Positions 1 through 64,000 of a stretch of 64,000 nt of DNA are shown here, piece after piece. Within the stretch, counting starts at the first letter, position 1, and the number at the start of each line of letters is the position of its first letter. The notes under the pieces are model-generated. The model searched no databases, was not told where the DNA came from, and saw only the letters and a program-made list of their open reading frames with translations. The DNA is from Chitinophagaceae bacterium. Lineage in GTDB: Bacteria; Bacteroidota; Bacteroidia; Chitinophagales; Chitinophagaceae. The translations under genes and the position numbers were made by a program. Where the stretch lies: NCBI GenBank assembly GCA_027489035.1, contig JAIYAN010000021.1, positions 124,001-188,000 on the forward strand. Reading direction: 5' to 3'.

Positions 1-17
1 ATAATTTTTTGCACGAA

Positions 18-656
18 TTATAATTTTCTAATTAACATTAATCCATCTCTAATGGGTATCATCACTTGTTCTACTCGTAAATCGGATGCCACATGTTTAT
101 TAAACGCATCTATTGCTTTAGCATTTTTTCCAGTAATGTTTTCAGCAAAAACCTGGCCATGAAAAAACACATTGTCTACTAAAATCCAACCACCCGATTT
201 TAATCTCGGTAAAGTTAATTCGTAATATTCAATATAGCTTACTTTATCTGCATCAATAAATATCAAATCCCAATCCTCATCCAATTTTTGAATGATGTCT
301 TTAGCGTTTCCTATGTGTAATGTAATCTGATTATTAACGCTAGATTTTTCAAAAAAATGCTGGGCTGTTTTTGCATCTTCATCTCTAATTTCTATGGTAT
401 GGAGATGACCTTCAGTTGTTAAACCTTTACTTAAACACAACGCACTAAATCCTGTGAAACTCCCTATTTCCAATACTTTCGTGGGTTTAATCATCATGCT
501 AATCATCTCTAAAAACTTTCCCTGCCATTTACCACTCAGCATGTGTGCATGCCCATGATGTTGATTGGTGTGTGCTTCAATTTCTTGCAAAAGCGCATCC
601 TGACCGCTTGAAAAATGAGTACAAAATTGTTCCGCCAAAGTATTCAAAATGTCCAT
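18..656 (-). CDS. Class I SAM-dependent O-methyltransferase (catechol-OMT-like)
   Basis: This 212-residue protein has the length and layout of the small cation-dependent O-methyltransferases. The SAM-binding region reads VLEIGSFTGFSALCLSKGL (about residues 61-79), followed by an acidic second strand (HTIEIRD). The metal-site region DLIFIDADKVSYIEYYE (about residues 131-147) is typical of the family, and a later LVDNVFFHG strand matches it too. It should transfer a methyl group from SAM to a hydroxyl of a small molecule in the cytoplasm; the substrate cannot be read. Its ATG overlaps the stop codon of the upstream symporter gene by one base (TAATG), so the two are probably translationally coupled. 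Confidence 0.9.
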   Translation of the reverse strand: MDILNTLAEQFCTHFSSGQDALLQEIEAHTNQHHGHAHMLSGKWQGKFLEMISMMIKPTKVLEIGSFTGFSALCLSKGLTTEGHLHTIEIRDEDAKTAQHFFEKSSVNNQITLHIGNAKDIIQKLDEDWDLIFIDADKVSYIEYYELTLPRLKSGGWILVDNVFFHGQVFAENITGKNAKAIDAFNKHVASDLRVEQVMIPIRDGLMLIRKL

Positions 657-2176
657 TAAATTATTTTATTTGAAGCGATTTTTTTTGAAATCATTAACAA
701 ACCAACAAAGGTTAAACAACCATTAATTAAAATCAATTCGTTGCCAATTTTATATCCATGAAAAATTTGCTCAGAGATTTTGGTCAACCCCAATTCGATG
801 TGCAATTTCTTTTCGTACCATTCAGGACTGCTCAACATATCAATAAACAAAGCCACTAAAGGTGCGGATAAACAAACAGACCATATCCATTTCCCAGATA
901 ACGTTCTATGCGTGAGTATTCCAAAAGCAAACAAACCCAATAATGGACCATAAGTTATTCCGGCAAATTTGAGGATGAAATCTATAATTAATTTGTCGTT
1001 TATTGCTTTAAAAATAAGTACCAAAATAAAAAAAAGTATTGCAAATGAGATGTGCACTTTTAATCTTTTTGATTTTTTTACTTTTTCAGAGGCATCACTT
1101 TGATTCATATTGAGGATGTCGATACAAAAGCAAGACGTAAGCGAAGTAATGGCACCGTCTACACTTGGGAATAATGCAGAGATCAAGGCAATAATAAAAA
1201 GAACACCAATTGAACCACTAAAGGCATCGCTCAAAGCTATTGTTGGAAACAAATCATCTGGCTTATCTGTTGGCAAATTGGCTTGCGCTGCATATAAATA
1301 AAGTATTCCACCTAAGAAAAGAAAAAGAAAATTAACCACCATTAAAACTGCTGTAAAACTCATCATATTTTTTTGAGCATCTTTAAGATTTTTCACGCTG
1401 ATGTTTTTCTGCATCATTTCTTGATCAAGTCCAGTCATGGCAATGGCAATAAACATCCCACCAATAATATGCTTTAGAAAAAACGATCCTGATTTTACAT
1501 CCGTATTAAAAACTCGGGAATAACCTTTTAGTTGCAAGGCGTTCATCGCGCCAAAAATATCCAGATTTATCGCTTTTAAAATTACAATGGTACAAACCAC
1601 CAAGCCAAGCAACATGCCTGTAGTTTGCAAAGTATCGGTGTAAATAATTGTTTTAACGCCTCCTTCAAAAGTGTACAACAAAATCAAAATAAGGATAACA
1701 AGCGCCGTTGCAATAAACGGAATTCCCATTTTATCCAAAATGAAAAGCTGTAAAATATTGATGACTAAATAAAGGCGAGCTGTAGCACCAACTGCACGAG
1801 AAACAATAAAAAATGTAGCACCAACTTTATGCGCTTCTACGCCAAATCGATTCTCGAGATACGTGTAAATGCTCGTAAGGTTCATTCGATAATATAAGGG
1901 CATCAGTACAAAAGCAATAACCAAATAGCCCAAGAGATAACCCAACACAATTTGAAAATAAAAAAAATTTCCGCTGCCCACGCCACCGGGTACACTTACA
2001 AAAGTTACACCACTTAATGAAGTGCCAATCATACCAAATGCCACCAACATCCAGTTGCTGTTTTTATTGCCAATGAAGAAAGACTCGTTATTGGATCCAC
2101 GTGAAGTATACCAAGCAACAGTTAACAACAATACAAAATATCCAACTACAAAAGAAAACAAAACAATGGGTGACAT
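656..2176 (-). CDS. Sodium:solute symporter (SSS family)
   Basis: A 506-residue polytopic membrane protein with about 13 hydrophobic segments. The region GMIGTSLSGVTFVSVPGGVGSG near residue 50 is the characteristic TM2 motif of sodium/solute symporters (PutP/SGLT family), and RAVGATARLYL near residue 130 also fits. It should couple sodium entry to uptake of an organic solute that cannot be identified here. I use the ATG at 2176; a TTG one codon earlier is possible. It is co-directional and overlapping with the downstream O-methyltransferase. Confidence 0.9.
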   Translation of the reverse strand: MSPIVLFSFVVGYFVLLLTVAWYTSRGSNNESFFIGNKNSNWMLVAFGMIGTSLSGVTFVSVPGGVGSGNFFYFQIVLGYLLGYLVIAFVLMPLYYRMNLTSIYTYLENRFGVEAHKVGATFFIVSRAVGATARLYLVINILQLFILDKMGIPFIATALVILILILLYTFEGGVKTIIYTDTLQTTGMLLGLVVCTIVILKAINLDIFGAMNALQLKGYSRVFNTDVKSGSFFLKHIIGGMFIAIAMTGLDQEMMQKNISVKNLKDAQKNMMSFTAVLMVVNFLFLFLGGILYLYAAQANLPTDKPDDLFPTIALSDAFSGSIGVLFIIALISALFPSVDGAITSLTSCFCIDILNMNQSDASEKVKKSKRLKVHISFAILFFILVLIFKAINDKLIIDFILKFAGITYGPLLGLFAFGILTHRTLSGKWIWSVCLSAPLVALFIDMLSSPEWYEKKLHIELGLTKISEQIFHGYKIGNELILINGCLTFVGLLMISKKIASNKII

Positions 2177-2260
2177 CAAATAGGAGTTTAATTCAAAAAA
2201 TTATATCGATGAAGTTAATCAAATTAGCTTTTAAAATGCCAACATTGAATACGATTGCCA

Positions 2261-2872
2261 TTATTTTCTGCCTTGAAAAAGTGCAATATTGTAACCAGCT
2301 CTGATAATAGGGACAGAACGACGTAAATTGTCTTTATAAGGTGAGTTTGGTGAATTGGCAAAATCCCACAAAATTGAAAAATAATAGTATGATTTCTGAT
2401 TTGGGAAATCTTTTCCATTTGAAATGCCTCCGCCAACTAAAAAACTATGGGCATCAAATTTATATTTTTCAACCCCTACTCCGTTTGATGTACCGAAAGG
2501 TAAATATTTAGTTCTTAACATATTGAACTCATACTGTCCTTGAGCAAATAAAAACTTAAATGGAAATATTCTGACAAATGCGCCTGGACCATAAGATGTA
2601 AATCTTATTTTATCACCTGAGCCAGCATAAGAAACATCCCTTTCTGATTGATAATTAATCCCTGTTGTAATTGCGAAATCAAAATATTTATTGAAGCTGT
2701 ATCCAAAATATGGACTAATTCCAAGTGCTGTAACTAAATTTCCAAAAGAAGCATTCACCGTTCCACCAGTAAATAAATTTTCCTTTTTAAAAAAACCAAC
2801 CGACTCTTCATCTTGTGCAAAAAGATTTAACGAAGAAATTAATAAAATAAAGAGAAGATATTTTTTAAGCAT
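2261..2872 (-). CDS. Exported outer-membrane beta-barrel-like protein
   Basis: Counting from the ATG at 2872, the protein is about 203 residues and opens with a clear signal peptide (MLKKYLLFILLISSLNLFAQ). The rest is rich in Gly and aromatic residues in alternating short strands (FGYSFNKYFDFAITTGINY, FLVGGGISNG, YYYFSILWDFA), the look of a small outer-membrane beta barrel. An ATG at 2929 would add 19 residues before the signal peptide and overlap the neighbouring oxidase gene, so I reject it. No specific function can be assigned. Confidence 0.7.
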   Translation of the reverse strand: MLKKYLLFILLISSLNLFAQDEESVGFFKKENLFTGGTVNASFGNLVTALGISPYFGYSFNKYFDFAITTGINYQSERDVSYAGSGDKIRFTSYGPGAFVRIFPFKFLFAQGQYEFNMLRTKYLPFGTSNGVGVEKYKFDAHSFLVGGGISNGKDFPNQKSYYYFSILWDFANSPNSPYKDNLRRSVPIIRAGYNIALFQGRK

Positions 2873-2906
2873 GTTATTTATTTTAATGAAACTTGAATTA
2901 TAAATG

Positions 2907-4301
2907 CTATTTGAATATTTTTCCGGCATTTAAAATGTTGTTTGGATCAAATGCTTTTTTGATATTTTTCATGAGTGCCAAAGTAACCTCAGGAAAAACA
3001 ATATCCATGTATTCTTTTTGTATAAGTCCAATGCCATGTTCGCCGCTTATTGTACCTCCAAGTGATTTAACCAAAGTAAACAAATCCCTCAAAATGGGTA
3101 TAACATCAGGGTTATTTAAACTGTAAATGCTTCCTGGTTTTTTTATGCGTACATGCAAGTTTCCGTCTCCGGCATGACCATAGCAAACTACATTAAAATC
3201 ATGTTTTTGCCCGAGTGCTTTTACGCCTCTAATTAAAGCGGGTAATTCTGCTCTTGGCACTACCGTATCTTCTTCAATAGTGTATCCATCTATTTTTACT
3301 GCTTCGGCTACCCTTCTCCGTAACTTCCATAGTTCTGCTTTTTGTTGGGCATCATCCGCAAAGAAAACATCTCCGCAATCAAAATCTGTAAGCAAGTTGG
3401 CAATTGCTTCCATTTCGTTCATTAGTGTTTCCAAATGATTACCATCTAATTCAATGATTAAATGTGCTGCCATTTCATCTGTAACTGGCACTACCGAACT
3501 GTCTACAAATTTGCTTACAATTTTCAACGCATCAATCTCCACCAATTCTAAAGCACTAGGCGTAAAACCTGCTCTGAATATAGCACTTACTGCTTCTCCA
3601 GCTTTTTCAAGATTATTGAAAGGCACCAACATCAACAAATCGAATTTAGGAAATGGCAATAATTTCAAGACAATTTTTGTCACCAATCCCAATGTGCCTT
3701 CGCTGCCCACTACCAATTGTGTAAGGTTGTAACCCGTGGCATTTTTAAGTACGTTTGCACCTGTCCAAATGATTTCACCTGTAGGCAAAACCATTTCTAG
3801 ATTTAAAACATAATCTTTAACAACACCATATTTTACCGCTTTTGGACCACCACTGTTTTCGGCAATATTACCGCCAATAAAACAACTGCCTTTACTACTT
3901 GGATCTGGTGGATAAAAAAGTCCTTTTTCCTTAACCGCATTTTGCAACACTTCCGTAATTACACCCGGCTCTGTTGTTACTTGTAAATTCCTTTCGTCGA
4001 TTTCTAAAATGGCATTCATTCTTTCGAAAGAAATAACAACACCTCCAAATTGCGGAAGTGCGCCTCCACTCAATCCTGTACCTGCGCCACGTGGCGTAAC
4101 CGGGATATTATAGAGGTTACAAATTTTCATAACCCTACTAATTTCTTCAGCGGTTCTTGGTTTTATAATAATATCTGGAATAAAATGCAAGTTTTCGGTT
4201 TCGTCGTGGGCATATTTATCTTTGCTTTCTGCATCAAAAAATACAAATTCCTTTCCTAAAATACCTTCAAATTGAATGATTAAATCCGAATAATCTTGCA
4301 T
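2907..4301 (-). CDS. FAD-linked oxidase, GlcD / D-lactate dehydrogenase family
   Basis: A 464-residue flavoprotein of the glycolate oxidase GlcD type. It has the FAD-binding PCMH motifs TPRGAGTGLSGGALP (about residues 69-83) and GGNIAENSGGPKAVKYG, and GSEGTLGLVTKI. The C-terminal catalytic half carries CYGHAGDGNLHV and TISGEHGIGLIQKEYM, diagnostic of this family. It should oxidise a 2-hydroxy acid (glycolate, D-lactate or similar) and pass electrons to a quinone or other acceptor. Glycolate, D-lactate and 2-hydroxyglutarate enzymes cannot be separated by eye. No partner iron-sulphur subunit gene is adjacent. Confidence 0.88.
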   Translation of the reverse strand: MQDYSDLIIQFEGILGKEFVFFDAESKDKYAHDETENLHFIPDIIIKPRTAEEISRVMKICNLYNIPVTPRGAGTGLSGGALPQFGGVVISFERMNAILEIDERNLQVTTEPGVITEVLQNAVKEKGLFYPPDPSSKGSCFIGGNIAENSGGPKAVKYGVVKDYVLNLEMVLPTGEIIWTGANVLKNATGYNLTQLVVGSEGTLGLVTKIVLKLLPFPKFDLLMLVPFNNLEKAGEAVSAIFRAGFTPSALELVEIDALKIVSKFVDSSVVPVTDEMAAHLIIELDGNHLETLMNEMEAIANLLTDFDCGDVFFADDAQQKAELWKLRRRVAEAVKIDGYTIEEDTVVPRAELPALIRGVKALGQKHDFNVVCYGHAGDGNLHVRIKKPGSIYSLNNPDVIPILRDLFTLVKSLGGTISGEHGIGLIQKEYMDIVFPEVTLALMKNIKKAFDPNNILNAGKIFK

Positions 4302-4375
4302 GACAAATTTCTGTTTTCTAAAAAAAACAAATTTCGTGATTTTTAGGGAGTATCATTTGATTGTTTGAAAAAAAT

Positions 4376-5440
4376 TTAAAAACTCGGGCAAAGTGTTTGA
4401 CGATAAGGTGTATTAGGATAAAAACCTTTCTTTATTAAAGAAATTTCACCAGCGCCCATGGATTTATTGTATGATTTTAAATTAGAAACCGTTGCATCAT
4501 AACTGAAATTGAATTGTATTGATTTGATTTCAAAACCCAATAATGGAATAATAGCCTCTTTATTTCTATAATAAACACCCGAGATTAATTGAGTTTCACC
4601 TCCTGAAATCAAATTAATTCTTGAAGATAAACCGAGTACAAATTGTGAGGCAGAAGCTTGATTGGAATAATATATACTTGGTTGCAAAATGAGGCTTTTG
4701 TTTAGCTTAAGCATTGCGTTCGCAAATCCAATATGGCGAATTGGAATGCTATTGCCAGTTGTTGGATTTGAAAAAAAACTTTCTTTAGGCTTGTTTACAT
4801 GATGTATTGAATAGCCAGCATTTATATAAACATCTTCTTTTGGGAAATAGGCGTAATTGATACCTACCTGTAAATCAAAATAATTTACTTGTGTGTTGGC
4901 AAAGGTGACACTTGTTGGCAATGTAATGTCGAAAAAATAACCATTAAATTGATCTGGAAATTTTAAATTATTGGGCTTAATGCTTTTATTTGCCCATCCC
5001 AAATTAAATCCAGCGCTTAACAAACTGCTATTACCAAGCATTTGATGATATGCTAATGATCCATATAATTTTGTTGATTTTAAAACACCCTCGCCGGCCT
5101 CATCAGACAATAACAAAAAACCCAAACCCATCCAGCCATTTTCAAATTTATCTCTGAACAATTGTGCATCTCCAAAAACACTAATCGTTTTATAAGGCAA
5201 CACCATTATATTACTAAATTGAGTTCTTGCATGTGCACCAATTCTGTAATCTGCATCTGGAATAAAGCCGGTATTTGCAGGATTTGTACTTAATGGTGAA
5301 TTGAAAAATTGAGAAAAGTGAAGGTCTTGGGCATTGATAATTTTAGGCATTGATAAACCTAAAACAAACAAAACTTTCATAAAAAAAATTGAAGTTTTTT
5401 TATGAAAATTATTATGGTATTTAATAGATGTTTGTTTCAT
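4376..5440 (-). CDS. PorP/SprF family type IX secretion membrane protein
   Basis: A 354-residue protein with an N-terminal hydrophobic export segment (FFMKVLFVLGLSMPKIINAQ) followed by QDLHFSQFFNSPLSTNPANTG, the hallmark opening of PorP/SprF outer-membrane proteins. The rest is a predicted beta barrel. Family members assist secretion or surface attachment of a partner with a type-B (CHU_C) signal. That partner is the PKD protein immediately upstream, whose stop codon lies 2 bp before this ATG. An internal ATG at 5380 starts right before the hydrophobic core and is an alternative start. Confidence 0.92.
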   Translation of the reverse strand: MKQTSIKYHNNFHKKTSIFFMKVLFVLGLSMPKIINAQDLHFSQFFNSPLSTNPANTGFIPDADYRIGAHARTQFSNIMVLPYKTISVFGDAQLFRDKFENGWMGLGFLLLSDEAGEGVLKSTKLYGSLAYHQMLGNSSLLSAGFNLGWANKSIKPNNLKFPDQFNGYFFDITLPTSVTFANTQVNYFDLQVGINYAYFPKEDVYINAGYSIHHVNKPKESFFSNPTTGNSIPIRHIGFANAMLKLNKSLILQPSIYYSNQASASQFVLGLSSRINLISGGETQLISGVYYRNKEAIIPLLGFEIKSIQFNFSYDATVSNLKSYNKSMGAGEISLIKKGFYPNTPYRQTLCPSF

Positions 5441-5442
5441 TA

Positions 5443-8400
5443 TTATCTAATCAACGTAATGTCTCCCGTTTTTCTAATTTTTTGTCCATTTGTTAATAAG
5501 GCGTCTATCGTATATGCATAAACGTCCATTGGTTGTAATTTTCCTTTAAAATACCCATCCCAACCTTTATAAATATCTGATGATTGAAACACCAATTGCC
5601 CCCATCTGTTATAAATTCTCCAGTCCAATTTCCCTATACCAAAACCTTTTATTTTTATAACAGCATTTTGTCCAAATTTTTCAGGTGTAAATGCATTAGG
5701 CACGTCTAATAGTGGATCGATAAGCGCGGATGTAGTAAGTGAAAACGTATCCTTACAACCAAATTGATTTGTTGCAATCAATGAGGCATTAAAACTTCCT
5801 GTTGTAATATATTGGTGTGCTGGATTTGGTGAAATGGCTGAAACACCGTCGCCAAAATTCCATTGATACGAAACCGCTCCTGTTGATTGATTTGTAAAAA
5901 TAGTCGGCGTATTGGTTTGTGGTGGATTCGGCTGCCAAGTAAAACTTGCATTTGGTATATCATGAACTATAATGGTGAAATAATCAGATGTATCAATTCG
6001 ATTACATGTATTTGGATTTCGCGCAATTATTCTAACGGTATAAATACCAGGGGATAAAAATACTTTTGTTGGATTTTCAACATTAGTTGTGGTTCCATCA
6101 CTAAATTCCCATGTAACATCTGTTGATGTGGATTGATTTAGAAATGAGGCCAGATAAGGCGCACATCCTTGAGGTGCAGTACTGAGTTTGGCTTCAACCA
6201 ATGGATTTACAGAAAGTAAAATTGTTTTCTTATCCGGAGTATTGCAAAAATTATTATCAATAATTGTTAGTGTTACAGAATAATTTCCAACAGCAGAATA
6301 AATATGATTTCCATTAAAAGAAGTATCAGGTGCTGAACCATCGCCGTAATCCCAAACAAAACTTTGTGCATTAAAACTTCCAAAAGTTGGTGATGATAAA
6401 TTATTAAACGTATAACTCAAACTTGAACAAGGTAAATCTTTAATTGCATTGAAATCAAGTGTGGCCTTATTGTTTCCTGCTTTTATTTTTAGATAGCTTG
6501 TATCTCTAATGTTGCAAGTCGTTGAATCTTCGGCAATAATTCTAACCAAATAAGTACCTACAGCATTATAGGTTGTAAAAGTGCTTAAGTTTGGCGCATT
6601 GGTGGTATCTCTTTGTCCATTTCCAAAATCCCAATAAAGTTTTTTTGCTTTTATTAAAGTATCTCTAAAATCAACACGGAAAGGAACGCAACCTGCGGTA
6701 TCATTGATGACTGCATTAATTGAGGATTGTATTCCTGCAACCACGCCAGCAAAATTCATTTCAATTTTTACGGCAGCTTCATTACAATTAGTGCTTCCAT
6801 TTATTCGCCTCCATGCACCTGAAGTAGTTGGAAAAGTAGCTCCACCATTACAATTGGCGCACAATGCCTGATATATAATTCCATTCTCGTCAAACCTACT
6901 GGTACCACCATCTACGTGATCACCTGTGTTTCCTTTAAATTGTCCAAAATTGGAACCAAACAACAATGCTGTCGCATCTTTTTTTAGCACAAAAAAGTAA
7001 AAATCCTCTCCGTCAGGTGCACCAATATTATTAAGCGGATTTAAAAGTGGGAGTCCACTAGTGCTACCAGTAGTATAATTTTTGTATACATTAATTCCGC
7101 CGCCCCAACCAGAAACGTATACATTTTCACAACGGTCAACCATAAATCCAATGGGTGAAATATTCGGTGCTGATGTTCCGTTTCCAAATACGGTTGAGTA
7201 AACAAAATTGGATAAGTCTGGTTTTAATTTGCAAATAAATTGTGAGCTATTGGCGATGCTATATGCCGCATTTAATACAGGCCAATTTCCCGTTGTAGTA
7301 CCCACTACATAAGGATAGCCAAGCTTATCGAATTTTAATCCATAAATCAAATCCGTCCCTGATGTACCTACATAGGTAGTTTTTAAAATGCTTGTATAAT
7401 CCGTTGCCAATTGTACTACAAAACCATCTGTTATGCCACCTCTAAAATTGGGATACAAACTACCTGTTTTATCCCCTGGAAGATTTGTACTGGTTGTACC
7501 ACCTGCAATACACAAATTATTTGTAATTGGATTTATGCTTGCCACAAAACATGCATCATCGCCTGAGCCACCAAAAAAACTACCAAATAAATAGGTAGAT
7601 AAATCTGGACTAAATTTCAAAATCAAGCCATCTTGTAATCCTCCAGCAAAAGCATTGTTGGTATTTAGTGAAGGCCCAACTGTTGGGAAATTATTTGATT
7701 GGGTACATGCAGCCAGAATAATATTATTGTCCTTATCAATAATAACCTCGCTCCTTGCATCATCCCCATAATTTCTTCTCAAACGATCTGCACCATCAGG
7801 ATTTTCATATTTTGAGCGAATATTAACACCATCATTATTTGAGCCTCCTATTTTTATTGAGCCAATTAAACCAGTTCCTGTTGCATTAAACTTTGTGATC
7901 ACAATATCATTATTTCCACCTGGACCAATTTGAGGGACTGTTGTAGGGTAATTATTAGAAAACGATCGTCCTGCAATAATTAAATTTCCATTGGGATCCA
8001 CAATCATACTGTGCGGCTGTTCGTTACCGTTACCTCCTAAATAAGTGGCATAAACTCTATTGGTTCCATTTGAATTGAATTTAAAAATAGCGATGTCGTG
8101 CCCTTCCAAAACGCCTTCCATTACACCACCTTGATAAGTTGTTTGAAAAGCACCTGTTGAAGTTAAATAGCCATTTCCAAAAGCAACACCGCCAGCATAA
8201 AAGCTACCATCTGGGCCAGGTGTTGCTGTATATCCCCAATTATCTACTGCACTTCCGGTAAATGAAGAAAAAATAATTGCGGGGTCAATGATTAAGGTTT
8301 TATTTGGGTCGTAGTCTTTTATTTTAAACCCTACTACATTGTTATTTACTGAAAAATTACAGGTTACTGCATCTCTATTTCCAGTAGGATTGGTTTGATA

Positions 8401-9015
8401 GCTGTATGGATATAACTCTTTTACTGAGCCTACTGAAGTTTTTATGATTAAAGATTTTTGTTGCACGTACACTTTTTCTGCGCCATCATATTTCATCAAT
8501 ATATTAGAAGGATTCCCACCAGGGTAAACTATAAAATCATATTTCAAATTTTCTCCTTCATTATAATAACGAACATCAATATTTGGATAAATATTTTTAT
8601 AGGTTACCGATTGATATATTTTGCAAACCGAAGCCCATTTAGTTTGATCTTTTCCTATATAGTAATTATTGTAAGAATTGGTTATTTTCTCTGGTTGCAA
8701 AATTGCATTTTCTGAAGCGCCTAAAAGTGAAACCCTATAAACTGCAGAGTGTAAAATAATTTTATCATTCAAATCCACAACACTGTCTTTGTGCCCATGA
8801 ACATAGTGAGATAACTTTTGCCAATCATCTTGATTGTGTAGCAATACAGAAAAACCATTTTTTTCGAGAAAAAACGCACCGTTTGTAAAATCACCTTTGA
8901 ATTTTACTTGCTCATTCCATTGGCCTTTATTTTCAACAAATTCTATTTGAGCTTGACTATTTATCCAAGTAAATAAAGCAAGAATTAAAATTGATATTTT
9001 AGGCAAATTAGACAA
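5443..9015 (-). CDS. Large secreted PKD-domain protein with gliding-type C-terminal sorting domain
   Basis: A 1190-residue secreted protein. A signal peptide ends around residue 22 (INSQAQ). Residues about 23-240 begin IEFVENKGQW, the usual start of Bacteroidota SBBP-type surface proteins. Residues about 245-750 are repeated strands with DxxGNLIIAG / KxxNxxxYATYLGG patterns, typical of SBBP beta-propeller repeats. Residues about 775-1085 hold several PKD-like domains (WDFGNGQRDT, WDYGDGSAPDT, WEFSDGTTT, WNFGDGVSA). The C-terminus (NAFTPE...WRIYNRWGQLVFQS...GWDGYFKGK...YAYTIDA) is the CHU_C domain recognised by the type IX secretion system. It forms an operon with the PorP/SprF gene. A surface or adhesive role is inferred. 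Confidence 0.92.
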   Translation of the reverse strand: MSNLPKISILILALFTWINSQAQIEFVENKGQWNEQVKFKGDFTNGAFFLEKNGFSVLLHNQDDWQKLSHYVHGHKDSVVDLNDKIILHSAVYRVSLLGASENAILQPEKITNSYNNYYIGKDQTKWASVCKIYQSVTYKNIYPNIDVRYYNEGENLKYDFIVYPGGNPSNILMKYDGAEKVYVQQKSLIIKTSVGSVKELYPYSYQTNPTGNRDAVTCNFSVNNNVVGFKIKDYDPNKTLIIDPAIIFSSFTGSAVDNWGYTATPGPDGSFYAGGVAFGNGYLTSTGAFQTTYQGGVMEGVLEGHDIAIFKFNSNGTNRVYATYLGGNGNEQPHSMIVDPNGNLIIAGRSFSNNYPTTVPQIGPGGNNDIVITKFNATGTGLIGSIKIGGSNNDGVNIRSKYENPDGADRLRRNYGDDARSEVIIDKDNNIILAACTQSNNFPTVGPSLNTNNAFAGGLQDGLILKFSPDLSTYLFGSFFGGSGDDACFVASINPITNNLCIAGGTTSTNLPGDKTGSLYPNFRGGITDGFVVQLATDYTSILKTTYVGTSGTDLIYGLKFDKLGYPYVVGTTTGNWPVLNAAYSIANSSQFICKLKPDLSNFVYSTVFGNGTSAPNISPIGFMVDRCENVYVSGWGGGINVYKNYTTGSTSGLPLLNPLNNIGAPDGEDFYFFVLKKDATALLFGSNFGQFKGNTGDHVDGGTSRFDENGIIYQALCANCNGGATFPTTSGAWRRINGSTNCNEAAVKIEMNFAGVVAGIQSSINAVINDTAGCVPFRVDFRDTLIKAKKLYWDFGNGQRDTTNAPNLSTFTTYNAVGTYLVRIIAEDSTTCNIRDTSYLKIKAGNNKATLDFNAIKDLPCSSLSYTFNNLSSPTFGSFNAQSFVWDYGDGSAPDTSFNGNHIYSAVGNYSVTLTIIDNNFCNTPDKKTILLSVNPLVEAKLSTAPQGCAPYLASFLNQSTSTDVTWEFSDGTTTNVENPTKVFLSPGIYTVRIIARNPNTCNRIDTSDYFTIIVHDIPNASFTWQPNPPQTNTPTIFTNQSTGAVSYQWNFGDGVSAISPNPAHQYITTGSFNASLIATNQFGCKDTFSLTTSALIDPLLDVPNAFTPEKFGQNAVIKIKGFGIGKLDWRIYNRWGQLVFQSSDIYKGWDGYFKGKLQPMDVYAYTIDALLTNGQKIRKTGDITLIR

Positions 9016-9113
9016 AGCGAATTATTTTATACAAAGTACAAATTAAGAATCAATAATAAAACAACTTTAATATGGAAAAGTTTAAATTCTTCAATTTTAA
9101 CGAAATAAAAAAT

Positions 9114-11153
9114 CTACGAAATTTTACTCCATTGTGTTTTAGCTTTTTGTAATTGTAGATAATTTTTAATTACTTGATTTTCAGGAGCGTTCAACTCATA
9201 ATCTTTCTCCAAAATATTGGCTACCGAATCTCTAGCCGCTTCAAGTATATTTTTATCTGTTACAATGTTTGCCAATTTAAATAGAAGCGCCCCACTTTGT
9301 CGGGTTCCCTCCATTTCTCCTGGACCACGAATTTCCAAATCTTTTTCTGCAATTTTAAAACCATCATTGGTTTCGGTCATAATTTTCATTCTTTCTCTTG
9401 CATCGTTGGACAGTTTATTCCCCGTAATTAAAACACAATAACTTTTTTCTGCACCTCTACCTACCCTTCCCCTAAGTTGATGTAATTGCGACAATCCAAA
9501 TTTTTCAGAACTCTCAATTACCATAACACTTGCATTGGGCACATTAACCCCAACTTCAATTACAGTAGTACCTACCAAAATATGCGTATCACCTGTTACG
9601 AATTTAATCATATTAGACTCCTTCAAATCCGGCGTTTGTTTTCCATGAACCATGCTAATCCAATATTTGGGCTCAGGAAAAAACGATTTCACTTCTTCAA
9701 AACCTTTCATTAAATTTTCATAATCCATTTTGCTGCTCTCTTCTATCAATGGATAAATGATGTACGCTTGTCTGCCAAGTTTCAACTGCTCTTTAATGAA
9801 ATCCATTACTTGTGGCCTTCCGTTTTCAAATCGATGAACGGTAGTAATGGGCTGTCTTCCAGGAGGCAATTCATCAATAATACTATAATCCAAATCGCCA
9901 TAAGCAGTAAGCGCAAGTGTACGGGGAATCGGCGTTGCCGTCATAACTAAAATATGCGGCGGAATGGTATTCTTTTTCCAAATTTTTGCCCTTTGCGCCA
10001 CGCCAAATTTATGTTGTTCATCTACAACGGCGTATCCTAAATTTTTAAAAACGACTTTATCTTCAATAACTGCATGTGTGCCTATTAAAATTTGTAAGGT
10101 TCCATCCTCACATCCTGCTAAAATTGGCTTTCTATTTTTTGCTGTTGTAGATCCAGTAAGCAATTGAACGTTAATATCGATATTTTTCAATTGTTCTTTA
10201 ATGGTATTAAAATGTTGCTGTGCCAGGATTTCTGTTGGTGCCATAAGCACACTTTGAAAATTGTTATCTGCAGCAATCAACATCGACAACAAAGCAACCA
10301 TCGTTTTTCCACTACCTACATCACCTTGCAATAGTCTATTCATTTGGCGACCACTAGCCGTATCTTTTCTAATTTCTTTCAACACCCTTTTTTGCGCACC
10401 CGTTAATTGAAATGGAATTTCGTTTTCGTAAAAATTGGTAAACAATTCGCCTACTTTTTCAAAAACCAATCCACGACTGAATTGCTGGCGACCAAGCTTT
10501 ATAAGTTGGATAGAAAATTGGGCGAAAAAAAGTTCTTCAAATTTTAACCTACGTGTGGCCTGATGAAAATTAGACATGTTTGTAGGAAGGTGAATTTGTT
10601 GATAAGCTTGATAACGTCCAATCAACTTATACTGTTGTAAAATATTTGCTGGAAGATTTTCAGAAACGTCTTTTTCAGAAATTTGCTTAAATAATTCTTG
10701 GGTTAACTGTCCAATTGCTTTCGCATGTAATCCTTTTGACTTAAGCTTTTCGGTGGTAGGATAAATTGGTTCGAGATGTGATTTTCCAGCAGCATTTTGT
10801 GTGGTGTATACTTCTAAATCTGGATGAGCAATTTGTGGTTTGCCCATAAAAAAACCAACTTTTCCAAAAATCAAATATGCTTTACCTACTTGTAACAATT
10901 TTTCTACCCAACCAATTCCTTGAAACCAAACCAATTCTATAATTCCCGTTTGGTCTTTTAAATGTGCAACCAAACGTTTACTTCTTTGTGCTCCAATGAT
11001 TTCGAAGTCTAAAAGTATTCCAGCTACCTGTGCGTATTCGGTATTGTGATTTAAACTGGCAATGGTGTCAACATGGGTTTTATCAATATGTCGATGGGGA
11101 AAATGTTCGAGTAAATCTTTGAACGTGAAAACGTGTAATTCTTTACGCAACAA
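9114..11153 (-). CDS. recG: ATP-dependent DNA helicase RecG
   Basis: The helicase that remodels stalled forks and Holliday junctions. Visible motifs are Walker A (LQGDVGSGKTMVALLSM), DEAH-like box II as DEQH, MTATPIPRTLAL, and the RecG signature QLRGRVGRGAEKSYCVL with the TRQSGALLFKLAN tail. An N-terminal OB wedge domain precedes them. The first canonical start in frame is TTG at 11153, but family-like sequence (SSPIEYLKGVTTFKGDLLRKEL) continues upstream to about 11202 before an in-frame stop at 11241-11243. The true N-terminus is probably some 15-26 codons longer and would need a non-standard start such as ATT or ATA. Confidence 0.93.
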   Translation of the reverse strand: MLRKELHVFTFKDLLEHFPHRHIDKTHVDTIASLNHNTEYAQVAGILLDFEIIGAQRSKRLVAHLKDQTGIIELVWFQGIGWVEKLLQVGKAYLIFGKVGFFMGKPQIAHPDLEVYTTQNAAGKSHLEPIYPTTEKLKSKGLHAKAIGQLTQELFKQISEKDVSENLPANILQQYKLIGRYQAYQQIHLPTNMSNFHQATRRLKFEELFFAQFSIQLIKLGRQQFSRGLVFEKVGELFTNFYENEIPFQLTGAQKRVLKEIRKDTASGRQMNRLLQGDVGSGKTMVALLSMLIAADNNFQSVLMAPTEILAQQHFNTIKEQLKNIDINVQLLTGSTTAKNRKPILAGCEDGTLQILIGTHAVIEDKVVFKNLGYAVVDEQHKFGVAQRAKIWKKNTIPPHILVMTATPIPRTLALTAYGDLDYSIIDELPPGRQPITTVHRFENGRPQVMDFIKEQLKLGRQAYIIYPLIEESSKMDYENLMKGFEEVKSFFPEPKYWISMVHGKQTPDLKESNMIKFVTGDTHILVGTTVIEVGVNVPNASVMVIESSEKFGLSQLHQLRGRVGRGAEKSYCVLITGNKLSNDARERMKIMTETNDGFKIAEKDLEIRGPGEMEGTRQSGALLFKLANIVTDKNILEAARDSVANILEKDYELNAPENQVIKNYLQLQKAKTQWSKIS

Positions 11154-11284
11154 ATCACCTTTGAAGGTAGTAACTCCTTTTAGATATTCTATGGGTGAAG
11201 ATAATATGTTTGAATTTGCTGAAATAAGAATTGACTTTATTTACAAAGGTATTGAAGCAAACCAATTAATTATAAATGCAATTT

Positions 11285-12487
11285 CTATTTTTTATTAAAA
11301 TGACGCCTATGTTTGGTATACGGCTTTGAATGACTTGTTGACCTTTCTGGTGTTTCACCCAATTCGGTGGGCACTTCACCTTTGGGAACTTCATATCCCA
11401 ACAATTGCTCAATGACAGAAAGCTTTTTTTGTTCGGCTACATTTACCAGCGTGTATGCAGAGCCTTTGGCTTTTGCACGTGCGGTTCTGCCAATACGATG
11501 CACATAATCTTCTCCATCATGAGGCACATCAAAATTGATTACCAATTCGATATTATCAATATCAATTCCCCTACTTAAAATATCAGTAGCTATAAGAATA
11601 GGCAATCTTCCACTTCTAAAATCACTGAGTACCGATTCGCGTTTATCTTGATCTAAATCACTGTGTATTTCATCTGCTTTAAACGACAAACGTTTCAACT
11701 CTTTGGTAAGTTGCTTCACACTGAGTTTACTGCTACAAAAAATCAATGTATTGTCGAAATTGGTTTGCTTTAGTAAGAAAGAAACCAATGGAATTTTTTG
11801 AGGCTCGTAAATTAAATACGCCAACTGATTTATTTTTTCAGGTGGTTTAGAAATGGCAATATTGATTTCTATGGGTTGATGTAAAATCGATTTGGCTAAA
11901 GTTCGAATTTTGGGTGGCATGGTAGCCGAAAACAAAAGATTCTGACGTTTTTGTGGTAAATGTTTAATCACAAACATGATGTCATCATAAAAGCCCATAT
12001 CCAACATTCGATCTGCTTCATCCAACACCAAATACTTTAAATCCTGCAATTTAACGTAGCCCATTTTTATATGAGAAAGCATTTTTCCGGGAGTACATAC
12101 TACGATATCAGCCCCCATACTTAATGCTTTTTTTTCTTGAATAAATGCATTCCCATCTCCACCGCCATAAACTGCGATTGAGCTGATGCCGGCGAAATAA
12201 CCAAAACCTTCTAAATGCTGAGCAATTTGAATAGCCAATTCACGCGTAGGTACAATGACCAAAGCTGTAATTGAATTGGTTGTTAGCGGTGTAGTTAAAA
12301 TATTTTGAATCAAGGGCAATAAAAAAGCAGCTGTTTTTCCTGTTCCGGTTTGAGCCGCAGCGATAAGATCTTTACCAGCCAAAATATGTGGAATTACTTC
12401 TTGTTGAACAGGTGTGGCTTCTTCGTATCCAGCAGCATCTATCCCTTCCATCAAACGATTGTCGAAATTAAAATCTAAGAATTTCAA
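11285..12487 (-). CDS. DEAD-box RNA helicase, RhlE-like
   Basis: All main DEAD-box motifs are present: the Q motif EEATPVQQEVIP, AAQTGTGKTAAF, PTRELAIQ, the DEAD box (LVLDEADRMLDMGF), SAT (LLFSATMPPKI), and YVHRIGRTARAKAKG. It should unwind short RNA duplexes in ribosome assembly or RNA turnover. The tail after the helicase core is short and basic (SKPYTKHRRHFNKK), as in RhlE proteins. No ATG is available near the N-terminus. I use TTG at 12487, which gives LKFLDFNFD like family members; a TTG at 12517 would add ten residues. The next ATG lies inside the helicase core. Confidence 0.9.
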   Translation of the reverse strand: MKFLDFNFDNRLMEGIDAAGYEEATPVQQEVIPHILAGKDLIAAAQTGTGKTAAFLLPLIQNILTTPLTTNSITALVIVPTRELAIQIAQHLEGFGYFAGISSIAVYGGGDGNAFIQEKKALSMGADIVVCTPGKMLSHIKMGYVKLQDLKYLVLDEADRMLDMGFYDDIMFVIKHLPQKRQNLLFSATMPPKIRTLAKSILHQPIEINIAISKPPEKINQLAYLIYEPQKIPLVSFLLKQTNFDNTLIFCSSKLSVKQLTKELKRLSFKADEIHSDLDQDKRESVLSDFRSGRLPILIATDILSRGIDIDNIELVINFDVPHDGEDYVHRIGRTARAKAKGSAYTLVNVAEQKKLSVIEQLLGYEVPKGEVPTELGETPERSTSHSKPYTKHRRHFNKK

Positions 12488-12666
12488 ATGATTATTATTT
12501 TGAACGAAGTTAATCAATAATATCCTTGAATCTTATAACATGTTGAATTGCAATTTAGAAGACTATTTTATAGTATAATGCCGATTGGTTAGCTGTTTGG
12601 GACAATTTGATTGAACCAATACAGATATCACTTCGGTATTAAACGTATCTTGCAATAAAAAATAAA

Positions 12667-13506
12667 ATGATTAAAGTAGGTACATACAATCAAATGAAAG
12701 TATTGAGGGCTGTAGAGTTTGGGGTTTATTTAGATGATGGCAACGAAGGAATTTTATTACCCAAAAGATTTGTACCAATAGGACTAAAACCTGGAGATGA
12801 AATAAATGTGTTTATTTATCATGATGGTGATGAGCGTTTGATTGCTACTACACAAAAGCCCAAAGGAATACTTGGCGATATTGTAAAATTAGCCGTTGTA
12901 AGTACCAATGCACAAGGTGCATTTTTGGACTGGGGGTTGATGAAAGATATATTCGTGCCAATTTCTCAGCAGCAACAAAAAATGATTCCCAAAGGTGAAT
13001 ACTTGGTAAAAATTGTATTGGATGAACAAACAGGTCGAATAGCGGCCACTGAAAGAATCGAACGTTTTTTAAGCAATGAAAACTTAACGGTAGCTGAACT
13101 TGAAGAAGTTAATTTATTGGTGTATAGAAGAACCGACATTGGATATGTAGTTATCATCAACAACATACATACAGGCGTTTTGCATCACAATGAAATTTAT
13201 AGAAACATTACTGCAGGCGATACTTTCAAAGGTTTTATTAAAAAGATTCATCCAAAAGAAAACAAGATTGATGTTGCTGTTGGGAAATCTGGATATAAAA
13301 GAGTTGAAGACGAAACAAGTAAAATCCTTCGACTGTTAAATGAAAACAATGGCTTTCTACCTTATAATGACAAAAGCAATCCTGATGACATTTATGCTGT
13401 TTTTGAAATGAGTAAAAAGACCTTCAAAATGACCATTGGAAATCTGTATAAAAAAAGGATGATCAATATAGATGAGAAGGGAATTGGGATAATAAAGCAA
13501 GGGTAG
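12667..13506 (+). CDS. CvfB-like S1 RNA-binding protein
   Basis: A 279-residue protein with the layout of CvfB/YitL proteins: consecutive S1-type OB folds and a small C-terminal winged helix. An early S1-like stretch reads GVYLDDGNEGILLPKRFVP, the second GAFLDWGLMKDIFVPISQQ, the third GYVVIINNIHTGVLHHNEIY with FKGFIKKIHPKENKIDVAVG. The end (FEMSKKTFKMTIGNLYKKRMINIDEKGI) is the winged-helix part. It probably binds RNA in the cytoplasm; the family affects virulence-gene expression in Firmicutes, but its role in Bacteroidota is not known to me. It is divergent from the DEAD-box helicase across about 180 bp. Confidence 0.87.
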   Translation: MIKVGTYNQMKVLRAVEFGVYLDDGNEGILLPKRFVPIGLKPGDEINVFIYHDGDERLIATTQKPKGILGDIVKLAVVSTNAQGAFLDWGLMKDIFVPISQQQQKMIPKGEYLVKIVLDEQTGRIAATERIERFLSNENLTVAELEEVNLLVYRRTDIGYVVIINNIHTGVLHHNEIYRNITAGDTFKGFIKKIHPKENKIDVAVGKSGYKRVEDETSKILRLLNENNGFLPYNDKSNPDDIYAVFEMSKKTFKMTIGNLYKKRMINIDEKGIGIIKQG

Positions 13507-13575
13507 AAGCAATTGAGATGGAAAGGGATTGAAATGAAAGAAAATTAGAAACAAGCCCAACTGATAAGTAATAAA

Positions 13576-14163
13576 ATGAAGAACATAAATTTTGACAAAT
13601 TATTAATTGAGATTTCAAAAGTAGGTGAACCGTCAGTTGAAGACATTGACAACATTCAAAAATATTTTATTCCATTTTCCACAACAAGAAATTCTGTTTT
13701 GGAAGAACAAGGCAAAATACCAAAATACCTGTATTTTATAAATTCAGGCTTTATGAGGCTGTTTTACTATGATGATAATGAAGAAGAACAAACAAGTTTT
13801 TTATGTGCACAAACAGGATTCATTGCCTCATTTTCATCATTAATTAATCAGACAAAAGCCACAGAAAATGTAGAATGTATAACGGATTGTGAATTATTGA
13901 AAATTTCTCATTTAGACGCCAAACAACTTGTAGAAAAAAGTGAGATTTTTAAAAACTTTTTTCTATTAATATTTGAAAAATCTATTTCATCAGCTTCAAT
14001 AAGAGCAAATGATTTAGCATTATTAAATGGTGAACAACGTTACCAAAAAATGATAGACCATCAACCACATTTTATTCAAAATATCCCACTTCAATACATT
14101 GCCTCCTATTTAGGAATTAAACCACAAAGTTTGAGCAGAATTAGAAAGCATATCATTAATTAA
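13576..14163 (+). CDS. Crp/Fnr family transcription regulator
   Basis: A 195-residue protein with an N-terminal cyclic-nucleotide-binding beta roll (about residues 25-130; YLYFINSGFMRLFYY, then a phosphate-cassette-like stretch) and a C-terminal helix-turn-helix (IPLQYIASYLGIKPQSLSRIRKHI). The pattern matches the many small Crp-like regulators of Bacteroidota, which usually control an adjacent gene. No cysteine cluster for an iron-sulphur centre is visible, so it is not an oxygen-sensing Fnr. The next gene, 65 bp downstream, is a sterol-desaturase family enzyme and is the likely target. Confidence 0.88.
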   Translation: MKNINFDKLLIEISKVGEPSVEDIDNIQKYFIPFSTTRNSVLEEQGKIPKYLYFINSGFMRLFYYDDNEEEQTSFLCAQTGFIASFSSLINQTKATENVECITDCELLKISHLDAKQLVEKSEIFKNFFLLIFEKSISSASIRANDLALLNGEQRYQKMIDHQPHFIQNIPLQYIASYLGIKPQSLSRIRKHIIN

Positions 14164-14228
14164 CATTTGTGAAGTAGAATGAATTTTTGTTTATTGATTT
14201 TTGCATTTCATTCAAAAACAGTAACAAA

Positions 14229-15020
14229 ATGGAAGCACTACAAGAAATAATAACTCAAATACCAGCAGCAGTAGGACAATTTTTAATGAACTACGGAATT
14301 ATCGCAATGGTTTATTTAGTAGTATGGAAACTATTTAAAAAAAGGCTCCAAAATTGGCGAATACAGCTGAAAGAAAGGGTTAATGCCAAACAAATTAAGT
14401 CAGAATTGATTAATAGTCTTTTTACTTTGGTTGTAAGTACCTTGATTGTCTTGTTAATATATTTTATGAAAGCAAAGGGCTACACAAAAATATATACCGA
14501 CATTAACGAATACCCGAATTTTTTTGCATTTGGTGGATTTTTCATCTTTTTAATATTGGATGATACATGGTTTTATTGGATACACCGACTTTTGCATCAC
14601 CCAAGTATTTTTAAATACATTCACAAAGTTCATCATAAAAGTATAGACGTTAATCCGTTTACATCATTATCATTTCATTGGGCAGAAACTTTACTACTTA
14701 CCTTTTGGATTGTGCCTGTAAGTATGTTTTTCCCGATGTATGTCCCTGCTTTTGGCATTTTACAAATTTGGGGATTTTTCGACAATCTAAAATCACATCT
14801 TGGTTATGAATTCTTTCCGAGTTGGTGGAATAAAAGTTTAGGAAAAGTAATGACTTCAAGTACACATCACAATATGCACCATAGTAAATTCAACGGAAAC
14901 TATGGAGTTCATTTTCGAATTTGGGACAGAATTATGGGGACAGAATTTAAAGATTATGAAAAAACATTCGACGAAATAAATGAAAGAAAAAAAGGCATCT
15001 TAAAACAGCGAGTAAACTAA
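14229..15020 (+). CDS. Sterol desaturase / fatty acid hydroxylase family membrane enzyme
   Basis: A 263-residue membrane protein with three or four transmembrane segments and the histidine clusters of the di-iron hydroxylase superfamily: WIHRLLHH (HxxxHH type), KVHHKS (HxxHH region), and a C-terminal STHHNMHHSKFNGNYG. These clusters bind the di-iron site that hydroxylates or desaturates lipids. I start at ATG 14229 (MEALQEIITQ); a TTG at 14187 would add 14 residues with no support. It follows a Crp-family regulator and ends before an intrinsic terminator. Confidence 0.88.
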   Translation: MEALQEIITQIPAAVGQFLMNYGIIAMVYLVVWKLFKKRLQNWRIQLKERVNAKQIKSELINSLFTLVVSTLIVLLIYFMKAKGYTKIYTDINEYPNFFAFGGFFIFLILDDTWFYWIHRLLHHPSIFKYIHKVHHKSIDVNPFTSLSFHWAETLLLTFWIVPVSMFFPMYVPAFGILQIWGFFDNLKSHLGYEFFPSWWNKSLGKVMTSSTHHNMHHSKFNGNYGVHFRIWDRIMGTEFKDYEKTFDEINERKKGILKQRVN

Positions 15021-15066
15021 ACCCTCAGTCAACCTGTTTTTAAAAAATTAGAGTGATTTACTGAAT

Positions 15067-15100
15067 AATAATGCCGACTAAAAAAGCCGGCATTATTTTA
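15067..15100 (+). terminator. Intrinsic terminator after the desaturase gene
   Basis: A perfect 10-bp stem (AATAATGCCG / CGGCATTATT) with an 11-nt loop is followed by a T-rich stretch. It lies between two convergent genes; the A-rich left flank lets it work weakly in the other direction too. Confidence 0.8.
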
Positions 15101-15124
15101 ATTTATATTTACGATATTCCCATC

Positions 15125-16222
15125 TCAATAGTACTCCAACAATACAATTTTTTGATAATCATTTAATATCCCCTCGTCCACAAATTCAATATCGCCGCCA
15201 CTTTCTATAACTTTTTCAATAATGTCATCGACTGCATCTTTGATGAAAAAACTATTGTTTAAAAACGCATCTCTTTTATAAATAACTTCTTTGTTAGCCC
15301 CATGTTGAGCAGGATACAAAAAATTCTTTTCTACAATAAGCAATCTTCCTCGATTTTGAACAGAAGCTTTCCATACTTCGTTTATACCAACAGCCAATTT
15401 ATTTTTTCCATACGCCACATCAATCAATCCCATCAATCTTTTCTGAAGAATGATCTTCCAATTTTTAATGTAAGGCTTCATTACTTCTTGAAATTCGGCT
15501 TCTGTTTTTTCCTCGAAATTTCCATGGATATAATCGATAACGTGTTGTCCATTATGGGTAAGTGATTTAAATTGTCCAAGTGTTTTAGGTGTACCCATAA
15601 CAAAAATAGGGAGCTTGTATGTTTTCAATAAAATAGACAAACCATTATCCGTATGCATCAGAAACTTATTGATCAAAATTTCTTTTCTTTTATTCTCGTC
15701 ACTAAAATTCGCGACCTTTTCAGAAGTATCATTTTTATACGCTTCAATATTATCTGGTATTGTAGACGTAATTCGAATAAATTTGGTTGTATTTCCCAAA
15801 TAAATCTTTGTCCATTTATTGCTTAAAACCACCAATAAATATTTATGAATCTCTTTTTTGCTATAAATTAAATCTCTTATTTCAAAAGAATCGTCAATGA
15901 TGATTTTCTCTTCAACTGGAATGTCGAGATAATAAATTTTTTCAACTAATGGAGATACAAAAATCGCTACTGATTTTTTATGTGTGTTGTAATTTAAACC
16001 TTCAAGTATTACATTCAATTTATTTAAAACAGGCAAAACCCTATCCTCAGGATAATTCAATTCCAATTCTTTCTCAATTTTATTTTTTGCCATTTTAAGT
16101 TTATAATCCAACTCTTTCTTCAATCCAATCTTTGGTTCAAAAGGCATTATAATTGAAATACATGGTAAATACTTTGGTGTATTAAGTACAGCTTCAAAAG
16201 TATCTTTGATCTGCGTTTCCAT
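15125..16222 (-). CDS. baeRF-like (bacterial eRF1-related) protein
   Basis: A 365-residue soluble protein from ATG 16222. The opening (LPCISIIMPFEP), the central segment HKYLLVVLSNKWTKIYLGNTTKFI and the C-terminal GRLLIVEKNFLYPAQ ... DIIEKVIESGGDIEFVDEGIL resemble the bacterial archaeo-eukaryotic release-factor (baeRF) group related to eRF1 and Pelota. In that family it is proposed to act on ribosomes or nucleic acids during stress. The assignment rests on overall pattern, not a catalytic motif. It is the last gene of a leftward cluster with a small membrane protein and a PEBP protein. Confidence 0.65.
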   Translation of the reverse strand: METQIKDTFEAVLNTPKYLPCISIIMPFEPKIGLKKELDYKLKMAKNKIEKELELNYPEDRVLPVLNKLNVILEGLNYNTHKKSVAIFVSPLVEKIYYLDIPVEEKIIIDDSFEIRDLIYSKKEIHKYLLVVLSNKWTKIYLGNTTKFIRITSTIPDNIEAYKNDTSEKVANFSDENKRKEILINKFLMHTDNGLSILLKTYKLPIFVMGTPKTLGQFKSLTHNGQHVIDYIHGNFEEKTEAEFQEVMKPYIKNWKIILQKRLMGLIDVAYGKNKLAVGINEVWKASVQNRGRLLIVEKNFLYPAQHGANKEVIYKRDAFLNNSFFIKDAVDDIIEKVIESGGDIEFVDEGILNDYQKIVLLEYY

Positions 16223-16251
16223 AATTTTAAGTTTATAGTGAAGAAATGATT

Positions 16252-16638
16252 TTAGATTAATTCTTTCCCTTTTAATTGCATTGAAATAAATACGATCAAA
16301 GCGCCTATTGTCATAACTATTACATCTACCCATCGAGAAGTTTCAATTAAGATAAATTGTGCTACAATCCAAATAATAAGTAGAATGCCTCCCGAAATTG
16401 ACCAACTGAATTTTGATTTATGATTGACAAAAAGATAAAAAAATGCGATTAAGTTGCTAATGCCAACAGTTAAAAACAATATTAATCCGGGAACTTTAAA
16501 ATCACGAAATGATGTGGTTTTTAAAATAGAAACATTTGAATTAATCATATTTCCATCTGGTACTGCCATCATCATAACTCCAATCATGGTTGCCAAAACA
16601 CCCACAATGGAAGTAAGTAATATTAATGTTGTTTTCAT
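16252..16638 (-). CDS. Small four-helix membrane protein, unknown function
   Basis: A 128-residue protein with four hydrophobic segments (about residues 4-26, 48-70, 77-98 and 104-122) separated by short charged loops. I recognise no family motif. It sits 29 bp upstream of the baeRF gene and 75 bp downstream of the PEBP gene in the same orientation, so the three probably form a unit in the stress cluster. Confidence 0.7.
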   Translation of the reverse strand: MKTTLILLTSIVGVLATMIGVMMMAVPDGNMINSNVSILKTTSFRDFKVPGLILFLTVGISNLIAFFYLFVNHKSKFSWSISGGILLIIWIVAQFILIETSRWVDVIVMTIGALIVFISMQLKGKELI

Positions 16639-16713
16639 GAGAAAAATTTTAAGTCAAAATTTAAAAGTCAAAATTGATTATCATCTGTAAAAAGACTTTT
16701 ATCTTTTTAATTT

Positions 16714-17226
16714 TTAACAACAATCTTGAAATTCTAACTCATTTTTAATCAATTGATTGATTTGTCGTGTATATGTACCAGTTATTTCACCGTATGCTAA
16801 AATGTGATCGTTAATTTCTCGTTTCAACATTAATTTTTTGGTATTACGTGGCATTTCTATGAAACAATCTAAAGCATAGATTTTAAAAACATATTTATGC
16901 ACACCATTCATTGGGCAGGGGCCACAATAAAAGTTTTTAGAAAAATCATTTATTCCACTAATTCCATTTTTGGTATTTTCTTTAATGTTATGGGTTACAG
17001 GAATATTCCAGACAATCCAATGCGTCCATGTATTAATTGGGGCATCTGGATCTTCTACAATAATGGCGATACTAACCGCATTATTGGGTATAAAAGCCAA
17101 ATCTATTGGCGGACTTACATTCAAACCGTCACAAGTGTATTTAATTGGGATAGCATTTCCATCTTCAAACGCTTTACTCGTAACATAAAGTTTTTTAAAC
17201 GATTGTTCTATTAATGTTTTTACCAT
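16714..17226 (-). CDS. YbhB/YbcL-type phosphatidylethanolamine-binding (PEBP) protein
   Basis: A 170-residue protein with the PEBP/Raf-kinase-inhibitor-like fold. The ligand-pocket motifs are visible: VEDPDAPINTWTHWIVWNIP (DPDAP followed by H) and GPCPMNGVHKYVFKIYALD, close to the usual GPxPPxGxHRYxF. Bacterial members are of unclear function and no signal peptide is seen, so it should be cytoplasmic. It leads the leftward unit PEBP, membrane protein, baeRF. Confidence 0.9.
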   Translation of the reverse strand: MVKTLIEQSFKKLYVTSKAFEDGNAIPIKYTCDGLNVSPPIDLAFIPNNAVSIAIIVEDPDAPINTWTHWIVWNIPVTHNIKENTKNGISGINDFSKNFYCGPCPMNGVHKYVFKIYALDCFIEMPRNTKKLMLKREINDHILAYGEITGTYTRQINQLIKNELEFQDCC

Positions 17227-17301
17227 AAAAAATGATTTAAGTGATTATCCAAAATAAAAGACTCATACTTAATTATAAAATGATGGATGTTAAATAAACG
17301 A

Positions 17302-17315
17302 GTGATTAACGTCAT
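17302..17315. promoter_or_regulatory. Possible Crp/Fnr-type operator between divergent genes
   Basis: The sequence GTGATTAACGTCAT has TGA and TCA half-sites separated by six bases, the Crp/Fnr spacing. It lies about 50 bp before the DUF892 gene and 76 bp before the divergent PEBP gene. It is a single short match, so support is weak. Confidence 0.25.
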
Positions 17316-17364
17316 TAAAAATTGTTGTATTGAGATATAGTTTCGGGAACTAAATAAAATCATT

Positions 17365-17877
17365 ATGCAAAATATCAACACACTACATCAGCTTTTAGAA
17401 GATGACATGAGAAAATTTATTGTGGCTGAAAAAACGCTACAACATACCATTCCATTATGGATAAAACTGGTTAATTCGGTGAAATTGAAAACCATACTTT
17501 TGAAATATTTCGATCAAATTAAAGACCATGTTACGCAAATGGATAAATATTTCGAATCGGAAGAATTGCAATTTGTGTATAATAATCACAAAGTGATGGC
17601 AACATTGGTTTCGGATTCAGAAGAACGAATTTTAAGATGTGAAGATTTTACGGTAAAAGATGCATGTATACTATCCTGTATTCAAAATATCAATCACTAT
17701 AAAATAGGCTGTTATGGAACAGCGGCAGCATTTTCCAATGTATTGGGCAAAACAAGTATTGGATTATTGTTTCATCAATTTGAAGTAAATGAAAAACAAA
17801 TTGATGATCGCCTTAGTCAGTTGGCAGAATATGAAATCAACAACCAAGCGATTATGCATTTGCCTTCAAATAAATAA
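17365..17877 (+). CDS. DUF892 / YciE-like ferritin-fold protein
   Basis: A 170-residue all-helical protein with the opening LHQLLEDDMRKFIVAEKTLQHTIP typical of DUF892 (YciE) proteins, a ferritin-like four-helix bundle often found in stress regulons. Later helices (HVTQMDKYFES, INHYKIGCYGTAAAFSNVLG) keep family-like Glu and His positions that could bind metal, although some ligands seem changed. It is the first rightward gene of the stress cluster; the BON protein follows 105 bp later. Confidence 0.78.
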   Translation: MQNINTLHQLLEDDMRKFIVAEKTLQHTIPLWIKLVNSVKLKTILLKYFDQIKDHVTQMDKYFESEELQFVYNNHKVMATLVSDSEERILRCEDFTVKDACILSCIQNINHYKIGCYGTAAAFSNVLGKTSIGLLFHQFEVNEKQIDDRLSQLAEYEINNQAIMHLPSNK

Positions 17878-17902
17878 AAAAACGTAAATCATTTAAGGTT
17901 AT

Positions 17903-17915
17903 AATGATTGTCATT
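17903..17915. promoter_or_regulatory. Short palindrome upstream of the BON gene
   Basis: AATGA-TTG-TCATT is a perfect 5-bp inverted repeat with a 3-base centre, about 68 bp before the BON gene. It could be an operator, but the length is near chance in such AT-rich DNA. Confidence 0.2.
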
Positions 17916-17982
17916 TTTTAAAATTTAGAATTTTAATTCCTTTGATTTAAACAAAAATATTAATCATTAAAATTAAAAACAC

Positions 17983-18657
17983 ATGAAAACAGACATTGAA
18001 ATTCAAAAAGACGTAGTAGAACAATTGAAATGGGAACCATTTTTAAACGCAGCGCAAATTGGTGTTGCAGTAAAAGATGGCATTGTAACATTATCGGGAC
18101 AAGTAGATGCTTATTCTAAAAAAGTATTGGCTGAAAAAACAGTAAAAAAAGTAGCGGGTGTAAAAGCAATTGCAGAAGATATACAAGTTGGCATTTCACC
18201 AGCATATAAAAAAACAGACACAGAAATCGCATTGGCAGTTGTGAATGCCATTAAATGGCACACCATGATTCCAGATGAAAAGATTAAAGTGAGTGTAGAA
18301 GATGGCAATGTAAAATTGGAAGGTGAGGTTGAATGGGAATATCAAAGAAATCAAGCAAAAACATCAATAGAAAATCTTATTGGCGTGCGATTTGTAACAA
18401 ATCTTATTGCAGTAAAGCCAAAAATTACACCCTATGAACTACAATTAAAAATCAATGCCAGTTTTCAAAGAAGCGCAAACATTGACGCTTCAAAAGTTAC
18501 AGCAGAAGTTATTGGAAGCAGGGTTATTTTAAGGGGCAAAGTGAGGTCATTTGCAGAACGTGAAGATGCAGAAAATGCAGTATGGTCAGCACCTGGAGTT
18601 ATTACCGTAGAAAATAAACTGGTTATTGAAGAGCCAGAATATGCTTTCGAAGATTAA
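17983..18657 (+). CDS. Triple BON-domain protein
   Basis: A 224-residue protein made of three BON domains of about 70 residues each. Each has the pattern DxxI-x-V-x-DG-x-V-x-L-x-G-x-V (VAVKDGIVTLSGQVDAYSKK, VSVEDGNVKLEGEVEWEYQR, AEVIGSRVILRGKVRSFAER), followed by a helix ending in a GVxxVxN-type turn. BON domains bind membranes or phospholipids and occur in OsmY-type stress proteins. No signal peptide is visible, unlike OsmY, so the protein may be cytoplasmic. A strong terminator follows. Confidence 0.92.
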   Translation: MKTDIEIQKDVVEQLKWEPFLNAAQIGVAVKDGIVTLSGQVDAYSKKVLAEKTVKKVAGVKAIAEDIQVGISPAYKKTDTEIALAVVNAIKWHTMIPDEKIKVSVEDGNVKLEGEVEWEYQRNQAKTSIENLIGVRFVTNLIAVKPKITPYELQLKINASFQRSANIDASKVTAEVIGSRVILRGKVRSFAEREDAENAVWSAPGVITVENKLVIEEPEYAFED

Positions 18658-18678
18658 GGCAATAATGACATTGATTTT

Positions 18679-18711
18679 AAAATCCCGTTTTTTGAAAACG
18701 GGATTTTTTTT
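18679..18711 (+). terminator. Strong intrinsic terminator after the BON gene
   Basis: A 13-bp perfect stem (AAAATCCCGTTTT / AAAACGGGATTTT) with a TTG loop ends in eight T. It is A-rich on its left side and so could act in both directions. Confidence 0.88.
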
Positions 18712-18791
18712 GATAATTAAAAAGTGAAAAATAAAAATTCAAAATCGTTGTCTATACTTTTCAAAAAGATTAATGAATTAAGGAATTAAAA

Positions 18792-19181
18792 TTACTTTCG
18801 AAGCATTTCGTTTAAAAATTCGTTACAATGAAACTTAACATTAATGTGATCTTGTTCCATTTTTTTAAATGAAATAGTAATCTCATTTTGCTTTTGTTCA
18901 ATTGATTTAGTCACCAATTTATCAGCCATTAAAATTTCATTTTCCGTCAAAAACTTTTTCCGTTCAAATATTATAATTCTTAATTCTTCAAATTTCTTTC
19001 TTGTGTTTTCTAAAATGAGTTGATGTACATCTGCTTTTGAGGCTATATCTACAATAGAATTTCTTTCAACTATTTCTTTTAACCTATATGAAAGGTTGGA
19101 AAGTTCTGTCATGTAAAATGAAATAGAATGCAACCAAGCGTTTAACTCATCATCATAAAAAGCAGTTATTTTTTTAGACAT
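18792..19181 (-). CDS. Hypothetical helical protein
   Basis: A 129-residue, highly charged, all-helical protein with two long amphipathic segments (about residues 50-85 and 95-125) and no signal peptide or membrane segment. I recognise no family. The heptad-like spacing of Leu, Ile and Phe suggests a helical bundle or coiled coil. It is the only leftward gene between the BON and Hsp20 genes. Confidence 0.65.
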   Translation of the reverse strand: MSKKITAFYDDELNAWLHSISFYMTELSNLSYRLKEIVERNSIVDIASKADVHQLILENTRKKFEELRIIIFERKKFLTENEILMADKLVTKSIEQKQNEITISFKKMEQDHINVKFHCNEFLNEMLRK

Positions 19182-19264
19182 ATCAATTTTGATTTTAAAT
19201 AAAAAAGGGAAACCCTTCTGTGTAAATAAAATGAAAAATGGAAAACAAAAACATGATATTAATT

Positions 19265-19280
19265 AAAAAAAAAAAAAAAA
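19265..19280. repeat. Homopolymeric A tract (16 A)
   Basis: An uninterrupted run of 16 A lies 61 bp before the Hsp20 start codon. Such a run is prone to slippage and could alter promoter spacing. Confidence 0.7.
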
Positions 19281-19341
19281 TAATCATAAAAATTAAAGCA
19301 ATAAAAAGATATTTTTAAAACAATAACCTAAAAAATATTTT

Positions 19342-19785
19342 ATGAAAAAAGACATCCAAACAACAGAAAAAAACGGTGTTTATCCAGGCAGTTTTGTACC
19401 TCAAAAGAATTCAGAAATATTCAAAAATGAAATTTCAAAAGACAAAAAAAAACACATCAAAAAGCCATTGGTTAATCTTATAGAGTCCAATCATTCTATT
19501 ATTTTGGAAATGGCCGTACCGGGTGTAAAACGTGAAGATTTTTTAATTGAAGTTAAAGACGACATACTAACAGTTCATGTTATGCATAAAGATGTTAATA
19601 AAGATTTTATTGCTTTTTCAATGCACGAATTTGATTGCAATAAATACAAACGCAGCATACAACTTCCTCCAAATGCGGATTATGCTTTTGTTAGTGCAAA
19701 ATATAACGATGGACTATTAACGATATATATCCCTAAAACAAATGAACCTTTTATAAATCAACAAAACACAATAATCGTTTATTAA
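19342..19785 (+). CDS. Hsp20 / alpha-crystallin small heat shock protein
   Basis: A 147-residue protein with an alpha-crystallin domain at about residues 45-135. The core reads HSIILEMAVPGVKREDFLIEVKDDILTVHV, then YKRSIQLPPNADYAFVSAKYNDGLLTIYIPK, which includes the family's xxGLLTIxIPK strand. It is an ATP-independent holdase for unfolding proteins. The phosphorylase homologue starts 9 bp downstream and the PLD gene directly after that, so the three form one operon. Confidence 0.92.
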   Translation: MKKDIQTTEKNGVYPGSFVPQKNSEIFKNEISKDKKKHIKKPLVNLIESNHSIILEMAVPGVKREDFLIEVKDDILTVHVMHKDVNKDFIAFSMHEFDCNKYKRSIQLPPNADYAFVSAKYNDGLLTIYIPKTNEPFINQQNTIIVY

Positions 19786-19794
19786 ACTTATTCA

Positions 19795-21444
19795 ATGCCA
19801 TTTACATTTAAGCATGATTATAAAATCGATGAAAATTACAAAACAAAAACTGCTTATTTCTGTATGGAGTTTGCATTAGACCAACCTTTAAAAACTTATG
19901 CTGGTGGATTGGGATTTTTGGCTGGCTCATTCATGAAAAGTGCATATGAACTCAATCAAAATATTGTAGGTATTGGGATATTATGGAAATATGGATATTA
20001 CAATCAAACCAGAAAACATGATCAAACAATGGATGTATTGTTTGAAGAAAAAAAATATGGATTTTTAATTGACACTAAAATAAAATTTGAAATTACCATA
20101 GCTGGTAAAGCAGTATGGGTAACCGCGTTTTACTTGCCATCTCATGTGTTTCAATCTGCGCCTATATTTTTTCTATCTACTGATTTACCTGAAAATGATT
20201 ATTTATCAAAAACAATTAGCCATAAACTTTACGATGCAAATCCAGAAACATCAATAGCTGCATCGATTTTACTGGGAGCAGGAGGTTCTAAATTCCTAGA
20301 TTTAATAAATTGGGAACCTGAGATTTACCACATGAATGAATCACATGCACTCCCTATTGGATTTTATCTTTTAAATAAATTCAAAGAAATCGACATAGTA
20401 AAAGCAAAATTGGTATATACCAATCACACCGCCGAAGATGCTGCCAATAAAGTATCGAGCATTGCATTACTCGTGAAAATGAGTTATTTCTGTGGCATAT
20501 CCTCAGATTATGTTTCTACTAATTTCACAAATGACAACGCTAATTTAAATCACACCTATGTTGCTTTGTTGTTATCTGGTAAAGCAAATGCCGTTTCTGA
20601 ATTGCACAAAAAAAAATTATTATCCATTTGGGGAAAGTACAACAATATTTGCCCGATACATTCCATTACCAATGCGCAAAACTTCAAATTTTGGCATAAT
20701 GAATGTTTGTATAAAGCAGTTAAAAATAATGACATTAATGAGTTTGAAAATGAAAAGAAAAAATGCAAACAAAAGCTTTTTGAAATAGTAGCCGATCAGT
20801 GTGGAGAAATTTATGATGAAAATATTTGCACATTGGTTTTTGCTAAAAGATTCGCTTCATATAAACGTGCAGATTTACTTTTAAATAATATGGATCGGTT
20901 TTTAAAAATCATTAACAATGAAAAATATCCTGTACAAATCATTTGGGCAGGAAAACCTTATCCAATGGATTATTTCGGAATAGGCATTTTTGATAAAATA
21001 GTAAACATTTGTAAATCATACTATAATTGCTCAATTCTTGTTGGTTATGAAATCAGTTTGTCGAAAAGTTTAAAATTTGGTTCTGATGTTTGGCTGAATA
21101 CCCCTCGAATTGGCCATGAAGCATCTGGTACAAGTGGAATGTCTGCATCAATGAATGGCGCTATTAATATTGGCATACAAGATGGTTGGTTTCCTGAATT
21201 TGCAAAAAATGAAGAAAATGCATTTGTAATTAACGCCTGTGAAAATTGTTTGCCTGATATTTTACAAGATGAAAAAGATGCAGAAAATCTATACTCGATT
21301 TTAGAAAATGAAGTGATTCCAATGTATTATGAAAATCGTGAAAAATGGTTTGAAATCACCAAAAAAAGTATGCTTGATATTTTGCCCAACTTTGATAGCA
21401 ATAGAATGGCTAGAGCATATTATGATACTTTATACGCTAAATAA
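19795..21444 (+). CDS. Alpha-glucan phosphorylase family protein lacking the PLP lysine
   Basis: A 549-residue member of the short bacterial alpha-glucan/glycogen phosphorylase group. The N-terminus has the family motifs AYFCMEFAL and KTYAGGLGFLAGSF; later come YHMNESHA, VFAKRFASYKRADLL (nucleotide-sugar-like site) and HEASGTSGM. In catalytic members EASGTSGM is followed by Lys, which carries pyridoxal phosphate; here codon 450 is TCT (Ser), giving GMSASMNGAINIGIQDGW. The protein may be inactive, may use another mechanism, or may act as a glycosyltransferase or regulator. It sits between Hsp20 and the PLD gene in one operon. Confidence 0.85.
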   Translation: MPFTFKHDYKIDENYKTKTAYFCMEFALDQPLKTYAGGLGFLAGSFMKSAYELNQNIVGIGILWKYGYYNQTRKHDQTMDVLFEEKKYGFLIDTKIKFEITIAGKAVWVTAFYLPSHVFQSAPIFFLSTDLPENDYLSKTISHKLYDANPETSIAASILLGAGGSKFLDLINWEPEIYHMNESHALPIGFYLLNKFKEIDIVKAKLVYTNHTAEDAANKVSSIALLVKMSYFCGISSDYVSTNFTNDNANLNHTYVALLLSGKANAVSELHKKKLLSIWGKYNNICPIHSITNAQNFKFWHNECLYKAVKNNDINEFENEKKKCKQKLFEIVADQCGEIYDENICTLVFAKRFASYKRADLLLNNMDRFLKIINNEKYPVQIIWAGKPYPMDYFGIGIFDKIVNICKSYYNCSILVGYEISLSKSLKFGSDVWLNTPRIGHEASGTSGMSASMNGAINIGIQDGWFPEFAKNEENAFVINACENCLPDILQDEKDAENLYSILENEVIPMYYENREKWFEITKKSMLDILPNFDSNRMARAYYDTLYAK

Positions 21445-22617
21445 ATGAAAACACATGCTCAGTTATCGCCAACTAATTCAAACACTGCGAAGCTAATAAA
21501 CAGTGGTAGAATTTATTTTGACACGTTGACAGAATTAATTCGAAAATCTGAGTCAAGTATTTTTTTACAAACGTATATTTTAAAAGATGATGAAACTGGT
21601 AATTTGATTGCAGATGAACTAATACAGGCTGCTAAAAGAAAAGTGAAAATTTATATTATATTAGATGGTTTTGCATCTCGCAATTTGCATGAATCATTTA
21701 TAGACAATTTAAAGTCAGTAGGTATTGAGTTATTGTTTTTCAAACCCGTTTTTAAAAACAACCATGTTTATTATAGTAGAAGAATGCACCACAAAATTGT
21801 AGTAGTAGATGGAAGATTTTCTTTAATAGGGGGATTGAATATTGCAAATAGATACAACGAAATCAACAACCATAAAGCCTGGCTTGATTTTGCAGTGTTA
21901 ATAGAAGGAGAAGCTTCGCTACAAGTAGAAAATTACTGCAAACAAGTAAGATTAAAAACAACCAAAATAGAAATTGAAACAAATTCGGAAATCATCAATC
22001 GATTTTATGAAATACCAGTAGACAATCATTGCATGGTTAAAATCAGGAGAAATGATTGGCTAATGCATTTAAATGAAATTTCTTCAAACTACATAGAAAT
22101 GCTTCGCAACGCTAATCATGAAGTTTTAATCCTTTGTAGCTATTTCATTCCAGGTAAAGTGTTGAGAAGATCAATGGCTAATGCATCTAGAAGAGGCGTT
22201 AAAATAACCGTAATTACTGCAGGACAATCGGATGTGCCATTAACCAAAAATGCGGAAAGATGGCTTTATGATTGGTTGCTTCGAAATAACATAAAAATAT
22301 ATGAATATCAAAAAAACGTGCTTCATGGCAAATTAGCGGTAAGCGATCAAACTAATGTCACTATTGGCTCCTACAATATTAATAATTTAAGTACTTATGT
22401 ATGTTTAGAATTAAATGCAGAAATAAAAAACAAACTATTTGCACAAAACGTACAAAATACACTATTAGAAATCATTGAAAAAGAGTGTATTGAAATCAAT
22501 TCGAAATATCACCATCATCAAAAAAACTGGTTGAATCAATTTTTTAGATGGTGCAGTTATCATTTATTGAGATTTGTTTTGTTGATATTTACCTTCAATT
22601 TAAAGAGAGAAAATTAA
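21445..22617 (+). CDS. Phospholipase D superfamily protein (cardiolipin synthase-like)
   Basis: A 390-residue protein with two HKD catalytic motifs. The first is HHKIVVVDGRFSLIGGLNI (about residues 113-131), the second HGKLAVSDQTNVTIGSYNIN (about residues 294-313). The pair forms the active site that condenses phosphatidylglycerol in bacterial cardiolipin synthases. No N-terminal membrane segments precede the first domain; a hydrophobic C-terminal stretch (LLRFVLLIFTFNL) may attach it to the membrane. Its ATG follows the phosphorylase stop with no gap. Its stop overlaps the convergent hydrolase gene by 4 bp. Confidence 0.88.
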   Translation: MKTHAQLSPTNSNTAKLINSGRIYFDTLTELIRKSESSIFLQTYILKDDETGNLIADELIQAAKRKVKIYIILDGFASRNLHESFIDNLKSVGIELLFFKPVFKNNHVYYSRRMHHKIVVVDGRFSLIGGLNIANRYNEINNHKAWLDFAVLIEGEASLQVENYCKQVRLKTTKIEIETNSEIINRFYEIPVDNHCMVKIRRNDWLMHLNEISSNYIEMLRNANHEVLILCSYFIPGKVLRRSMANASRRGVKITVITAGQSDVPLTKNAERWLYDWLLRNNIKIYEYQKNVLHGKLAVSDQTNVTIGSYNINNLSTYVCLELNAEIKNKLFAQNVQNTLLEIIEKECIEINSKYHHHQKNWLNQFFRWCSYHLLRFVLLIFTFNLKREN

Positions 22618-23624
22618 TTCCCCATTATTCTTTTAAAAAAGAAAATGGATTCACTCAAATTCCATGCTTCAAACCGTCCGCGTTGCACGACCAATTTATT
22701 CTCTTCTGGATGCTGAATGAAATAATGAAATACAAATTCACTTTGAGGATTACGCCATCCTAAAACCTGTCCGAATCGTAAATCATTAAACACTAGGGTA
22801 TTTTTAGTTTTTTTAATCGTGTAATAATCATCAGAGAATCGAATTAATTTTTGCAATGCTTCGTGATTATCAACGCTATCAATATAATTTGAATTTTGTT
22901 TGAATCGAGAAAAATGAATCTTATATGATTGGTCTAAAATGGAGTAATATCCAATATCAAAACCATCCTTTTTTTTCACAACAATGTACCATAAGAAATT
23001 TTGAAATGGAGCTGGTGTAGTGAAATAGGAAATGTGTTTTTCTGTTGATTGTAAAATATTATTTTTTACTTGATAATCAACAATAACCTTATTAAATATG
23101 CCAAATAAAACATAAAACAACGGTGTAAACAAACCCAATTTCCACCAACGGCTTCTTTTTAAATGATAGGCATTTAAACCAATTAAAAACACAAATGAAA
23201 CCAAAGGCATAATGGAAAAAAATGGATCAGCCACATAAATAATATTGAATGAAAATCGTTTGTGTGAAAAAGGTTCGAGCCAACCAATTCCATAATTATT
23301 GAAGGAATCAATTAATAAATGAATGGAGATCTCAACTAAAAAAAAGAGTAGCCATTTGGAGAATCTAATATTATGCGGGCGATGCACTTTATCTGCAATT
23401 AATGCAAAAATTGGAACCAATAAAATCATGAATAAGAAAGAGTGGGTAAACCCACGATGTGCCAATAATGCAGAAGGCGTATCCATCCAAAAATTAGCAA
23501 TAAAATCTATGTCAGGAATACTTTGTGCTAGAGCGCCCCAAAACATTGCTTTTTTTCCAAACCCTTTTTCAAAAAAAGCTTCACCCACACAGGCACCCAA
23601 TGCAATATGTGTGAATGAATCCAT
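22614..23624 (-). CDS. YdjM-type membrane-bound metal-dependent hydrolase
   Basis: A 336-residue protein opening MDSFTHIALGACVGEAFF, followed by AQSIPDIDF and LAHRGFTHSFLF, the signature of the LexA-regulated membrane-bound metal-dependent hydrolase family (YdjM). The Asp and His residues in these motifs are the predicted metal ligands. Four or five hydrophobic segments follow in the middle. The C-terminal 150 residues are soluble. It lies 11 bp after a universal stress gene and is probably the last gene of that operon. Confidence 0.88.
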   Translation of the reverse strand: MDSFTHIALGACVGEAFFEKGFGKKAMFWGALAQSIPDIDFIANFWMDTPSALLAHRGFTHSFLFMILLVPIFALIADKVHRPHNIRFSKWLLFFLVEISIHLLIDSFNNYGIGWLEPFSHKRFSFNIIYVADPFFSIMPLVSFVFLIGLNAYHLKRSRWWKLGLFTPLFYVLFGIFNKVIVDYQVKNNILQSTEKHISYFTTPAPFQNFLWYIVVKKKDGFDIGYYSILDQSYKIHFSRFKQNSNYIDSVDNHEALQKLIRFSDDYYTIKKTKNTLVFNDLRFGQVLGWRNPQSEFVFHYFIQHPEENKLVVQRGRFEAWNLSESIFFFKRIMGN

Positions 23625-23635
23625 TTTTTTAATAA

Positions 23636-24475
23636 TTATTTGTTGTGTGCAATAAACAAAGGCATTTCAAATGCATTAACCAAAGCGTCTGCCATACTAG
23701 ATCTAAACCATCTCGATAACTTCGATCTTCTATATGCTCCAATTACTGTAACAAAACTTAATGATTCATTTTGAAGATGTTTTATAATTTCTATTTCTGG
23801 TATCCCTTTTAAAACGGTAAAACTAATATTTGAAAAATGTCTTTTCATTAATTCTTTTAAAAGTTTGTTTTCGGGAAGATGGTTATTATCTTCCATTGGT
23901 TTAATCGATATCACTTCAATGGGCATGTTAATATGCGAAGACATTAAATAAGCAAACATTTTTAAAGCATACACTGAACTTGATTTTCCATCAAATAAAA
24001 AAATTACTTTTTGAAATTCATTGAAGGTATTTGGTGTTAAAAAAACAGGGCATTGCGCATTGCTTAAAACATCTTGTAAAAATCGACTGGGATATTTTTC
24101 TTCGTGATGATTAAATGTTATAGACTTATTTAAAATTAATAAATCTGCAAAAATGCTTTCGTGTAATAACGCTGAAAGGGCGATATTTTTATCATGATGA
24201 ATATTAAAAGACAATTTTTTTTCCGTACAAATTTGATTAAATTCACTTGCTGAGGTTCGCCTTTTATAATTGTCGTTTTCTTTTAATTGATGTAATTTCT
24301 TTTCAGATACACCCTGATCAAAAACCAAGTCATAAATTTTATAACTGGTGTAGGAATGATCATCTAAAAAAACACCAGTTAAATGCGATTTTAATATTTT
24401 TGATAAATAAACCGCATAATCAGCAGTGGACTCAATAGGCTTTAAACCATCAAAAGCAGCAATAATCTTGTTCAT
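23636..24475 (-). CDS. Universal stress protein, two-domain (second copy)
   Basis: A 279-residue tandem UspA-type protein. The N-terminal half begins MNKIIAAFDGLKPIESTADYAVYLSKIL, and the second begins FQKVIFLFDGKSSSVYALKMFAYL. The end, FVTVIGAYRRSKLSRWFRSSMADALV, occupies the place of the usual ATP-binding GxxGxxxxxxxxGS loop but lacks most of its glycines. The second gene of an operon, 12 bp behind a paralogue of the same length. Confidence 0.9.
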   Translation of the reverse strand: MNKIIAAFDGLKPIESTADYAVYLSKILKSHLTGVFLDDHSYTSYKIYDLVFDQGVSEKKLHQLKENDNYKRRTSASEFNQICTEKKLSFNIHHDKNIALSALLHESIFADLLILNKSITFNHHEEKYPSRFLQDVLSNAQCPVFLTPNTFNEFQKVIFLFDGKSSSVYALKMFAYLMSSHINMPIEVISIKPMEDNNHLPENKLLKELMKRHFSNISFTVLKGIPEIEIIKHLQNESLSFVTVIGAYRRSKLSRWFRSSMADALVNAFEMPLFIAHNK

Positions 24476-24487
24476 ACAAGTTTCAAT

Positions 24488-25312
24488 TTATTTATGACTA
24501 ATAAAAATGGGTAGCTGATGTTCGCTGATGACTTCCATCAAGAAACTTTTTTTAAAAAATTGAGAAAAAGATGTTCTTCCAAAAGAACCAGCAATTAATA
24601 TAGAAGTCTTTCTATCTGCAATCCAGGTTGAAAAATATTTTCTTGAATCTATATCCAACTTTGATACGGTTAAATCTGTAAAATGCCTGGAGGCCAATTC
24701 TTCAATGTATTTCTCATTTGGAATAGCAGAATCCTCATCCTGATTGGCATACGTTAACAATGTAGGATTCTTTGTTAATTCTGGAAGAAGATATACGAAC
24801 TGTTTTATAGCAAATACAGACGATTCGCTTCCATCGTAGGCAATAATATTTATAGATGGGAAATCGTATTTTTCAGGAACTACAATAATCGGACATTCTA
24901 TACTTTGAATCGCTTCTTTTAAATAATTATTGGGATTGCCTGAACCCATATTTTCATAAAACTTCTCCTCCCCTATGATTAAAAGATCAGCAAACCTAGA
25001 TTCTTTTTTTAATTCGGGTAATGCCAAATCATTTAAGTCTTTATGGGTACGATACTCTATGTGATTTTTCACACAAAGTGCTTCAAATTTTTTCACATTC
25101 TTTTCAATTACCTCCATATCATCATCTTCTAATAAAGGAAGAAAATTGGGTGTGCTCATTCCATCAGCATAACTCCATAAATTGGCATAACTAATTTGAG
25201 GTAAAAAAACACCAGTTAATAATATTGGATTCATCGCATTTAATTTGTTGGCAAAATCAAAAGCGGCATCCGAAAAATGGATTCCATCAAAAGCGAGTAG
25301 TATCTTTTTCAT
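24488..25312 (-). CDS. Universal stress protein, two-domain (first copy)
   Basis: A 274-residue UspA-type protein with the same layout as its downstream paralogue. The first half opens MKKILLAFDGIHFSDAAFDFANKL, the second INIIAYDGSESSVFAIKQFVYLL, and the end reads ILIAGSFGRTSFSQFFKKSF. It leads the leftward operon of two universal stress genes and the YdjM-type gene. A well-spaced Bacteroidetes-type promoter lies directly upstream, on the other side of the small-RNA repeats from pfkB. Confidence 0.92.
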   Translation of the reverse strand: MKKILLAFDGIHFSDAAFDFANKLNAMNPILLTGVFLPQISYANLWSYADGMSTPNFLPLLEDDDMEVIEKNVKKFEALCVKNHIEYRTHKDLNDLALPELKKESRFADLLIIGEEKFYENMGSGNPNNYLKEAIQSIECPIIVVPEKYDFPSINIIAYDGSESSVFAIKQFVYLLPELTKNPTLLTYANQDEDSAIPNEKYIEELASRHFTDLTVSKLDIDSRKYFSTWIADRKTSILIAGSFGRTSFSQFFKKSFLMEVISEHQLPIFISHK

Positions 25313-25327
25313 AATTTTTAGTTTTTA

Positions 25328-25358
25328 CAAACATAGCTTGGAGCATTGTTGTGTCAAA
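25328..25358 (-). promoter_or_regulatory. Bacteroidetes-type promoter for the universal stress operon
   Basis: On the minus strand a -33 TTTG (25355-25358) and a -7 TATGTTTG (25328-25335) are 19 bp apart, matching the TTTG-N19/21-TAnnTTTG consensus. Transcription would begin within about 10 bases of the ATG at 25312. Confidence 0.65.
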
Positions 25359-25415
25359 TAACATAAATCATGTTTTAAATAGACGCGCATCATGTTTCAC
25401 CATAAAACACAACTC

Positions 25416-25423
25416 TATTTTTG
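25416..25423 (+). promoter_or_regulatory. -7 promoter element of small RNA copy 1
   Basis: TATTTTTG matches TAnnTTTG. Upstream, CATCATGTTTCACCATAAA at 25389-25407 is conserved in the other copies and may replace a standard -33 box. Confidence 0.6.
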
Positions 25424-25429
25424 TTTCGG

Positions 25430-25485
25430 GTTTTTCATATAGGATATTGGATAAAACGAGCTGGATTTCTATCCGGCTTTTTTTT
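25430..25485 (+). ncRNA. Putative small RNA, copy 1
   Basis: The predicted RNA of about 56 nt starts about 7 bases after the -7 box. The 5' part can fold as GUUUU...AAAAC enclosing AUAU-AGG-AUAU. The 3' part is an intrinsic terminator: AGCUGGAU paired with AUCCGGCU around a UUCU loop (25459-25478), then a run of eight T that begins at the last base of the stem. GGAU occurs three times and AUCC once, so alternative pairings exist. No coding potential is seen. I know no described RNA family matching it. Confidence 0.7.
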
Positions 25486-25608
25486 ATAAATTAAAAATTG
25501 AAAAGTAAAAAGTAAAAAAAGTGAATCGATAATTTTGAATATTGAATTTCTAGTTTAAAATCATCGATTGACCAAACGACCATCATATTTCACCATAAAT
25601 CAACACCC

Positions 25609-25616
25609 TATTTTTG
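25609..25616 (+). promoter_or_regulatory. -7 promoter element of small RNA copy 2
   Basis: TATTTTTG matches TAnnTTTG. The shared upstream block is CATCATATTTCACCATAAA at 25581-25599. Confidence 0.6.
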
Positions 25617-25622
25617 TTTCGG

Positions 25623-25683
25623 GTTTTTCATATAGGATATTGGATAAAAACGAGCTGGATTTCTATCCGGCTCTCTTTTTTTT
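25623..25683 (+). ncRNA. Putative small RNA, copy 2
   Basis: Same body as copy 1 with one additional A. The terminator is longer: a 9-bp stem GAGCTGGAT / ATCCGGCTC with a TTCT loop (25652-25673), then TC and eight T. Confidence 0.7.
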
Positions 25684-25789
25684 AAATAAAATCGAATGAA
25701 CAATTTCAACTTTTTACTTTTAAATTTTTAATTTATCGTAATCATCGATTGAACTAACGGCCATCATGTTTACCCATAAAACAACTACC

Positions 25790-25797
25790 TACTTTTG
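25790..25797 (+). promoter_or_regulatory. -7 promoter element of small RNA copy 3
   Basis: TACTTTTG matches TAnnTTTG even though it differs from copies 1 and 2 at the third base, a position that is free in the consensus. The upstream block is CATCATGTTTACCCATAAA at 25762-25780. Confidence 0.6.
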
Positions 25798-25803
25798 TTT
25801 CGG

Positions 25804-25862
25804 GTTTTTCATATAGGATATTGGATAAAACGAGCTGGATTTCTATCCGGCTCTCTTTTTTT
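25804..25862 (+). ncRNA. Putative small RNA, copy 3
   Basis: Same body as copy 1 and same extended terminator as copy 2 (stem 25832-25853, then TC and seven T). It ends about 30 bp before the separate pfkB promoter, so it is not a leader of pfkB unless the terminator is read through. Confidence 0.7.
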
Positions 25863-25893
25863 AAAAAAATAAACACATCAAATCAACAATTTT

Positions 25894-25901
25894 TAATTTT
25901 G
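25894..25901 (+). promoter_or_regulatory. Putative -7 promoter element for pfkB
   Basis: TAATTTTG matches TAnnTTTG and lies 28 bp before the pfkB start codon, downstream of the third small-RNA terminator. No clear -33 box. Confidence 0.45.
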
Positions 25902-25929
25902 GCTTTTTAGTTTTAACTTAAATGAAAAA

Positions 25930-26871
25930 ATGAAAAATATAATAACCATTACTTTAAACCCTGCAATTGATAAAAGCACTTCTATTTCAGAATTGGTTCC
26001 TGAGAAAAAATTAAAATGTCAAAATCCGAAGTTTGAACCGGGAGGCGGAGGAATAAATGTATCAAGGGTTTTACAAAGACTAAACAATAAATCAAAAGCA
26101 TTATATTTTGAAGGCGGATTTTCTGGAAAATTTTTTAGTCAATTGATTCATGATGAAAATATAGAAACTATACCAATTGAAATAAAAAGTAACACACGAG
26201 AAAACTTTATCGTTTTTGATCAAAAAACGAATTTGCAATATCGTTTTGGCATGCCAGGACCAGAAGTCAATAAAAATGAAACGGATCAATTAATACATGT
26301 TCTTGAACAAATAGAAGAGATAGATTACTTGGTTTTAAGTGGAAGTATGCCTTCTAATTTTGATGAAAATGTAGTTAGTCAAATTGCATCGATTTGTAAA
26401 AATAAAAATGCAAAATTTATTATTGATACATCAGGACCTGCATTAAAAAATCATTTAAAAGAAAATGTATTTTTAATCAAACCCAATATTAATGAACTAG
26501 CAACCTTAGCAGGATTGGATTCCATTTCAATTGATGAGGTTTCAACAGTTGGTAAAAATTTAATTGCCACAGAAAAATGTGAAGCAATCTGTGTTTCGTT
26601 AGGTGCTAAAGGTGCAATGTTGATCACAAAAGATTCAGTCAATATCATTACACCTCCGAAAGTAAACACAATAAGTACAGTTGGCGCTGGAGATAGCATG
26701 TTGGCTGGTATTGTACACAAATTATCTATTGGTGAAGATTTACAAAACGCCGTAAAGTTTGGTGTGTCTTGTGGAACAGCTGCCACATTAAATCCAGGAA
26801 CCGAACTTTGTCATTTAGAAGATGTTGAAAGAATTCTACAACAAGTTTCCATTTCATCAGAAACCACCTAG
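25930..26871 (+). CDS. PfkB-type hexose-phosphate kinase (1-phosphofructokinase / Pfk-2 family)
   Basis: A 313-residue PfkB-family sugar kinase. It opens IITITLNPAIDKSTSI, as in 1-phosphofructokinases and Pfk-2, with PGGGGINVSRVLQRL at the substrate site, then VLSGSMPSNF, FLIKPNINELATLAG and the C-terminal signature TVGAGDSMLAGIVHKLSIG containing the catalytic Asp. It phosphorylates fructose 6-phosphate, fructose 1-phosphate or tagatose 6-phosphate; these cannot be separated by eye. Placement beside universal stress genes suggests a minor Pfk-2-type enzyme used under energy limitation. Confidence 0.88.
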   Translation: MKNIITITLNPAIDKSTSISELVPEKKLKCQNPKFEPGGGGINVSRVLQRLNNKSKALYFEGGFSGKFFSQLIHDENIETIPIEIKSNTRENFIVFDQKTNLQYRFGMPGPEVNKNETDQLIHVLEQIEEIDYLVLSGSMPSNFDENVVSQIASICKNKNAKFIIDTSGPALKNHLKENVFLIKPNINELATLAGLDSISIDEVSTVGKNLIATEKCEAICVSLGAKGAMLITKDSVNIITPPKVNTISTVGAGDSMLAGIVHKLSIGEDLQNAVKFGVSCGTAATLNPGTELCHLEDVERILQQVSISSETT

Positions 26872-26989
26872 TTTCAAATCATTACAACAACTGATTTTAC
26901 TCATTTTGTCTTTTCTATGATGGGATTATTTTCGCTGTAATATATTATTGCAATCGAAAAACATTTAATCACATTTTAAAAAATTAATC

Positions 26990-27235
26990 ATGGAAAAGAA
27001 CAACAAAGTACTAATCTCTTTGGGCATAGGACTAGCAGTAGGCACGGTGCTCGGAATTTTATTTGCACCTAACAAAGGTGTTGACACTAGAAAAAAAATT
27101 AAAGATACTGGAACTAAATTGTCTGATGACTTAACAAAGTCAGTAACAAAAATTAAAGAATCTGTTCAAGGATTTAAAAACAACGTAAAAGAAAAAGTGG
27201 ATGGTGTTGTGGGTTCTGTAAACGATTACATTTAA
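26990..27235 (+). CDS. YtxH-like small stress protein
   Basis: An 81-residue protein with one N-terminal hydrophobic segment rich in glycine (LISLGIGLAVGTVLGILFAP), followed by NKGVDTRKKIKDTGTKLSDDL and an amphipathic Lys/Val-rich helix. This is the YtxH (general stress protein) pattern. It probably sits in the inner membrane with the helix in the cytoplasm. It is 11 bp upstream of a holin-like gene. Confidence 0.85.
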   Translation: MEKNNKVLISLGIGLAVGTVLGILFAPNKGVDTRKKIKDTGTKLSDDLTKSVTKIKESVQGFKNNVKEKVDGVVGSVNDYI

Positions 27236-27246
27236 TAGCAAACTCA

Positions 27247-27597
27247 ATGGAAAAATCAATTGAAAAAATAGAAGAACTCGCAAAAAATACGAGCTTATAT
27301 TTTAAACATCACGTTTCATTAATAAAATTAGAAGCTGCTGAAAAAACTTCTAAGATTATGAGTAACGGAATTAGTTTGATTTTTATTTCTATGATTTTTT
27401 TTCTATTTGCATTTTTCTTCGGACTAGCGCTAGCCGTCATGCTGCAATATATCGTAGGCGAATTATACCTTGCATTACTTATTGTTGCTGGATTTTATGG
27501 ATTAATTGGAGTCATCCTTTGGAAGTTTAGAAATAAATTAATTCGCATCCCAATTATGAATTCAATTCTGCATGAGCTTTTTAAAGATGCCGACTAA
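27247..27597 (+). CDS. Holin-superfamily-like small membrane protein
   Basis: A 116-residue protein with an N-terminal amphipathic helix (IEELAKNTSLYFKHHVSLIKLEAAEKTSKIMS) and two long hydrophobic segments at about residues 41-64 and 71-92. This matches the Holin-X/phage-holin-3-6 type of chromosomal membrane protein that accompanies YtxH proteins in many bacteria. Despite the family name there is no sign of a phage. It ends at a terminator. Confidence 0.8.
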   Translation: MEKSIEKIEELAKNTSLYFKHHVSLIKLEAAEKTSKIMSNGISLIFISMIFFLFAFFFGLALAVMLQYIVGELYLALLIVAGFYGLIGVILWKFRNKLIRIPIMNSILHELFKDAD

Positions 27598-27614
27598 ATT
27601 TGAAACATTTTTTC

Positions 27615-27663
27615 AATTGGGTAATTGACTTTTATATCCGTAAAAGCATTACCCAATTTTTTT
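27615..27663 (+). terminator. Intrinsic terminator after the YtxH/holin-like operon
   Basis: AATTGGGTAAT pairs with ATTACCCAATT around a 22-base loop that itself contains CTTTTA/TAAAAG. The hairpin runs into seven T. Confidence 0.75.
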
Positions 27664-27692
27664 GAAATATTTTTTTAAATTAAATTATACCA

Positions 27693-27986
27693 ATGCCATC
27701 ATTTAAAAACATAACAGAACTTAAGTTAGAGAAAAGCAGGTTACTACTAGAAATCAACGACATTGAAAAGGAAATGCATCAAAATTGGCATGATCTGAAA
27801 ACCAGTGTAAAGCCATCTAATATTTTAAAACAAATTATTGCAACGATAATCGAAAACAAAACAAGTGAACATTCGAGTTTTTTTTCTAACAGCAATAAAT
27901 CAGGATCCTTTAAAACATTTTCAAATATTTCAAAGCTAATAAAAATTAATCTCGCTAATAAAATTAAAGATTGGATTTATGCTTAA
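27693..27986 (+). CDS. Small hypothetical protein
   Basis: A 97-residue soluble protein. The first 45 residues are a likely helix with charged heptads (NITELKLEKSRLLLEINDIEKEMHQNWHDLKTSVKPS). The rest is polar and ends in basic residues. It overlaps the next gene by 8 bp, suggesting coupled translation. The start of this pattern resembles small proteins that accompany YtxH and holin-like genes, but I recognise no named family. Confidence 0.6.
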   Translation: MPSFKNITELKLEKSRLLLEINDIEKEMHQNWHDLKTSVKPSNILKQIIATIIENKTSEHSSFFSNSNKSGSFKTFSNISKLIKINLANKIKDWIYA

Positions 27987-28560
27987 TGGAAACATCAAAA
28001 TAATCAAAAACCTTATTTTCTTTTGTATTGTCGTATTTTTAGAAAACTGTTATTCATCAGTGATAACAAATACTTGGCAAGCTGAAGATTCGAATAAAAA
28101 AATGATAAAAAAAGTATTGGTACTGGCTATTGACAACAATAAAGACAGAACCATTAGGGTCAAATTGGAAAATCATTTGGTGAACGATTTGACTAGAAAA
28201 GGAATTGATGCTTTCTCCGCTATTGAAAGTTACGGACCATTTTTTTTATCAGGATTGCAAGAAACAGAAGCAATCAATAAAATTAAAGGTCAAGGATTTG
28301 ACGGCGTTCTAACCGTTGTATTATTAGACAAAGAAAAAGAAAAACACTACATCCCTGGCAGAATAACATATACGCCCTATTCCATGTATTACAGAAGGTT
28401 TTGGGGATATTATTCAACAGTTTACGAACGTGTATATGAACCTGGATATTACATTGAAAACACCAACTATTTCTGGGAAAGCAATCTGTATGATTTATCA
28501 GATAAATCCCTGATTTATTCTGCACAAACTAAATCTTTTGATTCAAATAATTTGGAATAA
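27979..28560 (+). pseudogene. DUF4136-like lipoprotein, interrupted by an in-frame stop
   Basis: The open frame gives 193 residues with an N-terminal hydrophobic segment and a lipobox-like LENC. The body resembles DUF4136-like lipoproteins (KKVLVLAID..., LVNDLTRKGIDAFSAI, FDGVLTVVLLDKEK). After the TAA at 28558-28560 the same frame continues without interruption as LADEYGKIISNDLFKKGILH and stops at 28621-28623. That is the expected C-terminal helix of such proteins. The TAA therefore looks like a recent nonsense change removing about 21 residues. The protein may still be made in shortened form. Confidence 0.6.
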
Positions 28561-28614
28561 CTTGCTGATGAATACGGAAAAATAATCTCAAATGATTTAT
28601 TCAAAAAAGGAATT

Positions 28615-29226
28615 TTACATTGATGATTTAACTTGATTTCTAAACATGATTTTACACCCAATTGATTTTGTTTCTGTAATTAAAACCTTTTGATTTTTAA
28701 GCAACGCATCCACCGCATCAGATACATAATCCACTTTTACCTTTTTCGGTTCCGCTCCATTATCATCAATGGCTCCATTGTACTTTATGACCCAATTGTT
28801 GTTTTCTTTGAAAAGCACAAAAGCCTGAGGTGTTCTTTCTGCTTTAAACAATTTCGCTACTGATTGAGCGCTATCATACAAGTAAGGGAAATTAAATTTT
28901 TCCTTATTTGCTTTTATCACCATGTTATCGTAAGTATCTTCTGCATACAACACCGTATCCGTTGAACTTATAGCTATCAAAGGGAATCCTTTATGGTGAT
29001 ACTTCTTATTTAATTTATTTAATCGTTTGGGATATAGTTTTGCGAAAGGACAATGATTACAAGTGAAGATGATAATAAATCCTTTAACATTGGGATAATC
29101 ATTCAACGAAACCATATTCCCATTCACATTTTTCAATGAAATATATAGACTTGAAGTATCATTTTGAGCAAATGATTTCAATATTAAAACAAAAGTAAAA
29201 ATGCTAGTGATAAATATATTTTTCAA
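28615..29226 (-). CDS. Exported thioredoxin/AhpC-like redox protein
   Basis: A 203-residue protein with a signal peptide (FITSIFTFVLILKSFAQ) and a thioredoxin fold. The active site reads FTCNHCPFAKLYPKRL, the CNHCPFAK variant of periplasmic redoxin-like proteins, followed by FPLIAISSTD and RTPQAFVLFKENN (cis-Pro region TPQ). It probably reduces or oxidises periplasmic thiols. It starts 5 bp after the MbnH-like gene and ends the operon. Confidence 0.85.
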   Translation of the reverse strand: MKNIFITSIFTFVLILKSFAQNDTSSLYISLKNVNGNMVSLNDYPNVKGFIIIFTCNHCPFAKLYPKRLNKLNKKYHHKGFPLIAISSTDTVLYAEDTYDNMVIKANKEKFNFPYLYDSAQSVAKLFKAERTPQAFVLFKENNNWVIKYNGAIDDNGAEPKKVKVDYVSDAVDALLKNQKVLITETKSIGCKIMFRNQVKSSM

Positions 29227-29231
29227 TTGGG

Positions 29232-30245
29232 TTATTTTATAAATGAATAATTGGGATTGAACACAAATGATCGATCATTTAATGTCAGTAAGAATGCAAT
29301 CAAATCTACTTTTTCATCTGAATTAAGTACAATAGGATGATTAAATTCCTTTGAAATAAAATTGTTGTAATTATTCCCTTCTGTATAGTGCTTCAATACT
29401 TCAGATAATTTTACAAATCTGCCATCATGCATATATGGATATGTGTATGATAAATTTCTTAAGGTTGGCACTTTAAAAAGAAAAGAATCTTTTTTATTTT
29501 GGGTAACGCGCAGTCTGCCATAATCATTTAAAACTATATTAGGTTTCAATCCATTGCCTTTAAAACTTCCGTTGGTAAACAATGGTTCTGTGTGACAAGA
29601 TGAACAGTTCTGCTTAAACAGTTTATACCCATTAAATTCTTGGGTTGTAAATGACACCTTATGCTGCATCACGCTATCATATTTTGAGTTTGAACTCACC
29701 AATGTTAAAATAAACTGCGATAAGGATTGAAGCAATTGTTGTTTATTTATACTATCAATCCCATAAGCATCTGTGATTAGTTTCTTATATTTTTCTGATT
29801 GATTTATTTTTTGAATGACATGACTTAATTTTTCGCCCATTTCTTTCGGATGGGTGATTGGAAAAACCGCTTGTTCATCTAAGTCATTAATAGCACCATC
29901 CCACATAAATGACTTCTGCCAAGCAAGATTAATTAAAGCTGGTGCATTTCTAAAGCCAATGCTGTCGCCTATTCCATGACTTAACGCATGATCGGTATGT
30001 GCAAATGCATTGTATGGTGAGTGACAGCTGGCGCAAGAAATTGTATTGTCTTTTGATAAAATAGGATCATAAAATAATACCCTACCCAGCATTATTTTTT
30101 CATTGGAGAATTTACTCTTTTTAAAATCATACACAGGTTTTGGCCATCCAATTGGAACTTTAAATTCAGGCAAATCAATCAACACAAAACCCATTGTAAA
30201 CAAAAAAAATAACAAGGAGACAAAACCGAGTTTCTTTTTACTCAT
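29232..30245 (-). CDS. MbnH-like di-heme c-type cytochrome (MauG/CcpA superfamily)
   Basis: A 337-residue exported protein with one N-terminal membrane or signal segment. Two haem-binding sites are visible: CASCH at residues 71-75 and CSSCH at residues 214-218. The segments DPILSKDNTISCASCHSPYNAFAHTD and APALINLAWQKSFMWDG match bacterial di-heme peroxidases and MauG. Its ATG overlaps the stop of an MbnP-type gene (ATGA). In the known MbnP/MbnH pair, MbnH oxidises a Trp of MbnP to form a copper site. That partnership makes an MbnH role more likely than a free cytochrome c peroxidase. Confidence 0.88.
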   Translation of the reverse strand: MSKKKLGFVSLLFFLFTMGFVLIDLPEFKVPIGWPKPVYDFKKSKFSNEKIMLGRVLFYDPILSKDNTISCASCHSPYNAFAHTDHALSHGIGDSIGFRNAPALINLAWQKSFMWDGAINDLDEQAVFPITHPKEMGEKLSHVIQKINQSEKYKKLITDAYGIDSINKQQLLQSLSQFILTLVSSNSKYDSVMQHKVSFTTQEFNGYKLFKQNCSSCHTEPLFTNGSFKGNGLKPNIVLNDYGRLRVTQNKKDSFLFKVPTLRNLSYTYPYMHDGRFVKLSEVLKHYTEGNNYNNFISKEFNHPIVLNSDEKVDLIAFLLTLNDRSFVFNPNYSFIK

Positions 30246-30934
30246 TTAACAAGAATTGATTGAACAATTTTTTTTGAGAGCGAAACAGCTGAAGCACTTG
30301 GAGACATTATATTGTATTTTTTTTCAGAGAAAATACTTTTAAATATTAAATCTATTGGCATTTGAAATTGTAAATTCTCCGATAAAGATTGAATAGTTAA
30401 ATCAACCAATTGATACGCATTATTTTTATCTGAATAACCACCTATATGATATTCAAACTTTTTGTCTTCTTGTTCCAAATTGCCTACAAAACCTTCCATC
30501 TTAAAATTAATATATCCACTTTGCCAAGTCCAATACATACCCATTAAAGGATCCAATGCGCCATCTAAAGCACCCGAAGTATTGGTAACACTATCAATGC
30601 CAAGTCCAAATTGAATTCGATTAAATGAAGTGTTTTGAGGAATATCAAATTGAAGGTTCAAACTATCTTCTGCATTTAATAAATAAACCCCGCCAGAATT
30701 TTTATAAATAACCTTATCGTTGTTTAGCAACGAGATATTAGAAATATAAAATTTTAATTTAGTTATCGAAATGCTATCATTTAATTCAGTAGAAAAATAA
30801 TGTTGATTTAATGCAATTCGTGAGCCATTTATGTTTGGTACAAATGACAGTCGAACTGGTTTAACCATTTGGGATATAGCCAAATTACGACAAGCGCAAA
30901 CAATACACAATAAAAGTAAAATACGCTTCATCAT
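30242..30934 (-). CDS. MbnP-family copper-binding-type exported protein
   Basis: A 230-residue protein with a signal peptide (ILLLLCIVCACRNLAISQ). The family pattern is clear: LSFVPNINGSRIALN near the start, KLKFYISNISLL, and the segment DPLMGMYWTWQSGYINFKMEG, with Trp135 and Trp137 at the place where MbnP carries the Trp modified to kynurenine. In known cases the modified protein binds copper in the periplasm. It overlaps the MbnH-like gene by 4 bp and follows the Msr gene by 12 bp. Copper binding here is inferred from family and neighbourhood. Confidence 0.85.
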   Translation of the reverse strand: MMKRILLLLCIVCACRNLAISQMVKPVRLSFVPNINGSRIALNQHYFSTELNDSISITKLKFYISNISLLNNDKVIYKNSGGVYLLNAEDSLNLQFDIPQNTSFNRIQFGLGIDSVTNTSGALDGALDPLMGMYWTWQSGYINFKMEGFVGNLEQEDKKFEYHIGGYSDKNNAYQLVDLTIQSLSENLQFQMPIDLIFKSIFSEKKYNIMSPSASAVSLSKKIVQSILVK

Positions 30935-30946
30935 TTGACAATACTA

Positions 30947-32005
30947 TTAATTTTTCTTGAGTCTATCTTTAAATAATTTTTCAAACTTCTCAATTTTTGG
31001 CTGAATCACCATTTTACAATACCCATTTGATTTATTGGCATTGTAGTAATCTTGATGATCATCTTCGGCTTTATAAAAAACTTTGAAAGGTTGAACAGCA
31101 GTTACTACCGGTTCGTCGTACACTTTTTCTTTATTAAGTTGATTGATGATATCTGTTGCCGTTTTTTGTTGAGCAGCATTTCTATATAAAATTACAGAAC
31201 GATATTGCTCCCCCACATCTGCACCTTGTCTGTTTAACGTAGTTGGATCATGAACCGTAAAAAACACTTTTAATATTTCGTCAAGAGAAGTTTTCTTGTT
31301 ATCGTAAACGATTTGCACTACTTCAGCATGTCCGGTAGTTCCCATGCAAACTTCACGATAGCTTGGGTTAGCTACTTTTCCGCCTGAGAACCCCGACTCT
31401 ACCGATTTTACCCCATCAAGCATTTCATAGATTGCTTCTACACACCAGTAGCATCCGCCGCCAAGGGTTATGGTATCATATTGTTGTTGTACAACTTTTT
31501 CAGTTTTTTCAAAATTCAGCGATAACGAATTCACACAATAGCGCATACCTGTAGACGTTGGACCATCATCAAACAAATGGCCTAAATGCCCTCCACATTT
31601 CGCACATACAATTTCGGTACGGTGCATTCCATGAGAATTATCTTCTATCTTTTTTATTTTTCCGCCTTCAATTTCTTTATCGAAACTTGGCCAACCACAA
31701 TGCGAATCGAATTTCATATCGTCGGTAAACAATTCACTTCCACAACCTGCGCATTTGTATACACCATGCTCTTTGTTGTACAACAGTTTCCCAGTATAAG
31801 GCGCTTCAGTTTCTTTATTTCTTAAAACACCAAACTGATCTTTATTTAATATTTTTTTCCACTCATCAGGTGTTTTAAAAATAGTTACAGCAGAGGTGTC
31901 CTGATTTTGAGGCTTTTTACTTTCTTTGTTTTGTCCACAAGCAATAAGTGACAATGTAAGGAAAGCAACATACAGGAATGTGTTTTGGTAAATTAGTTTG
32001 GTCAT
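30947..32005 (-). CDS. msrBA: Bifunctional peptide methionine sulfoxide reductase MsrB-MsrA lipoprotein
   Basis: A 352-residue fusion. A lipoprotein signal ends at Cys23 (LSLIAC). MsrB spans about residues 45-170, with zinc Cys pairs C85/C88 and C134/C137 and catalytic Cys157 (RYCVNSLSL). MsrA spans about residues 178-350, with GGGCYWCVE (catalytic Cys185), SGGKVANPSYREVCMGTTGHAE and QYRSVILY. It repairs both stereoisomers of oxidised methionine, here in the envelope. The order MsrB then MsrA and the lipid anchor are notable. It leads an operon with MbnP, MbnH and a thioredoxin-like protein. Confidence 0.93.
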   Translation of the reverse strand: MTKLIYQNTFLYVAFLTLSLIACGQNKESKKPQNQDTSAVTIFKTPDEWKKILNKDQFGVLRNKETEAPYTGKLLYNKEHGVYKCAGCGSELFTDDMKFDSHCGWPSFDKEIEGGKIKKIEDNSHGMHRTEIVCAKCGGHLGHLFDDGPTSTGMRYCVNSLSLNFEKTEKVVQQQYDTITLGGGCYWCVEAIYEMLDGVKSVESGFSGGKVANPSYREVCMGTTGHAEVVQIVYDNKKTSLDEILKVFFTVHDPTTLNRQGADVGEQYRSVILYRNAAQQKTATDIINQLNKEKVYDEPVVTAVQPFKVFYKAEDDHQDYYNANKSNGYCKMVIQPKIEKFEKLFKDRLKKN

Positions 32006-32025
32006 AATAAATAAATTGAATTCAC

Positions 32026-32033
32026 CAAAGATA
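32026..32033 (-). promoter_or_regulatory. -7 promoter element of the msrBA operon
   Basis: The minus strand reads TATCTTTG, matching TAnnTTTG, 20 bp before the ATG. No convincing -33 box. Confidence 0.5.
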
Positions 32034-32065
32034 TTTGTTTGAATACAAAAAAGTTGTTAATAAAA

Positions 32066-33418
32066 TTATTCCCCTTCTTCTTCCTTCTTTTCCTTTTTCT
32101 CTGGCTTGTCTTTCTTTTCTTTTTTGTCTTTTTTATTTCCATGTCTGCCGCTACCATCGCCTTCATCCAAAATGCCTCCAGCAGGATTTAATTGAGCAAG
32201 AATTTCAGTCAATTTTTTTCTCGCCGCTGCAGATTCAGTGTTATCACTAGACGCTAAAACCAATTTTTCATTAAAAGGGGCATTGCTCATATCGTATAAT
32301 TCATCGGCTCTGTTCAGTTTCCATTTGGCATCTCTTACGTACCATTTATTGCCTAATTCAATAAAAATCCAGTCGCGGGGATTTCCTTTTTTACCCAACA
32401 ACTGAGGCAAGAAACTTCTACCATCTAATACATTTTTAGTAGGCAATTTGGCTCCGGCAATATCTGCAAACGTTGGCAACAAATCACTTGCATCCATTAA
32501 TGTATTGGTTACTTGACCTGGTGCAATTACCTTCGGCCAATATGCAATATTTGGAACTAAAGCACCACATTCCAACATCGAGCCTTTTTTCCCAGAAAGT
32601 GGCTTGCCATTTATCGTCCCCCTAGCTGCATATTGACTTGCAGTTCCATTATCACCCATGAAATAAATAAACGTATTTTCACTTAATTTCAAACTGTCTA
32701 AAAGATTCAGAAGATTTCCTACCAATTTATCCATGTACGCTAAATTATCCGCGTAATGGTCGCTACCTGGTTTACTATCTGGTGTTGGCTGAATTTTCGC
32801 ATGCACTTGAACCAATGAATAGTATAGAAAAAAAGGTTTATTCTTATTATTGGAAATGAAATTTACCATGTGCTCATGCATTAAATCTGGCATATAATTT
32901 TCTCCCAATGGCTTATCAACGCCATTCTCCGTATACATTTCTGCTTTAGCATTTCCTTTTTTCCAGTAAATGCCACTTCCTTTGAATCTAATATAATCAT
33001 CAAACCCAAAATCGGAAGGTTGTAAAGGAAGCTGTCCCCATTTTCCAACCATTGACGTTTTATAACCAGCCGTTTTTAATACACTTGGAATTAATATTTC
33101 ATTTTCTGGAAGTACATTTAAACACATATCTTGGTTAACAGCCCCAGTTCTAAATGCATATCTGCCCGTTAATATCAAAGCTCTTGATGGTCCACACAAT
33201 GGAGCCGTATACCCATTATTGAATCGAATGCCTCCTTTTGCCAATTTATCAATTATAGGGGTGTAATTGCTATCAGAACCATAGCAACTTACATCGCCAA
33301 TGCCTAAATCATCAGCAAGAATGTAGATGATATTCGGTTTTTTGGATTTAGATTGTGAAAATGTTTTTGTAGAAAAAATACAAAATAATAGAAGCAGAGA
33401 TGATTTTAAAAAACGCAT
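32066..33418 (-). CDS. Exported sulfatase (arylsulfatase family)
   Basis: A 450-residue protein with a signal peptide ending near residue 21 (KTFSQ). The sulfatase signature is LCGPSRALILTGRYAFRTG; Cys75 is the residue converted to formylglycine by a maturase. Metal-site residues are in NIIYILADDLGIGD (DD) and YFMGDNGTASQ (DN). The enzyme should hydrolyse sulphate esters in the periplasm; the substrate is unknown. No maturase gene or SusCD pair is adjacent. The last 25 residues are a Lys/Glu tail (KKDKKEKK...), outside the catalytic domain. Confidence 0.93.
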   Translation of the reverse strand: MRFLKSSLLLLFCIFSTKTFSQSKSKKPNIIYILADDLGIGDVSCYGSDSNYTPIIDKLAKGGIRFNNGYTAPLCGPSRALILTGRYAFRTGAVNQDMCLNVLPENEILIPSVLKTAGYKTSMVGKWGQLPLQPSDFGFDDYIRFKGSGIYWKKGNAKAEMYTENGVDKPLGENYMPDLMHEHMVNFISNNKNKPFFLYYSLVQVHAKIQPTPDSKPGSDHYADNLAYMDKLVGNLLNLLDSLKLSENTFIYFMGDNGTASQYAARGTINGKPLSGKKGSMLECGALVPNIAYWPKVIAPGQVTNTLMDASDLLPTFADIAGAKLPTKNVLDGRSFLPQLLGKKGNPRDWIFIELGNKWYVRDAKWKLNRADELYDMSNAPFNEKLVLASSDNTESAAARKKLTEILAQLNPAGGILDEGDGSGRHGNKKDKKEKKDKPEKKEKKEEEGE

Positions 33419-33470
33419 AATTTGAATGTTAGTGGGTTGATTTTATAAAAAATATTAAAGTTATTGCATT

Positions 33471-33478
33471 TACCTTTG
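33471..33478 (+). promoter_or_regulatory. -7 promoter element of the GT39 gene
   Basis: TACCTTTG matches TAnnTTTG and lies 25 bp before the ATG at 33504. The -33 region is not clear. Confidence 0.45.
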
Positions 33479-33503
33479 AAAGTAATTTAAAAAAAGTCAT
33501 TAA

Positions 33504-35165
33504 ATGGAAAGCCAAAAAAATACTTCAATAAAACATGTACTTTTTCTTGTTATATTTTCTGCTGTTTGCTTTTTACCTTTTTTAGGCAACGCCCATTTAT
33601 TCGATTGGGACGAAATTAATTTTGCAGAAATAGCCAGAGAAATGCTGGTTTCTAACGATTATTTTCATCCCAAAATGAACTTTGAATTGTTTACCGAAAA
33701 GCCGCCATTTTTCTTTTGGCTTCAGGCGATTTGTATGAATATTTTTGGTATAAATGAATTTTCTTCTCGATTACCCAATGCCATTTTAGGAATCATCATT
33801 TTACCATTATTATACTATACAGGCAGTAGACTCAAGAACAACCGCTTTGGTTTAATTTGGGCAATAGCTTATGGCTGCACCATACTTCCTCATCTCTATT
33901 TTAAATCTGGAATTATCGATCCATGGTTTAATTTTTTTATTGCATTGGGTTTATTTGGATTAATAAAAGCAAGAGAAAACAAATTGAATAATGGCGCATC
34001 TTTCAAATGGCTACTAATAGCAGGCATTTCAACCGGATTATCCATACTAACAAAAGGGCCAGCGTCTATCGTCATTCTTGGCTTAACCGGATTTGTATAT
34101 TTTACAAGTACTCGTTTTAAAAACTTCTTTAGTTTCAAACAAATCATACTTTTCATTTTAATCACGATTGTATCAACCGGAACTTGGCTCACGATTGATT
34201 ATGTTCAAAACGGTGATCAATTTATAAAAGAATTCACGATCAGACAATGGGAACTATTAACCACTAAAGATGCCGGACATGGAGGTTTCTTTTTTTATCA
34301 TTTTATAGTGCTGTTTTTTGGATGCTTCCCTATATCTGCATTTTTCATTGATGGTTTAATAAAGAAAAATGAAACTGAAAATAATGAATTGCATGATTTT
34401 AGAAAATGGATGATTACTTTATTTTGGGTGGTGCTTATTTTATTTTCGATTGTGCAAACCAAAATTGTACATTATTCTTCCTTGTGTTATTACCCAATGA
34501 GTTTTATTGCAGCATTGAGTATTTACAATATCCAAAATCAAAAATCAGCTTTTAATTTACGCACGAAAATCCTGTTGATTATTTCTTCAATTCCTTTTGT
34601 GATTGCGCCATTTGCGTTGGTTTTCTTTGGAAAAAATAAAGAACTTTTAAAGCCCTTATTGAGTAAGGATCCTTTTGCGGTGGAAAACATTCAAGCGAAT
34701 GTAACATGGACAGGACTTGAAATGCTTCCTGGTATTATCGTGTTGATTTGCACCATTGCTTGTTTTTATTATTTTAAGAAACAAAAAAATACACATGCAT
34801 TTATTGCGCTTTTTTTAGGTAGTCTAATTTTTATTCAAGGTGGTTTGTTCTTTTTTATCAATAGAATTGAATCCATTAGCCAACGCGCAAACATTGAATT
34901 CTGGCAAAGCCACAGTAAAGAAGATGCCTATAAAATCACCTACCATTATAAATCTTATGGGAATTTCTTTTACGGCGAGGTTACGCCACAAGCCAATAAA
35001 AATTATACCGATGAAGCTTGGTTGTTAAAAGGGAAAATTGATAAACCTGTTTATATCTCTTGCAAGGTGAATGGCAAAAATGATTTTGAATCTGAGGTTA
35101 AAGATGCTCAGTTTCTTTATAATAAAAATGGATTTTATTTTTACAAAAGAAGTCCCTTACCTTAA
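33504..35165 (+). CDS. Membrane glycosyltransferase, GT39/ArnT-like
   Basis: A 553-residue integral membrane protein with roughly 11-12 hydrophobic segments. The first periplasmic loop contains LFDWDEINFAEIAREMLVSND, the DE motif typical of ArnT/PMT (GT-C) enzymes, followed by EKPPFFFWLQ. LTKGPASIVILG is also typical. Such enzymes use polyprenyl-phosphate sugars to glycosylate lipids or proteins outside the inner membrane. The convergent gene encodes a dolichyl-phosphate-mannose-synthase-like GT2, a natural donor supplier. Confidence 0.88.
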   Translation: MESQKNTSIKHVLFLVIFSAVCFLPFLGNAHLFDWDEINFAEIAREMLVSNDYFHPKMNFELFTEKPPFFFWLQAICMNIFGINEFSSRLPNAILGIIILPLLYYTGSRLKNNRFGLIWAIAYGCTILPHLYFKSGIIDPWFNFFIALGLFGLIKARENKLNNGASFKWLLIAGISTGLSILTKGPASIVILGLTGFVYFTSTRFKNFFSFKQIILFILITIVSTGTWLTIDYVQNGDQFIKEFTIRQWELLTTKDAGHGGFFFYHFIVLFFGCFPISAFFIDGLIKKNETENNELHDFRKWMITLFWVVLILFSIVQTKIVHYSSLCYYPMSFIAALSIYNIQNQKSAFNLRTKILLIISSIPFVIAPFALVFFGKNKELLKPLLSKDPFAVENIQANVTWTGLEMLPGIIVLICTIACFYYFKKQKNTHAFIALFLGSLIFIQGGLFFFINRIESISQRANIEFWQSHSKEDAYKITYHYKSYGNFFYGEVTPQANKNYTDEAWLLKGKIDKPVYISCKVNGKNDFESEVKDAQFLYNKNGFYFYKRSPLP

Positions 35166-35897
35166 ATATGCTGGCTTAATGATTCCCCATTTGTGTAACC
35201 GATATTGAAAGCAAACTTTCAATACGCCCAATCCATAAACAATACTACGTTTTAGGTTGATGGAAGAAGCTTCTGGAAAATATTTTGTAGGACAAGTTAT
35301 CTCTCCGATTTCAAAATCCCTGTCAAAAATTTGGGCAATCATTTGATTGTCGAATACAAAATCATCCGAATTTAAATTATAAGAAATGCTGGTAAGCACT
35401 TTTGAAGAAAAAGCACGATATCCAGTATGATATTCCGACAGTTTTTGATTTAGTAAAATATTTTGAAATGAAGTTAGAATTCGATTGGCAATATATTTAT
35501 ACATGGGCATTCCGCCGTTAAGCGCACCTTTGCTTAAAATACGAGAACCAAAAGCAACCGGATAAACTTCATTTGCAATTAAGAAAGCCATGCTATGAAT
35601 CAACTTTGGCGTGTATTGATAATCTGGATGAAGCATGATTACGATGTCAGCATTAATTTCTAATGCTTTGTTATAACAAGACTTTTGATTACCACCATAA
35701 CCTTTATTTTTCGGATGGATGATGATGTGTTTAATTCCTAAAGAAGCGGCTACTTCAGCTGTATTGTCTTTACTATTATCATCAACTAAAATAATATCAT
35801 CAACAATATCAAATGGTATTTCATTATACGTTTGCTCAATGGTTTTAGACGCATTGTATGCTGGAAGAACAATAACCAATTTTTTCCCTAGTATCAT
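35157..35897 (-). CDS. Family 2 glycosyltransferase, dolichyl-phosphate sugar synthase-like
   Basis: A 246-residue GT-A enzyme. It starts KLVIVLPAYNASKTIEQTYNEI, then DDIILVDDNSKDNTAEVAA (nucleotide-sugar site) and ADIVIMLHPDYQYTP at the place of the metal-binding DxD region. There are no strong transmembrane helices. It probably transfers a sugar from a nucleotide to polyprenyl phosphate. Its 3' end overlaps that of the GT39 gene by 9 bp. Confidence 0.88.
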   Translation of the reverse strand: MILGKKLVIVLPAYNASKTIEQTYNEIPFDIVDDIILVDDNSKDNTAEVAASLGIKHIIIHPKNKGYGGNQKSCYNKALEINADIVIMLHPDYQYTPKLIHSMAFLIANEVYPVAFGSRILSKGALNGGMPMYKYIANRILTSFQNILLNQKLSEYHTGYRAFSSKVLTSISYNLNSDDFVFDNQMIAQIFDRDFEIGEITCPTKYFPEASSINLKRSIVYGLGVLKVCFQYRLHKWGIIKPAYLR

Positions 35898-36014
35898 TTT
35901 AAATAAAATTAATTAATCGCAAATATCAGTATTTAATACCAATTTGGTTTTATTCACCATTAACTTATTGAAATTCAGATAATAAAAAATAATTTCGTGT
36001 TATAAAAAAATCAC

Positions 36015-38219
36015 TTGAGCGCACCAATATATTTAATAACGCCCCCATTTACGCAGCTGAATACCCCATATCCGGCAACGGCATATTTAAAGGGCTTTTT
36101 GAATACTAAAGAAATTTCTTCCTATCAAAGTGATTTAGGTATAGAAGTTACCTTGAAAATTTTTTCTAGTTTAGGATTAGAAAACATATTTAATGCTTGT
36201 CCTTCCCAAGATGCTGAAAATTGGGAAAACATTTCTGAAAATGCCAAAAGAATCATTCGTTTAAAATCTGCTTATATCAATTCAATTGATGCAGTAATAT
36301 CTTTTTTACAAGGAAAACAAAACTCATTAGCACATCAGATTTCTACGCGTAATTTTCTGCCAGAAGCCAGTCGCTTCTCGCAGCTTGATGATTTAACATG
36401 GGCTTTCGGTACAATGGGTATACATGATCGTGCAAAATACTTGGCTACCATGTATCTCGAAGATTTGAGTGATTTAATAAAAGAATGTGTTGATGATCAT
36501 TTTGGATTTAGCCGATATGCGGAAAGATTGGGCAGAAGCGCCAATAGTTTTGATGAATTGCATCTTGCATTACAACAACCATTCACTTTTGTAGATGAAA
36601 TATTGATTGGACTTTTAGAAAAAAAATTAAATGAAATCAATCCAAAATTCATTGCTTTATCGGTTCCGTTTCCAGGAAATTTATACGCAGCATTTCGAAT
36701 TGCCCAACATGTAAAAAAACATTTCCCAGATATTAAAATATGCATGGGTGGCGGCTTTCCGAATACAGAACTTAGAAGTTTGAAAGACAAACGTGTATTT
36801 GAATATTTCGATTTCATCACATTGGATGATGGCGAAGCACCCATTGAAAATTTGTTGTTATTTCTAGATGGAAAAATTGAAATAGAATCATTAAAGAGAA
36901 CATACGCTATACAAGATAATGAACTAACGTACATCAATAATGCAACTTGCGTTGATTATAAACAAGGGCAAGTTGGCACACCAGATTATTCAGATTTACT
37001 GCTTGATAAATATATCCAAGCCATTGAAATCATTAATCCAATGCATAGTTTATGGAGCAATGGCAGATGGAACAAACTAACGATGGCGCATGGTTGCTAT
37101 TGGGGTAAATGTACTTTTTGTGATGTGAGTTTGGATTATATAAAATTATACGAACCCATCACTGCCAGTTTGATTTGCGATCGTATGGAAGAACTTATAG
37201 CACAAACTGGAGAAACAGGATTCCATTTTGTAGATGAGGCTGCACCGCCAGCACTAATGCGCGCATTGGCATTAGAAATAATTGAACGAAAACTGGTAGT
37301 TAGCTGGTGGACAAACATTCGTTTTGAAAAAAGTTTCACCAGAGATTTATGTGTTTTGCTTAAAGAAAGTGGATGCATTGGGGTATCAGGTGGACTTGAA
37401 GTGGCGAGCGATCGATTATTGGCTTTAATAAACAAAGGAATAACAGTAGAACAAGTAGCCAAAGTAAATCGACATTTTACAGAAGCTGGAATAATGGTGC
37501 ATGCTTATTTGATGTATGGATTTCCTACACAAACGGCACAAGAAACCATAGACAGCATGGAAATGGTAAGACAGTTATTTAAAACGGGTGTATTGCAATC
37601 TGCATTCTGGCATCAATTTGCTATGACAGCGCATAGTCCAGTTGGATTAAACCCTGAAAAATTTGGGGTAAAAAAAGCAAAAGAAATCGAAATCACCTTT
37701 GCAGACAACGACGTTGAACATATTGATTCTACTGGAACTGATCACGAAAGCTTTAGTTACGGCTTAAAAAAATCATTGTTGAATTACATGCATGGTGTAG
37801 GAATTGACGAACCTTTGTTTAAATGGTTTGAGATGAAAGTCCCTAAAGCAAGCATCGACCCAAATTTTATATCCAATGTACTTTCAGATGATTCATTACA
37901 AAATTATAAGCCTACTACACAGTTAATATTTTTAGGCAACATGCCAACCATTGAAATAATCACCAAATCAAAAAAAGGCAATCAATGGGAGTTGGCGTCA
38001 ATTACATTTGAAACAAAATCTACCACGATTAATATTCGTATTGATAAAGCACAAGGGGTTTGGTTTTATGATTTATTGACACAATTAAAAAATGGCACCA
38101 AATTGAATATGAAAGAAGTAATTGAAAATTACGAATTTGCTGGCTTAGAAGATTTTGAATTATTTTGGGATAACAAGCCGATGAATCAATTGCATAAGGC
38201 GGGTTTGTTGATGATTTAA
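36015..38219 (+). CDS. B12-binding-domain radical SAM protein
   Basis: A 734-residue protein. An N-terminal cobalamin-binding-type Rossmann domain is suggested by FIALSVPFPGNLYAAFRIAQHVKKHFPDIKICMGGGFPN (about residues 215-253). The radical SAM domain follows, with the cluster motif GCYWGKCTFCD (C-x4-C-x2-C, about residues 360-370), GGLEVASDRLLALINKGIT and HAYLMYGFPTQT. It should cleave SAM with a 4Fe-4S cluster; the substrate is unknown. The start codon is TTG at 36015 (no ATG nearby; the N-terminus PIYLITPPFTQLNTPYPA looks complete). It stands alone between other operons. Confidence 0.85.
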   Translation: MSAPIYLITPPFTQLNTPYPATAYLKGFLNTKEISSYQSDLGIEVTLKIFSSLGLENIFNACPSQDAENWENISENAKRIIRLKSAYINSIDAVISFLQGKQNSLAHQISTRNFLPEASRFSQLDDLTWAFGTMGIHDRAKYLATMYLEDLSDLIKECVDDHFGFSRYAERLGRSANSFDELHLALQQPFTFVDEILIGLLEKKLNEINPKFIALSVPFPGNLYAAFRIAQHVKKHFPDIKICMGGGFPNTELRSLKDKRVFEYFDFITLDDGEAPIENLLLFLDGKIEIESLKRTYAIQDNELTYINNATCVDYKQGQVGTPDYSDLLLDKYIQAIEIINPMHSLWSNGRWNKLTMAHGCYWGKCTFCDVSLDYIKLYEPITASLICDRMEELIAQTGETGFHFVDEAAPPALMRALALEIIERKLVVSWWTNIRFEKSFTRDLCVLLKESGCIGVSGGLEVASDRLLALINKGITVEQVAKVNRHFTEAGIMVHAYLMYGFPTQTAQETIDSMEMVRQLFKTGVLQSAFWHQFAMTAHSPVGLNPEKFGVKKAKEIEITFADNDVEHIDSTGTDHESFSYGLKKSLLNYMHGVGIDEPLFKWFEMKVPKASIDPNFISNVLSDDSLQNYKPTTQLIFLGNMPTIEIITKSKKGNQWELASITFETKSTTINIRIDKAQGVWFYDLLTQLKNGTKLNMKEVIENYEFAGLEDFELFWDNKPMNQLHKAGLLMI

Positions 38220-38307
38220 CAAGTGAAAATTTAAAAGTAAAAAGTAAAAAAGTGGGTTTTGTGAATTAGAAAAATAGGCATCCAAATTTTGGCAATAAAA
38301 ACTGCAA

Positions 38308-38685
38308 ATGAAAAAACTGATCGCAATAATTATTTTCATATTTATCTACAATAAAAACTATGCACAGTCTAAACTGGATAGCACCTTCATCGATTCTACA
38401 AAAAATATTATTACAAAAACATACCCACAACCAGAAAATGCAGTCAAAATATTTTATGCTGAAAAAAGTGAGTTGATTGTGATACAAAGTATTCACCTAA
38501 ATAAAGAAAATTTAACCATCCAATTAATAGACCCAAACGGAAAATTTATTCAGGAAACGACTTTATATCAAGGAAGCACACTTGCCTATTTCGATACACA
38601 AACATTATACAATGGAGATTACACCCTAAAAATAATTGGACCAACCGGAACTTCGATTGAAAATGTAACAATCAAAAAGAAATGA
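38308..38685 (+). CDS. Small exported protein resembling an isolated T9SS type-A sorting domain
   Basis: A 125-residue protein with a signal peptide (KKLIAIIIFIFIYNKNYAQ) and a C-terminal beta-sandwich-like stretch, SIHLNKENLTIQLIDPNGKFIQE...LYNGDYTLKIIGPTGTSIENVTIKK. That closely follows the pattern of the type IX secretion C-terminal domain. Only about 40 residues separate the signal peptide from the tail, so there is no real cargo domain. Alternatively it is a stand-alone sandwich protein. Confidence 0.6.
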   Translation: MKKLIAIIIFIFIYNKNYAQSKLDSTFIDSTKNIITKTYPQPENAVKIFYAEKSELIVIQSIHLNKENLTIQLIDPNGKFIQETTLYQGSTLAYFDTQTLYNGDYTLKIIGPTGTSIENVTIKKK

Positions 38686-38692
38686 TTTTTTC

Positions 38693-39283
38693 TTAGTTAA
38701 CCTTCACGCCTTTTGCTGTTCTTACACTAGTTTTATTTTTATTGACCTGCCTTTTCTTTATAAGTAATTTAGGCATTTTGGGCAGTTCAGTTTGGTATAC
38801 TTTTCCTTCATAACTTAAAGTGCATTCATTTACATCTTTAACTACATCTTTAGTTATAGGTTCTCCCTTTGCTCTGTCTACATTTAAACCTGTAGATGTT
38901 CTTTTTACAATTTTACAAATGGTAGGTTTCAATTGGTAATTGTTGAAATTATTTTCAAAAACCAAGCTTCTATTGTTTCCTACTTCAAAGCTTATGTTTA
39001 AAATATTAGAACCTACCATATCACATTTGCCTCTTGTATTTTTATTGATTTTTATGATCTCGGTGTAGATGCCATTTTGAAAAGTAACTTTTCCAGAAGC
39101 TAAGCTCACTTCTGAAGATGCTAAAGTTCTTGTTAATACAATTTTGTCTGAGTTGTAAAACTGAATCTTGGTTAAATCAATTTTTTGCTTCTCTGCTTTT
39201 TGACGTAACTGTTCGGTAAACAACACTCTACAAGAAGAAAAAAGTATAACAATAATCAATAACAATCCAACTTGCTTTTTCAT
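38693..39283 (-). CDS. Hypothetical lipoprotein
   Basis: A 196-residue protein with a lipoprotein signal (LLLIIVILFSSC, lipid Cys at about residue 18). The rest is mostly beta strands with a basic C-terminus (LLIKKRQVNKNKTSVRTAKGVKVN). I recognise no family. It is convergent with the preceding small exported protein, with 7 bp between the stops. Confidence 0.65.
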   Translation of the reverse strand: MKKQVGLLLIIVILFSSCRVLFTEQLRQKAEKQKIDLTKIQFYNSDKIVLTRTLASSEVSLASGKVTFQNGIYTEIIKINKNTRGKCDMVGSNILNISFEVGNNRSLVFENNFNNYQLKPTICKIVKRTSTGLNVDRAKGEPITKDVVKDVNECTLSYEGKVYQTELPKMPKLLIKKRQVNKNKTSVRTAKGVKVN

Positions 39284-39506
39284 AAACGGTAATTTATAGA
39301 CGAAAATAAAGATTCAAATAAAATCAAAACTATTGAATTTAGATTTAAAATGTTAATGATGTTTTAATTTTAACGAAATAAAATTTACTAATCTACAGAT
39401 TCGCATTTTTAGAAATACAATTTTTAAATAACCGCCAAGCATAAACTGAAGAAATTCCATTAATTTGCCAACCAATAAATATCATTACTTTAAACTGTGA
39501 ATTTTG

Positions 39507-40589
39507 ATGATAAAAAAACTCGTTTTTTCAATCTTGCTATTACAATCTTTGGATTCATTTGCTCAACAAAATGAAAGTACAATAAACAAAGACAGTACAA
39601 TCACATTTGGTGGCTATGCTGAAGCATATTATACTTATTCAAAAAATGCAACTGATCAAAAACCTTCATTTTTATACAATCACAAAAGAAACAATCAGGT
39701 GGGAATCAATCTTGCCTTATTAAATGCAGCCTATAATGAAGAAAAAACAAGAGCAAATGTTGGTGTAATGTTTGGCGATTATGGTCAATTTAATTACGAT
39801 GGAGAACCAAACTGGGCAACATTCTTATACGAAGCAAACTTTGGCCTTTTAATCAACAAAAAAAGAAACATTTGGATAGATGCTGGTATTTTCCCTTCTC
39901 ATATTGGTATTGAAACACCAATTTCAAATGATTGTTGGAGTGCTACAAGATCTATTGTTTCAGAAAACTCGCCATATTATGAAAGTGGAATAAGATTGTC
40001 TGGAAGCTCTTTAAACAAAAAATCATATTGGGCTTTTTGTTATTTGAATGGTTGGCAAAAAATCATAAAGCCTGCAGATATTTCTCAACCGTCATTTGGC
40101 GCACAATATGTTTATACACCAAATGATCGCTTTACATTTAATTATAGCAATTTTGTTGGCAGAAGCCAGGCTGATAGTTTGAAATCTCTAAGAATTTATA
40201 ATGATATTTTCCTAAAGTTTGCAGCAACAAAAAAAATCGAGGTAAAAATCGGCTTCGATTTTGGAAATGATAGTTATCAATTAAATAAAACCAGTTGGTG
40301 GTTTACGCCGATTGTTTTTGCAAGATTCAAAATAAAGGAACGCAACTATATCTCTGTTCGTAATGAATATTTTTTCGATAAAAATCAAATCATAATTAAA
40401 AATCTAGATAATAAAGAAACATCGATATATGGATGTTCATTAAACTACGACCGCCAATTAACTGAAAAATCACTTTTTAGAATTGAGTTTAAACAATATT
40501 CATCTACAAATAAAATCTTCGAAAAGAAATCGAATTTATTTTCTGAAACGCAAAGTTTTGTTACTGCTGGGTTTTCTTTTAAGTTGTAA
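39507..40589 (+). CDS. Outer-membrane beta-barrel porin (BBP2-like)
   Basis: A 360-residue exported protein from ATG 39507 (a TTG directly before it is also in frame). Signal peptide: KKLVFSILLLQSLDSFAQ. The start of the mature part, ITFGGYAEAYYTYS, and NHKRNNQVGINLALLNAAY, GDYGQFN, WIDAGIFPSHIGIETPIS and YESGIRLSG are the pattern of Bacteroidota putative beta-barrel porins. It ends in an aromatic-alternating strand (SFVTAGFSFKL), as outer-membrane barrels do. Confidence 0.85.
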   Translation: MIKKLVFSILLLQSLDSFAQQNESTINKDSTITFGGYAEAYYTYSKNATDQKPSFLYNHKRNNQVGINLALLNAAYNEEKTRANVGVMFGDYGQFNYDGEPNWATFLYEANFGLLINKKRNIWIDAGIFPSHIGIETPISNDCWSATRSIVSENSPYYESGIRLSGSSLNKKSYWAFCYLNGWQKIIKPADISQPSFGAQYVYTPNDRFTFNYSNFVGRSQADSLKSLRIYNDIFLKFAATKKIEVKIGFDFGNDSYQLNKTSWWFTPIVFARFKIKERNYISVRNEYFFDKNQIIIKNLDNKETSIYGCSLNYDRQLTEKSLFRIEFKQYSSTNKIFEKKSNLFSETQSFVTAGFSFKL

Positions 40590-40773
40590 TTCAATACTTA
40601 ATAAAATGTGATTTTAGATACCGTAATTAACTGCTGAATCATAAAATCATGCTTATTACTTTTTAATAGATGCCTAACATTTTTATGGTCATTCAAAATT
40701 CATAAAAGTCAATCAAAAAAAATAAAATACATTATTTTGTACTTTATTTATCGTTACAATTAATTTCAATAAA

Positions 40774-41424
40774 ATGGAAAGATTAAAATCATTAGATCCG
40801 CCACACAAGGGCTTACGCAATGCGCTGGGAAAATTAGCATTATCTGCTGGGAAAACAGATTACACATCTTTAAGCAGTGTTGCATTACTGAAGGAATTAG
40901 CAAATGAAGTATTTCATCTTTTAAAAGACCATACGGCCACGGAAAATAAATTCATCCTTGCGCCGCTAGAACAAAGAAACCCAGGATTTACTAAGAATTA
41001 TTTTTCAGACCATGATGCAATCGACCAATTAGAACAAAATTTACTCGATCGTTTTTTATCACTTAATGGACAACAAACCAATGATGAAGGGCATCAATTG
41101 TATCTCGACTTTTGCAATTTTCAAAGTCATTATCTCGAGCATATAAATGAAGAAGATTCAATACTAGAGTTGGAAATGCAAAAACACTTTACGGATGAAG
41201 AACTGATGCAACATCAAATTGAAATAATGCAAGGAATGAGTTTTGAAACGTTGCTTTTATGGTTCAAATACATTGTGCCTGCGCGTAGACCTGATGAAAA
41301 TGCACAAGTTTTAACTGGATTCAAATCAGTAGCCCCAGAATCTGCATACAATACTGTTTTAAATACAATAAAAGAAGAAGTTAGAGAAAGCGAAATGCAA
41401 GCAATTCTCTCTTTGGTGAAATAA
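40774..41424 (+). CDS. Hemerythrin-like domain protein
   Basis: A 216-residue helical protein. Metal-ligand-like residues appear in helix order: PPHKGLRNAL, HLLKDHTATENKFI, FSDHDAIDQLEQ and FQSHYLEHINEED, the layout of a hemerythrin-like HHE di-iron bundle (about residues 8-135). Such proteins bind oxygen or nitric oxide or aid iron-sulphur repair. The extra C-terminal helices are of unknown role. The GNAT gene starts 2 bp downstream, so the two are co-transcribed. Confidence 0.82.
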   Translation: MERLKSLDPPHKGLRNALGKLALSAGKTDYTSLSSVALLKELANEVFHLLKDHTATENKFILAPLEQRNPGFTKNYFSDHDAIDQLEQNLLDRFLSLNGQQTNDEGHQLYLDFCNFQSHYLEHINEEDSILELEMQKHFTDEELMQHQIEIMQGMSFETLLLWFKYIVPARRPDENAQVLTGFKSVAPESAYNTVLNTIKEEVRESEMQAILSLVK

Positions 41425-41426
41425 AA

Positions 41427-42287
41427 ATGAATCTAGAAAACTTAGAAATAAAAAAACTCGAACAAAAAGATTTAGACACCTTAATGGGTTGGGCTTCCAA
41501 TGAAGGATGGAATCCTGGTAAAAATGATGCAAAAGTATTTTGGAATACAGACCCAGATGGCTTTTACGGATGTTTTTTTGAGGGTAGGTTAATCGGAGGA
41601 GGAGCCATTATTTCTTATAACGGTGATTATGGATTTATGGGATTGTTTATTGTTCACAGTGATTATAGAAATGATGGCATTGGAAGAAAATTATGGCATT
41701 TCAGAAGGGATTTGTTAATCAGCAGACTTCAAACTAATGCATCTATTGGAATGGACGGAGTATTGGCCATGCAACCTTTTTATAGCAAAGGTGGATTCAA
41801 TATTGCGTATAGAGATGAACGTTATGAATTTTTAAGTAACACATTTAGTTTTTCAAACGATATCTCTACAATCGAATCAAATGATTTTGATGATGTAGTA
41901 GAATATGACATCAAATTTTTTGGTTGTTCAAGAGATAAATTTTTAAAAGGTTGGTTGTTCATGCCAGAATCTAAAGCTTTTAAGTACAAAAAAGACAATG
42001 AAATTTTAGGTTATGCAGTTGTAAGAAAAGCTGAAACAGGATATAAGATAGGACCACTTTTTGCAAACAATTGGGAAATAGCAGATGAATTATTGAAATC
42101 TTGTTTTAGTGCATACCCGAATGATTCCGTATTTCTTGACATCCCAACAACAAACAATGATGCTGTTGGTTTGGTAAAAAAATATGGCGGGGAATATGTT
42201 TTCGAATGTGCGAGAATGTATTATGGCAAAGTTCCCAATACCCCAATTAATAATATTTATGGCATTACATCATTTGAATTGGGATAA
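41427..42287 (+). CDS. GNAT acetyltransferase with C-terminal second domain
   Basis: A 286-residue protein. The N-terminal half (about residues 7-135) is a GNAT fold: FYGCFFEGRLIGGGAIISY, GLFIVHSDYRNDGIGRKLWHFRRD (acetyl-CoA loop, R/Q-x-x-G-x-G/A type) and MQPFYSKGGFNIAYRDERYEF. The C-terminal half (about residues 140-286) resembles the extra acetyltransferase domain of YitH-like proteins (VFLDIPTTNNDAVGLVKKYGGEYVFECARMYYG). The substrate is unknown. It is coupled to the hemerythrin gene. Confidence 0.88.
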   Translation: MNLENLEIKKLEQKDLDTLMGWASNEGWNPGKNDAKVFWNTDPDGFYGCFFEGRLIGGGAIISYNGDYGFMGLFIVHSDYRNDGIGRKLWHFRRDLLISRLQTNASIGMDGVLAMQPFYSKGGFNIAYRDERYEFLSNTFSFSNDISTIESNDFDDVVEYDIKFFGCSRDKFLKGWLFMPESKAFKYKKDNEILGYAVVRKAETGYKIGPLFANNWEIADELLKSCFSAYPNDSVFLDIPTTNNDAVGLVKKYGGEYVFECARMYYGKVPNTPINNIYGITSFELG

Positions 42288-42336
42288 ATTTTATTGAGCA
42301 ATTATTTAAAAAATAAAAAATATAACACTACCCACT

Positions 42337-43077
42337 ATGAGAAATTTTTTAATTATCTCAACATTAATTATTTCAATGACCTTAAACTCTTGCAAAACAA
42401 TGGATGTAACGTTAACCCTAAATATGCCAGAACAATTATCAAGTGTGGTTCAACAAATACCAGCCAATGAAAAAGGAAGAGAAAATAACACATTATATCT
42501 ACCACCTCGAGAGATTAGAACAGAAGAATTTAACACGCCTATCCTACATACATTTATTGATACAATGTATTCTATGATGAAAAATAAATCTGGAGTTGGA
42601 ATTGCCGCAAATCAATTAGGCAGAAGGCTTCAAATATTTATTATTGAAGCGAAATCCGATAATCCACGTTATAAAGTTTTAGGTCCTGTGCCAAAACAAA
42701 TTTTTATCAATCCAATGATTACCAAAGTATCCTCAACTAGAAAAAATTTCTGGCATGGTTGCTTAAGTGCCAATGGTGAAAAAAGAGGAAACGTAGCCAC
42801 GTATGAATGGATTGAATACACATGCAAAGATGAAAAAGGGAATATTCAAACCGGTAGATTGGATGGTTTTGCTGCAGTGATTTTTCAGCATGAATTTAGG
42901 CACTTATTAAATGGTACTTACCTTGACGTGGCCAAGCAATTTCTTGCAAAACCCGATCTCGACCATGGAATTGAAACAGGGGAAATACCATTTTTCGAAA
43001 CGGCTTCTGATACTTTGCCTCTGTTAATTGGTGGCTATACTATTGGTGAAACACTTGACCAATATCATGCTAAATAA
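42337..43077 (+). CDS. Peptide-deformylase-like lipoprotein
   Basis: A 246-residue protein with a lipoprotein signal ending at Cys19 (MTLNSC). Deformylase motifs are recognisable but altered: GVGIAANQ at 86-93 (matches GxGLAAxQ), HGCLS at 140-144 (usually EGCLS) and HEFRH at 185-189 (usually HExDH). The metal ligands Cys142, His185 and His189 and catalytic Glu186 are kept. Normal deformylase acts on nascent chains in the cytoplasm, so lipid anchoring in the envelope is unexpected. It may remove formyl groups from exported peptides or act as an amidase or peptidase. Confidence 0.82.
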   Translation: MRNFLIISTLIISMTLNSCKTMDVTLTLNMPEQLSSVVQQIPANEKGRENNTLYLPPREIRTEEFNTPILHTFIDTMYSMMKNKSGVGIAANQLGRRLQIFIIEAKSDNPRYKVLGPVPKQIFINPMITKVSSTRKNFWHGCLSANGEKRGNVATYEWIEYTCKDEKGNIQTGRLDGFAAVIFQHEFRHLLNGTYLDVAKQFLAKPDLDHGIETGEIPFFETASDTLPLLIGGYTIGETLDQYHAK

Positions 43078-43206
43078 TTGATGGTTGTTTCTGTATTGTA
43101 TATTGAGATTATTAAAAGATAAAAAAATCAAATTGTAAAAGTTACTTTATTAATTCAATCAGCTTGAGATTTGCATGAATCAAATGGGAATTTTTAAAGT
43201 TAAAAC

Positions 43207-44307
43207 CTATTCATCATGTTCGATTAAATTAGATAAATTTCTAGGCGTTATAGATCTTAATTTTAAATACAATCTAATATACCTAATACTTATTGTAATA
43301 AATAAAATCCCTAGAAATAAGAAAAGAAAATAAAAGTTGTCGGATGAAGTATCGTTACTATTATTGAGAGAATCAACAAAAAGTAATGAAAATAAACTTC
43401 CAAAAAATAAAAAAATAACAACCCACATAATACTTCGACTTAATTTGCCATCCATATAATTTGTGTTATTTTCCATTTCTTCCGCCTCTGTGGTTGAATC
43501 TCCATAAGAAACTTTACCAATTTCAAAATGATCTATTGTAATTGGAGGTAGATTGTTGGATTCATTTAAATCCTTAATCAATTCTTCAAATGATTTAAAA
43601 TAAGGCTGTTGTTGCTTTATTAGATTCAAATAAATAGGTATAGAAAGGATTGATAAAAAGAATGCTATTGGAAATGATGACATAAGAAAAATTAAATTAA
43701 TAGAAATCAATCCAATTATATATGCCCTTTTATACAGATTGTATGTGTATTTTCTATAAAAAACAACACCAAATTTGTAATACATACTCTCTCTTGACTC
43801 TTTTTCACTAAGCTTTTTTAGATACTCCTTAGAAAAACTTTTTAAAGTGCGAATCAAAGGAGTTACAAATTCTATCAGCTCTATATATTTTTTAGATGGT
43901 TTGCTTGGTGTTCTCCAACCCTGAATTAAAAGTACTTTTAAATGATAATTGACAACATATTTACGGGGCCTTTGAGATTGAAATTCTGTTAATACTTCTG
44001 ACACAATGTTATTAATTTCTTGTAAATTAATAATGTTGTCTAGCGCTTCGTTATTTTTTACTTTAATATTTCCTATTCTAGTTATCCAAATATCTTCAAC
44101 TCCAATACCTGCAATTGGGTCAATCAAATCTGAAATAGTTAGCACTAATTTTGGATGCGAATTGATTTTTTTAAAGATTTCAATTAAAATTTTCTCATAC
44201 AATTGCGATTTGTTTTTCCAAACTTGTTCATAATAAATAAACAATATTGTACGGAATAAAGGAATGGAAATGAATATATAAAATGCAATTGCATGAATTA
44301 GACTCAT
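43207..44307 (-). CDS. Hypothetical membrane protein with four or five transmembrane segments
   Basis: A 366-residue protein with a hydrophobic segment at about residues 4-24, a charged helical region, a hydrophobic pair at about residues 190-230, then an acidic linker (DSTTEAEEMENN) and a C-terminal hydrophobic pair at about residues 290-345. I recognise no family. It opens the accessory region beside tRNA-Pro and is followed by no other gene in its direction. Confidence 0.65.
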   Translation of the reverse strand: MSLIHAIAFYIFISIPLFRTILFIYYEQVWKNKSQLYEKILIEIFKKINSHPKLVLTISDLIDPIAGIGVEDIWITRIGNIKVKNNEALDNIINLQEINNIVSEVLTEFQSQRPRKYVVNYHLKVLLIQGWRTPSKPSKKYIELIEFVTPLIRTLKSFSKEYLKKLSEKESRESMYYKFGVVFYRKYTYNLYKRAYIIGLISINLIFLMSSFPIAFFLSILSIPIYLNLIKQQQPYFKSFEELIKDLNESNNLPPITIDHFEIGKVSYGDSTTEAEEMENNTNYMDGKLSRSIMWVVIFLFFGSLFSLLFVDSLNNSNDTSSDNFYFLFLFLGILFITISIRYIRLYLKLRSITPRNLSNLIEHDE

Positions 44308-44647
44308 AATTATTATTTTAGGATATAATAAAAATAAATAAAACCATTCAATTTAAAGTGAAAGTCTTTGGATGTAAAATAAAGATACTCGGAAGGCATG
44401 TATCAATTGATTCGATAAATATTTGAAGGGAAATTCAAAGAAATTAATTGTCTAGGTGAGCCCCATTACATCATCGAAAAATCATCTATTTGTTTTTATG
44501 TCAAAAAAATTGATGTTTTTTTTTGTTGGGATGATTACCAAGAGTTCGAACTTTATGAGAGAAATTATGTCAATTTTTAATTTTTAAATTACTAATTTAA
44601 TTACCATATAAATTGATACTATATTTATAAAATTAATAATTAAGTAT
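44308..44647. other. 340-bp gap with no gene
   Basis: AT-rich DNA between divergent genes. No convincing reading frame. Its only structured element is the degenerate tRNA-3'-end-like repeat at 44525-44562, preceded by a T run (44516-44524) and a weak TCAA/TTGA stem. Confidence 0.6.
44525..44562 (-). repeat. tRNA-3'-end-like repeat A (degenerate)
   Basis: This 38-base sequence matches repeats B and C at 31 of 38 positions. In plus-strand form all copies keep GATGATTACC and GAGTTCGAACTTT. Read on the minus strand it resembles the T-loop plus acceptor end of a tRNA. It marks the left edge of the Uma2/DUF2442 module. Confidence 0.6.
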
Positions 44648-45076
44648 ATGAGCCAGATATCAGGATACAATATCCCTCTTCATCAGGAAGTAATTTCAGA
44701 TTTTATCTATCACATTCGTAGGCATATACAAAGCAGAGGATTACAATACGAATTTAAGGTAGCACCAGAGGTAGTCTTAAAAAATGAGGATTTAAAAGAT
44801 GGATATATAATTCCGGATATTTCCGTTAAACTTAGAGATAGTACATGGAACCAACCAGAGATGATTATAGAAGTAACCAGGGATAGAAGTTGGAATTCAG
44901 ATATTAAAAAAGTAAGAAAAGCAATTAAGGAAGTCCGTTCATTGAAAGAGGTTTTTGTTTTTAATATTGAGGAAACGGAGTGTTGGAGAATTAGTAAGCC
45001 GGACTTTGATGAGGAAGACGGTAATTGTTTTTCCTCAGTTCTAAAGTTTGACTTAAAAAATTGCCTTCGAGGTTAA
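44648..45076 (+). CDS. Uma2-like PD-(D/E)xK nuclease-fold protein
   Basis: A 142-residue protein. The segment GYIIPDISVKLRDSTWNQPEMIIEVTRDRSWNSDIKKVRKAIKEVRSLKEVFVFNIEE follows the Uma2 (DUF820) pattern: PDI/V, then (I/V)(I/V)E(V/I), then a helix with Lys, then a strand naming the partner. Uma2 proteins have a restriction-endonuclease-like fold of uncertain function. The protein is shorter than most Uma2 members (about 190). The stop is 89 bp before the DUF2442 start, with a perfect inverted repeat between. Confidence 0.65.
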   Translation: MSQISGYNIPLHQEVISDFIYHIRRHIQSRGLQYEFKVAPEVVLKNEDLKDGYIIPDISVKLRDSTWNQPEMIIEVTRDRSWNSDIKKVRKAIKEVRSLKEVFVFNIEETECWRISKPDFDEEDGNCFSSVLKFDLKNCLRG

Positions 45077-45095
45077 ATTATAAATACAAAAGTTT

Positions 45096-45139
45096 AAACA
45101 CGTAAAATCTTTAGCATATGGCGAGAATTTTACGTGTTT
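45096..45139 (+). promoter_or_regulatory. Perfect 13-bp inverted repeat between Uma2 and DUF2442 genes
   Basis: AAACACGTAAAAT (45096-45108) and ATTTTACGTGTTT (45127-45139) are exact inverse complements separated by 18 bases. No T run follows, so it is not a standard terminator. The spacer holds an ATG (45118) in frame with the DUF2442 gene. It could be an operator, an RNA hairpin controlling translation, or an mRNA processing site. Confidence 0.7.
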
Positions 45140-45165
45140 CGATACGAATTCCTTACTTTAATAAA

Positions 45166-45426
45166 ATGAAAACTACACTTAAAAATACTTCTATGTGTAT
45201 TGAAAAGTTACTTTTCAATCAGCCTGGTAAGATTACTATTAAAATGGAAGATGGACGCTTATTTATTATTCCTTTAAGATACTTTCCTGAATTACAAAAG
45301 CTAAGTGTTGAAAAAAGAAAAAAATACACAATCGTAAATGATAAAACAATTCTTTTTGCTCACGCTGATGCTGTTTATCATTTGGAAGATTTTATTGGAT
45401 TAGAGGGAAAATGGAAGGAGAGATGA
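45166..45426 (+). CDS. DUF2442-like small protein
   Basis: From ATG 45166 the protein has 86 residues, the usual DUF2442 length. The core ITIKMEDGRLFIIPLRYFPELQKLSVEKRKKYTIV is the family pattern (DGRxxxxPLxxFPxL). DUF2442 proteins are small and often found in toxin-antitoxin-like pairs. The ATG at 45118 would add 16 residues and lies inside an inverted repeat, so I prefer the later start. Confidence 0.78.
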   Translation: MKTTLKNTSMCIEKLLFNQPGKITIKMEDGRLFIIPLRYFPELQKLSVEKRKKYTIVNDKTILFAHADAVYHLEDFIGLEGKWKER

Positions 45427-45451
45427 TTAATTGTTGGTACAATTAAAATAT

Positions 45452-45483
45452 AAAAAGCCATCAATTAAATTGATGGCTTTTTT
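45452..45483. terminator. Bidirectional intrinsic terminator next to repeat B
   Basis: AAAAAGCCATCAAT pairs with ATTGATGGCTTTTT around a 3-base loop. Both flanks are A or T runs, so it can stop transcription from both sides. Repeat B follows directly. Confidence 0.88.
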
Positions 45484-45521
45484 GTCGGGATGATTACCGG
45501 GAGTTCGAACTTTTTGGAGGA
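45484..45521 (-). repeat. tRNA-3'-end-like repeat B
   Basis: Identical over 38 bases to repeat C at 49794-49831. The plus strand begins GTCGGGATG, the same nine bases that mark the acceptor end of tRNA-Pro at 50526-50534, and contains TTCGAACTT, also shared with that tRNA. It separates the Uma2/DUF2442 module from the next module. Confidence 0.85.
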
Positions 45522-45643
45522 TTTGGACAACCTATTAAAGATTTGAAATTTTTCTATTGACTGAAAAATATTGCTACCTTCAGAATATATTTAATGTTTT
45601 AACTTAAGTTTCTCTAATTTTTTTTTAAATTATTGCTTAAAAT

Positions 45644-46153
45644 CTAAACCCAAATCGGGTTTTTTACTACCTCAATATTTGCTTTAGTATATCGAGCAAG
45701 ATGATCTTCTTTATTCCAATCTTCAGGCATTACCTTTGCTGATAATAATGATTTTTCTTCGTCTTTTGTTATTGTTGCGATAAACCAGTATTTATCTAAT
45801 AATTCAAAAATTATCTTTTCATTTAGTTTTTGATTTTTTGCAAGTTCTTCACATGGCTTTTGTACATATTTGTCTTTGGGTACCATGTGTTCAAAAACAA
45901 GACTTCCCGGCTTATATAAATCCTCCCAATTATTCAGTATTAATTTAGCTTGTAACGATAAATAATTGGAAATGCTATATTTTCCTGTACACAAGTGTAA
46001 ATATGCATTTGAAAGAAATTTATTTTTTCCTTCACTAATACCTTTTAAGTACAATTCATCTTTCCAATGAATTGATGAAAGAAATAGAAAATAAGATGAA
46101 GATAATTTATTGAGTATCTCAGATCTAATTAATATTTTTTTATCAGTTACCAT
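45644..46153 (-). CDS. Hypothetical protein with EHxVP motif
   Basis: A 169-residue soluble protein. The segment LVFEHMVPKDKYVQKPCEEL recalls the EHxVP strand found before the catalytic helix in some HNH-like nucleases. The end, MPEDWNKEDHLARYTKANIEVVKN, resembles uncharacterised proteins of restriction-like loci. I cannot identify a complete active site and do not assign nuclease function. It lies alone in its direction just inside repeat B. Confidence 0.6.
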   Translation of the reverse strand: MVTDKKILIRSEILNKLSSSYFLFLSSIHWKDELYLKGISEGKNKFLSNAYLHLCTGKYSISNYLSLQAKLILNNWEDLYKPGSLVFEHMVPKDKYVQKPCEELAKNQKLNEKIIFELLDKYWFIATITKDEEKSLLSAKVMPEDWNKEDHLARYTKANIEVVKNPIWV

Positions 46154-46318
46154 AAAAATTTATAATGTTTGTTATAATTTCAGTTCAAAAACTCCATAAT
46201 CTCAATTTTTTATAACGTCCAAATTCACATCCTTCAAGATGTCCGATCCTTTGACGACTGAGTTAAATTTCTTGCAATTAAATTGAACTTGAAAAAAGTA
46301 TAAGAAAACAATATTCAA

Positions 46319-47185
46319 TTAGTTTCTCGGCACATACTGTTTATTCCCTTTGCTGTTTTTATAGTAGATTCCGCCTCTTTTTCCGCGATATAATACTTTG
46401 CCGCAAGTATTGCAGCCACCACCCAAGTAAGCACTACCTACGGTTAACCTCTGAGCCCACCATTCTTGATATTGTTCGTAGGACATTCCTTTCTTCACCC
46501 ATTCTGGTTTATTATCAGATACTGCTTGGTATTTCGCATCAAGCGTAGTTTTCTCAATCCAATTTAAAACTTCGTTGATTTTTTTCACTGAATTGTCATA
46601 AACGAGTTTATCAAAACATGTATCTCGAAAAAACTTCAATCTGTAAAATTGGCTTTCAGCGATTAATTGACCAGCTAAACCATTGTTTGTTGCTGACTTG
46701 TAATATTTATAGGCTTTGTCAACATCTGAAGTAAAATGCTTTTGTAAGGATAAATTATATTGACATTTTAATTTGGAGATTTCTTTCGAAAAAGAAATCC
46801 AATTCATATCACTATTCGATAAGTAATAATCAAGATCGTCCAATAATTTGATATTCTCTAGAGCAACAAGATATGATACAGATTGAATTTCTGATTTAGT
46901 TAATTCAATTAATGTATCTGCGATGTAATTTAAATAGTTTAAGTAATTGGTTACATTAGTGTCTCCATTTTTAGATCTTTTATTTAAAACCAAAGTCAAT
47001 TCTTCGAAATTCGATTGCAAAAACAACGAATCTAAAATCCTCATTTCAGAATCTACATTACTTGCAGTCAATCCATCGGATTGCCTACCATCTCCCGAAG
47101 CTTGACAACTTCCCGCAACAGGAATTAGAAATGCTGAAAAACATCCGATAATTGTAAATAATATCCTATTCTTAAAACTTTTCAT
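46319..47185 (-). CDS. Hypothetical exported protein with RGGxYY C-terminal motif
   Basis: From ATG 47185 the protein is 288 residues. An N-terminal hydrophobic segment (FTIIGCFSAFLIPVAGSC) suggests export, possibly as a lipoprotein. The middle is helical. The C-terminus is distinctive: GGGCNTCGKVLYRGKRGGIYYKN...SKGNKQYVPRN, a Cys pair followed by a short basic beta motif like the basic adaptor motif found at the ends of some viral and bacterial proteins. An earlier in-frame ATG at 47215 would overlap the upstream gene by 11 bp. It is paired with the large TPR protein. Confidence 0.65.
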   Translation of the reverse strand: MKSFKNRILFTIIGCFSAFLIPVAGSCQASGDGRQSDGLTASNVDSEMRILDSLFLQSNFEELTLVLNKRSKNGDTNVTNYLNYLNYIADTLIELTKSEIQSVSYLVALENIKLLDDLDYYLSNSDMNWISFSKEISKLKCQYNLSLQKHFTSDVDKAYKYYKSATNNGLAGQLIAESQFYRLKFFRDTCFDKLVYDNSVKKINEVLNWIEKTTLDAKYQAVSDNKPEWVKKGMSYEQYQEWWAQRLTVGSAYLGGGCNTCGKVLYRGKRGGIYYKNSKGNKQYVPRN

Positions 47186-47204
47186 TACTGTCAAATTTAT
47201 CTTT

Positions 47205-49193
47205 TTAAATTCCAAGTTCTTTTCTTAGTACTTCTAAAGTACTGGGATTTACACCACTTCTTTTGAAGTCTTCAAAATCATTTAGAATCATTGTTTTCAC
47301 ATCTAATTCCACATCCGGGGAGAATTGATCTAAATTAAATTTGAGGTAATTTTCTTTAGCCCTTATCGTGTCACCATTTAACAAATATGCATGAGCTAAA
47401 TTTATGGTTACCATGATATTGTTATCAGATAATTTCAGTGCTTCTTTTAAAAATTTCTCAGCAACATCATATTCAAAGTTTAATAAACATCGCCAGCCCA
47501 AAGAATTCAGACTTGAATAAGTTTTCTCTCCTTTTAGATAAGAATTATAATAATATGGGAAACTTATTTCGTCATTATTTTGAGAAGTAATGAATGTATC
47601 AATTTGTTCTTTATTAACTGTTTCTATTGGTTGACTTAACATAGAGTTCAAATCAATTGAATTGGTCAATGAGCCATATTTCCGAATAAAGTCCGAACTA
47701 TTTGTCCTCAAAGACAATTTTATAATTCTCAATTTATCAACTATACCCGACAACCGAATTTTATCCGCCTCCCAAGTTGTAGCGTTTGTTTTATTCAATT
47801 CAAGCATATATTCGTTTTGGAAATAGGATTTAAGTTTTCCGGATTCCATTGCATTATTATACCATTCTTTTAGAAGCGTATCACTAAGTCCTAATATCAG
47901 GAAATCATTTTGAATACTTTTCAAATAAGTAGATGCTAAAATCAAATCATGCTTAATTTCATACACAAGAAAACTCTCTTTGTCAAAATTTGCGATATTT
48001 TCTAAATACACATTGGGCTTTGCATTTACATAGAAAAAAGGGGGAGAATATGGAACTATCTCACTTAATTTTCTTATTAAATCCTTGTTATTCGCTATGT
48101 ATGAGACAATAACGTCAGAATTTAATCTTACAAATGCATCGCGAAGTTGAAGTTCATCGAAATCAAGGACCTTTTTTGTATAATTGTAAGTACAACTTTT
48201 TATTTGAAGATTGGTTTTCTCAAAAAGTTGAGATAAACGTGAATTTTTGAAATCCAATGTACTTACCAAATATGCCAAAGCTAATGCATTACTCGAATTG
48301 GCCATCTCTTCGCTGTAAAGCTCCTTTTCGTCTATTAAAAGGTTTTTAACTTCATTAGGAACCATCCAAGAACTAAAAAGAGAGTTATCCGAATAGTCCC
48401 AAAATGAGACATTTGAATAATTAAAAATATCTGTTGAAATATTAACTTTAACGCCATTCATCTTTAAAGCGGCATCCATTATACTTGGATTAACAGCCAA
48501 TTTATGATTGACCATGTTGTAATTGATATAAGGATTAGAATTTGATAGACCTAGAAACTCCTTCGAAATCAAAAAAGACCAATAAGGATATGCACATTTC
48601 AAATAAGCCAAGTTTGTTCTATGTCGATTTAGCAAATAGATGTCGTAACAAACCATTCGAAGTCTATTAAACATGTCATATTGATCTTTGAATTTACTTG
48701 AATTGACAAAGGCATCAATTACTTTCACATCCCAACGCTTGAATGGTTTGGAGTTTACCTCGGTTGAAATTTCTTCATAAAACCTAATTCCTTCGTTAAG
48801 CAACTCGATTTTTCTATCCTGAATCGAATTCATCTTCTTTAGAAACTCCATTTCAGGTACCTGTTGAAAATTGTTCATTTTATTGAACTCCGACTCAGAT
48901 TTCTCAAGTTCGTCAAAAAAATCAGACAAGAACAACTCATAGACACATTGAAAAATGGTACTTTCTTGATTAACGTAATTTTCATCCGCAAATACTTTGT
49001 CATTAATGGATTTTTTTAAGGAATTGAAAGATAATATTTTGGCTTCACCTCTCGATAACATCTTTTTATAATATTCTTTACGCTCTTCTACCGATTGTGA
49101 AAAAGAAACGATAGGAAAAATTCCTAGAAAAAAGAGAACAATCAGGATTTTAATTTTACCCTTGAAATTGATTATTGATGATAATATATTCAT
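47205..49193 (-). CDS. Large exported hypothetical protein with C-terminal TPR-like repeats
   Basis: A 662-residue protein with a signal peptide (ILIVLFFLGIFPIVSFSQ). Most is predicted helix without family motifs. Near residues 565-630 there is a TPR-like pair: YSSLNSLGWRCLLNFEYDVAEKFLKEALKLSDNNIMVTINLAHAYLLNGDTIRAKENY. It is likely periplasmic or outer-membrane-bound. The next gene in the same direction starts 19 bp after its stop, so the two probably act together. Confidence 0.7.
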   Translation of the reverse strand: MNILSSIINFKGKIKILIVLFFLGIFPIVSFSQSVEERKEYYKKMLSRGEAKILSFNSLKKSINDKVFADENYVNQESTIFQCVYELFLSDFFDELEKSESEFNKMNNFQQVPEMEFLKKMNSIQDRKIELLNEGIRFYEEISTEVNSKPFKRWDVKVIDAFVNSSKFKDQYDMFNRLRMVCYDIYLLNRHRTNLAYLKCAYPYWSFLISKEFLGLSNSNPYINYNMVNHKLAVNPSIMDAALKMNGVKVNISTDIFNYSNVSFWDYSDNSLFSSWMVPNEVKNLLIDEKELYSEEMANSSNALALAYLVSTLDFKNSRLSQLFEKTNLQIKSCTYNYTKKVLDFDELQLRDAFVRLNSDVIVSYIANNKDLIRKLSEIVPYSPPFFYVNAKPNVYLENIANFDKESFLVYEIKHDLILASTYLKSIQNDFLILGLSDTLLKEWYNNAMESGKLKSYFQNEYMLELNKTNATTWEADKIRLSGIVDKLRIIKLSLRTNSSDFIRKYGSLTNSIDLNSMLSQPIETVNKEQIDTFITSQNNDEISFPYYYNSYLKGEKTYSSLNSLGWRCLLNFEYDVAEKFLKEALKLSDNNIMVTINLAHAYLLNGDTIRAKENYLKFNLDQFSPDVELDVKTMILNDFEDFKRSGVNPSTLEVLRKELGI

Positions 49194-49232
49194 ATAATTA
49201 AATTTAACTTGGTTAGAACTCCGCTCAATTTT

Positions 49233-49433
49233 TTATTTAAAGTAGTACCAGAAACCATTACAACCAATAAGAAAGCCACCAACAAACCATCCAACTTTCC
49301 AAAGAAAAATTTGAAATCCAGAATTACGATACTCATCACTTCTTGAAATAAAACTAGATTCTATTACAACAAATAAAATTCCCGTTACTAATCCAATAAT
49401 TAATCCTAAAACTAATTTAAATCCTGCTCCCAT
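49233..49433 (-). CDS. Small two-helix membrane protein
   Basis: A 66-residue protein with hydrophobic segments at about residues 5-25 and 44-62. The short charged loop between them is SSFISRSDEYRNSG. No family recognised. It precedes the large TPR protein by 39 bp in the same direction and is probably the first gene of that unit. Confidence 0.6.
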   Translation of the reverse strand: MGAGFKLVLGLIIGLVTGILFVVIESSFISRSDEYRNSGFQIFLWKVGWFVGGFLIGCNGFWYYFK

Positions 49434-49574
49434 ATTTAATAAATTTAGTCAAATATATTAAAATATTTGAAATAGGAATAACTTGTAAAAATTAAATATA
49501 TTCTCGTATTTGGCTTTCATTATTTTTGTATGTTATGATGAATTTTCTAACAATAGTTAATTTTTCCGAACAAT

Positions 49575-49733
49575 TTATTTACTATTTTTCTCCAAATCCC
49601 TCAACAAATTTCTCAACATCCTTTTTGAAACTGTAGGCAGATAGTATATGTTGTTTATTGCTATTTCGATTCTCTCACAAATCTTACTAATCTTTTCGTC
49701 GCAATTATCTGCAATCGCTAATAGACCTTCCAT
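49575..49733 (-). CDS. Possible 52-residue helical peptide or gene remnant
   Basis: In the 412-bp stretch 49434-49845 there is a 52-codon frame starting MEGLLAIADNCDEKISKICER and ending RNLLRDLEKNSK. Its amino-acid make-up is like a real helical protein (Leu, Ile, Glu, Lys in heptads), not like random AT-rich DNA. It may be a small gene or the end of a lost one. Apart from it, this stretch holds a terminator (49761-49793) and repeat C. Confidence 0.35.
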   Translation of the reverse strand: MEGLLAIADNCDEKISKICERIEIAINNIYYLPTVSKRMLRNLLRDLEKNSK

Positions 49734-49760
49734 TCATTCGTCGAGGGGAATTTATGTATT

Positions 49761-49793
49761 AAAAAAGCCCCTGCAATATGCAGAGGCTTTTTT
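49761..49793. terminator. Bidirectional intrinsic terminator next to repeat C
   Basis: AAAAAAGCC and CTGCA pair with TGCAG and GGCTTTTTT around a 3-base loop, with one C/A mismatch between them. Repeat C follows directly, just as repeat B follows the hairpin at 45452-45483. Confidence 0.85.
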
Positions 49794-49831
49794 GTCGGGA
49801 TGATTACCGGGAGTTCGAACTTTTTGGAGGA
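49794..49831 (-). repeat. tRNA-3'-end-like repeat C
   Basis: Identical to repeat B over 38 bases, and one further T also matches. On the minus strand it ends CATCCCGAC, like the acceptor end of tRNA-Pro, with an upstream GTTCGAAC T-loop-like part. It is not a functional tRNA: the T stem cannot form, and the D and anticodon arms are absent. Confidence 0.85.
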
Positions 49832-49845
49832 TGTAAATTTGGTAA

Positions 49846-50172
49846 TCAAATTTTAATCACAATTGAACCAACTGGCAAACTATCCTTGTTTAAATAAGTT
49901 TCAACAAGAGGGGTAAGTTTTGTAAGCTCTTCATAAGTGTTCATTTTCGCAGACATTACAAAAACGGTAATGGTATATTTTTGAAAATTTTGTTGATGCT
50001 GCAAGTTCTTGTCAAAAGTCAATAATGCATCAAAATTATTCTCGAGAAGGAGCTTTAGTAATTCACCATTTTTGATTCCATTCCATGATTTTTCACGAAC
50101 GGTGAAAACTTCATGTGCAAGAAAATCCTGTTTAAGTCTTTTAGGAAGATTTTCATCAAGCAACAGCCGCAT
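49846..50172 (-). CDS. DUF5615 PIN-like toxin-type protein
   Basis: A 108-residue protein with the short PIN-like pattern: MRLLLDENLPKRLKQDF (first acidic residue), FTVREKSWNGIKNGELLKL, then DALLTFDKNLQHQQNF (acidic residues of the metal site). DUF5615 proteins are proposed RNase toxins paired with DUF433 antitoxins. The upstream DUF433 gene overlaps it by 17 bp, the standard arrangement. Confidence 0.88.
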   Translation of the reverse strand: MRLLLDENLPKRLKQDFLAHEVFTVREKSWNGIKNGELLKLLLENNFDALLTFDKNLQHQQNFQKYTITVFVMSAKMNTYEELTKLTPLVETYLNKDSLPVGSIVIKI

Positions 50173-50395
50173 ATAATTGGTCTAAATTTTTTGTATTGAG
50201 CAATTTGTTAGCGTAATCTAATAATGCGATTGCTTGTTCTTTAGTAACCGAAGGAAAGTCATCCAAAAATTCATCAATGGTAACACCAGCTTCAAGGTGA
50301 TCAAATAAAGTTTCTACCGGAACTCTTGTTCCTTTAAATACAGTTTGACCGCCTAAAACTTCATTGTCAATAGATATGATATCCTTTAAATTCAT
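50156..50395 (-). CDS. DUF433 antitoxin-type protein
   Basis: A 79-residue protein of the DUF433 family: ISIDNEVLGGQTVFKGTRVPVETLFDHLEAGVTIDEFLDDFPSVTKEQAIALLDYA. The pattern GxPxFxGTRVPV is typical, here GQTVFKGTRVPV. It contains a helix-turn-helix-like part that could bind its own promoter. It overlaps the DUF5615 gene and lies between repeat C and tRNA-Pro. Confidence 0.9.
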   Translation of the reverse strand: MNLKDIISIDNEVLGGQTVFKGTRVPVETLFDHLEAGVTIDEFLDDFPSVTKEQAIALLDYANKLLNTKNLDQLYAAVA

Positions 50396-50471
50396 AAAAC
50401 TAAATTAATGAAATTTATTGATAAACTTAAGTAAACAATCATTTCGAAATTTAATTGTAATCATTAAAATA

Positions 50472-50500
50472 AAAAAGCAGACCATAATGATCTGCTTTTT
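50472..50500. terminator. Terminator downstream of the tRNA genes
   Basis: AAAAAGCAGA pairs with TCTGCTTTTT around a 9-base loop. On the minus strand the hairpin is followed by a T run, about 27 bases past the tRNA-Pro 3' end. Confidence 0.85.
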
Positions 50501-50526
50501 GTCTGTTGTATTATAAAACAACATTG

Positions 50527-50601
50527 TCGGGATGGCAAGATTCGAACTTGCGACCTCCTGGTCCCAAACCAGGCGCGATAACCGGGCTACGCTACATCCC
50601 G
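50527..50601 (-). tRNA. tRNA-Pro (UGG)
   Basis: The acceptor stem CGGGATG / CATCCCG, anticodon stem CCTGG / CCAGG with loop TTTGGGA (anticodon UGG) and T arm GCAAG-TTCGAAT-CTTGC are complete. The discriminator base is A. CCA is not encoded. It is downstream of tRNA-Ser on the same strand. Confidence 0.95.
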
Positions 50602-50649
50602 AACGTAATTTGTTTTAGCCCAAGAACTGCAAATAAATTTTCAATTCTG

Positions 50650-50738
50650 CGGAGAGAGTGGGATTCGAACCCACGGTACAGTTTGACCCGTACGACGATT
50701 TAGCAAACCGTTCCTTTCGGCCTCTCAGGCATCTCTCC
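50650..50738 (-). tRNA. tRNA-Ser (GCU)
   Basis: A class II tRNA with acceptor stem GGAGAGA / TCTCTCC, anticodon loop TTGCTAA (anticodon GCU), a long variable arm (CGTACGGGTCAAACTGTACCG) and T arm GTGGG-TTCGAAT-CCCAC. The discriminator is G, as expected for serine. Confidence 0.95.
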
Positions 50739-50881
50739 TTTTTATTGCACCTCTCTATCGAGGGTTGCAAAAATACAATTGTATTACTTATGAACAAAAA
50801 GAAATTTATAAAAGTTTGAATTATTTTTCAAAATATAAAAATCTTAATTTCTTCAACACCATTTGAATTTCAAATCCATGC

Positions 50882-52321
50882 TTACATCGAAGCCAACTGA
50901 ACCTTATGTTGCAGTTCCAATACACTCTCTTTAAATAAATTATCCGTATCCATTAAATCCTTCACCGTTTGACAACTATGGATAACTGTTGTATGATCTC
51001 TTCCCCCAAAATGCTCCCCTATCGTTTTCAATGAATTTTTTGTAAACGACTTTGATAAAAACATCGTTATCTGACGTGCTTGTACAATCTCACGCTTTCT
51101 TGTTTTTTGCAACAACTTATCATACGGCACATCAAAATAATCACATACCATTTTTTGTATCGTGTCTATTGTGATTTCTTTGCTTGACGTTTTGATGAAA
51201 TTGCGCAACACTTTCTTTGCCAATTCTAAATCTATCTCACGCTTATTCAATGAAGATTGAGCCAATAATGAAATCAATGCTCCTTCTAATTCCCTTACAT
51301 TACTATTAATATTATACGCAATGTATTTTACAACCTCACGCGGCATCTCCAAACCATCCTGCTTCATCTTGTATTCCAAAATTTCAATCTTGGTTTCGTA
51401 ATCCGGTAATTGTAAATCCGAACTCAAACCCCATCTGAATCTACTCAACAATCTTTCTTGAACCCCTTCTAAATCTTTTGGTGATTTATCACTGGTTAAT
51501 ATTAATTGTTTTCCACTCTGATGCAAATGATTAAAAATCGAGAAAAATGCGTCCTGTGATTTTTCAGCTCTTATGAAAAATTGTATATCGTCAATAATCA
51601 ACACATCAATCATTTGATAAAAATGAATAAAATCATTGATGGCGTTATTCTTACTGTGATCAATAAATTGATTGATGAATTTTTCTGAACTTACGTACAA
51701 TACTACCTTGTTGTTGTACAAACGCTTTACCTCATTTCCGATAGCTTGTGCCAAATGCGTTTTACCTAATCCAACACCACCATAAATTACCAAAGGATTA
51801 AATGATGTAGTGCCTGGTTTTTCTGCAACGGTTTTTCCAGCTCTTCTTGCTACACGGTTACAATCTCCTTCTATAAATGAGTCAAATGTATATGAACTGT
51901 TTAATTGCGGATCGATTTGCATTTTCTTCAACCCTGGAATTACAAAAGGATTCTTTACTGGATTATTTATTACCAATGGAAAATCCATTTCATTATTCGA
52001 ATATAACTTATACCCATTTCCATTTCCAGGAACATCCATCGTTAGTGGCTTATTTTTGCTATTGCCGCTATCAACCATTATTCTGTATTCCAATCTTGCC
52101 TCTTTCCCCAATTCACGCTTTAATGTTTTTGCCAATAATGCTACGTAATGCTCTTCAAGGTATTCGTAAAAAAATTGACTTGGTACCTGAATAGTCAAAA
52201 TCTTTTCTTTAATGCCAACCGGTTTTATTGGTTCAAACCATGTTTTGAAATGTTGCCACTCCACAATATCTTTTATGATATCCAAGCAATTTTGCCAAAC
52301 TTTTTCAAACGACTTCTCCAT
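50882..52321 (-). CDS. dnaA: Chromosomal replication initiator DnaA
   Basis: A 479-residue DnaA. Domain I opens EKVWQNCLDIIKDIVEWQHFKTWFEPI. The AAA+ core has Walker A (YGGVGLGKTHLAQAIG), Walker B (VLIIDDIQFF) and sensor I (LILTSDKSPKDL). Domain IV contains the DNA-binding signature GGRDHTTVIHSCQTV near residue 450. It binds ATP and origin boxes to open the chromosome origin. A minus-strand TATTTTTG at 52402-52409 is a likely promoter. Only one or two weak DnaA boxes are seen upstream. Confidence 0.97.
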   Translation of the reverse strand: MEKSFEKVWQNCLDIIKDIVEWQHFKTWFEPIKPVGIKEKILTIQVPSQFFYEYLEEHYVALLAKTLKRELGKEARLEYRIMVDSGNSKNKPLTMDVPGNGNGYKLYSNNEMDFPLVINNPVKNPFVIPGLKKMQIDPQLNSSYTFDSFIEGDCNRVARRAGKTVAEKPGTTSFNPLVIYGGVGLGKTHLAQAIGNEVKRLYNNKVVLYVSSEKFINQFIDHSKNNAINDFIHFYQMIDVLIIDDIQFFIRAEKSQDAFFSIFNHLHQSGKQLILTSDKSPKDLEGVQERLLSRFRWGLSSDLQLPDYETKIEILEYKMKQDGLEMPREVVKYIAYNINSNVRELEGALISLLAQSSLNKREIDLELAKKVLRNFIKTSSKEITIDTIQKMVCDYFDVPYDKLLQKTRKREIVQARQITMFLSKSFTKNSLKTIGEHFGGRDHTTVIHSCQTVKDLMDTDNLFKESVLELQHKVQLASM

Positions 52322-52655
52322 TATTCCAAAACAATTTATATTGAGTGAACGATTGTTATTTTTTTCCGATTTTGTTCTAATTTTTTAGGGGAAGCGAATA
52401 TCAAAAATAATATGTTTATAAAAAAATTTTTTATTAAGATTTTTTTATGTTATACAAATATTTAAAAAAAAATCCTTTTTTACTTTATAGAATTCCTTTT
52501 CGCTTTTCCGAAACCTGAATATAGACATTTTCATTTCTAAAAACATAATTTTATCAACATTTTTTTTTTTTTTTTTTCTCCTCGTTGAATTGTGAAAAAA
52601 CAAAACTTTATCCCGAAATATTCAATACTTTTGATTTTTAAAAAAAAAATGAAAA
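52322..52655. other. AT-rich divergent region between dnaA and DUF3127
   Basis: 334 bp of very AT-rich DNA. It contains a TTATCAACA (52551-52559; one mismatch to TTATCCACA), a weaker TTATCCCGA (52608-52616), 18 consecutive T (52560-52577), a minus-strand -7 box for dnaA (52402-52409) and a plus-strand TACTTTTG for DUF3127 (52626-52633). An origin role is possible but not supported by enough DnaA boxes. Confidence 0.5.
52626..52633 (+). promoter_or_regulatory. -7 promoter element of the DUF3127 gene
   Basis: TACTTTTG matches TAnnTTTG and lies 22 bp before the ATG at 52656. No clear -33 element. Confidence 0.5.
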
Positions 52656-53042
52656 ATGAGTTTTGAATTAATTGGCAAGTTGATTGCAAAGTATGACACC
52701 GTAAATAGAACTGAAAGTTTTAGAACAAGAGAGTTTGTTGTTGAAAAATCTGAAGAAATTAACAACAGAACTATTGTGAACTATGTGAAATTTCAATGTG
52801 TGCAAGATAAAACCAGCATGGTTGATAGTGTAAATATTGGCGACAATGTAAAAGTTCTATTCAACATCAAAGGTTCTAAATGGGAAAAAGACGGCAAAAC
52901 AAACTACATCACCAATTTAGATGCTTGGAAAATTGAACAGCTTTTAAAAGTTGCTCAGGTTAGTCAAATTGATAATGAATATATGGAGCCACTAGATACA
53001 TTTAGCTCAACGGCTTCTGATGGCGACGATTTACCATTTTAA
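52656..53042 (+). CDS. DUF3127 OB-fold protein
   Basis: A 128-residue protein matching DUF3127 of Bacteroidota: MSFELIGKLIAKYDTVNRTESFRTREFVVEKSEE..., YVKFQCVQDKTSMVD, GDNVKVLFNIKGSKWEKDGKTNYITNLDAWKIE. The strand pattern and acidic tail (SDGDDLPF) are like single-stranded DNA-binding proteins, whose acidic C-terminal tip recruits partners. It is divergent from dnaA. DNA binding is an inference. An ATG 7 bp upstream is out of frame and stops at once. Confidence 0.88.
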   Translation: MSFELIGKLIAKYDTVNRTESFRTREFVVEKSEEINNRTIVNYVKFQCVQDKTSMVDSVNIGDNVKVLFNIKGSKWEKDGKTNYITNLDAWKIEQLLKVAQVSQIDNEYMEPLDTFSSTASDGDDLPF

Positions 53043-53085
53043 TATTGTTCGATAATTGTTTTTAGGATAATACCTAACACAGCTC

Positions 53086-54672
53086 ATGCAAAAAAAAACC
53101 ACACTTCGGCTTTCACCAACCGACGCTTCTAACGAATCTACCATTCGATTAAAGCTTGGGCAATTTCATAGTATTAAGCCTTCGCTTATTACAGGATTCA
53201 GACTTTTAAAAAAATCGATCGATGCCAGAAGCAAGCAGGTTTATTTCAACCTGACTTTTGATGTTTTTATCAACGAGCCGTTTGCGCCTTTTGTTCCAGC
53301 TTCCTTTGTGTTCAAAGATGTTTCTGCATCAAAAAAATCAACAATCATCATTGGCGCTGGACCAGCAGGAATTTTCGCAGCACTAAAACTAATTGAAAGT
53401 GGTATAAAACCCATTATCATAGAGCGTGGAAAAGATGTAAAAAGTCGTAGACGCGATTTAGCCAGCCTCAACAAATTAGGTATTTTAAATCCAGATAGTA
53501 ACTATTGCTTTGGCGAAGGTGGAGCAGGTACGTATAGCGATGGGAAATTATACACCAGAAGCAACAAAAGAGGCGACATCAATCGAATTCTAAACCTTTT
53601 TGTGCATTTCGGGGCTCCCGATAACATTCGATACGATGCTCACCCACACATAGGTACCAATAAACTTCCCCAGATCATTACTGCCATGCGTGAGCAAATT
53701 ATTGCATGTGGTGGCGAAATTCATTTTGAACATCGACTTACCGATTTTATCATTAACAATGATAAATTGATGGGCATTAAAACCCATAATGGCGATATCT
53801 TTCAAGGCGATGCATATATCTTAGCCACCGGACATTCGGCACGCGATGTATTTGAAATCTTACATCAAAAAAACATTTTAATAGAAGCAAAACCGCTTGC
53901 TATTGGTGTTCGAATTGAACATCCTCAATTGTTAATCGACCAAATTCAATATCATTGTCAAGTTAGAGATGAACTATTACCCCCAGCTTCTTATAGCTTG
54001 GTGAATCAAGTTGAAGATAAAGGCGTATTCTCTTTTTGTATGTGTCCGGGTGGTATAATAGCCCCAGCTTCAACCAATCCAAATGAACTGGTGGTAAACG
54101 GCTGGAGTCCTTCAAAAAGAAACAACCCTTTTGCCAATAGCGGCATGGTGGTACAAGTTGAGGATGAAGATGTACTTCCATCATTAAAAAACCTTGGTAT
54201 TAGTCATGACAATCCCTTACGTTTCATGTATTTTCAAAAAATGATTGAAGAAAATGCATATAAAGCTGGTGGTGGAAATTTTGTTGCACCGGCTCAACGA
54301 ATGACTGATTTTTGTAAAAACAAGATTTCGAGTGATTTGCCTGATAACTCTTACATCCCTGGACTTCAATCATCGGATTTAAAAACTGTTTTACCCGATT
54401 TTATTCATCAACGCTTAGCCAATGGGTTTATCGCATTTGGCAAAAAAATGAAAGGCTATTACACCAATGAAGCCGTTGTTGTAGCTACAGAAAGCAGAAC
54501 CTCTAGTCCAGTTAGAATTCCGAGAAGTTCGGAAACCCTTGCCCATCCTCAATTTGACAACTTATATCCATGCGCGGAAGGGGCAGGTTATGCAGGGGGA
54601 ATTGTGAGCGCAGCTATGGATGGCGAAAGAATCGCAGACATCCTTGCCCAAAAATGGAGTTTTAATAATTGA
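53086..54672 (+). CDS. FAD-dependent oxidoreductase (COG2509 type)
   Basis: A 528-residue flavoprotein. A leading domain of about 80 residues precedes the Rossmann motif TIIIGAGPAGIFAALKLIESG, with PIIIERG as the second FAD contact. Later are GEGGAGTYSDGKLYTRSNKRG, ILATGHSARDVFEIL, and at the C-terminus YPCAEGAGYAGGIVSAAMDG for FAD closure. It fits the large uncharacterised FAD-dependent dehydrogenases widespread in bacteria. The substrate is unknown. It begins 43 bp after DUF3127 and may be co-transcribed with it. Confidence 0.88.
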   Translation: MQKKTTLRLSPTDASNESTIRLKLGQFHSIKPSLITGFRLLKKSIDARSKQVYFNLTFDVFINEPFAPFVPASFVFKDVSASKKSTIIIGAGPAGIFAALKLIESGIKPIIIERGKDVKSRRRDLASLNKLGILNPDSNYCFGEGGAGTYSDGKLYTRSNKRGDINRILNLFVHFGAPDNIRYDAHPHIGTNKLPQIITAMREQIIACGGEIHFEHRLTDFIINNDKLMGIKTHNGDIFQGDAYILATGHSARDVFEILHQKNILIEAKPLAIGVRIEHPQLLIDQIQYHCQVRDELLPPASYSLVNQVEDKGVFSFCMCPGGIIAPASTNPNELVVNGWSPSKRNNPFANSGMVVQVEDEDVLPSLKNLGISHDNPLRFMYFQKMIEENAYKAGGGNFVAPAQRMTDFCKNKISSDLPDNSYIPGLQSSDLKTVLPDFIHQRLANGFIAFGKKMKGYYTNEAVVVATESRTSSPVRIPRSSETLAHPQFDNLYPCAEGAGYAGGIVSAAMDGERIADILAQKWSFNN

Positions 54673-54746
54673 TGTAACTATATTAGCATTTAATCAGTTA
54701 AATTTACAAGGTATCTTTTTTAATACATTCGTTTTTAATTACCATT

Positions 54747-55676
54747 ATGGATTTCCTCTCCCTACACCATTTAAAAAAATATTTCGCCGATCAAAAAGCG
54801 GTTGACGATATCAGTTTCAACATAAAATCTGGCAGCATTTTTGGCTTACTTGGTCCAAATGGCGCAGGTAAAACAACGCTAATTAGAATGATTACCGGGA
54901 TTTTTTATCCAGATCATGGCCACATCGATTTTAATGGACAGCGTTTTAATCCAATGATTGATTCTACAAAAATTGGATACATGCCTGAAGAAAGAGGCTT
55001 GTATAAAAAAATGAAAATTGGCGAACAAGCGCTTTATCTGGCACAATTAAAAGGCATGAGTAAATCGGATGCCATGGAAAGTGTAAAAAAATGGTTTGTA
55101 AAATTTGAGATGGAGAGCTGGTGGAATAAAAAAGTGGAGGACCTCAGTAAAGGTATGAGCCAAAAATTGCAATTTGTTATTACCGTTTTACACAATCCAC
55201 AATTGATCATTTTAGATGAGCCCTTTAGTGGTTTAGATCCTGTAAATGCAAATTTGATTAAAGAAGAGATTTTCACCTTAGCTAAAAATGGTGCTACCAT
55301 TATTTTCAGTACACATCGTATGGAACAAGTGGAAGAAATTTGCGATCATATTGTATTGGTAAATAAAGGAAAGAAAATCCTCGATGGAACTGTACATCAA
55401 GTAAAACAAGATTTCAAAGAAAATATCTACAAATTAGGCGCAAATGTAATCGCAGAGCAACTTATGACTGGTTTGTTTGAAGTGGTAAAATACGAGCCCA
55501 ATCAATTGTTGCTCAAACTTCCAGAATACACGACAACAAACGAAGTGCTTAGTTATTTTATAAATCATAATGTAAAAATCAATTCATTCAATGAAGTACT
55601 TCCTTCTTTGAATGACATTTTTATCAAAATAGTTGAAGACACCACGGCAACTAGAAAATTCGAATCCATACAATAA
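54747..55676 (+). CDS. ABC exporter ATPase, NatA-like
   Basis: A 309-residue ABC ATPase. Walker A is GLLGPNGAGKTTLIRMI, the signature is DLSKGMSQKLQFV, and Walker B is QLIILDEPFSGLDP, with the switch His in IFSTHRM. About 90 residues after the ATPase domain form the C-terminal domain typical of NatA-type exporters. The permease gene starts 6 bp downstream. Substrate candidates are sodium, drugs or lipids. Confidence 0.93.
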   Translation: MDFLSLHHLKKYFADQKAVDDISFNIKSGSIFGLLGPNGAGKTTLIRMITGIFYPDHGHIDFNGQRFNPMIDSTKIGYMPEERGLYKKMKIGEQALYLAQLKGMSKSDAMESVKKWFVKFEMESWWNKKVEDLSKGMSQKLQFVITVLHNPQLIILDEPFSGLDPVNANLIKEEIFTLAKNGATIIFSTHRMEQVEEICDHIVLVNKGKKILDGTVHQVKQDFKENIYKLGANVIAEQLMTGLFEVVKYEPNQLLLKLPEYTTTNEVLSYFINHNVKINSFNEVLPSLNDIFIKIVEDTTATRKFESIQ

Positions 55677-55682
55677 ACAGCT

Positions 55683-56987
55683 ATGAAAAAAATTGCATTA
55701 ATTATAAAAAGAGAATATTTTATTCGGGTAAAAAAGAAATCGTTTTTGCTAACTACGATTGGTGTTCCTTTGTTCATCATTGGTTTTTATGCCATTATCA
55801 TTGCTATTTCTTTGGATGAATCTGGTGGTAGCGATAAAAACAAAATCGCTGTAATAGATGAAGCGCAATTGTTTAGTGGAAAAATAGAAAACTCAAACCC
55901 CAGTATTGTTTATAGCATTATTAAAAATGAAACAGAAAGCAACTACATAAAAAAATATCAAAAAGCAGGATTTGATGCATTTTTATTTATTCCAAATGAT
56001 AGCATTGCAAAAACAAAAAGCATATACAATTTACACAGCAGCAAATCAATGAATCTACCATTAATGTCATCGATTGAAGAGCTCATTAATGAAGCTATTA
56101 AAAAGAAAACATTGATTGCCAATGGTATAAACCCAGAAGCATTTCAAAAAATGATTCATCCTGTAGAATTGGAAAACACCGTAGATACTGAAACTGGTCA
56201 AAAAAAGAGTTTCGCTGATGTGGCTTATGGTGTTTCTTTTGCTTGTGGCATTTTAATTTATATGATGATGTTGATTTACGGAACACAAGTAATGCGCGGT
56301 GTTACGGAAGAAAAAACAAATCGAATAGCGGAAGTGATGGTTAGTTCTGTAAAACCTTTTCAAATGATGATGGGTAAAATTATTGGCATTGGTGCTGTTG
56401 GATTAACTCAATTTGCAGTTTGGATATTTTTAATGTTTCTGATGCAAATGGCTATACCATTTATTTTTCCTGATTTAATGCAGCAAATAAACAATGCATC
56501 AACAACAAGCAGTGAAAATATAAGCATGGCTTCAAATATTATGCAAGGCTTGTCATCTTTGCATTTGGGCAAGATTTTATTTTCATTTTTATTTTATTTT
56601 CTAGGTGGATATTTAACATACGCTTCTATTTTTGCAGCAATAGGAAGTGTAGTAAGTGAAGATCAGCAAGAAGCACAACAACTTGTATTTCCGGTAATGA
56701 TGCCTATTATTTTGGGGTTTGTAATTATGACAAAAGCGGTAAACGAACCGAATAGCAGCCTAGCTGTTTTTGGAAGTATTTTTCCATTAACCTCTCCAAT
56801 TGTAATGATGGGCAGAATTGCTTATGATATACCCAATTGGCAGATTGTAGTATCCATGCTTTGCTTGATTTGTAGCTTTTTATTCTTTACGTGGATTGCA
56901 GGAAAAATATATAGAACGGGCATATTACTTTATGGCAAAAAACCATCTTGGAAAGAAATGATTAAATGGGCGGTTAAAAAATCGTAA
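55683..56987 (+). CDS. ABC exporter permease, NatB-like
   Basis: A 434-residue permease with an N-terminal transmembrane segment (SFLLTTIGVPLFIIGFYAIIIAI), a large extracytoplasmic domain (about residues 50-175), and five or six C-terminal transmembrane segments. The motif GTQVMRGVTEEKTNRIAEVMVSSVKPFQMMMGKIIGIGAVGLTQF is characteristic of ABC-2/NatB permeases. It pairs with the preceding ATPase. Confidence 0.92.
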   Translation: MKKIALIIKREYFIRVKKKSFLLTTIGVPLFIIGFYAIIIAISLDESGGSDKNKIAVIDEAQLFSGKIENSNPSIVYSIIKNETESNYIKKYQKAGFDAFLFIPNDSIAKTKSIYNLHSSKSMNLPLMSSIEELINEAIKKKTLIANGINPEAFQKMIHPVELENTVDTETGQKKSFADVAYGVSFACGILIYMMMLIYGTQVMRGVTEEKTNRIAEVMVSSVKPFQMMMGKIIGIGAVGLTQFAVWIFLMFLMQMAIPFIFPDLMQQINNASTTSSENISMASNIMQGLSSLHLGKILFSFLFYFLGGYLTYASIFAAIGSVVSEDQQEAQQLVFPVMMPIILGFVIMTKAVNEPNSSLAVFGSIFPLTSPIVMMGRIAYDIPNWQIVVSMLCLICSFLFFTWIAGKIYRTGILLYGKKPSWKEMIKWAVKKS

Positions 56988-57025
56988 TAAATTGGGTTTT
57001 AGAAACGAACGATTTTACTTATAAA

Positions 57026-57976
57026 TTAGAGGAAACGATTTTGCATTGCTGCTGCTGTTTGTATGCATTCATTCCAAACTTCTTGTACAATTTCCCCAGC
57101 AGGTTTTATGGTATTAAACAAGCTACTTACCTGCCCTATTTCCAATTCCCCTTCTTCTAAATCGCCTTCGAACATACCCTTTTTAGCACGTCCTCTTCCT
57201 AACAATTGTATAAGCTCTTCTTTAGAGGCTGCTCTATTTTCTGCATCAGCAACTTGTTGATAAAACTTATTTTTTACCAATCGAACAGGTGTAATATTTT
57301 TTAGAGATAATACGGTATCCCCTTCTTTAAGGTTAATGATGGTTTGCTTGAAATTATCATGGCTACTTGCTTCTTCACTAGCAACAAATCGGCTGCCCAT
57401 TTGCACGCCATCCGCACCAAGAATCATTGCTGCCAACATTTGATTACCTGTACCAATTCCTCCTGCTGCAATAACAGGAATATCTACCGCTTTTTTTACA
57501 GAAGGAATCAAAACCATTGTTGTAGTTTCTTCTCTTCCATTATGCCCACCGGCTTCAAAACCTTCTGCCACCACTGCATCGCAACCAGCTTCCTGTGCTT
57601 TTAAAGCGAACTTGCTGCTGCTTACTACATGAACTACAATGATGCCATGATCTTTCAATCGTTTGGTATGCAATTGAGGATTTCCTGCAGATGTAAAAAC
57701 AATGGGGATTTTTTCTGATATGATGGTTTGAATATGTTCTTCTATATTGGGATACAACAAAGGTAAATTTACACCAAATGGTTTTGTGGTAGCGAGTTTG
57801 CAATTTTTGATGTGCTCCTTTAAAACTTCAGGATACATGCTTCCACTACCCAATAATCCCAATCCGCCAGCATTACTAACGGCAGAGGCTAAACGCCATC
57901 CACTTGCCCAAATCATCCCGCCTTGAATAATGGGGATTTCAATATTAAAGAGTTGATTGATTTTATTTGACTCCAT
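57026..57976 (-). CDS. Nitronate monooxygenase / enoyl-reductase-type flavin oxidoreductase
   Basis: A 316-residue TIM-barrel flavoprotein from ATG 57976. The start NIEIPIIQGGMIWASGWRLASAVSNAGGLGLLGSG is the family signature, followed by VAEGFEAGGHNG (His near the active site) and the FMN-phosphate loop PVIAAGGIGTGNQMLAAMILGADGVQMGSRF. It oxidises nitronates or reduces enoyl thioesters (FabK-like); the two are hard to separate by eye. It is 30 bp downstream of the nucleotidyltransferase gene. Confidence 0.88.
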   Translation of the reverse strand: MESNKINQLFNIEIPIIQGGMIWASGWRLASAVSNAGGLGLLGSGSMYPEVLKEHIKNCKLATTKPFGVNLPLLYPNIEEHIQTIISEKIPIVFTSAGNPQLHTKRLKDHGIIVVHVVSSSKFALKAQEAGCDAVVAEGFEAGGHNGREETTTMVLIPSVKKAVDIPVIAAGGIGTGNQMLAAMILGADGVQMGSRFVASEEASSHDNFKQTIINLKEGDTVLSLKNITPVRLVKNKFYQQVADAENRAASKEELIQLLGRGRAKKGMFEGDLEEGELEIGQVSSLFNTIKPAGEIVQEVWNECIQTAAAMQNRFL

Positions 57977-58006
57977 ATACAAAGAATGATTTACTACGGC
58001 AATATT

Positions 58007-59008
58007 TTAACTTCTACTGCCTCCTAAATCAATTGCAGTATTATCGCCAATATTTAAATTTCTGCTTACGCCTTTTACCTCCGCATCGTTGCCAATTAAT
58101 GAGCTATTTAACACGATTTCAAAAAGATTTGAGTAAGACCCAATAATCGAATCTTTTATTATTCCATGGTTTATACTTGTATGTTCGCCAATGGCTACAT
58201 TAGGACCGATTACCGAATTTTTTATTACACATCCTTGACCAATTGTTACTGGTGGTATGATGATGGTATTTTGATATGCATTTTCTTCAGTTGTATTGCC
58301 CCCAAACTTTTTAAGTAAAATGGCATTTGATTCCAACAAAGTTTCTTTTTTACCACAATCAAACCAATTGGATACTTTGAAAGATTTTATTTTTGCACCT
58401 TGATTGATCATACATTCAAAAGCATCGGTAAGGTTGATGTCTTGAAACTCCTCTTTGGACTCAATAATTTTCTCAAGACAAGCATACATAATCGCCGTTT
58501 CTTTGATTTTGTATATGCCAACAAGCGCTAGATTACTTTTTGGAATAGCCGGTTTCTCAACAACGCGACTGATAAAGCCTTCTTCGTCTACTTCTGCAAC
58601 ACCAAAATTTCTAGGATCATCTACTTTTTTCAAACCAAACATAGAATATGGTGAAGCCAATACTTCTTTTATATCGTACTCAGCAATGGTATCTCCTAAC
58701 ACAATAAATACATCATCATCGCCTACAATATTTCGGGTTAGTTCAACAGCATGTCCAGTTCCAAAACGATTATTTTGCGTTACAAAATGGCAATTTAAAT
58801 CTGGATAATGATGGGTTACATAATCTTGAATTTTTTCACCCAAATAACCAATGATAAAAATAAATTCATTGATGCCAGCTTCTTTAAGTTGATCAACAAT
58901 GATGTTTAATATGGTTCTACCTGCAAGGGGTATTAATGCTTTGGGTTGTGTATATGTATGTGGACGTAGTTTGGTTCCGGCACCTGCTACTGGAATTATC
59001 GCTTTCAT
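58007..59008 (-). CDS. Sugar-phosphate nucleotidyltransferase with beta-helix tail
   Basis: A 333-residue protein from ATG 59008 (MKAIIPVAGAG), the proper start of the family. The nucleotide-binding loop reads VAGAGTKLRPHTYTQPKALIPLAGRTIL; VFIVLGDTI is the metal-site strand. The C-terminal 80 residues carry hexapeptide beta-helix repeats (IIPPVTIGQGCVIKNSVIGPNVAIGEHTSINHG). It makes an NDP-sugar, perhaps dTDP- or UDP-glucose-type, for surface polysaccharide. An ATG 69 bp upstream would only add an unrelated leader. Confidence 0.9.
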   Translation of the reverse strand: MKAIIPVAGAGTKLRPHTYTQPKALIPLAGRTILNIIVDQLKEAGINEFIFIIGYLGEKIQDYVTHHYPDLNCHFVTQNNRFGTGHAVELTRNIVGDDDVFIVLGDTIAEYDIKEVLASPYSMFGLKKVDDPRNFGVAEVDEEGFISRVVEKPAIPKSNLALVGIYKIKETAIMYACLEKIIESKEEFQDINLTDAFECMINQGAKIKSFKVSNWFDCGKKETLLESNAILLKKFGGNTTEENAYQNTIIIPPVTIGQGCVIKNSVIGPNVAIGEHTSINHGIIKDSIIGSYSNLFEIVLNSSLIGNDAEVKGVSRNLNIGDNTAIDLGGSRS

Positions 59009-59126
59009 TTTTGCTATTTTTCGGACATGAAAGTAGGACTTTTTGAGTAAAATGAACATTATTGTAGAATTGTTCACGATTTATTCAAAAACTATTATTT
59101 CTTTTAGATGATTAATAATTGGAGCT

Positions 59127-59134
59127 TATCTTTG
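59127..59134 (+). promoter_or_regulatory. -7 promoter element of glyA
   Basis: TATCTTTG matches TAnnTTTG and lies 17 bp before the ATG. Confidence 0.5.
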
Positions 59135-59151
59135 TGGCCTAAATTTTAAAT

Positions 59152-60432
59152 ATGTACAAAGACAAAGCTGTATTTGATCTAATAGCAAAAGAATTAGACC
59201 GCCAAAGACATGGGATTGAATTGATTGCGAGTGAAAATTTCACGAGTTTAGAAGTGATGCAGGCGATGGGATCTTCATTAACGAATAAATATGCAGAAGG
59301 TTATCCTGGAAAAAGATATTATGGCGGTTGTGAAATTGTAGACCAAGTAGAACAGTTGGCGATAGACAGAATTAAACAAGTATTTAACTGCGAATATGCA
59401 AACGTACAGCCACATAGTGGCGCGCAAGCAAATGCGGCTTTAATGTTGGCGATTTTACAACCTGGCGATAAAATATTGGGATTGGATTTAAGTATGGGCG
59501 GACACCTTACTCACGGTTCTCCTGTAAATTTTTCAGGAAAATATTTTAAGCCATTTTTTTATGGGGTTAAAAAAGAAACTGGGTTGATTGATTATGAAAT
59601 GCTTGAAGAAAAAGCTAGAACAGAAAAACCCCAATTAATTATTTGTGGTGCTTCAGCTTATAGCAGAGATATTGATTATGCAAGAATTAGAAAAGTGGCT
59701 GATGAAGTTGGCGCTTTTGTACTTTGTGACATGGCACATCCTGCTGGATTAATTGCGAAAGGATTATTATCTTCTCCATTTGAACATTGTCATTTTGTAA
59801 CCAGTACTACCCACAAAACACTTCGTGGACCAAGAGGCGGTATTATTTTAATGAAAACCGATTTTGAAAATCCATTTGGTTTGAAAGATATGAAAGGAAA
59901 TACTCGTATGATGAGTAATTTGTTGGATATGGCGGTTTTCCCTGGAACACAAGGCGGACCATTGGAGCATGTGATTGCGGCAAAAGCCGTTGCGTTTGGC
60001 GAATTACTTTCGGATGAGTTCACTACATATATTACCCAAGTACAAAAAAATGCACAAGCAATGGCTGCTGTATTTATGTCTAAAGGGTACGAAATCATTA
60101 GTGGTGGAACCGATAACCATTTGATGTTAATTGACCTTCGTAATAAAAACATCACCGGTAAAAAAGCACAAGAAACGCTTGATTTAGCACATATCACCCT
60201 AAACAAAAACGCCGTTCCGTTTGATGATAAAAGTCCGTTTGTAACCAGCGGTATTCGTGTTGGTGTTCCTGCAATTACCACAAGAGGCATGAAAGAATCA
60301 GACATGAAAACGGTAGTAGATTTTATAGATCGAGTATTAATGGATATTGACAATCCTGAAACGATTGCTGCAGTGAAAGGAGAAGTAGGCAAGTTTATGG
60401 AGCAGTTTCCGTTGTATCCGGAGTTGGGGTAA
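59152..60432 (+). CDS. glyA: Serine hydroxymethyltransferase
   Basis: A 426-residue enzyme of complete length. Key signatures: [63 protein letters not shown] and the PLP-lysine motif [15 protein letters not shown]. It converts serine and tetrahydrofolate to glycine and methylene-tetrahydrofolate in one-carbon metabolism. The stop codon is followed immediately by a G-rich minisatellite. Confidence 0.97.
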
Positions 60433-60438
60433 GGAGGA

Positions 60439-60573
60439 GGTTTGAGAGGTTTAGGAGGTTTAGGAGGTTTAGGAGGTTTGAGAGGTTTGAGAGGTTTGAG
60501 AGGTTTGAGAGGTTTGAGAGGTTTAGGGGGTTTGAGAGGTTTAGGGGGTTCAAAAGGTTCAATGTGTTCAAAA
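60439..60573 (+). repeat. 9-bp G-rich minisatellite after glyA
   Basis: Twelve units of GGTTTGAGA, GGTTTAGGA or GGTTTAGGG run without interruption from 60439 to 60546, followed by three diverged units (GGTTCAAAA, GGTTCAATG, TGTTCAAAA). The unit types are mixed, as expected from unequal crossover or slippage. It begins 6 bp after the glyA stop. Regular GG pairs could form two-layer G-quadruplexes in the transcript or coding strand. Confidence 0.93.
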
Positions 60574-60699
60574 GGTTGGAAGTTCGTAGGGGTTGAACAT
60601 TTTCAACCCTTAGATAATGGAACGAAATCAAATCCAGTATCTAAAATCAAGAACCCAGTAACTAGTGTACTTCATCTTTCAAAGTATAAAATTTAAAAC

Positions 60700-61131
60700 A
60701 TGATTCAACGCATTCAATCCATATGGCTTTTACTTGTTGCGGTTTGTGCATTTGCAACATTGAAAATAAGTACCTATGCTGGAAATTTAATTCAGGAGCC
60801 TACAGATTTATCTGGAAAAGTAATTTATCAGGAGTTGAACGGAATGAGTAGTGTTGGGAATAGCATCATTACCATTGGTGTTGGCATTTTAGCACTTGTG
60901 AGTATTTTTATTTATAGCAATAGAAAATTGCAAATTAAACTTTGTGTTGCCAGTTTTTTTATAGAACTCAGTTTGATTACGATGTATTATTTTTCTACAA
61001 AAATGTTTAAAGAAGGTAGTTACCTTATCGGCGCTATACTGCATATTTTAATTTTTGTTTTTCTGATATTGGCGATTATGGGCATTAGAAAGGATACTAA
61101 AATTGTTGAGGAGAGCAGTAGGCTTAGATAG
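60700..61131 (+). CDS. DUF4293 membrane protein
   Basis: A 143-residue protein with four hydrophobic segments (about residues 6-24, 50-70, 76-96 and 105-124). The opening MIQRIQSIWLLLVAVCAFATLK is the consistent start of the DUF4293 family of Bacteroidota. Function is unknown. It stands alone between the minisatellite and the uvrA gene. Confidence 0.87.
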   Translation: MIQRIQSIWLLLVAVCAFATLKISTYAGNLIQEPTDLSGKVIYQELNGMSSVGNSIITIGVGILALVSIFIYSNRKLQIKLCVASFFIELSLITMYYFSTKMFKEGSYLIGAILHILIFVFLILAIMGIRKDTKIVEESSRLR

Positions 61132-61250
61132 GAATGTTTGGGGTTTATGGTTTGTGGTTAGATACTTCAAAAAAATAATCCTATTGGATTATGGGTTCTA
61201 GATTTTTATGCTAGATTTCAGCTCGTTCCACCAAACACCAAACATTTCCC

Positions 61251-64000
61251 CTACATAAACCTCCCCGTATTTCCTTTTTTACTTTTCTTTAATTCTGCTG
61301 GAGTGCCCGAAAAAACTAGATTTCCACCCAAGTCGCCAGCTTCTGGACCGAGATCAATGATCCAATCGCAACATTTTAATACATCGGTATTATGTTCTAT
61401 TACCAATATCGAATGGCCCTGATCTACCAATGCATTAAATGATTTTAGCAATTTTTGGATGTCATGAAAATGCAATCCTGTGGTGGGCTCGTCAAAAATA
61501 AATAGTATGCTGCCTTGCGATTTTCCTTTACCTAAAAACGATGCCAATTTTACCCGCTGTGCTTCTCCCCCACTTAATGTATTTGATGACTGCCCTAGCT
61601 TTACATAACCCAAACCTACATCTGATAAAGGTTGTATGGCTTTTGCAATTGCTATTGCATTTTTATCCCCTTTATTGAAAAATTCAATCGCCTGATCTAC
61701 ACTCATTTCAAGTAATTCGAAAATATTGACATTTTCATACTTGACTTCTAATACTTCTTCTTTGAATTTTTTCCCGCCACATACTTCACATTCCAAATGC
61801 ACATCCGCCAAAAACTGCATCTCCACAATTTGTTCACCCTCTCCTTTACAAGCATCACATCTTCCTCCATCTACATTAAAAGAAAAATGTTTTGGCATAA
61901 ACCCACGCAACTTACTCAACGGTTGTCTTGAATATAAATCACGTATTTCATCATATGCCTTAATGTATGTAATCGGATTACTTCTGCTCGATTTACCAAT
62001 TGGATTTTGGTCAATCATTTCAATTTGCTTGATGTAATCCATATCTCCTTTTAAACCCCTAAACAATCCTGGCTTATCCAATCCTTCGCCTTTAAGCTTT
62101 TTCAAGGCAGGATATAATATTTGTTTTACCAAGGTTGTTTTACCACTTCCACTTACCCCACTAATTGCACAGATTACATTTAGCGGAAAACTAACATCGA
62201 TATTTTTTAAATTGTTTTCAGATGCCCCTTCAACCGTTATGCTTCTTTTCCATTTACGTAAGTTGGCTGGTGGCTCAATTTTAAAAGCTCCTGATAAATA
62301 TTTTCCGGTTAAACTTTCTTTATCCTTGATAATGGCATCGTAATCTCCAACTGCTACCACTTCACCGCCCAAATGACTCGCTAATGGTCCCATATCAATA
62401 ATATAATCGGCTTCACGCATCATCATTTCATCATGTTCTACTACCACAACGGTATTGCCTAAATCTCTTAATGATTTTAAAACACCAATCAAACGTTCTG
62501 TATCTCTACTGTGTAAGCCAATTGAAGGTTCATCTAAAATATATAATGAGTTGGTTAAATTACTGCCCAAACTTCTGGTTAATTGAATACGTTGACTTTC
62601 GCCACCACTTAGTGAATTGGCCAAACGGTTTAATGTAAGATATCCCAAACCTACGTCCAAAAGGGTTTTTAAACGGGTATGTATTTCTATCAAAATTCTT
62701 TTTGCCACTTGATTGTCGTATTCACTCAATGAAATTTGATCAAACCATTTCATTAAATCCTTAACCGGCATTTCACAAAGTTCGCCGATATGCTTTTTTT
62801 CTATTTGAATATACAATGCCTCTTTCCTCAATCTATAACCATTGCAATCCGGACATTTCGTTCTGCCCCGATATCTGCTTAATAAAACTCGATATTGTAC
62901 TTTATATAAATTCTGTTCTACTTCTTTAAAGAAATCATTTATCCCATGTACATATTGATTGCCATTCCATAAGTGATTTAATTGCTCTGTTGACAAATCC
63001 ATTATGGGTTTGTGAATGGGAAAATCAAATTGCTTTGCAGCTCTTATAAAGGCATCTTTCCAAGTACTTAGTTTTTCGCCTTTCCATGGAGAGACTGCAT
63101 CTTCATATAAACTCAAACGCTTATCCGCAATAATCAAATCAGGATCGATGCCAAGCACATGTGAAAAACCTTCGCAAGTTGGACAAGCACCATAGGGATT
63201 ATTAAAAGAGAATAAATTAGGTACGGGTTCTTCAAATGTAATGCCGTCTAATTCAAACTTATTGCTGAATGTATATTTCTTTTCATCTACTTCTACCATT
63301 AAAGAACCTTCACCTTCGTAAAAAGCTGTAGTTACCGAATCTGAAATACGGTGAATATCATCTTCATCAAAATCCTTTTTTATTAAACGATCAATTAATA
63401 AAAATGATTTGCCCGCCTCTTTTTGTTTATAAATGGGATGCTTGCTATTTTCTAAAACATCTTCTATTCTAATGATCTCTTGCTGGTGATAAATACGCGA
63501 AAATCCTTTTTGCAATAAAATATTCAACTCTTCTTTCACATCTCTATTGGCTTGAATTTTAAAAGGTACAAGAATTAAAATCTTTTGTCCGTTAATTAAA
63601 CCTTGCATAAACTTAACCACATCTGTCACATCATCTTTCTTTACTTCCCTTCCGCTTATGGGCGAAATGGTTTTACCAATACGAGCAAAAAGCAATCTTA
63701 AATAATCATACAATTCCGTCATGCTACCAACCGTACTTCTGGGTGTGCGCGAAATAACTTTTTGCTCGATGGCGATAGCCGGACATAAACCATGTATATA
63801 ATCAACATCAGGTTTATTCATGCGCTGCATAAATTGACGTGCATACGAACTTAAACTTTCTGCATATCTACGTTGCCCTTCTGCAAATAAAGTATCAATA
63901 GTTAATGATGATTTTCCGGAGCCGGAAACACCTGTAACGACTATTAATTTGTTTCGTGGTATGGTAACCGTTATGTTCTTTAAATTATGAACACGCGCAC
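61251..64000 (-). CDS. uvrA: UvrABC excinuclease subunit UvrA (5' end outside window)
   Basis: The frame is open through the right edge of the window, so the first residues lie outside. Visible from the edge: [41 protein letters not shown] (first Walker A), then CPDCNGYRL (zinc), [32 protein letters not shown], second Walker A ([14 protein letters not shown]), CDACKGEG (zinc), [20 protein letters not shown] and [14 protein letters not shown]. It recognises bulky DNA damage for nucleotide excision repair. Confidence 0.96.

Follow-up and report, generated by a model that had tools for sequence, protein, structure and literature searches.

Which kind of element are the three near-identical repeats that lie between a Usp-like gene and a pfkB-family gene in the window (the whole 64,000-nucleotide stretch of DNA analysed), and what could an array of three copies do at this place?

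Three tandem units between a Usp-like gene and pfkB

A repeat search and alignment of the window gave direct repeats at 25366-25495, 25559-25688 and 25740-25869, which hold three co-oriented promoter–body–terminator units (25416–25862, + strand). Upstream of the array lies a divergent Usp-like gene (24488-25312, - strand), which has no Pfam match itself and was named from its likeness, by eye, to the neighbour gene at 23636-24475, for which a weak Usp Pfam match was found (22.5 bits compared to a cutoff of 24). Downstream is a gene for a pfkB-family kinase (25930-26871, + strand; Pfam PF00294), homologues of which stand beside the arrays of two other genomes, G586 and G587.

Each unit consists of a TAnnTTTG box, a GGG start region, a body TTTTTCATATAGGATATTGGATA(A)AAAC, and a 9-bp stem with a TTCT loop followed by 7-8 T. 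The -7 box is TATTTTTG in copies a (25416-25423, +) and b (25609-25616, +) and TACTTTTG in copy c (25790-25797, +), and its position fits the family promoter profile in all three. From the GGG start to the end of the T run, the predicted sRNAs of copies a, b and c were found to be approximately 58, 63 and 61 nt long (25428-25485, 25621-25683 and 25802-25862, all +), and in addition to their alignment they scored 75.4, 80.7 and 78.9 bits, respectively, with the covariance model R1. The body, GGGTTTTTCATATAGGATATTGGATA(A)AAACGAGCTGGATTTCTATCC, is the same in all three copies except for one A. It contains the conserved 5' seed in a variant with two additional bases, TTTTTCATATAGGATATTGGAT, at 25431-25452, 25624-25645 and 25805-25826 (+), as located by pattern search and aligned hits. 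The terminator hairpin and T run of copy a occupy 25458-25485 (+; fold prediction and covariation), and the hairpins of copies b and c 25652-25673 (+; fold prediction) and 25832-25853 (+), respectively. By fold prediction only, the 5' half is unpaired or weakly paired and the terminator is the single hairpin. GGAU occurs three times in each RNA, twice in the 5' core and once in the terminator stem. A small ORF in the units was considered and rejected because the linker differs, by eye, by single bases between copies, so that no frame is kept.

These findings confirm the three tandem units, the TTCT-loop hairpin with its T run and the threefold GGAU that an earlier note had described from the same DNA. 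Its statement that the DNA between the units is divergent was correct in part, but approximately 75 bp upstream of each start can be aligned among the three copies and contain a direct repeat, ATCAT-N17-ATCAT, at 25367-25393, 25560-25586 and 25741-25767 (+), which may be a regulator site.

No family of Rfam 15 matched the array at the gathering cutoff. We interpret the array, with moderate confidence, as three copies of a trans-acting sRNA of a multicopy family, the start-codon seed of which would block translation as in FopS and GibS. Tandem sibling sRNAs with near-identical copies and separate promoters occur in a different phylum as LhrC and Qrr, to which the array is likened by description and not by sequence.

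A multicopy family in Chitinophagaceae and phages

The approximately 20-nt 5' core, TTTTTCATAGGATATTGGAT, was found nine times in the genome from which the window comes compared to zero for the reversed pattern, so the repeat goes beyond chance; two of the nine matches, at contig ends, may stem from a single copy that was assembled twice. A DNA search of the same genome recovered five further copies: contigs C16 and C2 each have two at their start, and C21 has one. The pattern search added one at C20:264892. The C16 copies adjoin a gene that we read as queA-like, and the C2 copies one that we read as Ldh2-like. A single array may have broken the assembly at these two contig starts, in which case the first copies are possibly the same physical copy. 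This second tandem set at the C16 and C2 ends leaves the copy number of the genome uncertain in both directions. R1, built from eight copies of this genome, gave 11 matches in it at E<=0.01; the two of these that lie at contig ends may represent a single copy. A second model, R2, likewise gave 11; the remaining two are C10:71460 and C2:30922, which belong to a sister type, GTTTTCATAGGGTACGGAT.

Several related or neighbouring elements were also observed. The sister sRNA type, GTTTTCATAGGGTACGGATTAAAA, which has a terminator of its own, is present in the same genome (G000) at C10:71460-71525 (L294) and C2:30922-30985 (L295), and in G070 (L299) and G087 (L301); the C10 copy lies between genes that we take to be accD and smpB. 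A third type, GGTTTTTCATAGGATATGGTTAA, was found in G014, from another genus of the family (L271 1501-1573, and L298); its terminator differs and reads AGCTGTTGTCTAACAGCT in L271. At C4:62604-62662 (-) there is a further seed-bearing sRNA candidate, GTGTTTTTCATAGGTTAGCAACGG plus a terminator, with a FopS-like GUG start. Upstream of a queA-like gene, L004:1501-1554 (-) gave a sub-threshold match to the queA RNA RF03093 (26.6 bits compared to a cutoff of 52.6).

Among genomes of the same family, R1 matches were found in 143 of 195, in 77 of 101 genera, at E<=0.01, with up to 13 per genome. The best E was <=1.1e-6 in 127 of the 195 (counted from the table), and 16 of the 143 positive genomes had only weak matches, with best E from 1.6e-4 to 0.0065, a range in which matches outside the family were mostly plain terminators. 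R2, built from 41 matches (set A4), was positive in 36 of 395 genomes of the class, eight of which are of the same family. The full core was absent from the 22 loci examined among the 28 R2-positive genomes outside the family, and most of these were plain terminators. Partial likeness to the core, such as TTCATAG or TTTTTCATA, was present in L272 (G865, 43.8 bits), L280 (G740, 33.5 bits) and L289; L272 and L280 come from one genus outside the family and are possibly distant relatives or chance matches. In a pattern scan of named genomes, GTTTTTCATAGGATATTGGAT occurred in at least 119 stretches, and the 80 matches listed came from Chitinophagaceae, from genera that we place in it, or from MAGs labelled Chitinophagales, Chitinophagia, Sphingobacteriales or Bacteroidetes/Bacteroidota. 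They include Niastella, Flavihumibacter, Ferruginibacter, Terrimonas, Puia, Chitinophaga, Foetidibacter and Cnuella, all of which we take to be Chitinophagaceae. From this we take Chitinophagaceae to be the family of the window as well. Some loci in these counts may be one genome represented twice. No published account of this sRNA family was found among the titles and abstract openings listed for Chitinophagaceae RNA, multicopy Bacteroidetes sRNA, phage sRNA and FopS/GibS, a literature with few subscription journals.

Within the family the core is nearly constant, and the letters of the linker and terminator vary. Core columns were 94-100% constant in 112 R2 matches (108 distinct), a value overstated by ascertainment in that 80 of 96 loci had been fetched through an exact core match; the 41 A4 matches, selected by covariance model and thus themselves chosen by score, show similar constancy. 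In the upstream profile a T-A-T-T/C-T-T-T-G/A box lies 14-7 nt ahead of TTTTTCA, which GG directly precedes. The strict TAnnTTT box was present at the fixed spacing in 60 of 148 upstream sequences, compared to a mean of 2.4 and a maximum of 8 in 200 shuffles, and GG was at the expected place in 144 of the 148. In an alignment that was fitted to the structure, the terminator stem had 87 double-changed cells compared to 21.6 in shuffles, and eight double-changed pairs compared to 6.5, with two of the nine pairs mostly unpaired. In A4, 13 double-changed cells were found compared to 5.7 in shuffles. Of 153 copies, 149 are intergenic. By these features the element would belong to the general kind of intergenic, intrinsically terminated trans sRNAs with their own promoter and a covarying stem. 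The earlier proposal of independently transcribed small-RNA units is supported by the box in 60 of the 148 upstream sequences, the covarying stem and the 143 positive family genomes; neither absence from relatives nor random substitution across the body was found.

As judged from the alignments, the window copies form a sub-branch, marked by two extra core bases, by the ATCAT pair in the promoter and by the position of the array upstream of pfkB. TTTTTCATATAGG was present in eight of 153 aligned matches, all in pfkB-type arrays (the window, G586 and G587) or at the contig ends L238 (G587) and L239 (G580), and two G586 copies carry TTTTTCACATAGG. An array in the same orientation upstream of pfkB was found in G586 (four copies, one decayed) and in G587 (three). 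L238 and L239 adjoin MlaD-like and ABC genes that, as we read them, resemble those flanking the G586 array, and a partial Usp-like match lies approximately 4 kb from the array in G586. Linkage to pfkB in relatives, which the earlier note had named as possible support, is seen in G586 and G587, both of the same genus as the window, at two of 129 loci; pfkB was not found at the other 127, where the flanks extend a few kb only. Across 11 aligned promoters from four genomes, the TCAT and ATCA columns are invariant, and the main repeat letters recur in relatives. The paired ATCA repeat was present in eight of 10 promoters of the pfkB-type branch compared to four of 138 others, the branch promoters being related by descent and the counts therefore not independent. 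Of the ATCAT pairs in 27% of the genome, those at the three array promoters and one at 50438 are intergenic; the 15 other sites were inside genes.

The family is also carried by phages. Two viral contigs have the full unit: L206, 59 kb long, with ligase, endolysin-like and phosphoesterase families, and L207, 236 kb long, with baseplate and ribonucleotide reductase domains. On other viral contigs the 5' GGTTTTTCATAGGATAT or the sister core is followed by different 3' halves and terminators (L372, L375, L374, L361/L362/L373, L363/L366 and L382). A terminase is on the same stretch as the sRNA-like unit in L372 and adjoins it in L382, where the core falls within a predicted ORF; an integrase adjoins it in L374, a DnaB helicase is on the same stretch in L363, and two proteins tested from L375 gave no PHROG match. 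The viral scan was keyed on the 5' letters, and only promoter and terminator count there as independent evidence. R2 matched at the site in 11 of 28 viral loci, approximately eight distinct sequences, and 17 of the 28 were not counted as RNA: L357, L359, L360, L364, L367-L371, L376, L378, L379 and L381 were read as the start of a phage gene, and L358, L365, L377 and L380, with no visible terminator, were excluded. Further weak R2 matches were seen at L363:1391 and L373:2242.

Likeness to FopS and other readings of the array

The earlier note knew of no described family that matches. That statement is not supported: the 5' end, size and architecture resemble those of FopS and GibS, though below the Rfam cutoff for FopS. 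FopS is a 14-member sRNA family of B. thetaiotaomicron, approximately 65-70 nt long, to which the RRM protein RbpB binds; the 5' seed of FopS pairs at SusC mRNA starts, and the family is conserved in Bacteroidaceae and present in one phage, according to the available text of Rüttiger et al. 2025 (PMC11697453). FopS (RF04319) and the present family are alike in size (58-63 nt predicted here), in an unstructured 5' seed with GUUUUUCAU and a single terminator hairpin (here by prediction), in a Bacteroidetes promoter, in their multicopy state (12-15 FopS copies; here up to 13 matches), in phage carriage and in RRM-1 proteins encoded in the genome. In contrast, the seed continues as AGGAUAUUGGAU here and as GGUAUUAGAU in FopS, the terminator sequences differ, and the present family forms tandem arrays, belongs to another bacterial family and shows no strong complementarity to SusC starts. 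The family thus appears to resemble FopS in kind, with its own sequence unmatched at the Rfam cutoffs and a different seed continuation and terminator. Below the cutoff several Rfam families match more than one copy (MicC, for example, all three); FopS was chosen by the analyst because it is the one among them from Bacteroidota that begins in register with the seed.

That the RNAs are true FopS orthologues by common descent with the same job, repression of SusC-type transporters together with RbpB, is doubtful. The common 5' GUUUUUCAU..UAUURGAUUU, similar size, promoter class, multicopy state and phage carriage are in its favour, as far as the available text of PMC11697453 describes FopS. When the family consensus was compared to the FopS 5' end, a score of 33 was obtained, reached by one of 3000 family shuffles and four of 1500 FopS shuffles; the window variant scored 24, which was reached by 106 of 3000 and 74 of 1500, respectively. 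Against FopS R1', GUGUUUUUCAUGGUAUUAGAU, the GUUUUUCAU part is identical and the rest of the consensus can be aligned with gaps and one substitution. On 27 FopS-seed loci, R2 gave 27 weak matches (E 0.04-9.7), of which 15, in 15 loci, were on the seed and the right strand; the 27 include near-identical loci, and of six checked against the Rfam cutoff five were accepted. One bridging pattern recovered both families in 22 of 395 genomes of the phylum sample compared to single matches in two genomes for the reversed control, and six loci obtained with it (L074-L079) are clearly not the RNA.

Against common descent, the FopS model aligned full-length to the array with only 19.8 bits (copy b) and 18.8 bits (copy c) compared to a gathering cutoff of 56. 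In the same genome no FopS match exceeded the cutoff, the best being 28.4 bits at an unrelated gene end, and among the 150 of 522 candidates scored, the model placed the C4 candidate at rank 2 (22.4 bits) and a single known copy at rank 12 (16.3 bits). No match at E<=10 was found in 20 loci of relatives, and outside the family the 22 loci examined in R2-positive genomes lack the full core. Nor did SusC starts give a good match to the seed: duplex energies were -6.1 to -10.9 for five full genes, near the sample mean of -7.8, and for SusC and 13 further TonB-receptor matches no strong seed match was found at first-Met starts (best, -12.9). A short seed could also be convergent.

It is unlikely that the array serves as a protein sponge, the three GGAU motifs of each RNA titrating an RNA-binding protein, for example of the RRM-1 type, as CsrB and RsmZ, which also carry several GGA motifs, titrate CsrA. 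The two RRM-1 genes found in the genome are consistent with it, as are the retention of the stem GGAU and of the two core GGAU motifs in most A4 rows (41 in total) and the binding of FopS by the RRM protein RbpB given in the available text of PMC11697453. However, in the sister copies and in most phage copies the 5' UUUUCAUAGG is retained and at least one GGAU is missing, which fits a seed better than a repeated protein motif. A CsrA-type reading of the GGAU motifs, for which the earlier note had suggested protein binding, is unsupported: a search of the genome for CsrA (PF02599) gave zero matches, with the control positive in three of 14 named genomes.

A selfish or passively duplicating REP-like repeat with no regulatory role is very improbable. 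Tandem copies with a unit spacing of 132-289 nt occur in 16 of 130 loci (own count), several arrays sit at contig ends, and phages carry copies, all of which such a repeat might do; yet the seed is nearly constant where linker and terminator vary with compensatory changes, and the promoter box recurs at a fixed spacing. Co-oriented arrays precede pfkB in three genomes of the genus, that of the window among them, as would suit a leader or attenuator acting in cis on the pfkB operon, with terminators acting on read-through into pfkB. This is the least probable of these readings because, in the intergenic cases among the 153 copies, the next downstream gene lies on the opposite strand 99 times and on the same strand 43 times, and every unit is equipped with a promoter box and terminator of its own.

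Proposed mechanism and candidate targets

The sequence itself shows the family, its units, the promoter box, the covariation of the terminator, the conservation of the seed and the sub-branch. Under the preferred reading, a trans-acting sRNA with a start-codon seed, we infer transcription, pairing, repression, a protein partner and a signal as follows. Each copy would be transcribed from its own TAnnTTTG promoter, starting at or beside GG(G) and ending at the intrinsic terminator. The first 20 nt or so, (G)GUUUUUCAUAGGAUAUUGGAU, would form a mostly single-stranded seed, the antisense start-codon part of which, UUUUUCAU, may pair with AUGAAAAA at the translation starts of a few mRNAs and block initiation; the second half of the RNA would choose the targets. 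The 5' part of the seed is the exact complement of AUGAAAAAC, in which lysine and asparagine codons come after a start codon, as in FopS. Blocking at the start codon is the simplest reading because of these seed letters and the analogy with FopS and GibS. The 5' single-stranded seed of GibS (RF04182) pairs around the start codons of its targets, and GibS differs from the present RNAs in its length of approximately 145 nt, two further hairpins and a non-canonical promoter, according to the available text of Ryan et al. 2020 (PMC7366714). No GibS match was found on the sRNA strand of the array, and the opposite strand gave only 13.1 bits.

Either of the two RRM-1 genes could encode an RbpB-like partner, and an RRM-1 protein is perhaps bound. 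The many copies would set the dose and let different promoters feed one seed. The window array probably answers a specific signal because it has its own paired ATCAT promoter element and two extra seed bases, and that signal is plausibly stress, given the Hsp20, Usp-like and YtxH neighbours.

Around the array, the window holds a stress-type cluster at 17365-28560 with DUF892, BON, Hsp20, phosphorylase, phospholipase-D (PLD), Usp-like, pfkB and YtxH genes. The stress signal is suggested by the Hsp20, BON, DUF892, phospholipase-D, phosphorylase and YtxH domain genes among them.

With the mechanism proposed here, multicopy sRNAs of the start-codon type would no longer be confined to gut Bacteroides but extend to a second large group of Bacteroidota. 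Host loci, tandem arrays, sister seeds and phage copies make up a natural series with a nearly constant seed amid mostly variable sequence, so that the function of the seed and the reason for its carriage by phages could be studied in cultured genera, among them Niastella, Flavihumibacter and Terrimonas. Niastella caeni carries two copies in tandem (L118). More tentatively, FopS and this family may be two branches of an ancient Bacteroidota system of multicopy, phage-exchanged sRNAs with an invariant antisense start-codon 5' end (UUUUUCAU against AUGAAAAA) and a variable, target-choosing half. Phages would carry copies of their own and with them reset the translation of the host during infection. 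If so, the second branch, GUUUUCAUAGGGUACGGAU, one copy of which is beside the gene that we read as smpB, and the phage variants would be differently aimed versions.

When the seed was paired with the starts of 678 predicted genes (approximately 27% of the genome), the energies were no better than those of shuffled seeds. The 16-nt seed complement gave 81 matches in the whole genome, six of which are exact sRNA copies, compared to 58 for the reversed control; among the 75 non-exact matches, 39 ATG-like ones were ranked and 28 ATG-bearing sites were examined, and five of these look like gene starts. With the 20-nt complement and three mismatches, no target was found in 20 genomes, where the matches include sRNA copies and the reversed control gave seven in all. 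In the window, ATATTTTATGAAAAAA at the Hsp20 start (19335-19350, start at 19342) pairs at 15 of 16 nt with the family core when two G-U pairs are allowed, which is not significant alone and makes Hsp20 a possible target. One of the better single candidates is a gene at C3:343395-344624, presumably of MFS type, with a start energy of -18.8.
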